Positions 1 through 64,000 of a DNA stretch of 64,000 nucleotides are shown here, piece by piece. The stretch covers positions 5,662,001 through 5,726,000 of the forward strand of contig NZ_CP019431.1 of NCBI RefSeq assembly GCF_009866765.1. Direction: 5' to 3'. The translations under genes were made by a program, and so were the position numbers. The DNA is from Pseudomonas sp. S35 (GTDB lineage: Bacteria > Pseudomonadota > Gammaproteobacteria > Pseudomonadales > Pseudomonadaceae). The notes beneath the pieces are model-generated. The model searched no databases and was not told the DNA's origin. It was given only the letters and a program-made list of their open reading frames with translations. The first letter of the stretch is position 1. Every line of letters begins with the position of its first letter.

Positions 1-35
1 ATGCTGTAAAAATTCGCATACCCCAGACACGCCAA

Positions 36-55
36 CGCGGGAGCAAGCTCCCGCG
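36..55. repeat. Perfect hairpin downstream of dnaK
   Basis: CGCGGGAGC, AA, then its exact reverse complement: a 9-bp-arm palindrome 50 bases beyond the dnaK stop. The core GGGAGCAAGCTCCC resembles the Pseudomonas REP-type hairpins seen elsewhere in the window. It could also weaken read-through from dnaK towards dnaJ, which normally follows but would lie outside the window. There is no T-run, so it is not a canonical terminator. Confidence 0.6.
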
Positions 56-106
56 CGGCGACATCCTACCAGTCACCGCTTGATAGCGGTCAACCGGGCG
101 ACCAAC

Positions 107-2020
<1,914 letters not shown>

Positions 2021-2099
2021 GATTTACTCTCCCGAAACTTGAATTTGGTTGCCGCAGCAGTGGTGGCTAACTGCGGTAGCACTTAAACGCTTGACTTAT

Positions 2100-2127
2100 A
2101 GATGGGGGCCTTGCGGCGGATTTCAAG
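2100..2127 (-). promoter_or_regulatory. Sigma-32 (RpoH) promoter for dnaK
   Basis: On the minus strand CTTGAA (2127-2122), a 14-base spacer and CCCCATCT (2107-2100) match the RpoH consensus CTTGAA-N13/14-CCCCATNT. The -35 element overlaps the grpE stop codon (2123-2125). The predicted start lies about 70-75 bases before the dnaK ATG. This would give dnaK heat-shock expression independent of the grpE promoter. Confidence 0.85.
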
Positions 2128-2683
2128 CCTGCTCATCAATAGAAGGTGCAACAGGTGCAGGCGCCTTGCTCACCACCACCATCGCCGGACGCAACAAGCG
2201 ACCGTTAAGCTGATAACCCTTCTGAAACACCTTCAACACGCTGTTCGGCTCAAGGTCATGACTTTCTTGCATGGCCATTGCCTGGTGATGTTCAGCGTTG
2301 AAGGGTTCGCCGCCTTGCGGATCGATGGCTTCCAACTGATAACGCTTCAGGGTGTCCTGGAACATTTTCAGGGTCAGCTCGATCCCTTCGCGCATCGGAC
2401 GGATGTTTTCGTCGTCCGGATTGGACAACTCAAGGCCACGCTCCAGGCTGTCGATAATCGGCAGCAGGTCACTGGCGAATTTTTCCAGCGCGAATTTGTG
2501 CGCCTTTTCTACATCCTGCTCGGCACGGCGGCGGACGTTCTGCAGATCAGCGGCAACACGCAAAGACTGATCCTGCGCAGCGGCCAATTGCTCTTCGAGC
2601 ACTTGTACACGAGTTGTCAGTTCATCACCGACAGCCGAATTGGCGTCTGGAGTTTGCGTATCCTGCGTCTGTTCGTCAGCCAT
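2123..2683 (-). CDS. grpE: Nucleotide exchange factor GrpE
   Basis: GrpE releases ADP from DnaK and so resets the chaperone cycle. The 186-residue protein has the usual layout: an acidic, glutamine/threonine-rich disordered N-terminus (about 1-25), a long coiled-coil helix (about 25-90, containing [13 protein letters not shown]), and the C-terminal beta domain with the family signature near the end ([20 protein letters not shown]). It is the first gene of the leftward grpE-dnaK operon, preceded by a sigma-32-type promoter and diverging from recN. The start MADEQTQDT follows an AGGAGAAA ribosome site. Confidence 0.98.
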
Positions 2684-2736
2684 AGATTTCTCCTTTCAAA
2701 ATCATGCGCGAACTCAACTCGCGCTTCTGTTCCGGT

Positions 2737-2764
2737 ATATGGGGCCACAATTTCCAGGTTCAAG
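2737..2764 (-). promoter_or_regulatory. Sigma-32 (RpoH) promoter for grpE-dnaK
   Basis: Minus-strand CTTGAA (2764-2759), a 14-base spacer and CCCCATAT (2744-2737) form a near-perfect RpoH promoter, 54 bases or more upstream of the grpE start. An inverted repeat GCGCGA...TCGCGC (about 2706-2724) lies in the predicted 5' leader. Confidence 0.85.
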
Positions 2765-2896
2765 GGCGCAACCATTAGCAAAAGTCTTTCCAGCGCACGG
2801 GATCATTCCCGCAGGCACATTCCTCACAGCGCTAAAAAAACGCTCGATTCAAGCAAATCGAGCTAAGCATCAGGATTGTCAGCCACAAACAAAACA

Positions 2897-2912
2897 CTGT
2901 ATAAATAACCAG
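2897..2912 (+). promoter_or_regulatory. LexA box (SOS) upstream of recN
   Basis: CTGTATAAATAACCAG fits the LexA operator CTG-N10-CAG with an AT-rich centre. It sits 24 bases before the recN ATG, where LexA would block transcription or early elongation. recN is a classic SOS gene in gammaproteobacteria. Confidence 0.8.
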
Positions 2913-2936
2913 ACCTTACGCTTGGGAGCGGCCGTC

Positions 2937-4610
2937 ATGCTCGTGCACCTGTCTGTACATAACTACGCCATCGTTGAACATCTGGACCTCGAACTGGATC
3001 GCGGGATGAGCGTAATCACAGGCGAAACAGGCGCTGGCAAGTCAATCATGCTCGACGCCCTGGGCTTGACACTGGGCGACCGCGCCGACAGTGGCGTAGT
3101 GCGCCCCGGCGCAGACAAGGCCGACATCCTGGCCACGTTCGACCTGCTGGACATTCCCGAAGCCGAGGCCTGGCTGGCCGAACGCGACCTGAATAACGAA
3201 GGACCTTGCATCCTGCGCCGGGTCATCACCGCCGAAGGGCGCTCCCGCGGCTATATCAACGGCACACCCTGCCCTCTCAGTGACTTGAAAGCCCTGGGCG
3301 AGTTGCTGATAGATATCCACAGCCAACATGAACACCAGTCCCTGCTCAAAACCGATACCCATCGTCGCCTGCTCGATGAATACGCCGGCGCCACAGACCT
3401 GGCCCGCCAAGTCCAACTGGCCGCCCAACGCTGGCGCCAGACACGCCAGGAACTGGAGCGACTGTCCAACTCCGGTGACGAACAGCGGGCCCGCCACCAA
3501 CTACTCAGTTACCAGCTTGAAGAGCTCGAAAGCCTCGGCCTTGGCGAGACCGAACTGGAACAGCTCGAACAGGAACACAAGAACCTGACCAACGCCGAAA
3601 CCCTGTTGGGTATCTGTCGCCAAGTCGTAGAGCAATGCAGCGAAAGCGATTCAGGCAACGTGCTCAATGCGCTGACGGCCAGCCTCAACCGACTTTCGAG
3701 CGTGAACAGCGCTTCGGGGTCACTGAGCGAAGCCACCACCCTGCTGACCAGCGCACAGATCCAAGTCGAGGAGGCCGTGGGCGAACTGAATCGCTTCCTC
3801 GATCACTTCGATGCAGACCCAGCGCGCCTGCAAGAAATAGAAGAGCGCCTGGACACCATCTATACCCTCGCGCGCAAACATCGAATCCAGCCCACCGAAG
3901 TGGCAACCCTGCAGCAAAAGCTGCTGGATGAAATCGAGACATTGAACGCCAACGATGAGTCCATAGAGCGACTGGGTGACGAACTCGCCTCTTTCGCCCG
4001 CCATTATCAAGAGAAGGCACGCGAGCTGAGCGATCTGCGCCAGCAGGCGTCCACAAGCCTGGCGAGCGCCGTCGAACAGGAAATTCAGCGCCTGGGCATG
4101 CCGGGAGGGCGCTTCACCATTGAACTGCGCGCCAACAACAGCAATGAGTTGCAGCCCCACGGCCTGGAACAGGTAGAGCTGCTGGTCAGCGCCAACCCAG
4201 GCCAACCACTCAAAGCACTGGCAAAAGTGGCATCCGGTGGTGAGCTATCGCGAATCAGCCTGGCGATCCAGGTGATTACAGCGCAAACCTCACGTATACC
4301 AACATTGGTATTCGATGAAGTGGATGTGGGTATCGGCGGACCAACTGCGGAAATCGTCGGGCAATTGCTACGCCGCCTGGGCGACCGAGGCCAGGTGCTT
4401 ACGGTCACTCACTTGCCACAAGTGGCAGCCCAGGGGCACCAGCACTTATTTGTGCACAAGGTGAGGGCCAGTGACGCGACGCACACAGCGGTATCCAAGT
4501 TGAACAAGTCGGAACGTGTTGAAGAAGTGGCGCGGATGCTCGGCGGCATAGACCTGACTAAAGAGTCTTTGGCACACGCGAAAAAAATGGTCGTCGCAGC
4601 CAAGGCTTGA
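2937..4610 (+). CDS. recN: DNA repair protein RecN (SMC-like ATPase)
   Basis: SMC-like ATPase that is induced by DNA damage and helps repair double-strand breaks. The 557-residue product (from ATG 2937) has the Walker A GETGAGKS at residues 29-36, a long coiled-coil middle (about 150-400, rich in LEQLEQEH-type heptads), and the C-terminal ABC half with the signature ASGGELSRISLAIQ and the Walker B VFDEVDVGIGG. An upstream in-frame extension exists, but the conserved RecN N-terminus MLVHLSVHNYAIV begins at 2937, just after the LexA box, which decides the start. It is convergent with fur, separated by a strong palindromic terminator. Confidence 0.97.
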   Translation: MLVHLSVHNYAIVEHLDLELDRGMSVITGETGAGKSIMLDALGLTLGDRADSGVVRPGADKADILATFDLLDIPEAEAWLAERDLNNEGPCILRRVITAEGRSRGYINGTPCPLSDLKALGELLIDIHSQHEHQSLLKTDTHRRLLDEYAGATDLARQVQLAAQRWRQTRQELERLSNSGDEQRARHQLLSYQLEELESLGLGETELEQLEQEHKNLTNAETLLGICRQVVEQCSESDSGNVLNALTASLNRLSSVNSASGSLSEATTLLTSAQIQVEEAVGELNRFLDHFDADPARLQEIEERLDTIYTLARKHRIQPTEVATLQQKLLDEIETLNANDESIERLGDELASFARHYQEKARELSDLRQQASTSLASAVEQEIQRLGMPGGRFTIELRANNSNELQPHGLEQVELLVSANPGQPLKALAKVASGGELSRISLAIQVITAQTSRIPTLVFDEVDVGIGGPTAEIVGQLLRRLGDRGQVLTVTHLPQVAAQGHQHLFVHKVRASDATHTAVSKLNKSERVEEVARMLGGIDLTKESLAHAKKMVVAAKA

Positions 4611-4633
4611 GCAGGGTTTTTCCTTCCTTATAG

Positions 4634-4671
4634 AACGCACGAAGGCGACCCTAGGGTCGCCTTCGTGCGTT
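4634..4671. terminator. 38-bp perfect palindrome between recN and fur
   Basis: A 19-bp arm (AACGCACGAAGGCGACCCT) is followed immediately by its exact reverse complement, centred on CTAG at 4652/4653. It lies between the convergent recN and fur genes, with T-rich sequence on both sides (TTTTTCC at 4616 and AAAAAG on the fur side). It probably works as a bidirectional terminator. Confidence 0.8.
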
Positions 4672-4695
4672 TCGCAGAGCAGGCCTGCGTCATTT

Positions 4696-5100
4696 TTACT
4701 TTTTCTTACGGATGTACAACACAAGATTGTGGTCAACCAAATCGAATCCATGCTCCTCAGCAATTTCATGCTGGAGCTTTTCGATTGCCGGGCTGGTGAA
4801 CTCGATAACCTCATTGGTATCCAGGTCGACCATGTGATCGTGATGACCACCGTCAGCCAATTCGAATACTGCATGACCGCCGTCGAAATTATGACGAACC
4901 ACCAGCCCTGCGGCTTCAAACTGGGTCAGTACACGGTAAACCGTGGCCAGGCCGACGTCCTCGTTAGACTCCATCAGCGCCTTGTAAACATCTTCGGCAC
5001 TCATGTGACGCTGCTCAGCAGAATCGAGCATTTGTAGAATCTTGACTCGTGGCAGAGTCACTTTAAGACCGGCTTTGCGTAGTTCGCTATTTTCAACCAT
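4696..5100 (-). CDS. fur: Ferric uptake regulator Fur
   Basis: Iron-responsive dimeric repressor: with Fe(II) it binds Fur boxes, here probably including one upstream of fecI at 32864. The 134-residue protein starts MVENSELRKAG (ATG 5098-5100). The winged-helix DNA-binding part contains the DNA-contacting GLATVYRVLTQF, followed by the metal-site cluster GGHHDHMVD and the C-terminal dimer domain ending LVLYIRKKK. There are no cysteines at all, so the structural Cys4 zinc site of E. coli Fur is absent, as expected for Pseudomonas-type Fur. It diverges from bamE with about 100 bp between. Confidence 0.98.
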   Translation of the reverse strand: MVENSELRKAGLKVTLPRVKILQMLDSAEQRHMSAEDVYKALMESNEDVGLATVYRVLTQFEAAGLVVRHNFDGGHAVFELADGGHHDHMVDLDTNEVIEFTSPAIEKLQHEIAEEHGFDLVDHNLVLYIRKKK

Positions 5101-5198
5101 GGTTAGCTTTCTCGCGGATGCTGCTTCGCAGCTTCTCTTAATACGGGTATGATCGGCGTTTACGTTGTCCCAGCCAAGATAGTGGAAGTCGCCCACCG

Positions 5199-5726
5199 AT
5201 GCAAAACACCAAGCTCTTGCTAACCAGTTTCACCTTTGTGGGACTGCTCGCACTCGCCGGTTGTTCATTCCCCGGGGTTTACAAAATCGACATCCAGCAG
5301 GGCAATGTCGTCACGCAGGATATGATAGACCAGTTACGCCCCGGAATGACCCGACGGCAAGTACGGTTTATCATGGGTAACCCCCTGCTGACCGACACTT
5401 TCCACGCCGATCGCTGGGATTATCTCTACAGTCTCCAGCCAGGTGGCGGTGAGCGCCAGCAGGAGCGCGTCAGCGTCATCTTCAATGGCAATGACCAACT
5501 TGTCAGCCTGTCCGGTGACTTCATGCCCGGCGTAAGCCGTGATGAAGCCCTGCTTGGCAAGGACAACGGCACCAACGTGGCTGCGCCTGCGCAGGAAAGC
5601 GATAAGCCGAAGTCCGAAGTACCGGCCAAGCCGGGCTCCTTGCTCGACAAGATCCAAAAGGATGTCGATGGCGTGGAAACTGTTCCAGTCCCGACGCCAC
5701 AGCCTTTGGACACCAGCCCGCAGTAA
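5199..5726 (+). CDS. bamE: Outer-membrane assembly lipoprotein BamE (OmlA)
   Basis: Small lipoprotein of the BAM complex that folds beta-barrel proteins into the outer membrane (called OmlA in Pseudomonas). The 175-residue precursor has a lipoprotein signal peptide with lipobox LALAGC, modified at Cys22. The SmpA/OmlA domain follows, with the conserved [19 protein letters not shown] and the downstream [19 protein letters not shown]. The C-terminal 60 residues are a proline/lysine/glutamine-rich tail typical of pseudomonads and probably disordered. It diverges from fur and ends at a bidirectional terminator shared with rnfH. Confidence 0.97.
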
Positions 5727-5743
5727 TGCCTTGGTGCTCATAA

Positions 5744-5769
5744 AAAAAGCCCGGCATGCCGGGCTTTTT
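5744..5769. terminator. Bidirectional rho-independent terminator (bamE / rnfH)
   Basis: A perfect 13-bp-arm hairpin AAAAAGCCCGGCA/TGCCGGGCTTTTT with A-run and T-run on either side serves both converging transcripts. Confidence 0.9.
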
Positions 5770-5790
5770 GCTGCCTGCCATTTGGCAAAC

Positions 5791-6093
5791 TTATGGATTT
5801 TGCTGCCTGGCCAGCGCCGCCTTGGCCGCACGCAGTCTGCGTACTTCCTTTGGATCGGCCAATAACGGTCGATAGATCTCGATGCGATCGCCCGCCTGTA
5901 CCGCACGCACCTCTGCGTGCGCGACCACCTTGCCGAAGATCCCTAGAGGACAGTCAACCAGGTCCAACTCAGGGAATTGCGCACCAATGCCTGAAGCCTG
6001 CACTGCTGCTCGCAGGCTAGTGCCCGGCGCGACCACCACCGTGAGCAACACCTGACGCTCAACAGCGGCATACACCACCTCAACCTCAACCAT
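5791..6093 (-). CDS. rnfH: RnfH family protein (ubiquitin-like fold)
   Basis: Small beta-grasp protein of the RnfH/UPF0125 family, role unclear. The 100-residue product starts MVEVEVVYA (ATG 6091-6093), a few bases inside the end of ratA, so the two genes overlap and are probably translationally coupled. Family landmarks visible are VEVVYA at the N-terminus, the GTSLRAAVQASGI helix and DRIEIYRPLLADPKE near the C-terminus. A longer start ten codons upstream exists but would lie wholly inside ratA. Despite the name, no rnf operon is nearby. The same pair lies beside smpB in many gammaproteobacteria. Confidence 0.93.
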   Translation of the reverse strand: MVEVEVVYAAVERQVLLTVVVAPGTSLRAAVQASGIGAQFPELDLVDCPLGIFGKVVAHAEVRAVQAGDRIEIYRPLLADPKEVRRLRAAKAALARQQNP

Positions 6094-6520
6094 GCAGTTG
6101 CTTGGCTCGCTGACAGAAGGCATCTACCAGCGTATTAGCCGCCTGATTGAACAAAGGCCCCAATGTCGCTCGTACAATCGGCCCCGCGTAGTCAAATGAC
6201 AAATCCAGGCTGATCTTGCAGGCCTTGTCAGTCAGCGCCTTGAATACCCACACACCATGCAATTGGGTAAACGGCCCTTCCTGCAGATTCATCTCAATGG
6301 ACTTGCCCGGCACCAGCACATTGCGCGTAACAAAATGCTGACTAAGGCCACCCTTAGCCACCCCGACACTGGCGACCATATGCTCATCACTGCTTTCCAG
6401 CACTTCGGCGGTGGAACACCAAGGCAGGAATTCCGGGTAGCGCGCCACGTCATTGACCAGGTCATAGAGCGCCTGTGCCGGATACGGCAGCAGGGCCGAA
6501 CGTTGAATATGCGTCGTCAT
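6086..6520 (-). CDS. ratA: RatA-type START/COQ10 domain protein
   Basis: Member of the RatA/Coq10 START-domain family. E. coli RatA was reported to block 70S assembly, while other members bind ubiquinone; which applies here cannot be told from sequence. It has 144 residues from [11 protein letters not shown]. Typical motifs are [20 protein letters not shown] and [11 protein letters not shown] near the start, and [19 protein letters not shown] at the end. It overlaps rnfH by 8 bases and diverges from smpB. Length and order ratA-rnfH next to smpB match other pseudomonads. Confidence 0.93.
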
Positions 6521-6688
6521 GTGTGCGTCATTTCCACAGCTGAGCGGCAAACATCGCGAAAGAACAGCCCGATCCGCGAGAGAAAAAAACTAAAGAACTG
6601 CCCGCATTGTCCGGGATTCGTCCAACACGCTCAAGCACGCAGGTTGACCGTAGCCGACACGCTCGCAACTCCCTATAATGCCGCCCCT

Positions 6689-7171
6689 ATGGCTAAACAA
6701 AAGAAACACCCCACAGGGACCATCGCGCAAAATAAAAAGGCGCGACACGATTACTTCATCGAACATCGGTTCGAGGCTGGTCTGGTCCTGGCCGGCTGGG
6801 AAGTAAAAAGTCTGCGTGCCAGCAAGCTGCAATTGGTCGACAGCTACGTGCTGCTCAAGGATGGCGAGGCATGGCTGCTGGGCAGTCATATCACCCCGCT
6901 GACCACCGCGAGCACCCACGTGATTGCCGACCCGGTGCGTACCCGCAAGCTATTGCTCAACGCCCGCGAGCTGGAAAAACTCGCGGCCGCCGTACAGCAG
7001 AAAGGCTACGCCTGCATCTGCCTGTCCTGGTACTGGAGCAAGCACCTGGTCAAGTGCGAGATCGCACTGGGCAAGGGCAAGAAGGAATACGACAAGCGCG
7101 ATACCGAGCGCGAGCGCGACTCCAATCGAGAACTGCATCGCGCCGTTCGCAACAAGGGCAAGGAAGAGTAA
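6689..7171 (+). CDS. smpB: SsrA-binding protein SmpB
   Basis: Partner of tmRNA in ribosome rescue: it binds the tRNA-like domain of ssrA and its C-terminal tail enters the empty mRNA channel of stalled ribosomes. The 160-residue protein starts [20 protein letters not shown]. The family signature [16 protein letters not shown] begins near residue 28, and the basic C-terminal tail ([20 protein letters not shown]) is present. The RNA partner lies 6.1 kb downstream at 13314. The start is the conserved one; a long upstream open extension overlaps ratA antisense and is not used. Confidence 0.98.
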
Positions 7172-7207
7172 TCCTTGTAGCCGCGTAGCCTTGGAAACAT
7201 CCCTCGG

Positions 7208-7975
7208 CTACGTCCCCTTGCGCCGCTCCGCACGCGCCACGCGCTGAACCTCCTGACGCACCTCCTCCAATACCTCCTGCACGTACTCAAGGTGACGCGT
7301 GGAGACTTCCCGCGCCTGCTCGGCCCGCCCTTCGATAATCGCCAGGTACAAATCACGGTGCTGACTGATCAGCATGTCGCGCGTTTCCGTGCGCTGCTGG
7401 TACATGCCGCCGATGTTAGTCACCACGTTACGCTTGAGTAAATCGAACAAGCCACGAATGGTGTGCAGCAAAACCGCGTTATGACTGGCCTCCGCGATAG
7501 CCAAGTGAAACCTCGCATCGGCGGCGCCTTCCGCCACTCGACTCACCTCATCAACGCGGGTGTAGCAATCCTGCAACGCCTCGAATGCAGCCGTCAGGCG
7601 CTCGCGATCCACTTCAGTAGCACGTAGCGCTGCGTAATAAGCACAGGACGCCTCAAGGGTCTGACGAAACTCGAGTAGATCCCGTTGAGCCTCAGGATTA
7701 TTTTCCAGCAGGTGCAACAGCGGGTCGCTGAAGGTCGAACCCAGCGACTCGACGACGTAATTGCCCCCACCCTGACGACTGACCAACAACCCTTTGGCGG
7801 CCAATTTCTGGATAGCCTCGCGCAACGAAGGACGCGACACACCAAACTGCTCGGCCAGAGCGCGCTCGGCAGGCAAGCGTTCGCCCGACTTCAGCGTGCC
7901 CTCAAGGATCATCCCCTCAAGCTGCTCGACAATATCGTCAGACAAACGGCGCTGACGCACCTGATCAAACCCCAT
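7208..7975 (-). CDS. lldR: Lactate-responsive GntR/FadR-family regulator LldR
   Basis: Transcription factor of 255 residues with an N-terminal winged helix (RLSDDIVEQLEGMILEG, then the recognition region FGVSRPSLREAIQKLAAKGL) and a C-terminal all-helical FCD ligand domain (about 90-240). It sits divergently from lldP, as in other pseudomonads where LldR represses lldP-lldD-dld and is released by L- or D-lactate. The intergenic region carries a perfect GntR/FadR-type operator at 8169-8185, consistent with that role. The lactate assignment follows from context; another 2-hydroxy acid is the main alternative. Confidence 0.9.
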   Translation of the reverse strand: MGFDQVRQRRLSDDIVEQLEGMILEGTLKSGERLPAERALAEQFGVSRPSLREAIQKLAAKGLLVSRQGGGNYVVESLGSTFSDPLLHLLENNPEAQRDLLEFRQTLEASCAYYAALRATEVDRERLTAAFEALQDCYTRVDEVSRVAEGAADARFHLAIAEASHNAVLLHTIRGLFDLLKRNVVTNIGGMYQQRTETRDMLISQHRDLYLAIIEGRAEQAREVSTRHLEYVQEVLEEVRQEVQRVARAERRKGT

Positions 7976-8168
7976 AACTCACTCTCCACCATCCCGACCA
8001 CTCGCCGGGCCCTCTATTCTGGACTATCGCCGCACTTGCGGCACCTATCAGAACGCCTGCGCTTTACCCGATCAGATGCCTTGAGCCACCGACCTACGAC
8101 CAAAGTTTCGCAGGCGGCAAATTGACACATCCCCCCGAAGGCTTTTAACCTAGCCACCAGCGATTGTA

Positions 8169-8185
8169 AATTGGTCTTACCAATT
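8169..8185. promoter_or_regulatory. LldR operator
   Basis: Perfect 7-bp-arm palindrome AATTGGT-CTT-ACCAATT, containing the FadR-subfamily core TGGTNNNACCA. It lies 41 bases before the lldP ATG in the lldR-lldP divergent promoter region. Confidence 0.85.
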
Positions 8186-8226
8186 ATCCAAGCCACTCAA
8201 AAAACAACAATCAGGGGCCACCCCAT

Positions 8227-9921
8227 ATGCAAACCTGGCAACAGCTCTACAGCCCACTCGGCAGCCTCGGCCTGTCCGCGCTGGCCGCCGTCATACCGAT
8301 CGTATTCTTCTTCCTGGCCCTGGCCGTGTTTCGCCTCAAAGGCCACGTAGCCGGCAGCATCACTCTGGCGTTGTCGATCCTGGTGGCGATCTTCGCTTTC
8401 CAGATGCCGGTGGACATGGCACTGGCCGCTGCCGGCTATGGCTTTGCCTATGGCTTGTGGCCTATCGCCTGGATCATTGTTGCGGCCGTCTTTCTCTACA
8501 AACTCACGGTCAAGAGTGGCCAGTTCGAGATCATTCGCAGCTCGGTGCTGTCGATCACTGACGACCAACGCCTGCAAGTGCTGCTGATCGGTTTCTGCTT
8601 TGGTGCTTTCCTCGAAGGCGCTGCCGGTTTCGGTGCGCCCGTAGCGATTACCGCCGCGCTGCTGGTAGGCCTGGGTTTCAACCCGCTTTACGCCGCCGGC
8701 CTGTGCCTGATTGCCAACACTGCACCCGTGGCCTTTGGCGCATTGGGCATCCCGATCATCGTTGCAGGCCAAGTGACCGGCATCGATGCATTCAAGATCG
8801 GCGCCATGACCGGTCGCCAACTGCCACTGCTGTCGCTGTTCGTGCCGTTCTGGCTGGTCTTCATGATGGACGGCCTGCGCGGCGTTCGCGAAACCTGGCC
8901 AGCCGCACTGGTTGCGGGCTTGAGCTTTGCCATTACCCAATACTTCACGTCCAACTTCATCGGCCCCGAACTGCCAGACATCACCTCAGCCCTCGCCAGC
9001 CTGATCTCCCTGACCTTGTTCCTGAAAATCTGGCAACCCAAACGCACTGCGGGCGCGCAGATTGCAGGCGCTACATCGGGCGTCGCGATCACCGCCAGCG
9101 CCGGCGGCTTCGGCCTGCCGCGCAGCACCGTCGCCTCGCCTTACAGCCTGGGGCAGATTTTCAAAGCCTGGTCGCCGTTCCTGATCCTCACCGTGCTTGT
9201 CACCATCTGGACCCTCAAACCGTTCAAGTTGATGTTCGCTGCCGGCGGCTCAATGTACAGCTGGGTGTTTAACTTCGCGATCCCGCACCTCGATCAATTG
9301 GTGGTCAAAGTCGCGCCGATCGTGACCAATCCGACGGCCATTCCCGCCGTGTTCAAGCTGGACCCGATTTCAGCGACCGGCACTGCGATTTTCTTCTCGG
9401 CACTGATTTCGATGCTCGTGCTGAAGATCAACATCAAAACTGGTCTTACCACTTTAAAAGAAACATTCTACGAACTGCGCTGGCCGATCCTGTCCATCGG
9501 TATGGTCCTGGCGTTTGCCTTCGTCACCAACTACTCAGGCATGTCTTCGACCATGGCGCTGGTATTGGCTGGCACCGGTGCCGCATTCCCATTCTTCTCG
9601 CCGTTCCTCGGTTGGCTGGGGGTTTTCCTGACAGGCTCCGATACCTCGTCCAACGCGCTGTTCAGTTCGCTGCAGGCGACCACCGCCCACCAGATTGGGG
9701 TCAACGACACCTTGCTGGTTGCCGCCAATACCAGCGGCGGCGTCACCGGCAAGATGATCTCGCCGCAATCGATCGCCGTGGCCTGCGCCGCCACCGGCCT
9801 GGTAGGCAAGGAATCCGACCTGTTCCGCTTCACTCTCAAGCACAGCCTGTTCTTTGCCACCATCGTCGGGCTGATTACCCTGGCCCAGGCGTACTGGTTC
9901 ACCGGTATGCTGGTGCACTGA
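8227..9921 (+). CDS. lldP: L-lactate permease LldP
   Basis: Inner-membrane proton-coupled lactate (glycolate) permease. The 564-residue protein is almost entirely hydrophobic with about 12-14 transmembrane helices. Family landmarks include [22 protein letters not shown] (about residues 125-146) and, near the C-terminus, [17 protein letters not shown] and [17 protein letters not shown]. The start [12 protein letters not shown] is standard. It heads the lldP-dld operon under the LldR operator. In related pseudomonads lldD follows; here dld follows after 70 bp. A second copy of the operator core TGGTCTTACCA lies inside this gene at 9441-9451. Confidence 0.97.
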
Positions 9922-9991
9922 GACCTGCACGTAATAGGGTAAGAATCGACGCCGGGCAACCATTCCGGCGTCAGCTATTTCTGGAGGACCC

Positions 9992-12805
9992 ATGAGCCTG
10001 CCTGCTACTTTCCTTGCTGACGTCACACAACTGATCCCGAAAGATCGACGCTTCGACGACCCGCTTTCCACCCTCGCATTCGGCACCGACGCCAGTTTTT
10101 ACCGATTGATCCCACAAATGGTGATCCGTGTGGAATCGGAAGACGAAGTGGTGGCGCTGCTGCAATCGGCCCAACGTGAACGCGTGCCAGTAACCTTTCG
10201 CGCGGCCGGCACCAGCCTGTCCGGGCAAGCCATAAGTGACTCGGTACTGATCGTGCTGGGCGACAACTGGAACGGCCGTGAGATTCGTGGCCAAGGCACG
10301 CAAATCCGCCTGCAACCGGGCGTAATCGGCGCCCAGGCCAACGCATGGCTGGCGCCGTTCGGCCGCAAGATCGGGCCGGACCCGGCGTCGATCAACGCCT
10401 GCAAGATCGGCGGAATCGTCGCCAACAATGCCAGCGGAATGTGCTGCGGTACGGCGCAAAATACCTATCACACCCTGGCCGGGATTCGCCTGGTGCTGGC
10501 CGACGGCAGCCGGCTGGATACTGAGGATGCGACCAGCGTCAGCGCCTTCCGCCAACAGCACGGCGCATTGCTTGAACGCTTGGCAACCCTGGGTCGCGAG
10601 ACGCGGGCAAACGCTGAGTTGGCCGCGAAAATCCGCCACAAATACCGCCTGAAAAACACCACCGGCCTGTCACTCAACGCCCTGGTGGATTTCGATGAGC
10701 CGCTGGATATCCTCAGCCATCTGCTTGTGGGCTCCGAAGGCACGCTGGGCTTTATCAGCGCGGTCACCTACGACACCGTGATCGATCACCCGAACAAAGC
10801 CTCGGCGCTGATTGTGTTTCCGGATGTCGAGACCTGCTGCAACGCGGTCACTGTGTTGAAAACCCAACCGGTCTCAGCTGTAGAACTGCTGGATCGACGC
10901 AGCATGCGTTCAGTCCAGAACAAGCCAGGCATGCCCGCTTTCGTACAACAATTGTCGGAAAACGCCTGCGCGCTGCTCATCGAATCCCGCGCCGCATCTT
11001 CCTCATTACTGCATGAACAACTGGCGCTGATCATGGCGTCCTTGTCCCCTTTCCCGGTAGAGAAACAGGTCGACTTCACCGAAGACCCTACAGAAAACGC
11101 CCGCCTGTGGGCGATCCGCAAAGACACGTTCCCGGCCGTCGGCGCTGTGCGCAAAACCGGCACCACGGTGATCATCGAAGACGTAACCTTCCCGGTCGAG
11201 CAACTGGCCATCGGCGTGAACCGTTTGATCGAGCTGTTCGACAGGCACCACTACGACGAAGCCATCCTGTTTGGACATGCGCTGGAAGGCAACCTGCACT
11301 TTGTGTTCACCCAAGGCTTCAATAGCGCGCAAGAAGTCACGCGCTATCAAGCGTTCATGGATGACGTGGCGCAACTGGTGGCCGTGGAGTTCGGCGGCTC
11401 GCTGAAAGCCGAGCACGGCACCGGCCGCAACATGGCGCCTTTCGTCGAGCTGGAATGGGGCAGCGATGCTTACCAACTGATGTGGCAGCTCAAACGCCTG
11501 CTCGACCCCAACGGCATTCTCAACCCGGACGTGGTGCTCAGCGAAGACCCGCAGATCCACCTCAAACACCTCAAACCTCTGCCGGCGGCCGATGAACTTG
11601 TGGATAAGTGCATCGAATGCGGATTCTGCGAGCCGGTGTGCCCATCCAAGGGGCTGACCTTAAGCCCGCGCCAGCGCATCGTGATCTGGCGTGATATCCA
11701 GGCCAAGCAACGGGCCGGCGTCGACACAACTGAGCTGGAAACGGCTTACCGCTACCAGGGCATCGACACCTGCGCCGCCACCGGACTTTGCGCCCAGCGC
11801 TGTCCTGTAGGAATCAACACCGGCGACCTGGTGAAAAAGCTGCGCAGCCGCGACGCCGACCGTACGAAAACGGCCGAATGGCTCGCCACCCATTTCGCCA
11901 CCGCACTGCAAGGTGCGCGCTTTACCCTACATGTCGCCAATGGTGCGCGCATGTTGCTGGGCGCGCCTCGCCTGGCGAAGCTGTCGGCCGCTGTGAGCAA
12001 ATTGTCCAAGGGGCAGATCCCACAGTGGACCAACGCCATGCCACAGCCGGAAAAAGCCATTCGCTTCAGCCCGACGGTGACCGACGAACGCCCACGGGTG
12101 GTCTACCTGGCAGCCTGCGTATCGCGGGCAATGGGCCCGGCCGCGGATGATAAAGAACAGATGTCGCTGTACGACAAAACCCGAAGCCTACTGGAAAAAG
12201 CCGGTTACCAAGTTGTTTCCCCGGACAACCAGGACAGCCTGTGCTGCGGCCAGCCTTTCGCCTCCAAGGGCTACGCAGAACAGGCAGAACATAAACGCCA
12301 GGAACTGCTCGGCGCCCTGCTCCACGCCAGCCGAGGTGGCCTGGACCCAATCTACTGCGACACCAGCCCCTGCACCCTGCGCCTGGTGCAAGACCTTGGC
12401 GAAACGCGCCTGGACCTCTATGATCCGGTGCGCTTTATTCGTACCCACCTGATGGACCGCCTCGACTTCACGCCACAGGAAGCGCCAATCGCCGTGCACG
12501 TCACCTGCAGCACCCAGCATTTGGGGGAGAGCCAAGCCCTGATAGACCTGGCCCGGCGCTGCTCAAAAACGGTGGTGATCCCCGAAGGCATCCACTGCTG
12601 TGGCTTTGCCGGCGACAAAGGCTTCACCACGCCGGAACTCAACGCCCACTCACTGCGTTCCCTCAAGGATGCGGTGCAATATTGCAGCGAAGGCATCTCC
12701 ACCAGCCGCACCTGCGAAATCGGCCTGAGCCAGCACGGCGGCATCGACTATCACGGTTTGGTGTACCTGGTAGACAGAGTTACCCAGGCCCGTCCCCACC
12801 AATAA
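9992..12805 (+). CDS. dld: FAD/iron-sulfur D-lactate dehydrogenase (Dld/LldE type)
   Basis: Large membrane-associated oxidoreductase expected to oxidise D-2-hydroxy acids, chiefly D-lactate to pyruvate, feeding the quinone pool. The 937 residues contain an N-terminal FAD-binding type-4 domain (about 35-260; TFRAAGTSLSGQA, IGGIVANNASGM), a FAD-oxidase C domain with KAEHGTGRN, two 4Fe-4S motifs (CIECGFCEPVCPS and CAATGLCAQRCPVG, about 537-610) and a C-terminal half with two cysteine-rich CCG-type segments (CCGQPFASKG, CCGFAGDKGF). It matches the Pseudomonas protein encoded after lldPD. With lldD absent, this is the only lactate dehydrogenase of the locus. Confidence 0.93.
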   Translation: MSLPATFLADVTQLIPKDRRFDDPLSTLAFGTDASFYRLIPQMVIRVESEDEVVALLQSAQRERVPVTFRAAGTSLSGQAISDSVLIVLGDNWNGREIRGQGTQIRLQPGVIGAQANAWLAPFGRKIGPDPASINACKIGGIVANNASGMCCGTAQNTYHTLAGIRLVLADGSRLDTEDATSVSAFRQQHGALLERLATLGRETRANAELAAKIRHKYRLKNTTGLSLNALVDFDEPLDILSHLLVGSEGTLGFISAVTYDTVIDHPNKASALIVFPDVETCCNAVTVLKTQPVSAVELLDRRSMRSVQNKPGMPAFVQQLSENACALLIESRAASSSLLHEQLALIMASLSPFPVEKQVDFTEDPTENARLWAIRKDTFPAVGAVRKTGTTVIIEDVTFPVEQLAIGVNRLIELFDRHHYDEAILFGHALEGNLHFVFTQGFNSAQEVTRYQAFMDDVAQLVAVEFGGSLKAEHGTGRNMAPFVELEWGSDAYQLMWQLKRLLDPNGILNPDVVLSEDPQIHLKHLKPLPAADELVDKCIECGFCEPVCPSKGLTLSPRQRIVIWRDIQAKQRAGVDTTELETAYRYQGIDTCAATGLCAQRCPVGINTGDLVKKLRSRDADRTKTAEWLATHFATALQGARFTLHVANGARMLLGAPRLAKLSAAVSKLSKGQIPQWTNAMPQPEKAIRFSPTVTDERPRVVYLAACVSRAMGPAADDKEQMSLYDKTRSLLEKAGYQVVSPDNQDSLCCGQPFASKGYAEQAEHKRQELLGALLHASRGGLDPIYCDTSPCTLRLVQDLGETRLDLYDPVRFIRTHLMDRLDFTPQEAPIAVHVTCSTQHLGESQALIDLARRCSKTVVIPEGIHCCGFAGDKGFTTPELNAHSLRSLKDAVQYCSEGISTSRTCEIGLSQHGGIDYHGLVYLVDRVTQARPHQ

Positions 12806-12941
12806 TCCTGCAAAAAAACAGAACCCCTGCGCGCCGGCGCAGTCATCTGCATAGGCCTCGACGAACGAGGCCCATCAGTGATGTCGCTGGCAGCCTGTGA
12901 ACGCCAGCAGCGTCGAGCCCTTTTGCGCAAGGAGATACCCT

Positions 12942-13220
12942 ATGAAGCGTTCCGCTCTTGCTGGCTTGTTCATTACCGCTGCGATGTTGGCCTCCCCTGC
13001 TTTCGCCGCTGGCGAGCCCGATCTGTGCAAGATCAACCTGGATAAAATCAACAACGGCAAAGCGCTGCTCTCCACCGATGCCAGCGGTAAAAGCGGCGAA
13101 ATCGACACAGCCGTCTCCCAAGCCAAGGCCGCACACGCCGCAGGTGACGACAAGCGGTGCATCGAGATCACCTCCAAGACCCTGCAAGACCTGCAGGACA
13201 TGGACAAAGGCGGCAAATAG
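12942..13220 (+). CDS. Small periplasmic hypothetical protein
   Basis: A 92-residue precursor with a clear Sec signal peptide (MKRSALAGLFITAAMLASPAFA, cleavage about residue 22) and a mature part of about 70 residues with two cysteines (DLCKI and KRCIEI) that could form one disulfide. I do not recognise a named domain. It starts at ATG 12942 behind an AAGGAGA ribosome site, stands alone between dld and ssrA, and is followed by a stem-loop at 13228. Codon use is like the core genome. Confidence 0.85.
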   Translation: MKRSALAGLFITAAMLASPAFAAGEPDLCKINLDKINNGKALLSTDASGKSGEIDTAVSQAKAAHAAGDDKRCIEITSKTLQDLQDMDKGGK

Positions 13221-13227
13221 TCGCGAA

Positions 13228-13248
13228 GCCAACCTTCGGGTTGGCCTT
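13228..13248 (+). terminator. Stem-loop after the small periplasmic gene
   Basis: GCCAACC-TTCG-GGTTGGC, a 7-bp stem with a UUCG tetraloop, 8 bases after the stop codon. The T-run is weak, so termination efficiency is uncertain. Confidence 0.6.
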
Positions 13249-13313
13249 CCCTGACCGTTTGGCGTACACTGCACAGGCTTGTCACTCACTAAGAAACAAC
13301 GAGTTACAAGCAC

Positions 13314-13707
13314 GGGGCCGTTTAGGATTCGACGCCGGTCGCGAAACTTTAGGTGCATGCCGAGTTGGTAACAGAACTCGTAAATCCACTGTTGCAACTA
13401 CTTATAGTTGCCAATGACGCTAACCACGGCCAGGTATCCATCGCTGCGTAAGCAGCCTTAGACCTGAGCTTCTGGTACCTTCGGGTCCAGCAATCACTAG
13501 GGGATGTCTGTAAACCCAACGTGATTGTCATATAGAACAGAATCGCCGTGCAGTACGTTGTGGACGAAGCGGCTAAAACTTACACAACTCGCCCAAAGCA
13601 CCCTGCCCTTCGGGTCGCTGAGGGTTAACTTAATAGAAACGGCTACGCATGTAGTACCGACAGCGGAGTACTGGCGGACGGGGGTTCAAATCCCCCCGGC
13701 TCCACCA
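13314..13707 (+). ncRNA. ssrA: Transfer-messenger RNA (tmRNA, SsrA)
   Basis: Rescues stalled ribosomes with SmpB (6689-7171). The 5' end GGGGCCGTTTAGGATTCGAC and 3' end GGTTCAAATCCCCCCGGCTCCACCA form the tRNA-Ala-like acceptor and T arm with encoded CCA. The resume codon GCC is at 13410 after TAGTT, and the tag reading frame runs to TAA at 13449-13451, giving ANDANHGQVSIAA. The tag keeps the AND start and AA end but has Ile instead of Leu in the terminal LAA degron and is 13 rather than 10 residues long. The 3' end is the attachment site of the downstream island, and the gene itself is intact. Confidence 0.97.
13681..13707 (+). other. attL of the genomic island (3' end of ssrA)
   Basis: The T-arm and acceptor 3' end of ssrA (GGGTTCAAATCCCCCC... 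to CCACCA) is the usual attachment site for P4-type integrases. The integrase gene begins 183 bp downstream, and a degenerate match (14 of 17 positions) is found at 25503-25519. The exact crossover cannot be set from one sequence. Confidence 0.7.
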
Positions 13708-13718
13708 CTTAATCATCT

Positions 13719-13744
13719 AAAGACGTCCAAGGGCGTCTTTTTTT
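13719..13744 (+). terminator. Rho-independent terminator of ssrA
   Basis: Stem AAAGACGTCC / GGGCGTCTTT with a short loop and a run of T residues, starting 12 bases after the tmRNA CCA. It lies on the island side of the junction, so the element carries its own ssrA terminator. Confidence 0.85.
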
Positions 13745-13821
13745 GTGCCTGAAATCCAGCAAATACAGGGGATTCAGGTCCAACGGGGTCCGATGGTATC
13801 TGAGCACATCCTACAATTCGT

Positions 13822-13869
13822 GTATTCCACGTGGTATTCCAAGCCCACGACTGCTATTTTTTGGAATAC
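13822..13869. repeat. Putative integrase arm-type sites, left end
   Basis: GTATTCCA at 13822-13829 and 13834-13841 (12-bp period), and inverted TGGAATAC at 13862-13869, between the ssrA 3' end and the integrase ATG. The same pair with the same period and one inverted copy recur at the right end (25312-25450), as expected of integrase or AlpA/Xis sites flanking attL and attR. Confidence 0.65.
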
Positions 13870-13889
13870 ATGCAGTATCGGAGATTCTC

Positions 13890-15134
13890 ATGGGTGCCCA
13901 AGCCACTCGACTTTCAGACGTCAAAGTCAAAGCAGCGAAACCAAAGGAAAAAGACTACATCCTCACTGATGGCGACGGCCTCCAGATGAGAGTGAGGGCC
14001 AATGGCTCAAAGCTCTGGAATTTTAACTACATTCACCCAGCCACCAAGAAGCGGATCAATATGGGCCTTGGTACGTTTCCGGAGGTGAGTTTGGCTCAAG
14101 CCAGGAAACGGACGGTAGAGGCAAGGGAGCTGGTGGCGCAAGGAATTGATCCGAAAGCGAAGCGTGACGAGGATCGGCAAACGTTAAGAGCGACTACGGA
14201 ACATACCTTTAAAAACGTAGCCACCGCTTGGTTCGAGCTCAAGAAAGACTCGGTTACTACTGCTTATGCTGAAGACATCTGGCGCTCGCTCACGCTGCAC
14301 GTTTTTCCCGACTTGGCCGCTACCCCAATCTCAGCGATCACTGCTCCGGCGGTTATCAAACTGCTCAGACCGCTTGAAACCAAAGGCAGTCTTGAGACCG
14401 TGAAGCGACTGAGCCAGCGTCTTAACGAGATCATGACTTATGGCGTGAATTCCGGCTTGATTCACTCGAATCCACTGAGCGGAATTCGCTCTGTCTTCAA
14501 GAAACCCAAGAAGACGAACATGGCAGCACTTGCGCCAAACGAACTCAATGAGCTAATGGTGACGGTTGCCAACGCCAGTATCAAAAGGACCACACGCTGC
14601 TTGATTGAGTGGCAACTTCACACCATGACTCGCCCTGCAGAAGCAGCCACCGCACGATGGGCAGATATCGATATCGGCAAGAAAATCTGGACGATACCGC
14701 CTGAACGGATGAAAAAGCGCCGGACCCACATCATCCCACTCACAGAACAAGCTTTGGGACTTCTAGAGGCTATAAAGCCCCTTAGCGGGCACCGCGAACA
14801 TGTTTTCCCGGCGGATCGCAATCCCCGTACTCATTGCAACAGCCAAACAGCCAATATGGCTCTGAAGCGCATGGGTTTCGAAGGCCGCTTGGTTAGCCAC
14901 GGCATGCGCTCAATGGCCAGTACCATCCTCAACGAACACGGCTGGGATCCTGAGCTAATCGAGGTTGCCCTGGCTCACGTGGACAAGGACGAGGTGCGTA
15001 GCGCCTATAATCGGGCAGATTACATAGAGCGCCGAAGGCCAATGATGAAATGGTGGAGCGAGCATATCCAGGAAGCTGCTACCGGGAGCCTTTCTATGTC
15101 CGCGATCAATGACAGCGGGGGTGTAGTCCGCTAA
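13890..15134 (+). CDS. int: P4-type tyrosine integrase
   Basis: Site-specific recombinase that would insert and excise the island at ssrA. The 414-residue product starts MGAQATRLSDVKVKAAKPKEK (ATG 13890); a longer in-frame extension back towards ssrA lacks conservation and would cross the arm-type sites. It has the P4-integrase N-terminal DUF4102 domain (DGDGLQMRVRANGSKLW), a SAM-like core-binding domain, and the catalytic domain. Catalytic residues visible are R in HTMTRPAEA, K in the beta-hairpin near MKKRRTHIIPL, H-x-x-R in SHGMRS, H in LALAHVDKD-like ALAHVDKDEV, and nucleophile Y in RSAYNRADY. It appears intact. Paralogous C-terminal fragments lie at 15172 and 25521. Confidence 0.95.
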   Translation: MGAQATRLSDVKVKAAKPKEKDYILTDGDGLQMRVRANGSKLWNFNYIHPATKKRINMGLGTFPEVSLAQARKRTVEARELVAQGIDPKAKRDEDRQTLRATTEHTFKNVATAWFELKKDSVTTAYAEDIWRSLTLHVFPDLAATPISAITAPAVIKLLRPLETKGSLETVKRLSQRLNEIMTYGVNSGLIHSNPLSGIRSVFKKPKKTNMAALAPNELNELMVTVANASIKRTTRCLIEWQLHTMTRPAEAATARWADIDIGKKIWTIPPERMKKRRTHIIPLTEQALGLLEAIKPLSGHREHVFPADRNPRTHCNSQTANMALKRMGFEGRLVSHGMRSMASTILNEHGWDPELIEVALAHVDKDEVRSAYNRADYIERRRPMMKWWSEHIQEAATGSLSMSAINDSGGVVR

Positions 15135-15171
15135 CGCAATACGCATAATTTTGCATGACATAAATTACGTG

Positions 15172-15390
15172 CAAATCACCAGGCACGATTTCCGGTCTTC
15201 CTTTCGTGACTGGCCGGGTGAATGCCCCCAGCATCCTCGCGAGATTTGCGAGATGGCACTGGCGCATGATGAACGCGATCAGACTGAAGGGGCATACTCT
15301 CGTTCAGACTTTCTTGATAACCGCCGACTGCTCATGAATGATTGGGCAGCTTTCCTCAATCCAACGTTCAGCAGTAATCTCGAAGTCTGA
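15172..15390 (+). pseudogene. Integrase C-terminal remnant (different subfamily)
   Basis: About 72 codons that read as the extreme C-terminus of a P4-type integrase: HDFRSSFRDW (the H-x-x-R box), then EMALAHDERDQTEGAYSRSDFLDNRRLLMNDWAAF with the catalytic H/W position and nucleophile Y. Everything upstream of the H-x-x-R box is missing. It is clearly not a copy of the intact integrase, since the spacing and residues differ, so it comes from another element. It lies 37 bp after the intact integrase stop, in the same orientation. It is unlikely to be functional. Confidence 0.8.
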
Positions 15391-15428
15391 ATACCAATTA
15401 TATCAAGCCGCACCTTCAGGGAGTCGAC

Positions 15429-16088
15429 ATGACCAATTCGTCGAAAAGTCTAGCTCAAGCCTTGCATGAGCTAGAGCAACTAAAAGAAGAGCTACACGTT
15501 AATTGGAAGAACGAAAGGCTCAGGATAGAAGAGTCATTGTACTACCTAATAACACACTCCATTGGCGACGATTACAACCACATCAAAAACAGCATAGAAG
15601 CCCAAGTCAAAACGGGAGAAACGTGTAAAAACCAGAATACCTCTCAATGGGTGGAGAGGGAACTCGACTCGCAAACTCACCCAGCGCGAGAAAGCACACT
15701 CATCGCACTTACGTACCTCCTACTATTTGACTTTGAATGTGAAAATGGCTCCATCACTAGTGCTTCGAAACTTATCTGTCACGCTAGCCACTTCGAAGGA
15801 TATGCCAGTGGATTGACCCTTCCTCGAATTAATGGAGGGGGCCGAGGACGCTCAGAGAGCAGCAAAAAGAACAAGGACAAAATAGCGGCTTTAATCAGCT
15901 CACATCGACCCGAAGGGGGCTGGAAAAAGGAGCGAGACGCCGCGAACTGGATTTACGATGAAGCCGTAAAGCTAAATAAAAATTCAAGCATGAATCTCAC
16001 TACCTCTAATCTTACTAACCTCATGACAGACTGGATGAAGGAAGATGGCTCCGCATGCCGCGCCGCCTTTCTGGGCACTAGCGAATAG
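15429..16088 (+). CDS. Hypothetical island protein, 219 aa
   Basis: Not recognised. It starts at ATG 15429 after AGGGAG. The N-terminal half is helical and charged (LHELEQLKEELHVNWKNERL), a hydrophobic LIALTYLLLFDF segment lies mid-protein, a glycine/arginine-rich hinge GGGRGRSESSKKNKDK follows, and the C-terminal part (DAANWIYDEAVKLNKN) looks like a small helical domain. It has no signal peptide and is probably cytosolic. Its codon use is AT-richer than the core, and it is convergent with the YfjJ-like gene with only one base between stops. Its position next to the replication-like gene hints at a role in the element's biology, but nothing specific can be said. Confidence 0.75.
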   Translation: MTNSSKSLAQALHELEQLKEELHVNWKNERLRIEESLYYLITHSIGDDYNHIKNSIEAQVKTGETCKNQNTSQWVERELDSQTHPARESTLIALTYLLLFDFECENGSITSASKLICHASHFEGYASGLTLPRINGGGRGRSESSKKNKDKIAALISSHRPEGGWKKERDAANWIYDEAVKLNKNSSMNLTTSNLTNLMTDWMKEDGSACRAAFLGTSE

Positions 16089-16089
16089 G

Positions 16090-17175
16090 TTACTCACTTG
16101 GTAACGCCTCAGGCTGCTTTCTGGGCCTACCCCGTTTTGTTTCCTTGGGAGATACCCGCCCTCCTTTCCCGAAGCACCTGCCGCCGTCAGGTGCGATCAT
16201 CCGTATGAAGTAATCCGGCTTGGTCAGATACGCCGCCACAAGGTTTAGCCCAGCCCTTAGACCGGCCTGATGATGGCTAATCATGCCAACCCCTAAGATC
16301 CCTTTCTTTTCAAACGCCGCTTTGTTCTTGTTGCAGTTATAATAAATTCCTTTCCCTTCAGTCACCGTCTCTACCCAGTATTCCCCCAGAAGCTTGGCAA
16401 TGACGATATCCTCTCGATGATCAGTTCCATTCAAAAACAACAAACAGTGATAATGGTAGGACTTATCAAGACCATACTCCAGTTTCCAAGCATACCCTAC
16501 AACACCCGGTGACTTAGGGCTCCTGAGATACTTCATTAGGGCTTCGCGATGCCTCCTGGCTTCGGCATGGGTGATAGCGGTCTCTCCTCGAGGAACGCAG
16601 TACTGGCTGCGGTAGGTGAAATCAACACGAATGACTAGCATCCTAGCGTAACGCACAAACAGCGACTCAATATATCCAACTAGACTTTTATAATTTTTAT
16701 TGGCAGACCGGCTAAACCCTTTCAGATTAGTTTGAAACCGCACCCCACGAATTTCCTGCTTAACCTTTTCTATCAAGTCATGGAGCAGGGATAATTCATC
16801 AGATTGAAGCAACTCAACCTTATATACATCTGTTTTCAGCTCCACTCCAACAAAGTACTTCATAAAGACTCTCAACAGTGGATTAAACTCATGACAGGGA
16901 TAAACCTCTTTGATCATCCCAAAATCCACCTTTAGTAAGCTTAGACAGTCCTGCTCCAACACTCTGACCTTCTTCTGCTTAGACATTGCCGTCGTACGAG
17001 GCAGAAACAATCCCTTCTCAAAGGCGTTCAGGCGCAACATCACGTTGACAATTGAGCGAATATCACTTGCCAATAACGCTTGATCGGTATACTGCTCAAC
17101 CGTCTCACCGTTGATGTCCGCATACATGTACGAATCATGTTCAAAATAGAACTCTAACTCTTCATCAAACCTCAT
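16090..17175 (-). CDS. YfjJ/inovirus Gp2-like HUH replication-type protein
   Basis: 361 residues resembling the YagK/YfjJ C-terminal and inovirus-type Gp2 family found on P4-like islands and filamentous phages. The key motif is a HUH-like YHYHCLLFLNG near residue 243, preceded by the beta-strand MLVIRVDFTY and followed by a helix with tyrosines (ITEGKGIYYNC-like region around residue 280) that could supply the nucleophile. The C-terminus GRPRKQPEA is an AT-hook-like basic tail. It is likely to nick and initiate rolling-circle copying of the excised element, or to be a relic of this. Upstream lies an AT-rich array of AGATACTA repeats and then alpA, transcribed in the same direction. Confidence 0.75.
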   Translation of the reverse strand: MRFDEELEFYFEHDSYMYADINGETVEQYTDQALLASDIRSIVNVMLRLNAFEKGLFLPRTTAMSKQKKVRVLEQDCLSLLKVDFGMIKEVYPCHEFNPLLRVFMKYFVGVELKTDVYKVELLQSDELSLLHDLIEKVKQEIRGVRFQTNLKGFSRSANKNYKSLVGYIESLFVRYARMLVIRVDFTYRSQYCVPRGETAITHAEARRHREALMKYLRSPKSPGVVGYAWKLEYGLDKSYHYHCLLFLNGTDHREDIVIAKLLGEYWVETVTEGKGIYYNCNKNKAAFEKKGILGVGMISHHQAGLRAGLNLVAAYLTKPDYFIRMIAPDGGRCFGKGGRVSPKETKRGRPRKQPEALPSE

Positions 17176-17335
17176 GCACTCACCTTATATGGACAGGCAC
17201 TTTAATCACTCCTCACATAGAGCACTCAACTGACGATAAGCCACTACTGTACCCATCACCCCGTACTGCCCATGCAGGCCCATGCTCTATCACGGCGTGC
17301 ATTGGAGATGGGTATTAGGTATAGACATTGAATAT

Positions 17336-17383
17336 AGATACTAGAGATACTAGATACTATTCTAGATATAACATAGATACCTA
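17336..17383. repeat. AGATACTA short direct-repeat array (iteron-like)
   Basis: Three perfect AGATACTA copies (17336-17343, 17345-17352, 17352-17359) and two variants (AGATATAA at 17364, AGATACCTA at 17375) in a very AT-rich 50-bp stretch. It lies in the 301-bp gene-free gap between alpA and the YfjJ-like gene. It could be a replication origin or a multi-site operator. Otherwise I see no gene in 17176-17476. Confidence 0.55.
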
Positions 17384-17476
17384 TATTCAAACTCTCTGCT
17401 TGCCCCGGCCAACCCAACGATTTAGATAAACAACAGCACCGCACGCTGGAGATATGAGTCAATAGAAAAATGAAAG

Positions 17477-17728
17477 TTAGTGCTTGTGGCTTCTCGAATT
17501 AGAACCATTATAAGAAACGCTGACGCATCGCTGTAGCCAAGCGCTTACATCCTCCTCCAGCCACCCCACAGCAAAGCTGCCCAATTTAAAAGGCTTAGGG
17601 AACGTTGCGTCATATCGCGAAGATCGCGGGTTGATACGATCATAAATAGTTGACCGTGACAGCCCCACCCTAACTGAGAGCTGCTTGAGTCTGATAACAC
17701 TAGGATGTACTGCCGAATCTCGCTGCAT
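17477..17728 (-). CDS. alpA: AlpA-family excisionase/regulator
   Basis: 83-residue MerR-like winged-helix protein of the AlpA family, which on P4-type islands activates or acts as the excision factor for the adjacent integrase. Typical features: RLKQLSVRVGLSRSTIYDRI at the N-terminal helix-turn-helix, FPKPFKLGSFAVGWLEEDVSAWL in the wing region, and a short basic tail. The start is MQRDSAVHPS at 17728. It lies upstream of the YfjJ-like gene, and the two may be cotranscribed. The repeated 8-bp sites at the island ends are candidate targets for it or the integrase. Confidence 0.9.
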   Translation of the reverse strand: MQRDSAVHPSVIRLKQLSVRVGLSRSTIYDRINPRSSRYDATFPKPFKLGSFAVGWLEEDVSAWLQRCVSVSYNGSNSRSHKH

Positions 17729-17896
17729 GGTAGGTACCCTCGGGTTTCAATGAGCCCCAACGGTAAAAGATCTTCTTCCCGCGTTCACTCGACTTAGCAC
17801 CCAGTAAAAAATTCCCAGGTGCTAAACCGGATTTCAATTGACGACCGAGCCACCACCGGACTGAGGCATGCACTAGCCTACCTTCCAGTACAGAAA

Positions 17897-17966
17897 GTTG
17901 GTTCCCAGCTATGAAATATTAGTTCCCTCGTTTGAAATGTTAGTTCTTTTGCCAGAGAGAACTAAC
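17897..17966. promoter_or_regulatory. Cluster of TTRGTTC repeats upstream of the zinc-ribbon gene
   Basis: GTTGGTTCCC (about 17897), TGAAATATTAGTTCC (17912), TGAAATGTTAGTTCT (17933) and an inverted AGAACTAAC (17958-17966). The second and third are direct repeats 21 bp apart, and the last two form an inverted pair. They sit in the 350-bp gene-free gap 17729-18078 between the divergent alpA and 18079 genes and look like an operator cluster. Nothing else was recognised in the gap. Confidence 0.5.
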
Positions 17967-18078
17967 TTCGGTCCTCTTCGCCGACACCAAGAATCAATTC
18001 GAAACAATTTTACCCATACATAACACTTGAGCAACGACATCACCCTTGACATAGATAATTATTTAGAGGTCTGAAAAA

Positions 18079-18456
18079 ATGATTGAATGCCCAAGCTGCG
18101 GGTCATCAGCCGTCGCACAACAAGCTACAGCCAAGAAAGCAGGTGCCGCCATCGGTGGCGTGAGCGGTGTACTCAAAGGATTATCCGCTACCACAATCGG
18201 CGCCAATATTATTTTGATCGCTGGCAGCCCAACAGGCGGGCTAACCACAGCAGTAGGCCGATTGGCCTCATCCATTATGGCGGCATTCGCAAGCGGCGCA
18301 GCCGGATGTATCGCGGGAGCGAGGATCGGAGCATTAATTGATCGCAACGTCTTCGACTCCTACCGATGCAGTCACTGTAACTGTTCTTTCAAGATGCAAT
18401 TTCCTGCAACATCCGTGAAGGCTTCACACACAGTCGAAGCAATTCAAGACAACTGA
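18079..18456 (+). CDS. Zinc-ribbon / glycine-zipper membrane protein, 125 aa
   Basis: Not a named family that I recognise. Residues 3-7 (CPSCG) and about 95-101 (CSHCNC, in YRCSHCNCSF) form split zinc-knuckle halves at the two ends. Between them is a long small-residue, glycine-rich hydrophobic region (about 20-85, with GAAIGGVSGVLKG, GAAGCIAGARIGALID) like glycine-zipper membrane domains. If the central part forms two membrane helices, both cysteine pairs would face the same side and could bind one metal ion. It starts at ATG 18079 with GAGG upstream. It stands alone on the plus strand, preceded by the TTRGTTC repeat cluster. Confidence 0.75.
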   Translation: MIECPSCGSSAVAQQATAKKAGAAIGGVSGVLKGLSATTIGANIILIAGSPTGGLTTAVGRLASSIMAAFASGAAGCIAGARIGALIDRNVFDSYRCSHCNCSFKMQFPATSVKASHTVEAIQDN

Positions 18457-18535
18457 TATTCATCTCGCTTGCATATTACGCACCGCTGATATCCCAGCAG
18501 CGTTGGCGCTCGCCTGTCAAACAAGGAAAAACCTA

Positions 18536-19504
18536 ATGGCACATCTAATCGAACACATGGCTTATGTCGGTGAAACGCCATGGCATGGGCTCGGATCCGT
18601 ACTTTCACCCAAACAACCTATTGAGGTCTGGCAGAAAGAAGCCGGTATGAACTGGCGCATAGAAGACAGTCCGGTCCATTTCAAGGCCAACACGGTAGGT
18701 AACCTGGGATCAATTTATACATTCCCAGAACAGAAGGTTCTTTACCGTTCTGACACCAAAGCAGCACTTTCAGTAGTCTCACAGCGCTACCAAATAGTGC
18801 AGCCTCGCGATGTGCTGGAATTTTACCGCGACCTCACTGAGGTCTCCGGGTATGAGCTGGAAACTGCGGGAGTGTTGAAAGGAGGTCGTAAGTTCTGGGC
18901 TTTGGCGCGGACAGGGCAAACCGCAACGTTGGCGGGTAATGATGAAGTTAATGGTTATTTGCTACTGGCCACCTCGTGCGACGGAACGTTAGCTACCACC
19001 GCCACACCCACCACCGTTCGAGTCGTCTGCAACAACACACTGACTATTGCCCTGGATGGGGCAAGCCGCGCTATCAAGGTTCCGCACAGTACTCGGTTTG
19101 ATCCACAGGCGGTAAAGAAGCAGCTGGGGATCGCGGTATCACAGTGGGACGAATTCATGCATCGAATGCACATGCTTGCAGAGCGCAGGGTGCAGTGGCC
19201 GGAAGCAATGAGTTTCTTCCTCAGCGTGCTGTGCGACACCCCTGCTAACAGCCCCATTCCTGAAGTACTACCGAACGAAAGAGCACTACGTAAAGTACAA
19301 AGCCTGTATGAAGGACAAGGCCGAGGCTCAACCTTGCAGTCTGCTAAAGGCACCGCATGGGGACTGCTCAACGCCGTAACCGAATATGTCGACCACGAGC
19401 GGCGGGCAAGGAGCTCTGAGTACCGGATGGACTCGGCATGGTTTGGACAAGGTGCAGTCATGAAGCAGAGGGCACTGGATGCGGCTCTACGCCTCGCGGC
19501 CTGA
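18536..19504 (+). CDS. DUF932 phage/plasmid-like protein
   Basis: 322 residues of the DUF932 family (phage/plasmid-related protein TIGR03299), frequent on plasmids, prophages and islands and of unknown function. Start MAHLIEHMAYVGETPWHGLG; the WHGLG box and the later RYQIVQPRDVLEFY are family hallmarks. The C-terminal part includes the AKGTAWGLLNAVTEYVDHERRAR segment expected for the family. It is soluble with no signal peptide. It is likely a single-gene unit, since nothing follows for 165 bp except the convergent XRE gene. Confidence 0.9.
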   Translation: MAHLIEHMAYVGETPWHGLGSVLSPKQPIEVWQKEAGMNWRIEDSPVHFKANTVGNLGSIYTFPEQKVLYRSDTKAALSVVSQRYQIVQPRDVLEFYRDLTEVSGYELETAGVLKGGRKFWALARTGQTATLAGNDEVNGYLLLATSCDGTLATTATPTTVRVVCNNTLTIALDGASRAIKVPHSTRFDPQAVKKQLGIAVSQWDEFMHRMHMLAERRVQWPEAMSFFLSVLCDTPANSPIPEVLPNERALRKVQSLYEGQGRGSTLQSAKGTAWGLLNAVTEYVDHERRARSSEYRMDSAWFGQGAVMKQRALDAALRLAA

Positions 19505-19668
19505 GCCGCTTCGCACACACATCAACCCCGCCTATGGCGGGGCGCTTTATGCCCGATGGGAACACCATTGAGATCGGGCTTCTTCCTACCAAACTGAACT
19601 ATACAAAGGATGGGCAGATCCAGGAATTAAGAACGGCTTACTCAAACAAAGCGTTGATTGATGAAAGG

Positions 19669-19914
19669 TCACAGTCCTGCGTCGATGAGTAAATCTGACG
19701 GTTTGCAGTGCAAAGCAGTCGCGATCCGAAGGATATTCAAAAAGGTAACGTTCCTCTCCCCTCGCTCTATTTTCCCCATGTGAGAACGGTCGATCCCGGC
19801 AGCATCCGCCAAGGCTTCTTGCGACAGCGTTTGCCCGAGTCTTCGTGCGCGTACCGCCGCACCAAGCTGTACTAGGTCGCCGTCTTTATCGTGAGTCGCA
19901 GAGATTCTTGCCAT
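19669..19914 (-). CDS. XRE-family (Cro/CI-type) transcriptional regulator
   Basis: 81-residue single-domain helix-turn-helix protein: VQLGAAVRARRLGQTLSQEALADAAGIDRSHMGKIERG is helices 1-3, followed by NILRIATALHCKPSDLL. It is similar to the small Xre regulators that accompany restriction-modification C-proteins and island control circuits. It lies between the DUF932 gene and the 20042 gene, on the opposite strand to both. Its operator may be the region 19915-20041 in front of itself and the divergent 20042 gene. It is not adjacent to the methylases, so a controller role is speculative. Confidence 0.88.
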   Translation of the reverse strand: MARISATHDKDGDLVQLGAAVRARRLGQTLSQEALADAAGIDRSHMGKIERGERNVTFLNILRIATALHCKPSDLLIDAGL

Positions 19915-20041
19915 GGCGAAAATCGTCGCGCTATGATGCTTTCACGACCACGGCATTTACGACCCTTTTTTTGAAATTTCTGTGACGTAGAGCAGAGCTA
20001 GCAGCGGGCATTCTTACCCCCAATATAGAGAATCTGAAAAT

Positions 20042-20401
20042 ATGTCTCTTTCAACAGTAAATGGATTAAACGAATCTCAAATAGAAACCTTTCTAAAAGC
20101 GAAAAAGTCTTTTGAGGTTATCGGTTTAAGGGGGCAATTCACCAAGAGCGTAGTAATTATCGAAAAGAAGATAGAAAGCCTAGATCTAAAGTGCCGAGTA
20201 AAAGTCGATCTGAAAGGTGCTTTAGCTCAAGGCGGTATATTGGGCACTGTTATTGGAGCTGCTTCTCTCCCCATCGGCGTCGCTTTAGCCGCCGCCGCTA
20301 CCGTTGTCAGCACTGGTCATACTCTAGCCACCTACAACCCCGACTATGAAATCATAAAAGACTACGTCAACAAAAAACTAAAAATTATCTATAAAAAATA
20401 A
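20042..20401 (+). CDS. Hypothetical protein with hydrophobic glycine/alanine segment, 119 aa
   Basis: Not recognised. The N-terminal 60 residues look soluble and basic (SFEVIGLRGQFTKSVVIIEKKIE), then LAQGGILGTVIGAASLPIGVALAAAATVVSTG forms one long or two short membrane-inserting helices, and the lysine-rich end is KDYVNKKLKIIYKK. It has no signal peptide. Codon use is strikingly AT-rich, which together with its position behind the divergent xre gene suggests recent transfer. A membrane-acting toxin, immunity or phage-exclusion role is possible but unproven. Confidence 0.7.
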   Translation: MSLSTVNGLNESQIETFLKAKKSFEVIGLRGQFTKSVVIIEKKIESLDLKCRVKVDLKGALAQGGILGTVIGAASLPIGVALAAAATVVSTGHTLATYNPDYEIIKDYVNKKLKIIYKK

Positions 20402-20452
20402 GATCCGACAATATTAATTAGCGCAACAGCGCATACTTGAGAGCTTAATAAA

Positions 20453-21268
20453 TTGAAAATAAAGTCAGCCATACTAAAAGTAACCATTTGCCTTGCGCTC
20501 ACACTCTCCATAAACGCTCAAGCCGAAGTTGACTACGGGTACATGTATCCGCCCATGCTGCCAAATGAACAAACTATGAACGACCTGCCGTATGCCATTC
20601 CCTGCGCGGAGGCGAAAAATCAGTATGGGGCGAAATTTTACCGTTGCACTTGGTATAGCATTCCAAGAAACATCACTCAGTGGAATGCACAACAACAGCG
20701 TAACGTTACCTTCAGCAACCACATTAGCGGCAAATGTGTGCGAGGCACTTGCCGTGCATCTAATGGCTCGGGCATCTATGGCATGTACGGTCAGGACCTA
20801 AGCTTTAGCCTTTCAATTTACTATTACATCTATGAAAGCGAGGATGGTTATCCGATAGCGTACCGCATGGACGGCGGACCAAATAAAAAGGGGAAAGAGG
20901 TTACTTACTCTCAAGCTCGCGCAACACTTCAGGACTTTTTGCTTGACCACGGTGTTAGCAATGCGAGCGTAAAAGACTCTATTGCTGCCTACTCGCTGGA
21001 TGCGAATGAAACGAGTGGCTCAGTCGATAGCGAACCACAGGTCGAAAAGACCCCCATGACAAAACCCACCAAAACAATCGAAGTAAAGGCAGCCTGGTGC
21101 AACCCACGGGCGGACGATGACTGCACCATTAATGGTAAGAAAGTTCCCAAGGCGGAGCTCAAGCAGTACCTACCAACGGTCTATGAACTGGAAGTACTCA
21201 ATGCCGGTGGGCACTGCGAATATCCGATTTGTTATGATAAAAATGATAAACCGGCCGGAATCAACTGA
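20453..21268 (+). CDS. Secreted hypothetical protein, 271 aa
   Basis: Not recognised. TTG start at 20453; the signal peptide runs MKIKSAILKVTICLALTLSINAQA (cleavage about residue 24), so the mature protein is periplasmic or exported. Three or more cysteine pairs (IPCAEAK, YRCTWY, KCVRGTC, WCNPRADDDC, HCEYPIC) suggest a disulfide-stabilised fold. The sequence is rich in Tyr, Asn and Pro. It lies 51 bp after the 20042 gene in the same direction and may be cotranscribed with it. A start downstream would lose the signal peptide, so TTG is preferred. Confidence 0.75.
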   Translation: MKIKSAILKVTICLALTLSINAQAEVDYGYMYPPMLPNEQTMNDLPYAIPCAEAKNQYGAKFYRCTWYSIPRNITQWNAQQQRNVTFSNHISGKCVRGTCRASNGSGIYGMYGQDLSFSLSIYYYIYESEDGYPIAYRMDGGPNKKGKEVTYSQARATLQDFLLDHGVSNASVKDSIAAYSLDANETSGSVDSEPQVEKTPMTKPTKTIEVKAAWCNPRADDDCTINGKKVPKAELKQYLPTVYELEVLNAGGHCEYPICYDKNDKPAGIN

Positions 21269-21381
21269 CACCACGGCACGGAAGTTCCGTGCCTTGGTTT
21301 TTTACTTAAGTCGGACTTAAGGGCCGGAACATATATTAAATCCGGCATACAGCATCAACTCACACAGAAACCAGACACCAA

Positions 21382-22749
21382 CTATTCAGTAAGAGCAGCC
21401 AATGCTCGCCTACGCTGAAGATAATCTAATTTAGGCAAATGCCCTTTAGGCACTGCCAGCATGCATTTATCATAGGGCAGAAGCTGATCACGTAGCGCGC
21501 CGTCGCTTCCAACTTTTTCCCAATCGATAGAAATAGTAAAGTCGTCCAAAACCATTAAGTATCCTTTCTCGAAAGCTCGGTCCACGAGAAGCGAAAGACA
21601 GATACCATTAGACGGATCCAATCGAATACTTTGATCGACACTCCATGGAACAATATGCGAAGCCACAAGAAAATCTTTATTCTCGATTCCAGTTACAGCG
21701 CATTTAAATCCATAGTTAGTTTTTACTGCTTCTGCAAACGCCCGCTGAGCACTACCCCTGGTTTTAACAGTGGCGTGAGAATCAGCAACTTCATAATTTT
21801 CTTGTTTTATCTGACCTCTAAACTCTTCAACCTCTTCAGCAGAAACCTCTAGAGTCTCAGCCGCCGCGTCGCCTTGCGGGACCATCGGAAATCGTGTCTC
21901 TAGCATCTCGAGAAAAGCACTAGCGGACGCCGCCAGCGTTTCATCAAGCGGCGATAGCTGTAACCATGCGTCATGATTAAGATCAGGATCGAAAAACAAT
22001 CCATAGCCAGGATTTCTGAGGTACGCAGCCAATGCACTAGCAGTCGCAGCATCAAGGGTTTCGATCAAAGAAAGCGGGCTTTCCATTGCAATGAGCCGTG
22101 CAAAAATATCGCTAACTTCTGCATTCGGTGCCACGCCACCGCTTGTGATTGTCGACCACTGAAGCGCTGAGCTTTGCGACGTTTTTGCAGCTAACCTCTG
22201 AATACTCTGCGGAACAAGCTGCATGTCAGCCCAAGCATAACTTGTGCTCGGATTATCCAGATAAGCACGTAATTGCAACGTGCCTGGATCATCCTGCAAT
22301 TTAACTGCTATTAAGTACGGCTGACCCGCTCCACGACTCGCGAGTAATGCAAACTCATTCTCGGCATCGGCTATATCAACGTGGGACGGATCGCCAGGTA
22401 TCGTCTCGGCAGTAGCATCGCTTGTCGCGACGGCCATCTTCCAAACCTGGGGAGCGCCAATACTTGTTTCCCACTTGAGGTGTGGACGATCCGCAGAACG
22501 CAGGACGAGCGCACCTGTAGCAGTCCCTGTTGGCCACTTGTACGTCAGCGCCGCCGAACCGTTCTCGTTTGTCTCTGGAAAGAATCGCTTTACGGCAGCA
22601 ATAAACTCATCCCTTCTCGACAGCTGAATATAGTCTTTCGTATATGTCTTGTTCGCCGCATCACTGCGGCCAAGGCGCCCATACGTTGCGCGATGCGCCG
22701 AGGGCCCGTAATAAATCACAAGCACCCATTCCACTGGCAAAGCAGACAT
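21382..22749 (-). CDS. HNH restriction endonuclease, 455 aa
   Basis: The C-terminal part carries an HNH nuclease domain of the HNH_2 type: CAVTGIENKDF, then ASHIVPW near residue 365 and DPSNGICLSLLVDRAFEKG. The N-terminal 300 residues are a separate domain of unknown fold, probably for DNA recognition. The start ATG directly follows the stop of the upstream Dam-like methylase (TGAATG), a typical translationally coupled restriction-modification arrangement. A second methylase is divergent at 23760. Expected role: cleave unmodified foreign DNA. A modification-dependent nuclease is less likely with two methylases in cis. Confidence 0.85.
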   Translation of the reverse strand: MSALPVEWVLVIYYGPSAHRATYGRLGRSDAANKTYTKDYIQLSRRDEFIAAVKRFFPETNENGSAALTYKWPTGTATGALVLRSADRPHLKWETSIGAPQVWKMAVATSDATAETIPGDPSHVDIADAENEFALLASRGAGQPYLIAVKLQDDPGTLQLRAYLDNPSTSYAWADMQLVPQSIQRLAAKTSQSSALQWSTITSGGVAPNAEVSDIFARLIAMESPLSLIETLDAATASALAAYLRNPGYGLFFDPDLNHDAWLQLSPLDETLAASASAFLEMLETRFPMVPQGDAAAETLEVSAEEVEEFRGQIKQENYEVADSHATVKTRGSAQRAFAEAVKTNYGFKCAVTGIENKDFLVASHIVPWSVDQSIRLDPSNGICLSLLVDRAFEKGYLMVLDDFTISIDWEKVGSDGALRDQLLPYDKCMLAVPKGHLPKLDYLQRRRALAALTE

Positions 22750-23655
22750 TCAACCTCTCCCGATGATGATCGCCTCCGGCGACCGATGTGCCTCAACCTC
22801 ACGCCGACTCTGTGCTGCCAGCGAGCGGTGGGTTGTGAATTTTATAATTTCAGTGTCGGGGAATAGCTCGTGTACTGATTCAGTATCGCGATTAGACATA
22901 ATCCATTTCACCCCTCTCCGAGAGAGGTCGGCGCAAATATCTGCAAGCTCAATAAGGTCAACCGCCTCAAAGGTTTTTGCAGTGTATTTGTTAAATTTTG
23001 CAGTCGGCTCTTTTTCAGTGTCCGGCTGAGAAAAAATGGGCAAATATGGGGGGTCAAGATAGACAAAATCACCATCTGAGGCTGTCTTCAGCACCTCTCG
23101 GAAGTCGGCAGCAACGATATCTGCCCGAGACAACACCTTCCCTATCGTCGCCATAGTAGCGTCGTCAAAGCCTTTGAAGCGACGGTCGCCCCAAGGTGCA
23201 TTCATCGCCCCTGTACGAGAATTCTCACGCCATAGGTGGTTCCAAGACACACCGTTTAGGTAAAAGAACCTTGCAGCCCTTTCGATGAGGGAAGTTGGAG
23301 CAGCCGAGCGAACCTCGTAGTAGAATTCCTTGGAGTCATTCTCCATATACCAATCGAGGAGCGGACGCAACGCAGGCTGATGGTCTCGCATTGCAACCCA
23401 AGCCGCTACGAGGTGTTCATTGAGGTCTGCTAGATAGGAGCGACCGGAAACGCGCCCAGCACAAGCCAGGAAGACCGCTCCTCCACCGAGAAATGGCTCG
23501 TAGTAATTTTGAATAGTGTCAGGCACGTGCGGAAGAATGCGAGAAAGCAATCGCGATTTGCCACCTACCCACCTGACGAAAGGCTTGATGGGTGGGTGGG
23601 TGGAGCTGACAAAAGGTAGTTCTACCTGATCCAGTTTTGAAGCACAGTTGTCCAT
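22750..23655 (-). CDS. Dam-like (D12 class) DNA adenine N6-methyltransferase
   Basis: 301-residue alpha-class adenine methylase. Motif X is [12 protein letters not shown] (26-37), motif I is [11 protein letters not shown] (about 52-62) and motif IV is DPPY near residue 199 ([10 protein letters not shown]). The target-recognition region lies between I and IV ([22 protein letters not shown]) as in the Dam/DpnIIA family. The N-terminal 20 residues are an extra extension. It is the first gene of the leftward methylase-HNH pair. The recognition sequence cannot be read from the protein. Confidence 0.93.
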
Positions 23656-23759
23656 TTGATCTCTTTCTTTTCGCCGTTAAATCGGCTAGAGGTATTTTAA
23701 CAGGATGTATGACGTAGGTAACGCATCACCGTCTGATACGTCTCAACTCTGGAGCTTTT

Positions 23760-25076
23760 ATGTCTGAAATTCAGCTTGTTTGGCCGAACAAAGACTTGGC
23801 ACTGCGCGCCTCAGGCGGGAGTAGCTACGAGTGGGTGCAGCCCACAGATCCTCGACTCAGTGAACCTTTTGACGTTCAGGCCCTCACGAACCATCCGATA
23901 GACTCTCAGACGAACGTACTAGCCATTGGCGACGGCCTCGATGTTCTGGAGGCACTGCGCCAACGGACATCAGTCCTCGACGGAGGCATCCGGCTCGTCT
24001 ACATAGACCCGCCTTTCAACACGCAGGTGGATTTTCGACAGTACCGCGACACCATGAATAGGTCGATGTGGCTTAGCATGATGCGCGACCGACTCATTGC
24101 AATTCGCCCACTGCTTGCCAACGACGCGAGTATTTGGGTGCATCTGGATGACAGCGAAGTGCATCGTGCCCGAGCAGTGATGGACGAAGTCTTTGGCGAG
24201 ACTGCATTCGTGACATCTGTTATATGGCAGAAGAAGACTACGCGGGACTCGCGGGCAGCGTTTTCCTCCAATCACGACACCATTCTTGTGTACGCCCCGA
24301 GCGGGCCGAAGAAATGGAAAACCACTAGAAATCTGCTCGTAAAGGACAACGCCCATCTCCTTAATAAGGATGACGACCCGCGAGGTCCATGGGGAGATGC
24401 TCCGTTTACAGCTCCCGGTTTTAGGAGCGCCCAGCAATACGAAATCATTGCGCCATCTGGACGAGCCCTACGTCCGCCACGAGGCCGCTCATGGTACGCC
24501 ACAGAGCCCACTTACCGAGACCTGATAGCAGACGATCGGATTTGGTTCCCTAAAGGCGGTGACGGATCACCACGGCTCAAGCTTTTTGCAAGTCAGTTGC
24601 GCGGCCTTGTCCCATTCACAGTTTGGGGGACATCAGATACCGGCACAAATGACGATGCTAAGCGCCATCTTCTATCAATGTTCCCTGACAAAGAGGTATT
24701 CGACACGCCCAAGCCTGAACTGCTGCTCGAACGCATCATTCATATTGCCTCTAACCCAGGGGAGCTGGTGGTGGACATTTTCGGAGGCAGCGGGACGACG
24801 GCAGCTGTTGCTCACAAAATGGGGCGGCGATGGGTAGTCGCGGAGCGCAATGCCCAAACGGTCTTAGACTTCATGGTTCCTCGACTAACGCACGTAGTTA
24901 ACGGGACAGATCCAGGAGGGGTAACTGACACGACCTCTTGGAGCGGCGGCGGGAGCTTTGAGATGATCCACGTTGCGCCACGGTTCGGCAGATTAAAAGG
25001 AATTGAGAGGCCCGAATATGTAAAGCCATGGCTGGACAATCTACTCCCACCCCATATGCTTTCGACTGCGTCTTGA
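23760..25076 (+). CDS. Beta-class (type III Mod-like) DNA methyltransferase
   Basis: 438 residues with catalytic DPPF (83-86, in VYIDPPFNTQVDF) before the AdoMet-binding FGGSGTT (341-347, followed by AAVAHKMGRRWVVAE). This is the IV-then-I order of beta-class N6-adenine (or N4-cytosine) methylases related to type III Mod. SIWVHLDDSEVHRARAVMDEVFG is a family hallmark. It is shorter than true Mod subunits, and no Res helicase is present. It diverges from the Dam-like methylase across 104 bp, making a three-gene cassette with the HNH nuclease. Two methylases of different classes suggest an asymmetric recognition site with one strand each. Confidence 0.92.
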   Translation: MSEIQLVWPNKDLALRASGGSSYEWVQPTDPRLSEPFDVQALTNHPIDSQTNVLAIGDGLDVLEALRQRTSVLDGGIRLVYIDPPFNTQVDFRQYRDTMNRSMWLSMMRDRLIAIRPLLANDASIWVHLDDSEVHRARAVMDEVFGETAFVTSVIWQKKTTRDSRAAFSSNHDTILVYAPSGPKKWKTTRNLLVKDNAHLLNKDDDPRGPWGDAPFTAPGFRSAQQYEIIAPSGRALRPPRGRSWYATEPTYRDLIADDRIWFPKGGDGSPRLKLFASQLRGLVPFTVWGTSDTGTNDDAKRHLLSMFPDKEVFDTPKPELLLERIIHIASNPGELVVDIFGGSGTTAAVAHKMGRRWVVAERNAQTVLDFMVPRLTHVVNGTDPGGVTDTTSWSGGGSFEMIHVAPRFGRLKGIERPEYVKPWLDNLLPPHMLSTAS

Positions 25077-25311
25077 GTAAGCGTCCCCCGATGCCTGAAA
25101 GCACATAGCGCCAGGCTTAGGACCAAGAACAAGCCCGACCACAAGGGCAATCAGTAGTAAGGTCGCATGTCTCGCGGAAGTCGAATGGGGGGGATAAATG
25201 CGGGGACAGCTATAACAAACCCCGCTAACGACCAGTAAAATATGGCATAAACCTACCAATAACTCCGGCCACAAGCCGAGCGAACGTAAGGTTTAAATGG
25301 CGAGAGCAGGA

Positions 25312-25450
25312 TGGAATACAGACGCACCACTGGCGCTTAAAAGGATAGCTGCTTTGATCGGGCCCCCTCGGATCAGGTGGAATCTCATAGGCCCGCCTGA
25401 TCACACTTCAGAGCCTTGCAAATGGACCTTGTATTCCAAAGAGTATTCCA
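25312..25450. repeat. Putative integrase arm-type sites, right end
   Basis: Inverted TGGAATAC at 25312-25319, then GTATTCCA at 25431-25438 and 25443-25450 with the same 12-bp period as at the left end. They lie in the 426-bp gene-free interval 25077-25502 between the methylase and the att-like core. Otherwise this interval shows no convincing gene. Confidence 0.65.
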
Positions 25451-25502
25451 GTAAAAAATTAAAACGAAATAAGTTCATAAAAAACAACAGCTTATGCATT
25501 TA

Positions 25503-25519
25503 GTTCAGATTACCCCGGC
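25503..25519 (+). other. Degenerate attR-like core
   Basis: GTTCAGATTACCCCGGC matches the ssrA T-arm sequence GTTCAAATCCCCCCGGC at 14 of 17 positions. It lies 53 bp outside the right arm-type repeats, exactly where homology to an older integrase fragment begins. A fresh attR should match better, so either this is a decayed site or only the CCCCGGC part is the true overlap. Confidence 0.55.
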
Positions 25520-25520
25520 C

Positions 25521-25745
25521 CTCAACGAACATGGATGGGACCCGGAGCTGATTGAAGTTGAAGTCGCACTCGCCCACGTCGACAAAGACGAAGTCAGAAG
25601 CGCGTACAACCGAGCTGACTACATTGAGCGAAGACGCCCAATGATGACTTGGTAGAGCGAGTACATTCAAAAAGCCGCCACCGGCAACTTGTCGGTGACG
25701 GCAATCCAGGGAGAGAGAAGCGAGGAGGTCTTCCCGATACGTTGA
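25521..25745 (+). pseudogene. Integrase C-terminal remnant of an older element
   Basis: Reads LNEHGWDPELIEV, then ALAHVDKDEVRSAYNRADY, ERRRPMMTW, an in-frame TAG, and SEYIQKAATGNLSVTAIQG, closely paralleling the intact integrase C-terminus (14926-15110). It has a 6-base in-frame insertion (EVEV in place of EV) and the TAG replacing a Trp codon. It begins abruptly at the attR-like core, with nothing upstream. It is the truncated tail of a sister integrase that once abutted ssrA before the present island inserted. Confidence 0.85.
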
Positions 25746-25780
25746 TCGGTAACAGCTCCAATTGGCAACGTAATTAAGCC

Positions 25781-26065
25781 TTAGATGGCTTGGAGGTCTC
25801 GCAACGCTTCGGGGTGCTGGCTGGCAACTCGCAGCAGAGTCTGTGCCGCACCGGCAGGTCGCCGACGACCCTGCTCCCAATCCTGCAACGTACGCAGGCT
25901 GACTCCCAGCAGCTCTGCAAATGCACTTTGAGATACACCGACTTTAGCCCTGGCCTCAGCCGCAGCCGAAAGCGTCACCTCGGTTGTGCGTGCCGCCTTG
26001 CCAGCTTTCATTTGGCGTACCGAAGCCAACAAGTCTTTCTTAAAGTTCTCCATTTCATGATCCAT
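25781..26065 (-). CDS. higA: HigA-type antitoxin (XRE family)
   Basis: 94-residue antitoxin with helix-turn-helix VGVSQSAFAELLGVSLRTLQDWEQGRRRP at residues 45-73, followed by AAQTLLRVASQHPEAL; the N-terminus is lysine-rich (ENFKKDLLASVRQMKAGKAAR) and would contact the toxin. The start ATG (26063-26065) overlaps the end of the toxin frame by 11 bases, giving the toxin-first order of higBA systems. It is expected to neutralise HigB and repress the operon. The partner toxin is frameshifted, so the antitoxin may now act only as a repressor or be free to evolve. Confidence 0.88.
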   Translation of the reverse strand: MDHEMENFKKDLLASVRQMKAGKAARTTEVTLSAAAEARAKVGVSQSAFAELLGVSLRTLQDWEQGRRRPAGAAQTLLRVASQHPEALRDLQAI

Positions 26066-26382
26066 TACTGATCTCCTCTTTCAATTGATTCAGGAAGGCG
26101 GTCGGCAGGTTGTCGAACTTCGCCTTGGCGTAGGCAATCAACAACCAGATGTGTCCTTCAGAAAGCGCGTTGTAGTAGATAACCCGCGTACCACCACGCT
26201 TACCCATCCCACCACGAGACCAGCGCACCTTACGCAACCCACCGCAACCCACCGCAACCAGGAATCACATCGCCTGCCAACGGGTTCGCAGCTAACCATG
26301 TGATGAATTCCTGGCGCTCGTCATCACGCCATATCGATTCAGCGTAATGCTTGAAAATTTCGGTTTCGATGATCGTATACAT
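26055..26382 (-). pseudogene. higB: HigB/RelE-like toxin, frameshifted by a 10-bp tandem duplication
   Basis: Start MYTIIETEIFKHYAES (ATG 26380-26382), reading RDDERQEFITWLAANPLAGDVIPGCGGLR. The frame then shifts and runs into TAA. In the next frame the family C-terminus continues: KVRWSRGGMGKRGGTRVIYYN, AYAKAKFDNLPTAFLNQL, stop at 26055-26057. The break coincides with a tandem duplication of CGCAACCCAC on the plus strand (about 26233-26252). Removing one 10-bp copy restores GGLRKVRWSRGG exactly. The intact protein would be an RNA-cleaving RelE-superfamily toxin of about 105 residues. As read it is null, but could revert by slippage. Confidence 0.88.
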
Positions 26383-27112
26383 TGCCAAAAACATACGGCA
26401 AGGCCGTATAGGCATGCAAGGTGCGCTGGTCGGATGCTCCCACATTTATCATCCCGGCCCCTCCGATGGCGACTACGGCGACAGCGGCGACAACCCACGA
26501 ATTCACTACCCTGGCGCATGGCGACAAAGCGGCGACAGTCGCCACCATCTGCACCGCCCATAAGCTTTTAAGGCCCAGCCCATGCGCGCTCGCTTCCAAT
26601 TAGGCGCGCAGTCACGCCCAACGTGATCGAAGCCAACTTATCCACAATGCAAATGCGGCAGCCCACGGCCGTCTCTTTCTCCTGGAAAGAGACGGGCGCC
26701 GAAAACACTGCCGCAGCCCTTGCCAGGCAACACATTGCAGCGTTTGTCCCTGTGACAATCGGCGTGACAAACCCCGATGTCACCCGCAGCAGCAATGCAG
26801 GTGATGGTGCCGCAGCCCACGGAATGGACTGCACCTGACTGACAGTCAGGCACGCCCCGGTCATCGCATCACTGCCTGCAACAGACTCTGGATCTCGCGG
26901 CGCTGGTCTCGTCAGCCAACGCAGCCTCCACCCGCCCACCGTTATCGGTGCTCTCAGGAGGCCAGATCATGAGATGCCCAAGCTCCCGGTCGTAAAGAGC
27001 CGCCCGTCCCGCGTAAGTGGACAACCCTCACAGGCTGCAGGGGCCTTGATCCCTGATAACACTCAACAACCGTCGCGGGGAGAGTGAGGGAGAAATTCGA
27101 AGCACCAGGAGA
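26383..27112. other. 730-bp stretch without a supportable gene
   Basis: Several overlapping open frames exist on both strands, but none shows a ribosome site with a recognisable protein. A short MRCPSSRS reading at about 26969 recalls the start of Ogr/Delta zinc-finger phage activators but stops after eight codons. Probably decayed mobile-element sequence. Confidence 0.4.
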
Positions 27113-27289
27113 ATGACGATTCAAATGTGCGAAGTGTTCGACCTGCCACAGCAGCTGCTGGAATACCGGCCCGAGCCGCTTACGTACCAAAACGGTACCG
27201 GAGGTAGCCTCATGAATGGCAGTATGCCGCCCTCTTACAAAAATTCGCTTAAAGGCACCACAGGTCAACGACGCTTGCCCGTACCGTAG
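27113..27289 (+). CDS. Possible small protein, 58 aa
   Basis: ATG 27113 lies two bases after an AGGA ribosome site and opens a 58-codon frame (MTIQMCEVFDLPQQLLEYRP...) ending at TAG 27287-27289. It overlaps the end of the convergent coiled-coil gene by 25 bp. No homology recognised; it may be chance. Confidence 0.3.
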   Translation: MTIQMCEVFDLPQQLLEYRPEPLTYQNGTGGSLMNGSMPPSYKNSLKGTTGQRRLPVP

Positions 27290-27861
27290 CTACCTGGCAG
27301 TGCCCTGCGGCTTGTTATTGTGTCCCATTCGCTAGTTGCCGATGGCGTCATGCTTCTAGAACCGTCGTCCTCCTCGTCAATGTTTCTGAGAACGGTGTCG
27401 TAATTGCGCTGGAGGATAGAAAAGTTTTCGATCTCCTTCGCTACCTGCGCTTCTAGTTCCGCGATCCGGTTTTCGCTCACTCCAAGGGCAAGCTCTAGAG
27501 CTTCGACCCTTTCGACCTGCTGCTCAGCTAGCAGCTTATGTTTCTTTAGGGCGCGATTGCGCTTACCCAGTTTCTCCAATGCACTACTCAGCTCATATTT
27601 TGACGAGGCCTTTTGCTCTTCTAAAAGCTCGCTGCTGACCACGCTGGTTTTTTCGTGCTGCTTGAGCAATTTTTTAAAGTCGGCGAATGTGAACTCTACA
27701 AAGTCGGTGGACTTGTCTGCGCCAGGTAGCATGATCGTCGTGAGATTTGTAAATCGCACTGACTCAAGAAACCGGAATTTTTTTTGAGTGAGCAGCCCAC
27801 CACCTTTAGCATCAGATCGACTGGTCCGAGCAACAGTTTTGCCAATAGCTTTGCGAGACAT
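27265..27861 (-). CDS. Hypothetical coiled-coil protein, 198 aa
   Basis: Not recognised. The N-terminal 60 residues are basic (MSRKAIGKTVARTSRSDAKGG, then KKFRFLESVRFTNLTTIMLPG). Residues about 70-155 form a heptad-rich coiled coil (LEKLGKRNRALKKHKLLAEQQVE, ENRIAELEAQVAKEIENF). The C-terminal tail is serine/arginine-rich and probably disordered. It has no signal peptide or membrane segment. It stands alone at the right of the mobile-element debris. The plan resembles KfrA-like DNA-binding coiled-coil proteins only in general shape. Confidence 0.65.
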   Translation of the reverse strand: MSRKAIGKTVARTSRSDAKGGGLLTQKKFRFLESVRFTNLTTIMLPGADKSTDFVEFTFADFKKLLKQHEKTSVVSSELLEEQKASSKYELSSALEKLGKRNRALKKHKLLAEQQVERVEALELALGVSENRIAELEAQVAKEIENFSILQRNYDTVLRNIDEEDDGSRSMTPSATSEWDTITSRRALPGSYGTGKRR

Positions 27862-28115
27862 ACCACTGCCACCTCGTTAAATTGATAGCTCTGATCATAT
27901 CGCGAGGAAGGCGCGAGACACAGTGCTGAGCGCCTAGTCAGTCAGGTGATACCGGCCGCCGTCACCTCAATCAGTCGCCACCTTATGCATCGCGCTTCCC
28001 TAAGGTCACAGGCATGCCTGTCCGCGCCGGGCGTCCACAAACAGGTCATAAGCATATGAATTTATAGTTGGTCATTCATTCATAATTTGCTGCTAGTTTC
28101 ATACAAGGAAGTCAC

Positions 28116-28739
28116 ATGTTCACAGCAGCATTGATTTACATACTGGCGGTGATAAGTCCCGGGCCGAACTTCATCATTGTCAGCCGTTTTTCTTCATTAG
28201 GCTCGGTCACTACTGGCCTGGGTGCAACCTTGGGGATCTGCACCGTAGGCGTGTTTTTTTCGAGCATTTCCTTGCTGGGCCTGGCGGCGCTGTTGCATCA
28301 GTACCCGGCCTTTTCCAGGGTTGCCACCCTGTGCGGTTCGGCGTACCTGCTGTACATCGCCTACGGCATCATCAAAAGCGTGCTGGCAAAAAACACTGGT
28401 ACGGCCGAAAGCGCCCTACCTGGCGTCACCAGCTTTGCCAAGGCGTATCGCGTCGGGGTCATCACCAACATCAGCAACATGAAGACCATCGCTTTCATGA
28501 TCAGCATCTACGCCGGTTTTCTTGCTTCGCCACGTACCGACCTCGATAAGGTACTGGTGGTGGTGGTGTGCTCCACCCTGGAAGTCATCTGGTATTCCCT
28601 TGTCTCGCTGCTGTTTGGCCAAGGCCCCATCAAGGCGCTGTTTCTCAAATACACCCGCCAGATCGATGTGGGCTTGGCTGTGTTTCTGGTGGCGTTCTCC
28701 CTCAATAACGCGATTCCCGTGTTGGTTGCCAGTCGATGA
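28116..28739 (+). CDS. LysE/RhtB-family exporter
   Basis: 207-residue inner-membrane protein with 5-6 hydrophobic helices, expected to export an amino acid or related metabolite. The N-terminal signature ILAVISPGPNFIIVSRFSSLGS is diagnostic (PGPNF loop after helix 1), followed by GLGATLGICTVGVFF and FRVATLCGSAYLLYIAYG-like helix 3. The substrate cannot be deduced. It is the first gene to the right of the mobile region with core-like codon use, and is convergent with the TonB receptor. Upstream 27862-28115 shows only an AT-rich probable promoter region. Confidence 0.92.
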   Translation: MFTAALIYILAVISPGPNFIIVSRFSSLGSVTTGLGATLGICTVGVFFSSISLLGLAALLHQYPAFSRVATLCGSAYLLYIAYGIIKSVLAKNTGTAESALPGVTSFAKAYRVGVITNISNMKTIAFMISIYAGFLASPRTDLDKVLVVVVCSTLEVIWYSLVSLLFGQGPIKALFLKYTRQIDVGLAVFLVAFSLNNAIPVLVASR

Positions 28740-28818
28740 GGCCCGGGCGTGCCGTGTCAGCCCCACCGCAGGTGGTGGCTTTTCATGAGCGCTCGTGTTC
28801 AGGCCTGTACTGGCGCCC

Positions 28819-31239
28819 TCAGAAATCCCACCGCGTCGTCACCATCATGTTCCGCGGGTCGCCGTAATAGGCCGAGTCATAGAAGCCGATATTGGTGAAG
28901 TATTTCTTATCGAACAGGTTGTTGACGTTCAGCGTGGCCGACAGGTTCTGGGTGAGTTGATAGCGAGCCATCACGTCCACCAACCAGTAAGGGTCCTGGG
29001 TGAATTTTTCCGAGCGGCCACCACCGGGATAGCCCCAGTTACGTACCGTTTGCCAGCCCGCGCTCTGCCAGCGGGCACCGCCGCCCACGGTGAGTTTGTC
29101 CAGGCTGCCCTGGAATTTGTAGCTGGTGTAGAAGCTGAGCTGATCTTCCGGCTCCCAGGTCGCGATCTTATCGCGTTCGGCATTGCGCGCGATTTTGTGG
29201 GTGTAGCCAGCCTGCAGTTGCCAGCCGGGGGTGAGTTCACCGGAGATTTCTGCTTCGTAGCCTTTGGTCTTGCTCTCGGTGCCCATGTAGGAGTAATCCA
29301 CGGCCGGCTGGGAGTTCCAGACGGTGTCGGCGATCGGGCGGTTGGTCTCGTGCACCTCAAAGTAAGCGAGGCTGGCGTTCAGGCGGCCCTCGTAGAATTC
29401 ACCCTTGAGGCCGAACTCGTAGTTCTTGCCTTCGTCCGGCTCCAGCATGGTGTTGGTTCTATCGCGGTATTGCGTCTGTGGCTTGAAGATTTCGGTGTAG
29501 CTGGCATAAGCGGTGAAGTTGTCATTGAGGTCATAGGTGACGCCGGCGTACGGCACGACCTTGCCGCTCTCCTCGGTGTCGCTGCTGCCGGTGACCTGAT
29601 AGTTGGCAATGCGGGTGCCAAGCAACAGATGCAGCTCGTCAGTCAGGCTCAAACGCCCAGTGACATAGGTGCCGGTCTGGCGGGTGATTTCATCGCTGAA
29701 CCGGGAAGCCTTGCCCCAGCTCGGCTCGATGGCCTCGCCGTGCCAATTGTAAAAGTCATAGGAATTGGCGAAGTAGACCGGGTTGCGGTAGTCCTTGCCC
29801 TTCCAGCGGGACGTGGACACGGACTGGCCAATCACCAATTCGTGCTCACGCCCGAACAGTTCAAATGGCCCCGACGCATACACGTCCAGGCTGTCGCTGG
29901 TGGTGTCGCCGGTGTATTTGGCCGCATAGATCGAACTGGCCGTGGCGGAATCCTGGGAGATGTAGCCCAGTGGTGCATCGTAACCGTTGACCTGATGGTT
30001 GTACTGGCCCTTGGTGACCCAGCCGTTGTCGAAGCTGTGTTCCAGGGTGGCGAATACGGTGTGGCTGTATTGCTGCCACGAGCCCCATTTAGGGCCGTTG
30101 TTGAATGAGCGCGGCAAGTCCAGTTTGTTGCCGGTGGCATCGAAGATCGTGCGCGTGCCGGTCCAGCTGGAGCCTTTGGGATCACTGTCCTGGTAGTCAG
30201 CACCCAGGGTCAGCAGGGTGTCCGGGGTCAGGTCGACCTCGAGGATGCCGTAGAGCACGCTGGTTTTGCGCGAGTAATGGTCGAGGAACGACTTCTTGTC
30301 CTGATACGCCGCCACCGCGCGGCCACGCACGTTGCCGGTTTCGGTCAAGGGGCCGCTCACATCCACTTGGGAGCGGTAGTTGTCCCAAGAGCCCGCGCCC
30401 AATTCGATGCTGCTCTTGAACTCGGAGGTTGGCTTCTTGCGGATCAAGTTGACTGTACCGCCCGGCCCCCCGACGCCGGTGAGCAGGCCGGTGGCGCCCT
30501 TGAGCACTTCGACACGGTCGTAGATCGCCATGTCGGTCATGGTCTGGCCTGCCGAATACTGGGCATCGCGCAGGGTGGGAATACCGTCGTACTGGAAGTT
30601 CTCGATCGAGAAACCGCGAGAATAGTAGTTGGTACGCTCGGTGTCGTAGGTCGATACGGTGATGCCCGGCGTGTGGCGCATCACGTCGTCAATGGATTTG
30701 AGACCGAAGTCATCCATCACCTGGCGCGTGACCACCGAGATCGATTGCGGTGTTTCCCGTGGTTTCAACACCAGCCGCGTGGCCGTGGCGATGGTGCCTG
30801 GCGTGTACGAACCAGTGCCTTCCGTGACGGTGCCCAGTTGGTTGGCGCTGACCTGCGTCGCCTGCAACTCGACTTTGCCCTCCTGGGATACCGGCTTGGC
30901 GATGACGCGATAACCGCCCTGCTCAGGCTCCGCCTGCAAGCCCGCTGGGCTCAGCAGGCGCTCAAGGCCTTCGTCCACGGAGAAGCGGCCTTTCAAGCCG
31001 GTGCTCTGGATACCGGCAGCCAGCGCGGAATCGATACCGATCATCACGCCCGCTTGCTGACCGAAGGCGCCCAACACCCGGTCCAGGCTGCCGGGCGAAA
31101 TGTCATACGCCTGACGCTGGGCGTGTTCGCTGGCGGGCGCCAGAGCGGCGGCTATAGCGCTGTGGCTGGCGGTTGCCACCGATAAACCGAAGAGAACGGT
31201 GCACAAAGCGCTGGCGGGCTTCGTTATGCGGGTGAACAT
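28819..31239 (-). CDS. TonB-dependent ferric-siderophore receptor with signalling domain (PupB/FpvA type)
   Basis: 806-residue outer-membrane receptor. It has a signal peptide (about 1-30), an N-terminal secretin/TonB signalling domain (about 45-110; AYDISPGSLDRVLGAFGQQAG), a plug (RETPQSISVVTRQVMDDFG, then GATGLLTGVGGPGGTVNLIRK) and a 22-strand barrel ending NMMVTTRWDF with the terminal aromatic. The signalling domain and the adjacent fecR and fecI form a cell-surface signalling cascade: siderophore binding outside relieves the FecR-like inhibitor and activates the sigma factor. The C-terminal YYGDPRN resembles pseudobactin/pyoverdine receptors such as PupB. The exact ligand is unknown. Confidence 0.93.
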   Translation of the reverse strand: MFTRITKPASALCTVLFGLSVATASHSAIAAALAPASEHAQRQAYDISPGSLDRVLGAFGQQAGVMIGIDSALAAGIQSTGLKGRFSVDEGLERLLSPAGLQAEPEQGGYRVIAKPVSQEGKVELQATQVSANQLGTVTEGTGSYTPGTIATATRLVLKPRETPQSISVVTRQVMDDFGLKSIDDVMRHTPGITVSTYDTERTNYYSRGFSIENFQYDGIPTLRDAQYSAGQTMTDMAIYDRVEVLKGATGLLTGVGGPGGTVNLIRKKPTSEFKSSIELGAGSWDNYRSQVDVSGPLTETGNVRGRAVAAYQDKKSFLDHYSRKTSVLYGILEVDLTPDTLLTLGADYQDSDPKGSSWTGTRTIFDATGNKLDLPRSFNNGPKWGSWQQYSHTVFATLEHSFDNGWVTKGQYNHQVNGYDAPLGYISQDSATASSIYAAKYTGDTTSDSLDVYASGPFELFGREHELVIGQSVSTSRWKGKDYRNPVYFANSYDFYNWHGEAIEPSWGKASRFSDEITRQTGTYVTGRLSLTDELHLLLGTRIANYQVTGSSDTEESGKVVPYAGVTYDLNDNFTAYASYTEIFKPQTQYRDRTNTMLEPDEGKNYEFGLKGEFYEGRLNASLAYFEVHETNRPIADTVWNSQPAVDYSYMGTESKTKGYEAEISGELTPGWQLQAGYTHKIARNAERDKIATWEPEDQLSFYTSYKFQGSLDKLTVGGGARWQSAGWQTVRNWGYPGGGRSEKFTQDPYWLVDVMARYQLTQNLSATLNVNNLFDKKYFTNIGFYDSAYYGDPRNMMVTTRWDF

Positions 31240-31348
31240 AAAGACGGTCCTGTCGAGAAGGGTTGGGTGGGCGCTTTTTTCAGCGTCTTACCTGTCTTGA
31301 TGCTCCAAACGAAAAAACCTGCCACTCGGTGACGAATATTTTTCGGTA

Positions 31349-32317
31349 TCAGGCCGGCACGACCGTGGCCAGGTAGCCGAAGACCCGTTGCACGCGCACG
31401 GGCAGTACTTTGGCCAACAGATCGAGACTGGCTTCGGGCTGATCAAGCGAGAACGAACCCGACACCTGCAAGCCGGCGACGGCAGGGTCACAGCGCAGCA
31501 CGCCACGCCGGTAGCGGTCGAGCTGCTCGAGCACTTCACCCAGCGGCATGCGCTCGGCGATCAGCAGGCCTTGGGTCCAGGCGTCGGCGGTTGACGGCAG
31601 CGCTGCGGGCTGCGCGCTCTGCAGGCTGTTGAAGGTCAATTGCTGGCCGGTACCGAGCCGCAGGCCCGTGCCATGCAGCGGTTCGATCGACGCGCTGCCC
31701 GAGAGCAGTTGCACACCGGTGCCGAGTTGCCGGGGCAGGTCGTGGCTGATGATCAAGCGCGACTGCGCCGCCGGCCGCACCCAGCCATTGGCGGTCTTGA
31801 TCGACAGGCTGCTGTCAGTGCCGGTGGCCAGTAACAGCCGGCCCAGGTTCAGCGCCAGCCGAGCACCGTGAACATCCACAGCGGTGCGGGTATCCAGTTG
31901 CACCTCTGCGGCATTGGCCAGGCGCACATGGCGCCGCTCCCCCGTGGCGGTGTGGTAATCGCTGAATAACTCCGGCAACAACACCCGTTCACGCACGCTC
32001 AAGCCCAGCGCGGTGGCCACACTCAGGCCGGCGAAGCCCTTGAGCAAGGTGCGTCGCGACGGCGCACTGCGGGCGCGCAACAATTGCCGCGCGTTGGGCG
32101 CCGACAGCGCGTGGGTGTTCAGGCCCATTTCACGACTGAGCCCGGCCAAGCGCTGCCAGGCCAGTTCATGCTGGGGGTTTTCGTTGCGCCACTGCTGGCA
32201 GGCCTGCTGCTCAGCGGCGCCGCTGGTGCCCGATTGCAAGGTGACCATCCAGTTCAACGCCTGGTCCAACACACACGCGTCCAGTGGCTGATCGTTGCCG
32301 ACCTTGAAGCGACTCAT
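31349..32317 (-). CDS. fecR: FecR-family anti-sigma regulator
   Basis: 322-residue inner-membrane regulator. The cytosolic N-terminal DUF4880 domain is ALNWMVTLQSGTSGAAEQQACQQWRNENPQHELAWQRL. One membrane helix follows at about 95-115 (LLKGFAGLSVATALGLSV), then a periplasmic FecR domain (DYHTATGERRHVRLANAAEVQLDTRTAV) and a C-terminal secretin/TonB-interacting segment. The start MSRFKVGN (ATG 32315-32317) overlaps the fecI stop (ATGA). It relays the signal from the receptor encoded downstream to FecI. The order fecI-fecR-receptor on one strand is typical. Confidence 0.95.
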   Translation of the reverse strand: MSRFKVGNDQPLDACVLDQALNWMVTLQSGTSGAAEQQACQQWRNENPQHELAWQRLAGLSREMGLNTHALSAPNARQLLRARSAPSRRTLLKGFAGLSVATALGLSVRERVLLPELFSDYHTATGERRHVRLANAAEVQLDTRTAVDVHGARLALNLGRLLLATGTDSSLSIKTANGWVRPAAQSRLIISHDLPRQLGTGVQLLSGSASIEPLHGTGLRLGTGQQLTFNSLQSAQPAALPSTADAWTQGLLIAERMPLGEVLEQLDRYRRGVLRCDPAVAGLQVSGSFSLDQPEASLDLLAKVLPVRVQRVFGYLATVVPA

Positions 32318-32823
32318 GCGGCGTACACCGCCAAGTAGCAATGACGATAGGCTTTGAGCATGGCCTTCTGCACCACGTTAACGCTCACGTGCATGCGTTC
32401 TGCGATCTGTGGATAAGTCAGGCCATCGAGTTGCGACAACAGGAAAATCTCCCGCACCTTGCTGCCCAGCCCGTCCAGCACCTGGCCGACCGCGTCCAGT
32501 GCTTCAAGCACCAGCAAGCGGGATTCCGGCGACGGCATGTGCTCGGGTTCCAGGATCGCCAGCGACTGCTCATACGCCCGCTCCAACGCCTGGCGCCGGA
32601 AATACTGCCCGCATAAACGGCTGGCGACAGTGGTGAGGTACGCGCGAGGCTCGCGGAAGACGGGTACGGTGCCGCTGCTCAGGATGCGCAGGAACGTGTC
32701 CTGTGCCAGATCAACCGCCTGCTCCTGCCCACCTAGCTTGCGCCGCAGCAACTGCACCACCCAACTGTGATGCTGGGCATAGAGTTCACCCACCATCTGA
32801 TGAGTTGTCGAGGATGAAGCCAT
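32314..32823 (-). CDS. fecI: ECF sigma factor, FecI type
   Basis: 169-residue extracytoplasmic-function sigma-70 factor. Region 2 includes LRRKLGGQEQAVDLAQDTFLRIL and ATVASRLCGQYFRRQALERAYE. Region 4 includes LDGLGSKVREIFLLSQLDGLTYPQIAERMHVSVNVVQKAMLKAY, the family's helix-turn-helix. It is expected to transcribe the adjacent siderophore receptor when released by FecR. It is preceded by a Fur-box-like site at 32864-32882, so expression should rise on iron starvation. It overlaps fecR by 4 bases. Confidence 0.95.
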   Translation of the reverse strand: MASSSTTHQMVGELYAQHHSWVVQLLRRKLGGQEQAVDLAQDTFLRILSSGTVPVFREPRAYLTTVASRLCGQYFRRQALERAYEQSLAILEPEHMPSPESRLLVLEALDAVGQVLDGLGSKVREIFLLSQLDGLTYPQIAERMHVSVNVVQKAMLKAYRHCYLAVYAA

Positions 32824-32863
32824 GGGTGCGATATCCGACGGGAGACTGAATTAGGTCGCACAT

Positions 32864-32882
32864 GGTAATACTTCTCATTAGA
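32864..32882. promoter_or_regulatory. Fur box upstream of fecI
   Basis: GGTAATACTTCTCATTAGA matches the 19-bp Fur consensus GATAATGATAATCATTATC at 12 positions and lies 41 bp upstream of the fecI start. This agrees with iron repression of the fecI-fecR unit. Confidence 0.6.
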
Positions 32883-33051
32883 GACAGGTTAGACGTTTCT
32901 TTTCTTCGCCCTGCCCTGCCCTTTTTATGGCGGATCGAGGTCTCTTAACATTCCCTCATCCGTTCACGAAATATTAAGAATCGCCTACCTATACTCGCCA
33001 ATCGTCCGAGTCGTTCTTCAGAGCGGCCTCCTGCCTTGGTAGCAAGACCTC

Positions 33052-34485
33052 ATGACACGTCCCGCTTCTGTGCTGCTCCTGCTCGCTGGTTTGTTGTTCT
33101 TCTTCGCCCTGGGTAACCACGAACTGCAAGGCTCTACCGAAGCCCGCGTCGCCGGGATCGCCATGGCCATGCACCTGGACAATAACTGGGTGGTGCCGCA
33201 GTTGTTTCGCGAGCCTTTCCTGGAAAAACCGCCCTTGAGCCTGTGGCTGGATGCCGGCGCCATTCGTTTGTTTGGCGCTACGACCTGGGCCGTGCGCCTG
33301 GCCTCGGCGGTTGCTGGGCTTTTGAGCGTGATGCTGTTCTACGGGATGTTGTGCACGTTCGGGCGCCCGAAAACACTGGCGTTCTGCGCAGCGCTGATCC
33401 TGGCGACAATGGCCAGTTACTGGAGCAATGTGCGCGGCGTGGGTGAGGATTCACTGCTGAGCCTGGGCGTGACCACCGCACTGCTGGCGTTTTACCAAGC
33501 CGTGCGACCCGAGCGTGAGGGTTCCAGCGCGTGGGCATGGGCGCTGTTCAGCGTCGGCATGGTGATCGCCACCCTGAGCAAAGGCGTATTGGGGCTGGCA
33601 TTGCCCGGCATCGTGATTTTTGCGTACCTGGCCAGCACCAGCCTGATGGACAAGCGCCTGCGGATCGGCGACTGGCTCAAACCGGCGTTGTTCACCTTGC
33701 TGGCATTGGTGCCGCTGATGATCTGGCTGGTTTTCCTGTTCCAGCGCGGCGGCATGCAAGCGGTGGGCGAAGTGTTGTGGACCAACAGCGTTGGACGGTT
33801 CAGCGGCTCGTTCGTCGAGGCCGGGCATTACGAGCCGTTCTACTATTACATCGCGAAGCTGCCGGAGGCGTTCCTGCCCTGGAATATCCTGGTGTACCTG
33901 GGCCTGTGGCACTTTCGAAAAAGCCTGGTGCGCAACCGCTACCTCCTGTTTTTCAGTGTATGGCTGCTGGCGCAGTTCACCCTGCTGACCCTGGCGTCCA
34001 GCAAGCGCACCGTTTACTTGATGGCACTCACACCCGCCGCCGCCGTGCTCGCTGCAGAGTATGCGGGGGTGCTGTTGGCGTGGCTCAAGGCGCGCAAACC
34101 GGGGCTGTACCGCTACCACCGGGGCGTGATCATCGGCGCGTTCAGCCTGGCAATGGCCAGTTACCTGACGGCCGCGCTCTGGTTCGCACCCAAGGCAGAC
34201 AAGCGCGAGTCCTTCGTGCCGGTGATCAGTCAGGCCAGGGGGTTTCAAACCGAAGGCAAGGAGGTGGTGATGTTCCAGCCCAATGAACGCATCGCCGGGG
34301 CGAGCGTGTTCTATCTGCAGGCCTACTTGCCGATCCTGCAAACCGAAGCTCAGTTACACGGTTTTCTCACGGCCAAACCCGGCAACGTTGCGTTGCTGGA
34401 CAACACCCGCGCACTGAGCGGGACGTTCACCGTGGTCAAGGAGATGAAGATCGGCCGCCAGCCCTACTACTTCATCGAGCAGTAA
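33052..34485 (+). CDS. ArnT/PMT-type family 39 glycosyltransferase
   Basis: 477-residue polytopic inner-membrane GT-C enzyme (about 11-12 helices). The periplasmic loop after helix 1 has the catalytic-type acidic residue in GSTEARVAGIA and the PMT signature FREPFLEKPPLSLWL, as in ArnT (Ara4N transferase to lipid A). It is shorter than ArnT (about 550) and lacks the arn operon around it, so the donor and acceptor are uncertain; other polyprenyl-linked sugars or lipid A modification are possible. ATG 33052. It is monocistronic, and the following UPF0114 gene is convergent. Confidence 0.85.
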   Translation: MTRPASVLLLLAGLLFFFALGNHELQGSTEARVAGIAMAMHLDNNWVVPQLFREPFLEKPPLSLWLDAGAIRLFGATTWAVRLASAVAGLLSVMLFYGMLCTFGRPKTLAFCAALILATMASYWSNVRGVGEDSLLSLGVTTALLAFYQAVRPEREGSSAWAWALFSVGMVIATLSKGVLGLALPGIVIFAYLASTSLMDKRLRIGDWLKPALFTLLALVPLMIWLVFLFQRGGMQAVGEVLWTNSVGRFSGSFVEAGHYEPFYYYIAKLPEAFLPWNILVYLGLWHFRKSLVRNRYLLFFSVWLLAQFTLLTLASSKRTVYLMALTPAAAVLAAEYAGVLLAWLKARKPGLYRYHRGVIIGAFSLAMASYLTAALWFAPKADKRESFVPVISQARGFQTEGKEVVMFQPNERIAGASVFYLQAYLPILQTEAQLHGFLTAKPGNVALLDNTRALSGTFTVVKEMKIGRQPYYFIEQ

Positions 34486-34504
34486 GGCCAGCGCACGCAG
34501 GGCA

Positions 34505-34993
34505 TCAGTGTTTGGTGAGCTTGTCCAGGTAGCCCATCGCAAAGGCCGAGACCACGAAGGTCATGTGGATGATCACGTACCACATCAGGTGCTGGGGATC
34601 GACGTTCTTGGCGTCCATGAAGATGCGCAGCAAGTGGATCGAGGAAATCGCCACGATGGACGCCGCCACTTTCATCTTCAGCGACGAAGAGTCCATCGTG
34701 CCCAGCCAGTTGAGCTTTTCCTTGTTTTCATCGATATCCAGCTGCGACACGAAGTTCTCGTAGCCGGAAATCATCACCATCACCAGCAAGCCACCGACCA
34801 GCGCCATGTCGATCAACGACAGCAGCAGCAGGATCACTTCCGCTTCCAGCATGGAGAAAATGTTGGGAATCACGTGAATGATTTCCTGGAAGAACTTCAG
34901 CGCCAGGATCAGCAAGCCCAGGGACAGCCCCAGGTAGATCGGCGCCAGCAGCCAGCGTGAAGCGTACATCGTGTTTTCGATAAAGCGTTCCAT
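34505..34993 (-). CDS. yqhA: UPF0114 (YqhA) family membrane protein
   Basis: 162-residue inner-membrane protein with three or four helices: N-terminal [35 protein letters not shown], then the central [29 protein letters not shown] with the family hallmark YENFVS, and a last helix ending LDKLTKH. TIGR00645/UPF0114 proteins have no firmly established function; some relatives form complexes in the inner membrane. Stand-alone gene, convergent with the transferase and divergent from the lipoprotein at 35156. Confidence 0.93.
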
Positions 34994-35155
34994 TGGATCT
35001 CACACAGCTTGGCCAGAAATGGCGGCGAGTATACCAGCCGCTACAAGACACCTGTAAGCGCGAGAAAACTGACCCAGGCGGCATCTGTAAGAGAATTTTT
35101 CTGCTAGTGTCGAGCCCATCAACTCGGCTCGATGACGTCGGACAGGAAAACTCAG

Positions 35156-36979
35156 ATGATGGATGTGCGATCTCCTTTGGCCAGCATCGGCCTGTGCGCA
35201 GCATTGCTGCTGGCCGGCGGCTGCTCCCCCAGCGATGAGCAGAAGCAGACCACCCTCGAAGAGAAAACCGACCAGTTCGAACATTCCCTCGACAGCATCC
35301 AAGACCCCAAACTGCGCGACGCCATCGCCGACCTTGGCGGTTCGCTGCTGTTGCTGGAACGCGCACGGGGCAAACTCGCCAGCAAGCCTATCGAAGCCGA
35401 GTATGGCGAAGACAACCTGGCCCTGCTCAAACACTACCCCACGCCCCAGGCGCTGGTAGACACCTATATCAATGGCTTGTTCGTACTGCGCAAGACCTCA
35501 CATTCGGACTACCTAACGGATTTGCAGCCGGTCTTTGCGTTCAGTTTCAACCTGCCCGACTCATTCCCCTTCCCCCATGGCCTGGAATGGCAGTCAGTCA
35601 CCTTGAGCAATAACAAAGTCATCCCCTTCCAACCGGAATGGTCGGAAACCGACCCTGGCATCCAATTGAGTCCCAGCAGTTCTAACCTGACCAACCCAGA
35701 TGACCTGACGGTAACCTACCCCTTCATCGACGGCATCGAGACAGAGAACAAGAGCCAGCCGCAGCCCGTCAGCCTCAAGGGCACCGTCGAAGTGGTGGCG
35801 CCTGGACAAGTGCTGACGTTCGACCTGTCGAAAAAAGACGTGGGCCACAAGCGCACCGAGGGCGCGATCACCGTCAACCTGCTGCTTCTGGAAAAAAACT
35901 ACGCAGAGATCGAACTGACCAACAGCGCGCCGCTGGCCCCGGAGGTCGGCGACGAGTCCCCCAACCCGCTGCTGGTGCAGGCGCGCGACAGCAGCGGGCA
36001 ATTTCTCACACGCTCAGGCTCAATCAACGAAAGCGCCGCGCAGGTGGCGTTCTACGAGAAGCAACTGGCCGAGATGCAAAAGCAGAAGGCCTGGTCGGAT
36101 GCATTTGAAAAACAACTGACCGATGAGCAAAAAGCTTTCGAACATAAACAGAACAGTCATTACGCCAAGGTCTACTTCAATGGCCTGATCGATAACCTGC
36201 AGGTCAACGTGCTGGACTTTTCCAAGGCTACGGTCACTCGCAAAGACATCGACCTGCCGGTCCTGCGCTTCGACAAGAACAGCCTGGAACAAACCGTCCA
36301 GGCCCTGCCCATGCCGGTCACCGTGTATGACGACGGTGCCGCCAGCTGGCTCAAGGACGCCACACTGACCGAGGAGCAACTGAAAAACAGCGTCACCATC
36401 AGCCAGTCTGTCGACGACGCCAGTGCCGCGCATATCGCATTCGATCACCCGTTTACCTTCAATGACGACCTGGTGGGCGCCGAGCGCAACAGCAGCGAAT
36501 CACCCGTGACGTTCTTTACCGCCGACGACAAGGGCGAACGCGGTGAGCCGATCGAGTTGCCAACCGAAGCCTACGAGCTGAACCCCGCACGCGGCACCCT
36601 CACCTACGACCTCAACCTATTCCCGGAAAACCCGGCCTTTGTGGTGGGCTCAATCCCGCTGTTCCTGGCGACTATCGAGAAGGGCGAGATTGAAGTGGCC
36701 AAGCTGCCCAAGGGCTTGTCGCTCAAGAGCAACGCACTGATCGTCGATCAAAAAGAATTCCCCGCCGACAGCTGGCGTTTCTACGCCAAGGACGCCAGCG
36801 GCCAGTACCTCAAGGAAATCCTGGGGGTCAGCCACCGCGCCGAGGAATACGGCACCGCGATGTTTGACGTGCATTATTTCTATGGGCAGCCAACGGTCCT
36901 GGAAAGCTACCAGCGCACCGACCTGAGCACCGTGCAATACGGCTTCGAGGTCAAACTGGACAAACCCGAAAGCAAATGA
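35156..36979 (+). CDS. Large lipoprotein of unknown function, 607 aa
   Basis: Lipoprotein signal peptide with lipobox LLAGGC (Cys about residue 24), then an acidic linker and a long beta-rich mature part. I recognise no named domain with confidence. The region rich in KQLTDEQKAFEHKQNSHY (about 305-340) is a helical insertion or coiled coil. The chosen start ATG 35156 has AGGAAA upstream; an earlier ATG at 35132 adds eight non-conserved residues. It is monocistronic, probably anchored in the outer or inner membrane facing the periplasm. Codon use is typical of the core genome. Confidence 0.85.
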   Translation: MMDVRSPLASIGLCAALLLAGGCSPSDEQKQTTLEEKTDQFEHSLDSIQDPKLRDAIADLGGSLLLLERARGKLASKPIEAEYGEDNLALLKHYPTPQALVDTYINGLFVLRKTSHSDYLTDLQPVFAFSFNLPDSFPFPHGLEWQSVTLSNNKVIPFQPEWSETDPGIQLSPSSSNLTNPDDLTVTYPFIDGIETENKSQPQPVSLKGTVEVVAPGQVLTFDLSKKDVGHKRTEGAITVNLLLLEKNYAEIELTNSAPLAPEVGDESPNPLLVQARDSSGQFLTRSGSINESAAQVAFYEKQLAEMQKQKAWSDAFEKQLTDEQKAFEHKQNSHYAKVYFNGLIDNLQVNVLDFSKATVTRKDIDLPVLRFDKNSLEQTVQALPMPVTVYDDGAASWLKDATLTEEQLKNSVTISQSVDDASAAHIAFDHPFTFNDDLVGAERNSSESPVTFFTADDKGERGEPIELPTEAYELNPARGTLTYDLNLFPENPAFVVGSIPLFLATIEKGEIEVAKLPKGLSLKSNALIVDQKEFPADSWRFYAKDASGQYLKEILGVSHRAEEYGTAMFDVHYFYGQPTVLESYQRTDLSTVQYGFEVKLDKPESK

Positions 36980-36985
36980 CCGCTG

Positions 36986-37303
36986 CTACAGGGCAAGCGG
37001 CTCAGGGTTGCCATTGAGCTGTCGCAGATGGGCCTGCATGTGCAGGCACCAGATCTGCGGATCGCCCGCCACCTCATAACCGTGCAGGGTCAGGCTGTCC
37101 ACGATGGATTCCAGAATGGTTTGCGCCGCAAAGGGGCCATGAAACGGTCCCTGGGACTTGATGGTGGAAGGCTGTTCACCGGACATTCCGGCGGCAAACA
37201 GCAAGGTCCACATCCCGTTATCCCCCGCGAGAGGGCGAATGGAGCATTCGATACGGGTGACCAGGCCAAAGCACTGGCGGGTAAGGCAAAGGTTGCGCGG
37301 CAT
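36986..37303 (-). CDS. Hypothetical protein, 105 aa
   Basis: Not recognised. Start chosen at MPRNLCLTRQCFGLVTRIE (ATG 37301-37303) because the frame's upstream part has no ribosome site; a longer version of 142 codons is open. The sequence is mixed alpha/beta with a conserved-looking centre (MWTLLFAAGMSGEQPST) and ends near the stop of the convergent lipoprotein (7 bp between). No signal peptide or transmembrane segment. Short Pseudomonas-specific proteins of this kind are common; function unknown. Confidence 0.6.
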   Translation of the reverse strand: MPRNLCLTRQCFGLVTRIECSIRPLAGDNGMWTLLFAAGMSGEQPSTIKSQGPFHGPFAAQTILESIVDSLTLHGYEVAGDPQIWCLHMQAHLRQLNGNPEPLAL

Positions 37304-37534
37304 GGCGGCGACCCTCGGTAGATCGGTGTTCAGCCCGGCCTGGGGCGAGGCTGTTTCTATCCAGCGACTCCTGTGGATATCCCTAGAGCAGAGAATAGAA
37401 GAAAAACCCGACAAACCAAGGTTGTAGAGACCAACGGTGGTGGGTGCCTATGGTTGAGTCAGTTTATTGGCAACGTCACCAAATCGGTGGCGCGCAATCG
37501 CTGTGATAGGCAATCCCCTGTGATAGGCGATCGC

Positions 37535-37669
37535 TGTGGTGAGCGGGATTGCCCCGCGCCGGGCCGCGAAGCGGCCCCCAAAACCTTCACCGCGATTGAT
37601 TCTGGCACTCTGCGGTGACCTTATTGGGGCTGCTGCGCAGCCCAGCGCGGGGCAAGCCCGCTCACCACA
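37535..37669. repeat. Inverted REP-type repeat pair
   Basis: TGTGGTGAGCGGGATTGCC... (37535-37559) and its near-perfect inverted partner (37645-37669, 24 of 25 positions) enclose a GGGCCGCGAAGCGGCCC hairpin and a GGGCTGCTGCGCAGCCC hairpin. They lie in the gene-free gap 37304-37710 between the 36986 gene and the Lon-like gene. Besides these REPs, two tandem near-copies of GTGATAGGC(A/G)ATC (about 37503-37532) are seen in the gap. Confidence 0.8.
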
Positions 37670-37710
37670 AGAGCCCGCTCATCAGAAGGGTGGCCCTTCA
37701 CACAGACCCG

Positions 37711-40152
37711 TCAGCTCACAGGTTTGGCTTCAGCCAACGCCTGCTGCGCCAACTCCTTCTCTGCCTCCTTCAAGTCTTCCTCGCTGATCATCTCGGCAAT
37801 CGCGCGCAAACGCTCGACCACCCGCGCATTGACGGTCCCTTCCGGAAATTGCCCTTCGGCATCCGGCTCACCCGCGTCTTCGCCCACCAACAGGCTCAAC
37901 GCTTCATCCGCCTGGCGCACTGCATAGATGTGGAACTGCCCGGCGCGTACGGCCTGCAACACCTTCTCATCAAGCATCAACGTGGCGACGTTGGCCTGGG
38001 GAATGATCGCGCCTTGCTCGCCGGTCAACCCGCGCGCTTCGCACAGACGGAAGAAACCTTCGATCTTCTCGTTGACCCCGCCCACCGCCTGCACTTCACC
38101 AAACTGGTTGATCGAGCCGGTAATCGCAAAACACTGCTTGAGCGGGGTTTTCGACAGGGCCGAGATCAAGGTGCACGCCTCACCCAGGGACGCACTGTCG
38201 CCGTCCACATAACCGTAGGACTGCTCCAGCGCGATACTCGCCGAAATCGCCAGCGGGAATTCCTGGGCGTACCGGCTGCCCAGGTAACCCGTGAGGATCA
38301 TCACGCCTTTGGAGTGAATCGGCTGACCGAGGTTGACCTCGCGCTCAATGTCGACAATGCCACTGCCGCCCGGATACACCGTCGCGGAAATCCGCGCAGG
38401 CACACCGAACGCCGAATCGCCAACCTCGAGTACCGTCAAGCCATTGCACTTGCCCACGGCGGCGCCGGCGGTGTCGATCAGGATCACGCCAGCAAGCATG
38501 TCGTCGAGAATTCGTGCCGACACCCGCCCGGTCCGCGTTGCCTTGGCTTTGAGCGCACGCTCGATATGGCCGGCATCGGTCATTTCATCGCCCGCCAGGT
38601 GACGGATAAAGTCAGCCTCACTCACCAGTTGGAACAGATCACCAATACGCGCCGACAGCCGCCCCTGGTGCTCGGCCAGCCGCGCGCTGTAGGTCGCCAA
38701 CCGCGCCACTGCGTCGGACGTCAGCGGCGCCATGCCTTCTTCCGAGGTGCGGGTTTTGAGCAACTGGGCAAATTGCTCCAGGCTCTCGTCTACCATCGGG
38801 ATGTCTTCGTCGAAATCCACCAGCACCCGGAACATCTCCTGGAAGTCCGGATCGGCGTCCTGCAGCGCGTAATACAACTGGCGCGAGCCAATGATGATGA
38901 CCTTGACCTGCAACGGGATCATTTGCGGGTTGAGGGTCACGGTGGCCAGGCGACCCAGCTCGCCCAAAGGCGACTCCATCTTCAGCTTGCGCGACTGCAA
39001 GGAACGCTTGAGTGCGTCCCACACGAACGGCTCGCTGAGCATTTTTTCGGCTTCGAGAATCAGGAACCCGCCATTGGCACGGTGCAAGGCGCCCGGGCGC
39101 AACTGGCGATAAGTGGTGTAGAGCGCGCCCTGGTCGGTGCTGTATTCGATACGGCCGAACAGGTTGTCGTAGGTCGGGTGCGGTTCAAACACCACCGGTG
39201 CGCCGCCATTGATCGAATGGCCCACCACCAGGCTTGGGCAGTATTGCTCCTCAAGCAGCTTGCGCGCTTGGGCGTCGGTCTTGGCGTCGTCCACCAGTTG
39301 CTCAACCACGGTTTTAAGCAAGTACACCTGCATGGCTTGCAGGTAGCCGCAAACCGCGGCGTTTTCCGCGTACTTTTCCGACAAAGGCGCCAGCAACGGT
39401 TGAAGGGCCAGGGTGATGGTCTCTTCGTTGAACTGGCGCAGCTGGTTGTTGGACTCGCGCTTCCACTGCGGCAGGCTGGCCAGTTCCTCGTTGAGGCGCT
39501 CTTCGAGCTCGGAAATGTCGGTGTGGAAGCGCTCCCGATCCACTTCCGGCAGCTGCGAGAACTCAGCCTCGTCCAGCGCCTTGCCGTCGAGCATCGGTGT
39601 GAACGCGATGTTGGAACTGTCACGGTACAGCGCCACGTCTTTTTCCAGGGCCAGACGCTCGATGACATCCAGAGCCTTGTCGTAACGCTGGTTGAAGGCG
39701 CGGTCGATGGCGCTCTTGCGCTGCTGATAAGTCGGGTGCTCAAAGACCGCCGGGAAAGTGGCCACCAGGTTGTCGACCAAGCCATTGATATCGGCAATGA
39801 ACGCCACCGCCGAACCGCCGGGCAATTCCAGGGCACGGGGTTCGCGCGGCTCATCAAAATTATTGACGTAGACCCAATCCGCCGGGGTCTGCAGGCGCTT
39901 GCCTTCGGCCTTCAGGTAGCGTTTGACGAACGAAAAGCGGCCGGTACCCGGCTCGCCCATGACAAACACGTTGTAACCGGGGCGTGGCATGGCCACACCG
40001 AACTGCAACGCTTCAACCGCGCGTTCCTGGCCAAGCACACCGCGAAAGGGCTCCAAATCATTGGTGGTCGAGAAGCTGAACTGTTCAGCGGAGAAAGGGC
40101 GAGTCAGCGCTTCGGGCGCTAGACGCAAGCTGGCAGCAACAGGATCAGGCAT
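37711..40152 (-). CDS. Lon-family ATP-dependent protease (AAA_32/LonB-like)
   Basis: 813-residue cytosolic protease-chaperone of the Lon-like family with an AAA_32 domain, distinct from classical Lon. The N-terminal ATPase module contains Walker A GEPGTGRFS (about residues 66-74) and a long helical insertion (REFHTDISELEERLNEELA-like). Downstream are Walker B and the sensor region LILEAEKMLSEPFVWDALKRSL. The C-terminal S16 protease domain has the catalytic serine in DGDSASLGEACTLIS and the lysine in LSKTPLKQCFAITGS. The catalytic dyad is intact. It is monocistronic, with REP elements downstream and DUF3015 divergent. Confidence 0.95.
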   Translation of the reverse strand: MPDPVAASLRLAPEALTRPFSAEQFSFSTTNDLEPFRGVLGQERAVEALQFGVAMPRPGYNVFVMGEPGTGRFSFVKRYLKAEGKRLQTPADWVYVNNFDEPREPRALELPGGSAVAFIADINGLVDNLVATFPAVFEHPTYQQRKSAIDRAFNQRYDKALDVIERLALEKDVALYRDSSNIAFTPMLDGKALDEAEFSQLPEVDRERFHTDISELEERLNEELASLPQWKRESNNQLRQFNEETITLALQPLLAPLSEKYAENAAVCGYLQAMQVYLLKTVVEQLVDDAKTDAQARKLLEEQYCPSLVVGHSINGGAPVVFEPHPTYDNLFGRIEYSTDQGALYTTYRQLRPGALHRANGGFLILEAEKMLSEPFVWDALKRSLQSRKLKMESPLGELGRLATVTLNPQMIPLQVKVIIIGSRQLYYALQDADPDFQEMFRVLVDFDEDIPMVDESLEQFAQLLKTRTSEEGMAPLTSDAVARLATYSARLAEHQGRLSARIGDLFQLVSEADFIRHLAGDEMTDAGHIERALKAKATRTGRVSARILDDMLAGVILIDTAGAAVGKCNGLTVLEVGDSAFGVPARISATVYPGGSGIVDIEREVNLGQPIHSKGVMILTGYLGSRYAQEFPLAISASIALEQSYGYVDGDSASLGEACTLISALSKTPLKQCFAITGSINQFGEVQAVGGVNEKIEGFFRLCEARGLTGEQGAIIPQANVATLMLDEKVLQAVRAGQFHIYAVRQADEALSLLVGEDAGEPDAEGQFPEGTVNARVVERLRAIAEMISEEDLKEAEKELAQQALAEAKPVS

Positions 40153-40418
40153 CGGGCTTCCTTACATCAGGCGGGGCAGATGACGGCATTCTGGCTCCCC
40201 CTTGCGCGCTCTGGCAAGGCGAGCCGTTGGGAAAGCATAGACTTCGAACCGCTGCGACAAAAAATCGCGACATCACTGATTGTTTTATAAAAACACACGG
40301 AACCCTTGGAACGTGCCTAAACTCCAAACTGCGCGGGTTGGACTAATAACTGGCCCCTAGGGCGCTACGAAGCGCCTGAACCCTTGTCCATTGGTTTGCA
40401 CACAAAGAGAACAAAGCT

Positions 40419-40907
40419 ATGAAACGGATCCTTCTCGGTACTCTCTTCACCGTCGTCTCCCTCAATGCAATGGCAGAAGCACCAGGTGGCCCGAACTGCG
40501 GTTGGGGCAACATGTTGTTCGAAGGCCAGCGCGGTACTCCGGCTCACTTCCTGGCTTCCACTACCAACGGCACCTCCGGTAACGCCACCTTCGGCATGAC
40601 CTCGGGCACCAACGGTTGCAGCACCAACAGCGCGCTGACCTACGGCGGCAAGTCCTGGATTGCCATGAATGGCATGATGAACGAGCTGTCCGAAGACATG
40701 GCCAAGGGTAATGGCGAAGCACTGACCACCTACGCCGTGGTACTGGGTGTTGCGCCAGAAGATCGCGAGCACTTCGCGGCCGTGGCTCACGAACACTTCC
40801 AGCAAATCTTCAGCAAGGCGGACGTAACCGCTGAAGACGTGCACAACAACACCCTGGCTGTACTGAAAGGCGATGCCCGTCTGGCGAAATACGCTACCCA
40901 GGCTTAA
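40419..40907 (+). CDS. DUF3015 family periplasmic protein
   Basis: 162-residue precursor with signal peptide MKRILLGTLFTVVSLNAMA (cleavage about residue 19). The mature part begins with the family's PGGPNCGWGNMLFEGQRGT and has a second conserved cysteine (GTNGCSTNSALTY), probably disulfide-bonded. The C-terminal half is helical (EHFAAVAHEHFQQIFS). DUF3015 proteins are abundant in Pseudomonas but without established function. It stands before the DUF4105 gene, separated by a strong terminator (40918-40950), so it is its own unit. Confidence 0.9.
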   Translation: MKRILLGTLFTVVSLNAMAEAPGGPNCGWGNMLFEGQRGTPAHFLASTTNGTSGNATFGMTSGTNGCSTNSALTYGGKSWIAMNGMMNELSEDMAKGNGEALTTYAVVLGVAPEDREHFAAVAHEHFQQIFSKADVTAEDVHNNTLAVLKGDARLAKYATQA

Positions 40908-40917
40908 GCTCGACCTG

Positions 40918-40950
40918 CCCGCGCCTCCCCAGGCGCGGGTTTTATTTTTG
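40918..40950 (+). terminator. Rho-independent terminator after DUF3015 gene
   Basis: CCCGCGCC-tcccca-GGCGCGGG stem followed by a T-rich run, 11 bp after the stop codon. Confidence 0.9.
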
Positions 40951-40999
40951 GACCCGCCTCCTCTTTGGGTCTCTCTAATTTCCGACTTAAGTTGCCCCT

Positions 41000-42853
41000 A
41001 TGCTCAAACGCTTTGCCTGGATGGCACTCTTCGCCTGCGCCCCGCTGTACGCGGCACCGCATCTTGATGATCAACGTTTGCAGCAACTGGCCAACGATCC
41101 ATTCTGGCTGTCGCTGGGCCACTACGAAGCCGGCAAGCTCAAAGGCTGGCGCAGTTATGTCAGCGAACAGAAATTTTTCCTCGCACCCGATGGCGCTCAC
41201 CATCCGGATGCGGAACTCAAGGCCACCGTTGAAGCGCTCTACGCTCCGGCCAGCCTGGGTGAAAAACATGCCCAATGCGTCTACCCCGCGCGTACCCGCT
41301 GGCTCAAGGATCAGTTGCACCTGACCGACCTGCCCGCCGTGGACTGCAAAGAATTCAAGCAATGGTTCAAGGACGTCGCCCCTCACAGCGCGGTGATGAT
41401 CTTCCCGGCGGCCTACCTCAACAGCCCGTCGTCGATGTTCGGCCACACCCTGCTGCGTATCGACCAGGCCGACGTGCAGAGCAACAAAACCGCGCTACTG
41501 AGCTATGCGATCAACTTCGGCGCGTACATCGAAGGCTCGGACAACAGCATCCTCTACGCCTGGAAAGGCCTGATGGGCGGCTACCCCGGCCTGTTCGCGC
41601 TGGTGCCCTACCAGGAAAAACTCTCCGAATACCGTAGCCTCGAAAACCGCGACCTGTGGGAATACCGCCTCAACCTCACCCAGGTCGAGACCGAGCGCAT
41701 GGTCGAGCACGTGTGGGAGCTCAAGCAGATCCAGTTCGACTACTTCTTCTTCGACGAAAACTGCTCCTATCGCCTGCTGGAACTGCTGCAAGTGGCCCGT
41801 CCGGGCCTGCGCCTGACTGAACAGTTCCCGCTGACCGCCATTCCTACCGACACGGTCAAGGCCGTGAAGGACGCGGGCCTGGTCGAGAAGATCGACTACC
41901 GGCCGTCCCGCGAGCGCGAGCTGCTGGAACGCGCCAAGCCGCTGGACAGCGACGAGCAGCAATGGGTGCTCAAGGTCAGCGATGACCAGCAACAATTGCA
42001 GGCGCCCGCCTTCAAAGCATTGCCCCGCGACCGCCAGGCCCTGATCATCGACGCCGCTTACCGCCTGGGCCGCTACCGCGCCAATGGCCTGGAGCGCGAC
42101 ACCGCACGCTCCCAACGCAGTTTCGAACTGCTGCGCGCGATCAACCAGAACCCCGCGCCGGACCTTAAGATCACGCCTCCCGGCCTGCCGGAAAACGGCC
42201 ATGAGTCACGAACCTGGCAAGCCGGCATCGGTACCCGTGGCGACAAAGCCTTCGGTGAGTACGGCCTGCGCATGGCCTACCACGACCTCAACGACAACGC
42301 CGAAGGCTTCCCCCTCGGCGCCCAGATCGAAATCCTGCAAATGAAACTGCGCCAGTACGAAGGCAACCACTGGCAACTGCAGCAACTAGACCTGGCCACC
42401 ATCCGCTCCCTGACCCCGCGCAACGCCCTGCTGCAACCGTGGTCCTGGCAAGTCACCGGCGGCCTGGAACGCGTACCTGGCAAACACGACGACGAAACCC
42501 TGGTCGCCCACGTCAACGGCGGCGCCGGTGGCACCTGGCAACTCGGCGACGACATGCTCGGCTTCGCCCTCGGCACCGTGCGCGTGGAACACAACAACGA
42601 CTTCAGCGAAGCCATCTCCCCCGCCGCCGGCTTCAACACCGGCGTCCTGTGGAAAAACCCGCTGGGCAACCTGAGCCTGGAAGCCAAGGGCGATTTCTTC
42701 ACCAATGGCGAAGTGCGGCGCAGCATCAGCCTGAACCAGCAGTGGGAATTGTCGCGCAACCTGGGCCTGCGCCTGAGTGCACAGCGCGAGTACAGCCACT
42801 TGTCGACGCCGGTGAATGAAGTGATGCTTGAAGTGAAGTGGTATCACTACTAG
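41000..42853 (+). CDS. DUF4105 (Lnb N-terminal-type) periplasmic protein
   Basis: 617 residues with a signal peptide (MLKRFAWMALFACAPLYA, about 1-18), an N-terminal segment (LDDQRLQQLANDPFWLSLGHYE), the DUF4105 domain from about residue 120 (SPSSMFGHTLLRID with a conserved FGH; DENCSYRLLELLQ with a conserved cysteine), and a C-terminal beta-rich region ending MLEVKWYHY, like an outer-membrane barrel end. DUF4105 is the fold of lipoprotein N-acyltransferase Lnb of Gram-positives; whether this family acylates anything in Pseudomonas is unknown. The conserved H and C could be catalytic. Confidence 0.85.
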   Translation: MLKRFAWMALFACAPLYAAPHLDDQRLQQLANDPFWLSLGHYEAGKLKGWRSYVSEQKFFLAPDGAHHPDAELKATVEALYAPASLGEKHAQCVYPARTRWLKDQLHLTDLPAVDCKEFKQWFKDVAPHSAVMIFPAAYLNSPSSMFGHTLLRIDQADVQSNKTALLSYAINFGAYIEGSDNSILYAWKGLMGGYPGLFALVPYQEKLSEYRSLENRDLWEYRLNLTQVETERMVEHVWELKQIQFDYFFFDENCSYRLLELLQVARPGLRLTEQFPLTAIPTDTVKAVKDAGLVEKIDYRPSRERELLERAKPLDSDEQQWVLKVSDDQQQLQAPAFKALPRDRQALIIDAAYRLGRYRANGLERDTARSQRSFELLRAINQNPAPDLKITPPGLPENGHESRTWQAGIGTRGDKAFGEYGLRMAYHDLNDNAEGFPLGAQIEILQMKLRQYEGNHWQLQQLDLATIRSLTPRNALLQPWSWQVTGGLERVPGKHDDETLVAHVNGGAGGTWQLGDDMLGFALGTVRVEHNNDFSEAISPAAGFNTGVLWKNPLGNLSLEAKGDFFTNGEVRRSISLNQQWELSRNLGLRLSAQREYSHLSTPVNEVMLEVKWYHY

Positions 42854-42879
42854 CGCGACTCTAAAGCCAAACTCAATAC

Positions 42880-42975
42880 CAATGTGGGAGGGGGCTTGCC
42901 CCGATAGTGGTGTGTCAGTCACTGAATATTTGGCTGATGCACCGCCATCGGGGGCAAGCCCCCTCCCACATTTGG
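42880..42975. repeat. REP doublet (BIME-like)
   Basis: TGTGGGAGGGGGCTTGCC... at the left and the inverted ...GGCAAGCCCCCTCCCACA at the right, separated by about 40 bp: the typical Pseudomonas fluorescens-group REP pair. It lies in the 388-bp gap 42854-43241; the rest of the gap is AT-rich and holds the promoter of the next gene. Single related hairpins are seen at about 44430-44458, 44803-44830 and 47398-47420. Confidence 0.85.
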
Positions 42976-43241
42976 ATCTGCATTGATTCAGCTGCGCCTC
43001 GCCCACAACAACTCAAATCAGCAAAAAACTCTCAAATTTATTCCCTCACTCAGAAATTCTTAGGATGTCTTCAAGTCACTGACTAATAAGCCAAAGTTTT
43101 GAAGCGCATTTTTAGCTTTTTTGCGCTGCAATAAACTTGTGAATCCCCTGCTCGCTTTATGAAGATTTTTGACTAGTCTCGCGAGTAGCAATCAAATTGC
43201 CACCACATCTATCCACGGATCTGAATAGGTAGAGACTTACT

Positions 43242-44327
43242 ATGGATTTTTTTGAAAAGCTCACCAGTCTGGCAGCAAAAGTCCGGTTACAAGGCCCCGC
43301 CATTCAAACAGAAGAAGCGACAAAAAATGCTTTCGTAATGCCTTTTATCAACACGGTGCTGGGCTACGACGTGTTTGATCCTCAGGAAGTGACACCTGAG
43401 TTCGTATGCGATGTGGGGACAAAAAAAGGCGAAAAAATAGACTACGCCATCATGAAAAACGGTGAGGTTCAAATTCTCATCGAATGCAAAAAAATCGGCG
43501 AATCACTGAGCATTAATCACGCCTCCCAGCTTTTTCGATACTTCCATGTGACGAGCGCAAGAATCTCCATCCTCACTAACGGCCAGGTCTATAGGTTTTT
43601 TACCGACTTGGACGCCCCCAATAAAATGGACGAAAAACCATTTCTGGAACTGGACCTGCTGGACATTGACGAATATTCCGTGCCGGAATTGATCAAGCTC
43701 ACCAAGTCAGCTTTCGACGTGGACTCAATCATCAATGCCGCAGGAGAGCTGAAGTACGTCAGCCAACTCAAGAAAATCATAGGCGCTCAGGTCAACAAAC
43801 CAGAAGACGAGTTCGTGAAATTCTTCGCATCCCGCGTTTATGATGGTGTCATCACCCAGAAGGTGCGTGAGCAGTTTTTTGAACTGACGCGAAAAGCGTT
43901 AGCTCAGTTTTTGAATGATCAAATCAATGACCGACTCAAGTCAGCCATGAGCGGCGTTATTCAACCGACGATAGCGTCTATGCCGGTCGCAAACAGCGCT
44001 AATGCAGAGACACAGGACCGCGACGAATCAGAAGACAAGATATTGACCACTCTTGAAGAGATGGAGGGTTATCACATCGTTCGTGCTGTCGTTCGTTCGG
44101 TCGTCGATGCCAAACGTATCGTTCAACGGGATACCCAGAGCTATTTCGGCATACTCCTGGATGACAACAACCGCAAACCGATCTGCCGCCTTCATTTCAA
44201 TCGCAGCCAGAAATACCTCGGCATATTCGACGAAGAGAAAAACGAAACCCGGCACGCAATTTCGTCCATTGATGAGATTTACGAGTACGCAGATCAACTG
44301 AAAAAGACAGTGGGTTATTACGACTGA
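43242..44327 (+). CDS. Stand-alone HsdR-N-like nuclease domain protein
   Basis: 361 residues resembling the N-terminal PD-(D/E)xK domain of type I restriction R subunits (HsdR_N_2): KIDYAIMKNGEVQILIECKK supplies the D...ExK core (about residues 65-85). There is no helicase part, and no HsdM or HsdS nearby. The C-terminal half is a separate domain (about 270-360; QSYFGILLDDNNRKPICRLHFN). It is flanked by REP elements and lower in GC than its neighbours, so likely acquired. It could be an orphan defence nuclease or a domesticated regulator; the function is not known. Confidence 0.75.
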   Translation: MDFFEKLTSLAAKVRLQGPAIQTEEATKNAFVMPFINTVLGYDVFDPQEVTPEFVCDVGTKKGEKIDYAIMKNGEVQILIECKKIGESLSINHASQLFRYFHVTSARISILTNGQVYRFFTDLDAPNKMDEKPFLELDLLDIDEYSVPELIKLTKSAFDVDSIINAAGELKYVSQLKKIIGAQVNKPEDEFVKFFASRVYDGVITQKVREQFFELTRKALAQFLNDQINDRLKSAMSGVIQPTIASMPVANSANAETQDRDESEDKILTTLEEMEGYHIVRAVVRSVVDAKRIVQRDTQSYFGILLDDNNRKPICRLHFNRSQKYLGIFDEEKNETRHAISSIDEIYEYADQLKKTVGYYD

Positions 44328-44501
44328 CGACACAACGATAACCCTGTGGCGAGCAGGCTTGCGCATCTCGCAGCAACATCGAAGTGATATCACTGCGTAA
44401 CCGGCCTTAAAGCCGGGCGGAGTTTAAAAATGTCGGAGGGGGCTTGCCCTCCCACATTTGTCCGTATTTATTCAGTTTCCATCTCAGGGAGTTCAATCAA
44501 C

Positions 44502-44795
44502 ATGGCAGTTAACTGCAACACTCTCGAAGAAGTCCGTGACAACATCGACCGCCTCGACCAGCAAATTGTCAGCCTACTGGCTGAACGTGGCGGCTACGTA
44601 TCCCAAGCCGCGCGCTTTAAAAAGAATGCTGATGCTGTCAAGGCACCACAACGGGTTGAACAGGTGATCGCCAAGGTGCGGGATTTATCGCACACACTAG
44701 GTGCCAACCCGGACGTTACCGAGCAGGTGTATCGCGCGATGATTTCGGCATTTATTCAGCAGGAATTGGGTGAGCATGCGGCGCTAACAACATAG
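44502..44795 (+). CDS. AroQ-fold chorismate mutase family protein
   Basis: 97-residue all-helical protein of the chorismate mutase type II (AroQ/PchB) fold: LEEVRDNIDRLDQQIVSLLAERGGYVSQAARFK contains the conserved first-helix Arg and Lys positions (R, D-x-x-I-x-x-L-L), followed by VEQVIAKVRDLSHTLG and VTEQVYRAMISAFIQQEL. The stand-alone short form could interconvert chorismate and prephenate or act as an isochorismate pyruvate lyase. No pathway genes adjoin it, so the role is undecided. Start at ATG 44502 with GGGAG upstream. Confidence 0.85.
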   Translation: MAVNCNTLEEVRDNIDRLDQQIVSLLAERGGYVSQAARFKKNADAVKAPQRVEQVIAKVRDLSHTLGANPDVTEQVYRAMISAFIQQELGEHAALTT

Positions 44796-44949
44796 TCCCC
44801 CAGTGGCGAGCGGGCTTGCCCCCTCGCCACGCAAGCTCGCCAGCGCAGTCCAAAGCGATCTACAGATTTCTCACACGCCTTTCACATCTCCCCGACGAAT
44901 CCCCTTCTAGACTTCCCACATCAGCCGTGAAACGGCGAGGGAGTACGCC

Positions 44950-45306
44950 ATGTGGCGGTCTGCGGTAATGCTGTGTGCGATGGTGTGGCTGGTGGGGTGT
45001 CAATCGACTCACCAGGAGTTATTGGCCAAGGGTTATCCGCCGGCCTTTGCTGATGGCTTTGATGATGGTTGCAGCAGCGGTCGCCAGGCGGCCGGGGTGA
45101 TTACGGGAACGTTTCGCAAGAGCGTGCCGCGTTATTTGAAAGACCGCACCTACGCCGAAGGCTGGGAAGACGGCTTCCGCCAGTGCAAGGCCATGCGTGA
45201 GAACGAAGAGCTGCGCGACTACAAGGACAACCACTGGGACGACCGCGAACGCGCCTGGCAGCAGGAGAAAGATCGCGATGCGGCGCGGGCGTATCGCTCG
45301 CAATAG
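44950..45306 (+). CDS. Small lipoprotein, hypothetical
   Basis: 118 residues. The lipoprotein signal MWRSAVMLCAMVWLVGC has the lipobox LVGC (Cys 17). The mature part begins QSTHQELLAKGYPPAFADGFDDGCSSGRQA, with repeated aromatic/glycine G-x-x-D-G elements (ADGFDDGCSSG, AEGWEDGFRQC) and a charged C-terminal tail. I do not recognise a family beyond Pseudomonas small lipoproteins. It stands in its own unit before the Gre-like gene. Confidence 0.8.
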   Translation: MWRSAVMLCAMVWLVGCQSTHQELLAKGYPPAFADGFDDGCSSGRQAAGVITGTFRKSVPRYLKDRTYAEGWEDGFRQCKAMRENEELRDYKDNHWDDRERAWQQEKDRDAARAYRSQ

Positions 45307-45376
45307 GTCGTTTTCAGACATCCATCGAAACTAATGCACGGCGACCATGGCCCAAACTCCAATGAGGGAGAATGCT

Positions 45377-47247
<1,871 letters not shown>

Positions 47248-47450
47248 TTATCAATTCATGTCGCACTGCGACAGGGCAAAATGTCGCCTTTGTGAATTTA
47301 AATGGTGCATTAGATATAAATGTATCCAGTTTTAGCGGGGTTTATGCACTTAAAAGGGGATTTCAGATCAGGCAGATGCACCAACAGATAGATTGCTATC
47401 GGGGCAAGCCCACTCCCACATTTGATCGGTGTTTGCCCCAAAAAACGCGT

Positions 47451-47478
47451 AAAAAAAAGCGGAGCCCGAAGGCTCCGC
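47451..47478 (-). terminator. Rho-independent terminator of ettA
   Basis: GCGGAGCC-cgaa-GGCTCCGC stem (47459-47478) with eight A residues at 47451-47458, i.e. a U-run on the minus strand, 21 bp after the ettA stop. Confidence 0.9.
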
Positions 47479-47499
47479 TCATGTTCAAACCGGCCTATA

Positions 47500-49164
<1,665 letters not shown>

Positions 49165-49449
49165 GGTGAACCTAGCGTCAGTGACTGATGAATTAAGCGG
49201 GCGAAGCCCGTGCCAGGCCATGCGCCGCGCGGGCCGTTGACTATCATCAATGCCAGCGAGCGGAAAAAGCCTGAGTGTCTGGGGCTGGAACGCCCCCGCG
49301 TAACCGGCAAAGCTACCTGAATGCGCTTGGTCAGTCCAGCCAAGCGGGGCTGGCACTTTGCCACAACTCAAGGCATGCTAGCCGCCCTCCGGGCGTCCGG
49401 CTTATAGTGCACGTCGCGCGCCAGTCCAGCCAAACCGCAGGATCACAGC

Positions 49450-52400
49450 TTGTCCAAAGTCACGCCGCCAACTCCCCTGCGCGCCGCTCATATAGCGCCG
49501 GGAGCGCCCCTGCACGGCACCCTTAAAGGCGCATTGGCGACGCTTGTCCTCATGTTGCTCGCGTTATTGTTCTGGCAACTGCTGGATCAACTGCAGCAAA
49601 ACCAGAAAAACCAACAGCAGTACACCATCGACTACAGTGCCGACCTGGCTGAACAGATCAGCCTGAACATGGCCTTGAGCGCAAAAATTGCCCTCAACCT
49701 GCTGCCGATGGTCGAGCCGCCGCGCGACAGCGAGCAACAACAAGCCTTGATGCGCACCTTGCAGCGCTCCCTGCCAGAGTTGCGCAGTATCGCCCTGCTC
49801 GCCCCCAGCGGCGCGATGATCAGCGACAGCGCCACTGACAGCCAGGACAGCGCCTGGCTGGAAGAGTTGGTGCAGCGCAGCCACGGCCAGTCCTATTACC
49901 TGAGCAACAACAACGACGGCACCATCATCTACCTGCTGCTGCACCAGCCCAGCGGCGGCTCAAGGATGTACTGGGCGCTGCGCCTGGCACCCAGTTACCT
50001 GACCGGCCTTACCCGCCAGGACAGCCAGGGCCCGCGGCCGATGTGGGCCATCGAGAACCGCGTGAACCACCGCGTGGTCAGCCGTGACAGCGGCATGCCG
50101 GCGCAATGGTCCAGCGCCCTGACCCCGGATGACTTGAACAAAAGCGTACTGGTCACCCCGTTGAGCAAAAGCGACTGGCAATTGCGCGGCATGTTCGATC
50201 GCGCAGCCGTGCTGGAACAACTGCTGCCGGCGTTTATCGGCAAATGCCTGTTGGGCCTGGCCTTCTCGTTGATCCCGGTGATCGTGCTGTTGAATATGCG
50301 CCGCCGCCAGCGCCAGGTGCATGAAGGCCGCCGACGCTACCAGGATATTTTCGAAGGCACTGGCGTCGCCCTGTGCGTGCTTGACCTCTCGGGCCTTAAA
50401 CCAGTGTTTCACAAGGCGCACCTGCAAACTCGCGAGCAATTGCACGCCTGGCTGCAGGGCAACCCCGAAGAAAGCAGGCAGTTGCTCAAGGAACTGCGCA
50501 TCACCGAGATCAACCAGGTGGCGGTGCGCCTGCTGAACGCAGGGTCATGCGATGAAGCCTGGGAGCGACTGATCGATGATTGCCCACGCAATTGCACGTC
50601 CATCGGCCATCAGGTACTCGAAGCCGTCCTGACTCAGCAGAACCAGCTTGAGCTGGAAATCCAACTCAAGGATATGGCCGGCAACGAGCAATACCTGTGG
50701 TTGGTCATGCGCCTGCCGGAGCAGCAGGACGATTTCAAGGCGGTGATCCTCAGCATCAGCGATATCACCAGCCGCAAGCTGATCGAACTGTCGCTGGTGG
50801 AGCGCGAGAGTTTCTGGTCCGACGTGGTGCGCACGGTGCCTGATCACCTGTATGTGCAGGACGTGATCAGCCAGCGCATGATTTTCAGCAACCACCACTT
50901 GGGCCATACCCTCGGCTATACCAAGGCCGAACTGCAGCAAATGGGCGAGTACTTCTGGGAAATCCTGCTGCACCCCGAAGACGCCGAGCATTACCACTCC
51001 TTGCGCCAGGCGCAGCGCGATGCCGGCTACACCACACAGTTGCAATGCCAACTGCGCTTTCGCCATCGCAACAACCAATGGCGGCGTTTCGAAATTCGCG
51101 AGCAGGCCCTGGCTAGGGACAAGACCACCCAAGTCACGCGCATCATCGGCGTGGCCAAGGACATCACCGACCAGATCGAAGCGAGCGAATCCCTGCGCGA
51201 CAGCGAGCAGCGCTACCGCATGCTGGCCGAAAGCATCAGCGACGTGATCTGCTCCACCGACAGCCAACTGGCCCTCAACTACATCAGCCCGTCGGTCAAC
51301 GCGGTGCTGGGGTATGACGTCGACTGGGTGTTCAAGAACGGCTGGCAGTCGATCATCGCCAACCCCGCGCAACTGGCCGGTATCTACAGCCTGGTGGAAC
51401 AGGTCAGCCGTGCGCTGGGCGACGCCGAGGCGCTGTGCAAGCTGCGCGATGATGTGCAGACCCAGTTGTTCCTGTTCGACTGCCTGCGCGCCGATGGTCG
51501 TAAAGTGCCGATCGAACTGCGCCTGGTGCTGGTGTGGGACGAACACGGCGCCTTCGAAGGCATCCTCGGTGTGGGCCGCGATATCAGCCAGCAGCGCCGC
51601 GCCGAAAAAGACCTGCGCATGGCGGCCACGGTCTTCGAGCATTCCACCTCGGCGATCCTGATCACCGACCCGGCGGGTTATATCGTGCAGGCCAACGAGG
51701 CGTTCAGCCGGGTCAGCGGCTACGCGGTGGCCGATGTGCTCGACCAATTGCCGAACATGCTCACCGTCGACGAACAGCAAGAAGCACACCTGCGCTACGT
51801 GCTCAAGCAACTGCACCAGCACAGCACCTGGGAAGGCGAAGTGTGGCTCAAGCGCCGCAACGGCGAGCACTACCCCGCCTGGGTCGGCATTACGGCGGTG
51901 TTCGACGACGAAGGCGACCTGGCCAGCTACGTGTGTTTCTTCAGTGATATCAGCGAGCGCAAGGCCAGCGAGCAGCGCATCCACCGCCTGGCCTATTACG
52001 ACGCCCTGACCCACCTGCCCAACCGCACGCTGTTCCAGGACCGCCTGCACACCGCGTTGCAGTCGGCCGAGCGGCAGAAGTCATGGGTGGTGCTGATGTT
52101 CCTCGACCTTGACCGCTTCAAGCCGATCAACGATTCCTTGGGCCACGCCGCCGGCGATCGCATGCTCAAGGAAATGGCCACCCGCCTGCTCGGCTGCGTG
52201 GCCGAAGACGACACCGTGGCGCGCATGGGCGGTGATGAGTTCACCTTGCTGCTGCAACCACGGCTCAGCCGTGAAATGGCGCTGAACCGTGCGATTCACG
52301 TGGCCGAGCAGATCCTCGCCAGCCTGGTGAAACCCTTCGTGCTGGAAGGTCGTGAGTTCTTTGTGACCGCCAGTATCGGCATTGCCCTCAGCCCGCAGGA

Positions 52401-53301
52401 TGGCAACGAGCTGAGCCAACTGATGAAAAACGCCGATACGGCGATGTATCACGCCAAGGAACGCGGCAAGAACAACTTCCAGTTCTACCAGGCCGACATG
52501 AACGCCAGCGCCCTGGAACGCCTGGAACTGGAAAGCGACCTGCGCCACGCCCTGGAGCAGAACGAATTCGTGCTTTATTACCAACCGCAGTTCAGCGGCG
52601 ACGGTAAACGCCTGACCGGCGCCGAAGCCCTGCTGCGCTGGCGCCATCCGCGTCGCGGGTTGGTGCCACCGGGGGACTTCATTCCGGTGCTGGAAGAGTT
52701 GGGCCTGGTGGTGGACGTGGGCGACTGGGTGATCAGCGAAGCCTGCCGCCAGCTCAAGACCTGGCACCAGAACAAGGTGCGCGTGCCGAAAGTCTCGGTG
52801 AACATCTCGGCAAGGCAGTTTTCCGACGGCCAACTGGGCACGCGCATCGCGACCATCCTCAAGGACACCGGCCTGCCGCCGGCGTGCCTGGAGCTGGAAC
52901 TGACCGAGAGCATCCTGATGCGCGAAGTCAACGAAGCGCTGCACATCCTCGACAGTCTGAAAAACCTGGGCCTGAGCATTGCGGTGGACGACTTCGGCAC
53001 GGGTTATTCGTCGCTCAACTACCTCAAGCAGTTCCCCATTGATGTGCTGAAGATCGACCGCACCTTCGTCGATGGCCTGCCGTCCGGCGAGCAGGACGCG
53101 CAGATCGCCCGTGCCATTATCGCCATGGCCCACAGCCTGAACCTGGCGGTGATCGCCGAAGGCGTGGAAACCCATGAGCAATTGGACTTCCTGCGTGAAC
53201 ATGGTTGCGACGAGGTGCAGGGTTATCTGTTCGGGCGACCGATGCCGGCGAATCGGTTTGAGGTGCAGTTCAGCAATGATGCCCTCTTCATGTTCGACTG
53301 A
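49450..53301 (+). CDS. morA: MorA-like membrane sensor with PAS, GGDEF and EAL domains
   Basis: 1283-residue bifunctional c-di-GMP enzyme. TTG start at 49450. Two membrane helices (about 26-48, [17 protein letters not shown], and about 258-283, [17 protein letters not shown]) enclose a periplasmic sensor. Three or four PAS/PAC domains follow (about 440-840), then GGDEF (ARMGGDEF, about residue 925) and EAL (GAEALLRW, about 1058). The GGDEF motif and the EAL catalytic residues (E in EAL, DDFGTG) are intact, so it could both make and degrade c-di-GMP. In P. aeruginosa MorA, encoded next to glyA in the same order, it controls motility and biofilm. Confidence 0.93.
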
Positions 53302-53463
53302 GATTGTGGGGTGAGGCTACTGGCCCCCGATGGGGCCTTCAAAGCCACCACTCATCCCCAAGTGAATCCCGCTTGTCCGCGACATGATGTCCTTTCATAT
53401 GCCATCTAAAACCCATTGGGTTAGAATGCCCTCCTTTTCTGCCCCCGATCCTTGAGGACCGCC

Positions 53464-54717
53464 ATGTTCAGCCGTGATTTGACCATTGCCAAGTACGACG
53501 CCGATCTCTTCGCCGCCATGGAGCAAGAAGCCGTGCGCCAGGAAGAGCACATTGAGCTGATCGCTTCGGAAAACTACACCAGCCCTGCGGTTATGGAGGC
53601 TCAAGGTTCGGTTCTGACCAACAAATACGCCGAAGGCTACCCAGGCAAGCGCTACTACGGCGGTTGCGAGTACGTCGACGTGGTTGAGCAACTGGCCATT
53701 GATCGCGCCAAGGAACTGTTCGGCGCCGACTACGCCAACGTCCAGCCACACGCCGGCTCCCAAGCCAACAGCGCCGTGTATCTGGCCCTGCTGCAAGGCG
53801 GCGACACCATCCTGGGCATGAGCCTGGCACACGGCGGTCACCTGACCCACGGCGCCAGCGTTTCCTCCTCCGGCAAGCTGTACAACGCCGTTCAATACGG
53901 TATCGATGCCAACGGCCTGATCGACTACGACGAAGTCGAGCGCCTGGCGGTTGAACACAAGCCAAAAATGATCGTGGCCGGTTTCTCTGCCTACTCGCAG
54001 ATCCTGGACTTCCCACGTTTCCGTGCGATCGCTGACAAGGTTGGCGCCTACCTGTTCGTCGACATGGCCCACGTGGCCGGTCTGGTCGCCGCTGGCGTCT
54101 ACCCGAACCCGGTGCCATTCGCTGACGTGGTCACCACCACCACCCACAAGACCCTGCGCGGTCCACGTGGCGGCCTGATCCTGGCTCGCGCCAACGCCGA
54201 GATCGAGAAGAAGCTGAACTCCGCTGTATTCCCAGGCGCCCAGGGTGGCCCGCTGGAGCACGTGATTGCCGCCAAGGCGATCTGCTTCAAGGAAGCGCTG
54301 CAGCCTGAGTTCAAGACCTACCAGCAACAAGTGGTCAAGAACGCCCAGACTATGGCCAGCGTGTTCATCGAGCGCGGTTTTGACGTGGTGTCCGGCGGTA
54401 CTGAAAACCACCTGTTCCTGCTGTCGCTGATCAAGCAGGACATCTCCGGTAAAGATGCAGACGCTGCCCTGGGCAAAGCCTTCATCACCGTGAACAAAAA
54501 CTCCGTACCGAACGACCCACGTTCGCCGTTCGTCACCTCGGGCCTGCGCTTCGGCACCCCGGCAGTGACCACTCGTGGCTTTAAAGAAGCAGAGTGCAAG
54601 GAACTGGCTGGCTGGATCTGCGACATCCTGGCTGACCTGAACAACGAAGCCGTGATCGACGCGGTCCGTGAGAAGGTCAAGGCCATCTGCAAGAAACTGC
54701 CGGTATACGGCGCGTAA
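53464..54717 (+). CDS. glyA: Serine hydroxymethyltransferase GlyA
   Basis: PLP enzyme that interconverts serine and glycine with tetrahydrofolate. The 417-residue product starts [12 protein letters not shown]. Landmarks: [15 protein letters not shown] at the N-terminus, and the PLP-lysine motif [14 protein letters not shown] at about residue 225-238 (Lys of THKT). The C-terminal [12 protein letters not shown] confirms the family. The organism likely has other copies; this one corresponds to the P. aeruginosa copy next to morA. It ends with a strong terminator. Confidence 0.98.
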
Positions 54718-54721
54718 CAAA

Positions 54722-54772
54722 AAGAAGCCCACTGTAGGAGCGAGCTTGCTCGCACCTACAGTGGGCTTTTTT
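54722..54772. terminator. Bidirectional terminator (glyA / yjiA)
   Basis: AAGCCCACTGTAGG...CCTACAGTGGGCTT long stem enclosing a GAGCGAGCTTGCTCGC hairpin, with A-run before and T-run after. It terminates glyA and the convergent CobW-type gene. Confidence 0.9.
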
Positions 54773-55730
54773 ATGCCTGATAGATACGGGCAAAGCCTTC
54801 GCGGATCTTGTCTTGCGGCAGCTCATCAGCAATAAACACGATCACACTTTCCCGCGTCTCGCCCTCGGCCCATTCGGTGTCCCAATCGAAGCCGTAGAGT
54901 TTCAGCACGCCCTGAAACACCATGCGCCGGTCTTCGCCGGCAATGTTCAGCACGCCCTTGTAGCGCAGCAGTTGCTTGCCGTGGTCTTCCAGCAGTTCGT
55001 TCATAAACTCGCTGAGCCGGTCGATATCCAGCGGCTGGTCGGTGCGCAGCACCAGGCTGGAGATGCGGTCGATGGACGGCGCCTTGCTCACCGGGCGCAG
55101 GCTCATGCCAGCGTTGAGGTTAAAGCCGCGCACGTCGAGCAATTCGGCCAGGTCAATCTTGCCATGCTCAACCCCACGAATCGGCGCGCGGCGGTTGATG
55201 CGAGTGAGGCGTTCGCTGAGGGCATCAAAGGTGGCATCGTCCACCAGGTCACGCTTGCTCACCAACAGCCGGTCGGCAAACCCGATCTGGGCCTGGGCGA
55301 TGGTCTGGGTCAGGTGGTGCTCGGCGTGGGCCGCGTCCACCAGCGTGATGATGCCGTCGAGGATGTAGCGCTCGCGCAGTTCCTCATCAATGAAAAAGGT
55401 CTGGGCTACGGGTGCCGGGTCGGCCAGGCCGGTGCACTCGATCACCAGGCGGTCGAAGGCGATCTCGCCGCTGTCCAGGCGTTCCAGCAACAGGTAGAGC
55501 GCTTTGGTCAGGTCGGTGTGGATGGTGCAGCACACGCAGCCGTTGGACAGGGTCATGACTTGCACCGGTTCGGTGCCCAGCAATTGGGTGTCGATACCGG
55601 CGTCGCTGAATTCGTTTTCGATCACGGCGATTTTCAAGCCGTGTTCGGCCTTGAGCAGATGGCGCAGCAAGGTGGTCTTGCCTGCGCCAAGGAAGCCGCT
55701 GAGGACGGTGACGGGGATGGGAGAGGGCAA
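54771..55730 (-). CDS. yjiA: COG0523/CobW-family GTPase (YjiA-like)
   Basis: 319-residue G3E-family metal-chaperone GTPase. Walker A GFLGAGKTT at residues 12-20, the metal-binding GCVCC motif (about 65-69), Walker B LVIECTGLADP and base-recognition SKRD (about 155-158) are all intact. The C-terminal CobW_C domain is LRYKGVLNIAGEDRRMVFQGV. The metal client is unknown, with zinc the general suggestion for COG0523. Here the gene follows ybdD-cstA in the same direction, as in E. coli where yjiA is beside the cstA homologue yjiY (btsT). Confidence 0.93.
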   Translation of the reverse strand: MPSPIPVTVLSGFLGAGKTTLLRHLLKAEHGLKIAVIENEFSDAGIDTQLLGTEPVQVMTLSNGCVCCTIHTDLTKALYLLLERLDSGEIAFDRLVIECTGLADPAPVAQTFFIDEELRERYILDGIITLVDAAHAEHHLTQTIAQAQIGFADRLLVSKRDLVDDATFDALSERLTRINRRAPIRGVEHGKIDLAELLDVRGFNLNAGMSLRPVSKAPSIDRISSLVLRTDQPLDIDRLSEFMNELLEDHGKQLLRYKGVLNIAGEDRRMVFQGVLKLYGFDWDTEWAEGETRESVIVFIADELPQDKIREGFARIYQA

Positions 55731-55759
55731 AAATATTCTCCTTGAAGGAACACAAACAA

Positions 55760-55851
55760 GTGTGGGAGGGGGCTTGCCCCCGATAGCAGTGTGTCAGGCA
55801 CTGATGTGTCACTGATACACCGTTATCGGGGGCAAGCCCCCTCCCACAGGG
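55760..55851. repeat. REP doublet between yjiA and ybdD
   Basis: GTGTGGGAGGGGGCTTGCC at the left and inverted GGCAAGCCCCCTCCCACA at the right, enclosing a TGTGTCAGGCACTGATGTGTC spacer. It is the same family as the doublet at 42880-42975. Confidence 0.88.
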
Positions 55852-55864
55852 GTGTTACGTTAAA

Positions 55865-56062
55865 TCAACAGCACTTGGGCCCACCCTTGCCACCGTAACG
55901 AGCTTCCTGGCGTTCCCGGAAGAACGCCTTGTAGTCCATCATCGGTTTGTCCGGGTGTTTGGTCTGCATATGCTCGACGTACGTGTCGTAGTCGGGCATG
56001 CCGACCATCAGGCGCGCGGCCTGACCGAGGTATTTACCGAGGCGACTGATGTCATTGAACAT
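55865..56062 (-). CDS. ybdD: YbdD/YjiX family small protein
   Basis: 65-residue cytosolic protein of the DUF466 (YbdD/YjiX) family, almost always cotranscribed with CstA-type transporters. Conserved features: [25 protein letters not shown] and [19 protein letters not shown], with a C-terminal cysteine pair. It follows cstA by 15 bp, so it is the second gene of the cstA-ybdD unit. It is needed for CstA/BtsT pyruvate uptake in E. coli. Confidence 0.95.
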
Positions 56063-56077
56063 GCTTGCAATCCTCGA

Positions 56078-58144
56078 TTACGCGTCCGGCTGAGCCTGGA
56101 ACGGGGCTTCTTTATCCGTACGTTCTTTGTTGCCCCAGGCAGCAACGCCGACCTTGAGTGCATAGAACAGGATGCTGAAGACCACGAACAGGAACAGCGC
56201 CGTCAGCGTTGCGTTGGTGTAGGCGTTCCAGATCACGTGCTGCATCTGGTCGATGCTCTTGGCCGGGGCCAGGATCTGGCCGTTGGCCAGTGCATCACTG
56301 TATTTCTTGGCCAGCGACAGGAAGCCGATCGCAGGGTTCGCGTCGAACAGCTTGATGAAGCCCGCGGTGGTGGTGCAGATCAGCAGCCAGACAGCCGGCA
56401 GCATGGTCACCCAGATGTAGCGTTGGCGTTTCATTTTGATCAGCACAACCGTCGCCAGCATCAGCGCGATACCCGCCAGCATCTGGTTGGAGATACCGAA
56501 CAGCGGCCACAAGGTGTTGATCCCGCCCAATGGGTCGATCACGCCTTGGTACAGCAGGTAACCCCACATCGCCACGCAACCGGCGGTCGCGATCAGGTTG
56601 GCGGTCCAGGACTCGGTGCGTTTGAGCGCCGGCACGAAGGAGCCCAGCAAGTCTTGCAGCATGAAGCGACCGGCACGGGTACCGGCATCGACAGCCGTCA
56701 GGATGAACAGCGCTTCGAACAGGATCGCAAAGTGGTACCAGAACGCCATGGTGTTTTCACCCGGCAGCACACTGTGCAGGATCTGCGCGATACCCACCGC
56801 GAGCGTCGGTGCACCGCCGGCACGGGCCAGGATGGTGGTTTCACCGATGTCATGGGCCACGGCCGACAGCGCCTCAGGGGTAATTGCAAAACCCCAGCTG
56901 CTGACGGTTTGTGCCACGGTGACCACGTCGCTGCCAACCACGGCGGCCGGGCTGTTCATGGCGAAGTACACACCAGGCTCGATCACCGAAGCGGCAACCA
57001 TGGCCATGATCGCGACGAACGACTCCATCAGCATGCCGCCGTAACCGATGTAGCGGGCGTGGCTTTCGTTGGCGAGCAACTTGGGCGTAGTGCCCGAGGA
57101 GATCAGCGCGTGGAAACCCGAAACGGCGCCACAGGCGATGGTGATGAACAGGAACGGGAACAGGCCGCCCTTCCACACCGGGCCGGTGCCGTCGATGAAC
57201 TGGGTCAGCGCTGGCATTTTCAGGTCTGGCATGGTGACCAGGATGCCGATGGCCAGGGCGATGATGGTGCCGATTTTCAGGAACGTAGACAGATAGTCAC
57301 GCGGTGCCAGGATCAGCCATACCGGCAGGACTGCGGCGACGAAACCGTAGCCGATCAGCATCCAGGTGATCTGGATCCCGGTGAAGGTGAACGCCTTGGC
57401 CCAGACAGGGTCAGCGGCAATCTGCCCGCCCAGCCAGATCGAACCCAGCAGCAACAGCACGCCGATGATCGAGATTTCACCGATGCGGCCCGGGCGGATG
57501 TAGCGCATGTAGATGCCCATGAACATCGCGATCGGGATAGTCGCCATTACCGTGAAGATGCCCCACGGGCTCTCGGCCAGGGCCTTGACCACGATCAGCG
57601 CCAGCACCGCGAGGATGATGATCATGATCAGGAAGCAGCCAAACAGCGCGATGGTCCCCGGAATGCGGCCCATCTCTTCGCGAACCATGTCCCCCAGGGA
57701 GCGGCCGTTGCGACGAGTGGACAGGAACAGCACCATGAAGTCCTGCACCGCACCGGCCAGCACCACGCCGGCAATCAGCCAGAGCGTGCCGGGCAGGTAG
57801 CCCATTTGCGCCGCAAGTACCGGGCCCACCAACGGGCCTGCACCGGCAATTGCCGCAAAGTGGTGACCAAAAAGGATGTGTTTGTTGGTCGGCACATAGT
57901 CCAGACCGTCGTTATTGATCACTGCGGGGGTGGCCCGCCGTGGATCGAGTTGCATCACATTATTCGCGATGAACAGACTGTAGTAGCGATAAGCAACCAG
58001 GTAGATGGCCACCGCAGCAACCACAATCCACAAGGCGTTGATCGCCTCACCGCGGCGCAAGGCCACTACGCCAAGGGCGCACGCTCCTACGATTGCCAGC
58101 ACCAGCCAGGGTAAGTGGCGTAGCAGGCTATTATTATTTTTCAT
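56078..58144 (-). CDS. cstA: CstA-family carbon-starvation transporter (pyruvate/peptide)
   Basis: 688-residue polytopic inner-membrane protein (about 16-18 helices) of the CstA/BtsT family, implicated in pyruvate and peptide uptake during carbon starvation. Start chosen at MKNNNSLLRHLPWLVLAIVG (ATG 58142-58144), because it is the conserved beginning; a 24-codon in-frame extension is unlikely. Signatures include RATPAVINNDGLDYVPTNKHILFGHHFAAIAGAGPLVGPVLAAQ at about 75-118 and GTTPKLLANESHARYIGYGGML. It is followed by ybdD and, further on, yjiA. Confidence 0.95.
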   Translation of the reverse strand: MKNNNSLLRHLPWLVLAIVGACALGVVALRRGEAINALWIVVAAVAIYLVAYRYYSLFIANNVMQLDPRRATPAVINNDGLDYVPTNKHILFGHHFAAIAGAGPLVGPVLAAQMGYLPGTLWLIAGVVLAGAVQDFMVLFLSTRRNGRSLGDMVREEMGRIPGTIALFGCFLIMIIILAVLALIVVKALAESPWGIFTVMATIPIAMFMGIYMRYIRPGRIGEISIIGVLLLLGSIWLGGQIAADPVWAKAFTFTGIQITWMLIGYGFVAAVLPVWLILAPRDYLSTFLKIGTIIALAIGILVTMPDLKMPALTQFIDGTGPVWKGGLFPFLFITIACGAVSGFHALISSGTTPKLLANESHARYIGYGGMLMESFVAIMAMVAASVIEPGVYFAMNSPAAVVGSDVVTVAQTVSSWGFAITPEALSAVAHDIGETTILARAGGAPTLAVGIAQILHSVLPGENTMAFWYHFAILFEALFILTAVDAGTRAGRFMLQDLLGSFVPALKRTESWTANLIATAGCVAMWGYLLYQGVIDPLGGINTLWPLFGISNQMLAGIALMLATVVLIKMKRQRYIWVTMLPAVWLLICTTTAGFIKLFDANPAIGFLSLAKKYSDALANGQILAPAKSIDQMQHVIWNAYTNATLTALFLFVVFSILFYALKVGVAAWGNKERTDKEAPFQAQPDA

Positions 58145-58318
58145 TTTTATATTCCAGCCAGGGTGGACAGAAAGGACAGCCACCCGGAGTTTAGCGCTGT
58201 TGGCCTTAAAGGCCACCCCCCTACGTTGGTCTAGAGCCTTGCAACGGCGAAAAAAGCAGAAATAAAGGCCCCGTGATGGCGCAGGGCTACACTCCTTTTA
58301 TCCACAGAGGGTTTGAAC

Positions 58319-58687
58319 ATGACCGAGCAAGCGTCCGATCGCCGCCGTTTTCGCCGGATAGCCTTTGATGCCAAGACCGAACTTCGGCAAAACGGGCAGG
58401 AATGGCCGGTGCAATTGGTGGATTTGTCGCTAAAGGGCTTGTTGGTACAGCGCCCGCAAGACTGGAAGGGGAATAAGGCGCTGCCGTTCGAGGTGGACAT
58501 ACGCCTGGACCCAAAGGCCCATATAAAGATGCAAGTACGCCTGACCCATGAAGATCATGGTCAGTTGGGGTTTGAGTGCAAGGACATCGACCTGGATTCG
58601 ATCAGCCACTTGCGGCGGCTGATCGAATTGAATCTGGGTGACGAGCAAGAACTCCACCGGGAGTTGGCAGCGCTGCTAGAGATATAA
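58319..58687 (+). CDS. mapZ: PilZ-domain c-di-GMP receptor (MapZ-like)
   Basis: 122-residue single PilZ domain. The c-di-GMP-binding RxxxR box is in DRRRFRRIAFDAKTEL at the N-terminus, and the DxSxxG box is in LVDLSLKGLLVQ. It corresponds by order to P. aeruginosa PA4608 (MapZ), which binds c-di-GMP and then inhibits the chemotaxis methyltransferase CheR1; the assignment here is by synteny and size. Start MTEQASDRRR (ATG 58319), chosen over a TTG six bases before. It is convergent with radA. Confidence 0.88.
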   Translation: MTEQASDRRRFRRIAFDAKTELRQNGQEWPVQLVDLSLKGLLVQRPQDWKGNKALPFEVDIRLDPKAHIKMQVRLTHEDHGQLGFECKDIDLDSISHLRRLIELNLGDEQELHRELAALLEI

Positions 58688-58721
58688 AAGCAACACAACT
58701 CAAATGTGGGGTGTTGCTGGG

Positions 58722-60089
58722 TTATTCGAACAACGCATCCAACGCCTGCTCCAGCCGCGTCACCCCAATAATCTGGATCCCCGGCGGCGACTCCTTCGGC
58801 GCATTGCCCTTGGGCACGATCGCACGCTTGAAGCCATGTTTGGCTGCTTCCTTCAAACGCTCCTGGCCACTCGGCACCGGGCGCACTTCGCCCGACAGGC
58901 CCACTTCACCAAACACCAGCAGGTCGTGAGGCAACGGCCGGTTGCGCAGGCTGGACATCACCGCCGCCATCAAGGCCAGGTCGGACGCGGTCTCCAGCAC
59001 CTTGACCCCGCCCACCACGTTGAGGAACACGTCCTGGTCGTGAGTTGGAATGCCACCGTGACGGTGCAGCACCGCCAGCAACATGGCCAACCGGTTCTGG
59101 TCCAGGCCCAACGTGACCCTACGTGGGTTGGCCAGATGGCTGTCATCCACCAGCGCCTGGACTTCGACCAACATCGGCCGGGTGCCTTCCCACGTCGCCA
59201 TCACCACACTGCCGGGGACTTCTTCCTGGGCACGGGTCAGAAAAATCGCCGACGGGTTGGAGACTTCTTTCAGCCCCCGGTCAGTCATGGCGAACACGCC
59301 CAGCTCGTTGACGGCGCCGAAACGGTTCTTCACCGCCCGCAGCAAACGCAGGCGGCCATCGGACTCGCCTTCGAAATACAGCACGGTGTCGACCATATGC
59401 TCCAACACCCGTGGCCCGGCCAGTGCGCCCTCTTTGGTCACGTGGCCAACCAGGAAGATCGCCGTGCCGCTCTGCTTGGCATACCGCACCAGCAGCGCCG
59501 CACTCTCGCGCACCTGGGATACACCGCCCGGCGCCGATTGCAGTTGCTCGGTGAAAATCGTCTGGATCGAGTCGATCACCATGACCTTGGGCTTTTCGAT
59601 GCGGGCCGTGGCGATGATGCTTTCGATACAGGTTTCGGTCATGACCCGCAGCTGATCCTGGGGCAAGCCCAGGCGGCGCGCACGCATGGCCACTTGCTGC
59701 TGGGACTCTTCCCCGGTGACGTATAGCGCCGGCATGCGGCTGGCGATGCTGCACAAAGTTTGCAGCAGGATGGTCGATTTGCCGATGCCAGGGTCGCCAC
59801 CGATCAGCACGACAGAACCGTCCACCAGTCCGCCGCCCAGCACTCGGTCCAACTCACCGGAGGCGGTGGAAAAACGCGGGATTTCTTCGACGCTGACTTC
59901 GGCCAGGGTCTTGATCTGCGCCTGCTGGCCGGTCCAGCCGGCACGGCCGGTGGGCGCCGCAGCGCCGCCGCTCTCGATCATGGTTTCAGTCAGGGTGTTC
60001 CACGCACCGCATTCACCGCACTGGCCGGCCCACTTGGGAAAGGTCGCGCCGCACTCGGTGCAGCCGTACATGCGCTTGGCCTTTGCCAT
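58722..60089 (-). CDS. radA: DNA repair protein RadA/Sms
   Basis: 455-residue RecA-related branch-migration protein. The N-terminal zinc finger has CTECGATFPKWAGQCGECGAW (the four cysteines). Walker A is GGDPGIGKSTI, and the KNRFG motif is in RAVKNRFGAVNELG. The C-terminal Lon-protease-like domain begins about residue 280 and ends with LEQALDALFE. The start is MAKAKRMYGCTECG. It is convergent with mapZ, and ankB lies upstream in the same direction. Confidence 0.97.
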   Translation of the reverse strand: MAKAKRMYGCTECGATFPKWAGQCGECGAWNTLTETMIESGGAAAPTGRAGWTGQQAQIKTLAEVSVEEIPRFSTASGELDRVLGGGLVDGSVVLIGGDPGIGKSTILLQTLCSIASRMPALYVTGEESQQQVAMRARRLGLPQDQLRVMTETCIESIIATARIEKPKVMVIDSIQTIFTEQLQSAPGGVSQVRESAALLVRYAKQSGTAIFLVGHVTKEGALAGPRVLEHMVDTVLYFEGESDGRLRLLRAVKNRFGAVNELGVFAMTDRGLKEVSNPSAIFLTRAQEEVPGSVVMATWEGTRPMLVEVQALVDDSHLANPRRVTLGLDQNRLAMLLAVLHRHGGIPTHDQDVFLNVVGGVKVLETASDLALMAAVMSSLRNRPLPHDLLVFGEVGLSGEVRPVPSGQERLKEAAKHGFKRAIVPKGNAPKESPPGIQIIGVTRLEQALDALFE

Positions 60090-60124
60090 TTGAGAACCTC
60101 CAACCGAAAAACCGCGATGATAGC

Positions 60125-60664
60125 TCAGCGCGGCGCCGGGGTCCGGATTTCACCACTGGCCAATCGTGAAGCACTGTTGCCGATCGGGTCTTCGGCGTTG
60201 AGGTCGGCGCCCTTGGCTTTCAATTCATCCAGCAACTCGATGCGCTTGAACAGGCCCGCATACATCGCCGCCGTCTGCCCCGCGCCGTTGCGTTGGTCGG
60301 GGTTGCAATCGGTGGCCAGCAGACGCTGGGCGATGCTCAGTTCGCCCTTGAAGATCGCGCCCATCAGCGCAGTGTTGCCGCGTTTGTCCTGCACACAGGC
60401 GTCGGCACCGGCGCTGAGCAAACGCTCCACGAACGGGCCCTGGCCGTGGTAGGCGGCAAGGATAAGCGCGGTGTAGCCCTTGTCGTCCTGGGTGTTGAGG
60501 CTGTAGCCGGAGTCGATAAAGGTGTTGAGCATATCGAGGTCGCCACGACGGGCGGCGTCGAAGTAATAGTCCTGCAGCTGTGCCTTGAGCGCTGCCGGCT
60601 CGGGGGATTCGGCATGGGCGACAAAGGCCAGCATGGCCATCAGCAAACCGATAGAAATACGCAT
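60125..60664 (-). CDS. ankB: Periplasmic ankyrin-repeat protein AnkB
   Basis: 179 residues: a signal peptide (MRISIGLLMAMLAFVAHA, about 1-18) and three to four ankyrin repeats (KGYTALILAAYHGQGPFVERLLSAGAD; RGNTALMGAIFKGELSIAQRLLATD; GAGQTAAMYAGLFKRIELLDELKAKGAD). Located directly downstream of katB on the same strand. In P. aeruginosa the equivalent AnkB is needed for optimal KatB activity, possibly protecting it in the periplasm. A plain hypothetical name is the alternative, but context makes ankB very likely. Confidence 0.93.
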   Translation of the reverse strand: MRISIGLLMAMLAFVAHAESPEPAALKAQLQDYYFDAARRGDLDMLNTFIDSGYSLNTQDDKGYTALILAAYHGQGPFVERLLSAGADACVQDKRGNTALMGAIFKGELSIAQRLLATDCNPDQRNGAGQTAAMYAGLFKRIELLDELKAKGADLNAEDPIGNSASRLASGEIRTPAPR

Positions 60665-60719
60665 GGGATTCTCCTGCCAAGGGTCGACGCCTGCACCAGC
60701 GCGTCGACCGTCACCAACG

Positions 60720-62261
60720 TCAGTCAGTCAGTTTTTCAGCCAGCGCCTTCACGCGCGCCAGGTCACCCTTGGCGACCTTGGCCACGCCCGTGCCGTACGC
60801 CGGGTCTGCTTTGTAGAGGAACGACAGGATGATGTGCTTGCTCTCGTCATCGGTGGTGGCCAGGGAGCCGCCAAAGTTGTCGATCAAGTCCTGCTGCTCT
60901 TTTTTGCTGTAGGAGCGATACAGATCACCGGCCTGCTTGAAGTTCTGCTCGCGCTGGATCTTCGCCTGCTGGGTGCTGCCCACCAACGCCGACTGGCTGT
61001 AGCGCGCGGTTTGCGGCTCTTCCCGTGGCATCAGGCGGCTTGGCTGGTAGTTCACGCCGCTGGTGGTGGCGCCGAAGTTCATCGCGCCATCCTGGTTACC
61101 GTTGTTGACGGTACCCCGTGGCGCGTTGATCGGCAGTTGCAGCGCATTGGCGCCCAGACGGTACATCTGGGTGTCGGCGTAGGAGAACACCCGGCCTTGC
61201 AGCAGGCGGTCTTCCGATGGCTCGATGCCCGGCACCAGGTTGGCTGGGGCCATCGCCACTTGTTCGGTCTCCTGGAACACGTTCGCCGGGTTGCGGTTCA
61301 GCACCATCTGCCCGACTTTGCGCTCAGGCACGTTCGGCCAGATCTTGGTGGCGTCCAGTGGGTCGAACTCAAACGTGGCCAGGTCTTGCGGCTTGAGCAC
61401 CTGCACGTACAGGTCCCACTTGGGGAAGTCGCCCTTGTTGATATGGGTGACGAGGTCGTTGGTCATATGGCTGTAATCACGACCCTGCACGTCGGTAACT
61501 TGCTTGGGATCAAGGTTCTTGATGCCTTGCAGGCTCTTCCAATGGAACTTGACGTAGTGCACTTCGCCCTTGGCGTTGATCAACTTGTAGGCATGTACGC
61601 CATTACCGTCCATTTCACGGTAACTGGCAGGCGTGCCGGAGTCCGAGTACAACTCGGTCAATGTGCGAGTGGCTTCGGGAACATGGGAGAAGAAGTCAAA
61701 GCGACGGGAGTCGTCATCCAGGTTAGTGCGCGGATCGGGTTTGAACGCATGCACCATGTCTGGAAACTTGATGGCATCGCGGATAAAGAATGTCGGGAAG
61801 TTATTACCGACCAAATCCCAATTACCCTCAGCCGTGTAGAACTTAGTGGCGAAACCGCGCGGGTCACGCAAGGTTTCTGGTGAGTGGTTGCCATGCACCA
61901 CGGCCGAGAAGCGCACAAACACCGGAGTGGCTTCGCCGGCCGCAAAGACTTTCGCCTTGGTCAGGTCGCTGAGGTTGTCCGTGACCGTGAAGGTGCCGTG
62001 CGCGCCGGTGCCACGGGCATGCACGACGCGCTCTGGAATGCGCTCGCGATCGAAACGCTGCAACTTCTGGATAAGTTGCACGTCTTGCAGCAGTACGGGG
62101 CCATTTGCGCCAGCGGTCTGCGAGTTCTGGTTGTCACCGACGGCAGCACCGTTATCGCGAGTCAGGTTGGCCGCCTGCACCGACAGGGAAAGCAGGCTGG
62201 CAGTCGCCAATACCAGCGCATGTCGCGCCAGGACGTGCCTGGCGTTCATTGGGTTCTTCAT
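60720..62261 (-). CDS. katB: Periplasmic catalase KatB
   Basis: 513-residue monofunctional haem catalase with a signal peptide ending about residue 30 (LLSLSVQA), unusual for a catalase and consistent with periplasmic export. The distal histidine is in RVVHARGTGAHG, the asparagine in VGNNFPTFFIRD, and the haem-ligand tyrosine in RVFSYADTQMYRLG. Start MKNPMNARHVLARHA with AGAGGAAA upstream. It forms an operon with ankB (55 bp between) and is probably induced by peroxide through OxyR, though no clear OxyR site was identified in the 287-bp gap 62262-62548. Confidence 0.96.
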   Translation of the reverse strand: MKNPMNARHVLARHALVLATASLLSLSVQAANLTRDNGAAVGDNQNSQTAGANGPVLLQDVQLIQKLQRFDRERIPERVVHARGTGAHGTFTVTDNLSDLTKAKVFAAGEATPVFVRFSAVVHGNHSPETLRDPRGFATKFYTAEGNWDLVGNNFPTFFIRDAIKFPDMVHAFKPDPRTNLDDDSRRFDFFSHVPEATRTLTELYSDSGTPASYREMDGNGVHAYKLINAKGEVHYVKFHWKSLQGIKNLDPKQVTDVQGRDYSHMTNDLVTHINKGDFPKWDLYVQVLKPQDLATFEFDPLDATKIWPNVPERKVGQMVLNRNPANVFQETEQVAMAPANLVPGIEPSEDRLLQGRVFSYADTQMYRLGANALQLPINAPRGTVNNGNQDGAMNFGATTSGVNYQPSRLMPREEPQTARYSQSALVGSTQQAKIQREQNFKQAGDLYRSYSKKEQQDLIDNFGGSLATTDDESKHIILSFLYKADPAYGTGVAKVAKGDLARVKALAEKLTD

Positions 62262-62548
62262 CGAGGTTTCCTCTGGTTTTTTTAGTGCACATTCAGTTGT
62301 GCTTGCCAGAGGCTAGTGACCCGGGAGTCAGAAGATAAATAGAAAATCAACACAAGGACGATTAAGAAAATAACGTGGTAAAGCGCTGAAATAGCGAGTA
62401 TTTCGCGCGCGATTGGTGGCACTTTGCAAACTATTTGCGTTTTAATGTGTCGATTAAAACCAACAGTGTTAACAGTTGTGTCGCGCAAGCGCTCTATGAC
62501 TGACTTACACTGAGCTCCACCCTTCTCATCTGTAACAAGGAATAACCT

Positions 62549-62965
62549 ATGGGCGTGATCAGTGAGTTCAAGGCCTTCGCGGTCAAAGGTAATGTGGTCG
62601 ACATGGCCGTCGGTATCATCATCGGCGCCGCCTTCGGCAAAATTGTTTCCTCGTTTGTAGGCGACGTGGTGATGCCACCCATTGGTCTGTTGATCGGCGG
62701 CGTGGATTTTGGGGACCTGGCCATAACGCTCAAGGCTGCGCAAGGCGATGTGCCTGCCGTGGTGCTGGCCTACGGCAAGTTTATCCAGAGCGTGATTGAC
62801 TTCGTGATCGTCGCCTTTGCAATCTTCATGGGCGTGAAGGCCATCAACCGCCTCAAGCGCGAAGAGGCCGTGGCACCTAGCCTGCCACCGACGCCGACCA
62901 AGGAAGAGCTGCTGTTGGGCGAGATCCGCGATCTGCTCAAGGCACAGAACGACAAGCCGCTCTAA
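62549..62965 (+). CDS. mscL: Large-conductance mechanosensitive channel MscL
   Basis: 138-residue inner-membrane channel that opens at high membrane tension to release solutes on osmotic downshock. Helix 1 is [33 protein letters not shown], which contains the gate; helix 2 is [19 protein letters not shown]; and a C-terminal charged bundle ends [12 protein letters not shown]. Start ATG 62549 with AAGGAA upstream. It ends at a terminator shared with the convergent fpr. Confidence 0.98.
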
Positions 62966-62980
62966 CCCGCATCGGCTTGG

Positions 62981-63010
62981 AAAAAAGGCGCCTGCTTGAG
63001 GCGCCTTTTT
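62981..63010. terminator. Bidirectional terminator (mscL / fpr)
   Basis: AAAAAAGGCGCC-tgcttga-GGCGCCTTTTT stem flanked by A- and T-runs between the convergent genes. Confidence 0.92.
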
Positions 63011-63011
63011 A

Positions 63012-63788
63012 CTACCAGTAGTTTTCCACCGCCACCTGCCCTGGGCGTCGGCTCAGGCTCAGTTGCATGTCGCGTTGCTTGAGCAACTGGCGTGTGTCAT
63101 CGACCATCTGCGGGTTGCCACAGATAAGCACGCGGGAATGTTCAGGGCTTAGCTCGACGCCCGCCGCGCGCTCCAGCTCGCCATTTTCGATCAGCGTGGT
63201 AATACGCCCATTCAGCGCGCCCGGCTGCTGTTCACGGGTAACAATGGGAATATAGGTGAGTTTATGTGCGTGTTCGGCAAGGTACTCACGCGCCCCCAGT
63301 TCGTTGATCAACGATTGATAGGCCAGCTCCTTGGCCTCGCGGGCGCTGTACACCAAGAGGATGCGCTCGAATTTTTCCCAGACCTCAAAGTCCTGCAAGA
63401 TCGAGAGGAACGGCGCCACGCCCGTGCCAGTCCCCAACATCCACAGGTCACGACCATCGACGAAGCGGTTCAAGGTCAGATAGCCCGTGGCCTGGCGCTC
63501 CACCATCAGGGTGTCGCCCACCCGCAGGCGGCTCAGTTCGCTGGTGAACTCACCACCTGGGACGACAATCGAGAAGAAATCCAAGTGTTCATCAAAGGGC
63601 GAAGACACCACGGAATAAGCACGCCACACGGTGTTGCCATCCGGCTTGGTCACGCCAAGTCGCACAAATTGGCCGGCAGTAAACCGAAAGCCCGGATCGC
63701 GCGTCGTGCGCAGGGTAAAGAGGCTGGGGGTCAGCGATTGCACATCGAGCAATGTCTGGCGGGTGAATTTTTCAGCGCTGGCCGTCAT
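63012..63788 (-). CDS. fpr: Ferredoxin/flavodoxin-NADP+ reductase Fpr
   Basis: 258-residue FAD protein that exchanges electrons between NADPH and ferredoxin or flavodoxin and is used in oxidative-stress and iron-sulfur metabolism. The FAD-binding RAYSVVSSP (about 50-58), the NADP-binding GTGTGVAPFLSIL (about 107-119) and the C-terminal CGNPQMVDDTRQLLKQR ... ENYW all match the bacterial FPR family of subclass II. Start MTASAEKFTRQTLLDVQ (ATG 63786-63788); an upstream extension of 19 residues is not conserved. In many pseudomonads a LysR regulator FinR is encoded divergently; it would lie beyond the window. Confidence 0.96.
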   Translation of the reverse strand: MTASAEKFTRQTLLDVQSLTPSLFTLRTTRDPGFRFTAGQFVRLGVTKPDGNTVWRAYSVVSSPFDEHLDFFSIVVPGGEFTSELSRLRVGDTLMVERQATGYLTLNRFVDGRDLWMLGTGTGVAPFLSILQDFEVWEKFERILLVYSAREAKELAYQSLINELGAREYLAEHAHKLTYIPIVTREQQPGALNGRITTLIENGELERAAGVELSPEHSRVLICGNPQMVDDTRQLLKQRDMQLSLSRRPGQVAVENYW

Positions 63789-64000
63789 GGGGAACTCCGT
63801 TTTGCACAGAGCCCTAGTGTCCCTCAAAGCAGCATCTGCTAACACCGGTGATTTGTACTGGCATTGCTGACGCTCGTCCTGCTTACACGCAACATCACTG
63901 CAAAAACCACTCGATAATTGCGGTTACTCAGCATGCAGCTCATCGAACTGCACCCACTAATTATTTCGCTATTACGCTGTTGGCTATGTAGAGCAGTGGG

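Follow-up and report, generated by a model that had tools for sequence, protein, structure and literature searches.

What kind of system do an HNH nuclease and two unlike adenine methylases form when their genes lie side by side? The question is raised by three genes in a 64,000-nucleotide stretch of the Pseudomonas sp. S35 genome, referred to here as the window. The answer that we consider fairly probable is a mobile, self-contained type II restriction-modification (R-M) system of type IIS-like character, in which two methylases would serve one strand each and the HNH nuclease would cut the unmarked site.

Gene content and layout

The HNH endonuclease (455 aa) occupies 21382-22749 on the minus strand in the ORF list and matches HNH_2 (PF13391) at residues 350-399. 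A Dam-family D12 alpha-class adenine methylase of 301 aa (DAM; MethyltransfD12, PF02086) is encoded on the same strand at 22750-23655. The third gene, at 23760-25076 on the plus strand, encodes a type III Mod-like beta-class N6 methylase of 438 aa (MOD; N6_N4_Mtase, PF01555). All three domain matches exceed the gathering scores in a Pfam scan of the three proteins. An earlier note on this DNA had proposed two adenine-type methylases of different classes, which the alpha D12 and beta domain matches bear out. The TGAATG stop/start junction that it described, where the D12 methylase gene meets the HNH gene, lies at 22747-22752 (from 22752 to 22747 on the minus strand), and the 104-bp gap to the divergent beta methylase gene was confirmed at 23656-23759. 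Promoters for both arms are presumed to lie in this gap. As the note had also stated, no Res, S subunit or helicase was matched, here among the 8 proteins scanned between 17.5 and 29.5 kb, the three cassette proteins included. HNH is single copy in the Pseudomonas sp. S35 genome, and no near match to the 6.6-kb region was found in E. coli genomes.

Recurrence and co-divergence of the three-gene unit

Among 8000 scored candidates, 967 HNH relatives were identified at E ≤ 0.001. The 120 of these that were listed are 62-94% identical to HNH and cover at least 99% of its length. In genome contigs the matches listed comprise 79 HNH loci, 20 of them full-length; 28/79 are full-length or match before HNH residue 300 and 51/79 are C-terminal-only. 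The layout MOD(<-) DAM(->) HNH(->) was found at 19/20 full-length loci among the matches listed. Carriers include Variovorax, Stutzerimonas and Fuscovulum blasticum DSM 2131. Limnoglobus roseus has a full-length HNH (L013) that lacks both DAM and MOD. Among the same matches, loci with just one methylase numbered 0/28, and both methylases are absent at 6/8 partial HNH copies. The Limnoglobus HNH and these partial copies tell against the type IIS-like system. The DAM-HNH junction ranges from -4 to +3 nt in 22/23 cassettes.

The protein distances of HNH, DAM and MOD across 20 cassettes correlate with r values of 0.85, 0.83 and 0.90, and 0/2000 permutations were as high. Because the layout recurs and the distances correlate, chance neighbours were ruled out. 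By computation the three genes are a unit that recurs and co-diverges, and these two properties, together with the lack of any one-methylase locus among the 28, uphold the earlier claim of one R-M unit.

The same results bear on the idea that the island holds two specificities, in which HNH and one methylase form an R-M pair while the second methylase recognises a separate target in an accessory or regulatory capacity. The methylases do differ in class and origin, and the beta gene points away from the DAM-HNH pair. However, DAM and MOD each co-diverge with HNH, both have strongly conserved recognition regions, and one-methylase loci are missing from the 28. We regard two specificities as quite unlikely.

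The same divergent cassette is present on a Paracoccus plasmid. With DAM as bait, the layout was found at 2/2 IMG/VR viral-contig loci, and genome samples gave 2 matches in 303 and 1 in 326, all from cassette-bearing genomes. HNH as bait matched 17 plasmid records, of which 1 was covering at least 80%, and 2 phage records, in the HNH region only; it had no match in viral contigs. We infer that mobility accounts for the spread of the cassette, which may serve in phage defence. Among the papers listed by literature searches, judged by titles and abstract openings and with REBASE outside the search, none describes an HNH+D12+beta trio; a Zymomonas paper (PMC8432527) does not appear to have the trio as its subject.

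The two methylases and their site

MOD matches PADLOC MTase_III (E 6e-97), and its best solved-structure match in the PDB is the type III Mod 6k0w (E 9e-30). MOD relatives matched 771 records, of which 25 were listed and five examined. The five proteins are 509-629 aa, all longer than MOD, and are 34-43% identical to it across the core and recognition region; a DEAD/DEAH helicase gene adjoins the Mod in four of them. Judged from these comparisons, MOD is a shortened type III Mod without the C-terminal part. Type III Mods mark one strand only of asymmetric sites, so it is understandable that another methylase would accompany MOD to cover the opposite strand. The cassette has Mod homology in common with type III R-M but differs in the length of its Mod, in the D12 and HNH partners of that Mod, and in that neither Res nor a helicase was matched in the window proteins scanned. 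The annotated Paracoccus cassette shows no ATPase/helicase subunit and no Res beside MOD. A type III system minus Res was rejected as a full account since MOD is repeatedly accompanied by the D12 methylase and HNH.

The recognition region of MOD has 80% mean pairwise identity vs 81% in the core (21 MODs). In the five type III-like Mods it has 32-41% identity vs 43-57% in the core. DAM has the recognition loop NHLWREN, with M for L in 1/23 cassettes, and DPPY at 201-204; its recognition loop is 91% identical vs 71% elsewhere (23 sequences). Since the recognition regions of both methylases are strongly conserved, the specificity of the cassette is probably fixed.

The main rival to our reading is a DpnII-like system, in which both methylases act on one palindrome (GATC or related), the D12 enzyme for duplex maintenance and the beta enzyme in a special role, e.g. 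on single-stranded or incoming DNA. The DpnII system resembles the cassette in that its single nuclease, which is not known to be HNH, is joined by a Dam-like and a further adenine methylase. It pairs DpnM, for double-stranded DNA, with DpnA, for single-stranded DNA, at the palindrome GATC (PMC3573125), so the earlier premise that two methylases imply an asymmetric site is unsafe. Among solved structures DpnM matches DAM best, and DAM retains three of the four Dam base-pair readers: E. coli Dam is described as reading base pairs 3 and 4 via L122, P134 and R124 (PMC10073500), whose equivalents are kept, while K9 is replaced by R. This residue is R in 23/23 cassette DAMs, against K in 12/13 readable comparison D12 proteins (V in one; a 14th is unreadable there), a contrast that tells against the rival. 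Because arginine is able to read G, like K9, and the other three readers are kept, the specificity of DAM could still be GATC, in which case DAM alone would mark both strands. MOD, however, is not DpnA-like, as DpnA structures in the PDB match it at residues 312-363 only (E about 9e-4). Furthermore, DAM without MOD occurs at 0/20 full-length HNH loci among the matches listed, which is unexpected if MOD is dispensable. On balance the DpnII-like system is unlikely.

Asymmetry of the site is supported by the kinship of MOD with type III Mods and by the alpha plus beta pair of MhoVII from Mycoplasma hominis, for CATC and GATG (PMC12898733). As described there, MhoVII has a beta-class and a D12 alpha-class adenine methylase, as the cassette does, and they serve GATG and CATC, but they are fused and the beta part is YhdJ-like, whereas the cassette beta enzyme is type III Mod-like. 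MhoVII is reported from mollicutes, and the term HNH is absent from the main text of that paper. In AlwI/SfaNI-type systems, too, the sites are described as asymmetric and each strand as having its own methylase activity (PMC9799307, PMC4081073). These systems have an AlwI-family nuclease in place of HNH, and the four AlwI-type methylases found are single proteins of 606-708 aa, whereas the cassette methylases are separate. D12 N-halves adjoining AlwI-family or 'type IIs' nucleases on plasmids and in a phage are 31-36% identical to DAM. The C-halves of the fused AlwI-type methylases start TRFMGSK or TRYMGSK and are too divergent from DAM for alignment.

The nuclease and a possible mechanism

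The earlier note had assigned HNH an unclassified 300-residue N-terminal domain. It is unclassified but not one block: the family alignment divides this part of the minus-strand gene product into a segment conserved to about residue 200, with a fold that has no credible library match, and a variable stretch of about 100 residues (about residues 200-300) that is shorter in some relatives. The HNH_2 nuclease domain follows at about residues 320-450. The N-terminal part has 50% mean identity (minimum 31%) and diverges faster than both methylases, which counts against the type IIS-like system because this part should match them. Pfam (best E 0.05), PADLOC, NCBIfam and PHROGs gave no credible match to it, and the best PDB match of its profile (E 0.011) was to designed TIM barrels, within the variable stretch. 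Apart from weak Pfam hits, library matches of the whole HNH protein fall in the C-terminal part (PADLOC PDLC04132 'HNH', E 4e-33, residues 294-449). This N-terminal part is uncharacterised and has a probable DNA-binding role.

The nearest solved structure to the HNH domain is VcaM4I, with catalytic residues given as H224, N241, D250 and D254 (PMC7897488). These align with H365, N381, D390 and E394; the D254 position is E in the cassette HNH and the remaining catalytic positions match. H365, N381 and D390 are kept in 21/21 HNH sequences, and position 394 is E in 20 and D in 1. By this alignment the catalytic set of HNH (beta-beta-alpha-Me) nucleases is present in the cassette HNH.

VcaM4I (EVE-HNH) and TagI (SRA-HNH) are described as sharing with the cassette HNH an N-terminal sensor and a C-terminal HNH, but they act on modified cytosine and have EVE or SRA domains. 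The cassette HNH might similarly be a modification-dependent, type IV-like nuclease that travels with two methylases by happenstance. Its kinship with VcaM4I would suit this, as would the lone copy in Limnoglobus and a weak similarity to the phosphorothioate-dependent family NF045808 (22 of 180 bits, far under the cut-off). However, no SRA, EVE or SBD domain was matched by Pfam in 17 HNH members, by sequence methods that are blind to very distant folds. DAM abuts HNH and two methylases are repeatedly linked to it, as a nuclease in need of protection would require, and either methylase occurs at 0/51 loci whose match starts only from HNH residue 209 among the matches listed. We regard a type IV-like nuclease as very unlikely. 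Decay of the lone Limnoglobus HNH was considered, as 7 otherwise invariant N-terminal positions are altered, but with 8 such changes in the intact cassette L014 it is not supported.

The arrangement of HNH, with its nuclease domain at the C-terminus behind an N-terminal part that is unclassified, as the earlier note had it, fits the general type IIS layout (PMC4081073) and HpyAV (PMC2816704). HpyAV/Hin4II (type IIS, CCTTC 6/5) is described as an enzyme with an HNH catalytic site whose recognition and cleavage domains are separate and whose asymmetric site is served by two methylase activities, as proposed here, but its methylases are fused C5-cytosine and N6-adenine enzymes whereas the cassette has two adenine-type enzymes, alpha and beta (PMC2816704). 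The lack of any ATPase/helicase match among the 8 scanned window proteins and in the annotated Paracoccus cassette is as expected for type IIS.

In the type IIS-like system that we favour, the target would be a fixed site, probably asymmetric, in which MOD marks an adenine of one strand and DAM an adenine of the complementary strand. With one methylase per strand, both daughter duplexes would keep one mark after replication and could be re-marked. The N-terminal part of HNH would bind the unmarked site and the C-terminal HNH domain would cut, probably to the side of it. We infer the shared site, the division of strands, the asymmetry, N-terminal recognition and cleavage at a distance.

A hybrid class has a small chance of being correct. 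Here a type III Mod, once captured, would define one asymmetric site jointly with a Dam-family methylase, and the HNH N-terminus would be a new fold that either reads DNA itself or docks onto the methylases. If docked, a type II-style nuclease would have the methylases as its specificity subunits; strong conservation of the recognition regions in the methylases, next to a nuclease whose N-terminus evolves faster, leaves room for this version.

The type IIS-like reading hints at how a type III Mod could come to serve as one member of a methylation pair that covers both strands, and so bears on the relationship between type III and type IIS systems. A single fixed recognition sequence is predicted for the cassette family, from Pseudomonas to Nostoc to actinomycetes; one methylome could therefore assign the entire family, and a new sequence-specific enzyme might be gained.

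An HTH gene at 19669-19914, which scores as an R-M control protein, was considered as a fourth gene (C-protein) and rejected, as it is 1.5 kb off with two ORFs intervening. The Paracoccus record, too, has an HTH gene, 2.2 kb beyond HNH with a recombinase intervening. TATCAT occurs in 9/23 cassette intergenic regions vs about 1 expected from shuffles, and CATC follows within ten bases in 7/9 of these regions (counted by eye). This TATCAT motif, which was given no weight as to specificity, is probably promoter sequence.

The three genes and their recurrence

The cassette is a real three-gene restriction-modification (R-M) system, spread over distant bacteria. In the window, a D12/Dam-family methylase gene (DAM; 22750-23655, minus strand, 301 aa) abuts the HNH nuclease gene (HNH; 21382-22749, minus strand, 455 aa), and the gene for a beta-class, type III Mod-like methylase (MOD; 23760-25076, plus strand, 438 aa) diverges from DAM. 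The positions of the three ORFs claimed in an earlier note were borne out when the coordinates were re-read, and the TGAATG coupling between DAM and HNH and the 104 bp divergent spacer between DAM and MOD were both read in the sequence. MethyltransfD12, HNH_2 and N6_N4_Mtase domains scored above the Pfam cut-offs in DAM, HNH and MOD, respectively. DAM was also scored as Dam family by NCBIfam (E 2e-51, above cut-off), and the top PADLOC match of MOD was a type III Mod (6e-97).

Genome contigs were scanned with a profile built from 30 HNH proteins, and at least 576 stretches encode relatives. The best 80 of these were analysed, representing 79 distinct loci. 20 were full-length, 8 were partial (covering some of the sequence up to residue 300 or, in truncated copies, what follows it), and 51 covered the protein from residue 209 on only, with matches mostly starting at about 300. 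Partial and C-terminal-only loci were sorted by hand using match range and identity. Both window methylases were then searched for at these loci using tblastn (E <= 1e-8). Among the matches listed, both were found in the same divergent layout at 19/20 full-length loci, including L004, where MOD runs past the contig end; the sole exception was L013 from Limnoglobus roseus. Both accompanied 2/8 partial loci (L022 and L033) and neither accompanied 6/8, two of which (L023 and L027) lie <300 bases from a contig end. DAM or MOD was found beside 0/51 C-terminal-only loci among the matches listed at this threshold. Counted over the three groups, none of the 79 listed loci has just one methylase.

DAM-HNH spacing is -4 to +3 nt in 22/23 cassettes and +32 in L025, and MOD-DAM spacing is 78-174 bp in the 23; this set includes the window and two cassettes with truncated HNH, omits the duplicates L002 and L082, and uses script-chosen start codons. 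Distance matrices from the 20 cassettes with all three proteins gave correlations of 0.85 (DAM-MOD), 0.83 (DAM-HNH) and 0.90 (MOD-HNH), which were reached by 0/2000 permutations. The three proteins evolve together.

The cassette is rare. DAM at E <= 1e-50 was found in 2/303 class members and 1/326 genomes of an actinomycete's phylum, counts that include the window's own genome and the centre genome, and all three genomes carry the cassette. HNH was found in 2/369 class members and in 4/349 and 2/345 members of two other families. Among 249 genus genomes the window's own is the only one with a full-length HNH, and two others match the HNH region alone. These counts include the centre genomes, and some matches are probably loci already counted. 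HNH is present as one copy in the window's 6.6-Mb genome, and a close relative (79%) occurs in Pseudomonas frederiksbergensis. Over the stretches compared, the cassette DAM of G162, a genome from the same family, is identical to the one in Stutzerimonas stutzeri (L010). A Paracoccus plasmid carries the same trio, with an HNH identity of 44%. In viral contigs HNH as bait gave no match, DAM identified 2 confirmed loci with the full cassette in 2/2, the DAM profile recovered the same two, and MOD hit both of these contigs and, in addition, three distant methylases. Identities at the viral-contig locus L107 equal those of the Fuscovulum locus L029, and the two may be the same genome.

In a concatenated tree one grouping joins Nostoc and Devosia (97/94), another joins an actinomycete and a Lysobacteraceae bin (94/98), and phylum labels clustered no more than shuffled labels. 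Because of these cross-phylum groupings and unclustered labels, the spread looks like horizontal transfer, an uncertain reading given the few phyla sampled, the bins, a long branch and unsettled bootstrap values.

What the two methylases would read

Mean pairwise identity among 21 MODs is 80% across the recognition region (189-311) and 81% across the core (76-188 and 312-366), with region limits set by us from family alignments. Five type III-like Mods match the window MOD at 43-57% in the core and only 32-41% in the recognition region. From these alignments cassette specificity is probably fixed. MOD aligns with the type III-like proteins through core and recognition region but ends where they continue. 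MOD neighbourhoods were read for the cassette and five others, among 25 of 771 matching plasmid records. In plasmids of Corynebacterium callunae, Citricoccus, Vibrio parahaemolyticus and Pseudomonas (pL21634-2), a DEAD/DEAH helicase gene follows Mod, which is the type III layout. In the fifth, Ligilactobacillus salivarius, the neighbours are further methylases; its megaplasmid (L090:1257-9338) carries three consecutive 'site-specific DNA-methyltransferase' genes adjoining type I-like S and M genes.

Type III Mods are described as marking one strand of an asymmetric site, with detection of two opposed sites required (PMC12707154). A nuclease that makes no such check requires a mark on the other strand as well, so a second methylase has a reason to exist; DAM would mark the strand left unmarked by MOD.

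The DAM loop 134-160 has 91% mean identity compared with 71% elsewhere (n=23), which likewise points to a probably fixed specificity. In E. coli Dam, K9 reads base 1, L122 and P134 pair 3, and R124 pair 4, while Y119 intercalates (PMC10073500); a K9A mutant is reported to methylate other sequences (PMC6567924). Using the structure-match alignment for residue correspondence, L122 is L in 22/23 and M in 1/23 DAM proteins, P and R are kept in 23/23, and W and R occupy the Y119 and K9 places, each in 23/23. Among comparison D12 proteins the K9 place is K in 12/13 and V in 1/13; a fourteenth was unreadable there, and C-halves were left out of the alignment.

These residues bear on a rival with a real precedent, in which both methylases serve one palindrome, as described for DpnII (PMC3573125). 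DpnM is the best structural match of DAM. Against this, altered first-base reading by the arginine would fit an asymmetric ATC-containing target, which is only a hint as arginine may still read G. The D12 enzyme of MhoVII takes CATC and its beta enzyme GATG (PMC12898733), so such a division is possible for a D12 and a beta enzyme.

A TATCAT element is present in 9/23 divergent intergenic regions (23656-23759 and counterparts at other loci), with CATC within the next ten bases in 7 of the 9, counted by eye. It is probably a promoter and possibly serves self-regulation.

The nuclease and the type IIS-like reading

The only solved structure matching the HNH profile at E <0.001 was 6yex (VcaM4I), over profile positions 305-403. 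Structure-based assignment in VcaM4I gives H224, N241, D250 and D254 as the catalytic residues, and replacing H224, D250 or D254 with alanine strongly impaired the enzyme (PMC7897488). HNH H365, N381, D390 and E394 align with these four. H, N and D are kept in 21/21 proteins, and 394 is E in 20/21 and D in 1/21. Since conserved residues hold the VcaM4I catalytic places, the missing canonical last histidine does not, on this alignment, point to inactivity.

Pfam and PDB searches gave no credible match for the N-terminal 290 residues, and all PHROGs matches fell in the C-terminal part. The 300-residue unclassified N-terminal domain proposed earlier divides in two: conserved positions lie mainly in the stretch up to about residue 200, and residues 200-300 are variable, about 40 of them being absent in Paracoccus-roseobacter-type forms and L025. 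The general type IIS plan is an N-terminal recognition domain, a linker and a C-terminal cleavage domain (PMC4081073).

The cassette is most likely a type IIS-like R-M system, with a predicted asymmetric site. The three-gene unit, co-divergence, Mod kinship and domain plan argue for this reading, which the earlier note had proposed; the DpnII precedent, the fast HNH N-terminus and L013 weigh against it. The N-terminus has 50% mean identity and changes faster than the methylases. This is odd for a domain that alone reads a constant site, and recognition could instead run via the methylases. L013 (8001-9356) encodes a full-length HNH with catalytic residues and neither methylase adjoining, and is counted against the type IIS-like reading. 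MOD matches in the Limnoglobus roseus genome have 29-51% identity only (best by E-value, 42%); DAM gave no match there at E <= 1e-5, a search that had no known positive and shows nothing alone.

The principle of the cassette is already known. What is new is the combination of a type III Mod-like methylase, a Dam-family methylase and an HNH protein with an unrecognised N-terminal part. Literature searches found no published account of the trio; REBASE, outside their scope, may list members as putative.

Genomic setting

G+C is 0.44-0.57 at 15-28 kb compared with about 0.6 across most of the remaining window, and a tmRNA lies at the start of this region, with an integrase-like gene behind it (13314-15134; integrase 13743-15134, read from the sequence without a domain scan). 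For these reasons we take the cassette region to be a genomic island. A search for direct repeats of the tmRNA end gave no match. An integrase C-terminal-like fragment is present beyond MOD at 25521-25706 (85% identity, 62 aa). The cassette sits between the integrase-like gene and this relic, which suggests serial insertions. A second such fragment is at 15241-15387 (33% identity, 49 aa).

A small HTH protein (19669-19914, minus strand), 1.5 kb from the HNH gene, was scored by PADLOC as an R-M control protein (E 2e-20). Also near the cassette is a DUF932/phage-plasmid-like TIGR03299 protein (18503-19504, plus strand). A NadS/MqsA-type antitoxin-like HTH gene (25781-26065, minus strand) scores under curated cut-offs. 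A RelE-like frame (about 26060-26400, minus strand) lies upstream of this gene; read from the sequence without a domain scan, it appears interrupted near a short tandem duplication. Elsewhere in the window, a pair of palindromic repeats of about 100 bp (42870-42970 and 55749-55848) is 84% identical and has a REP-like look.
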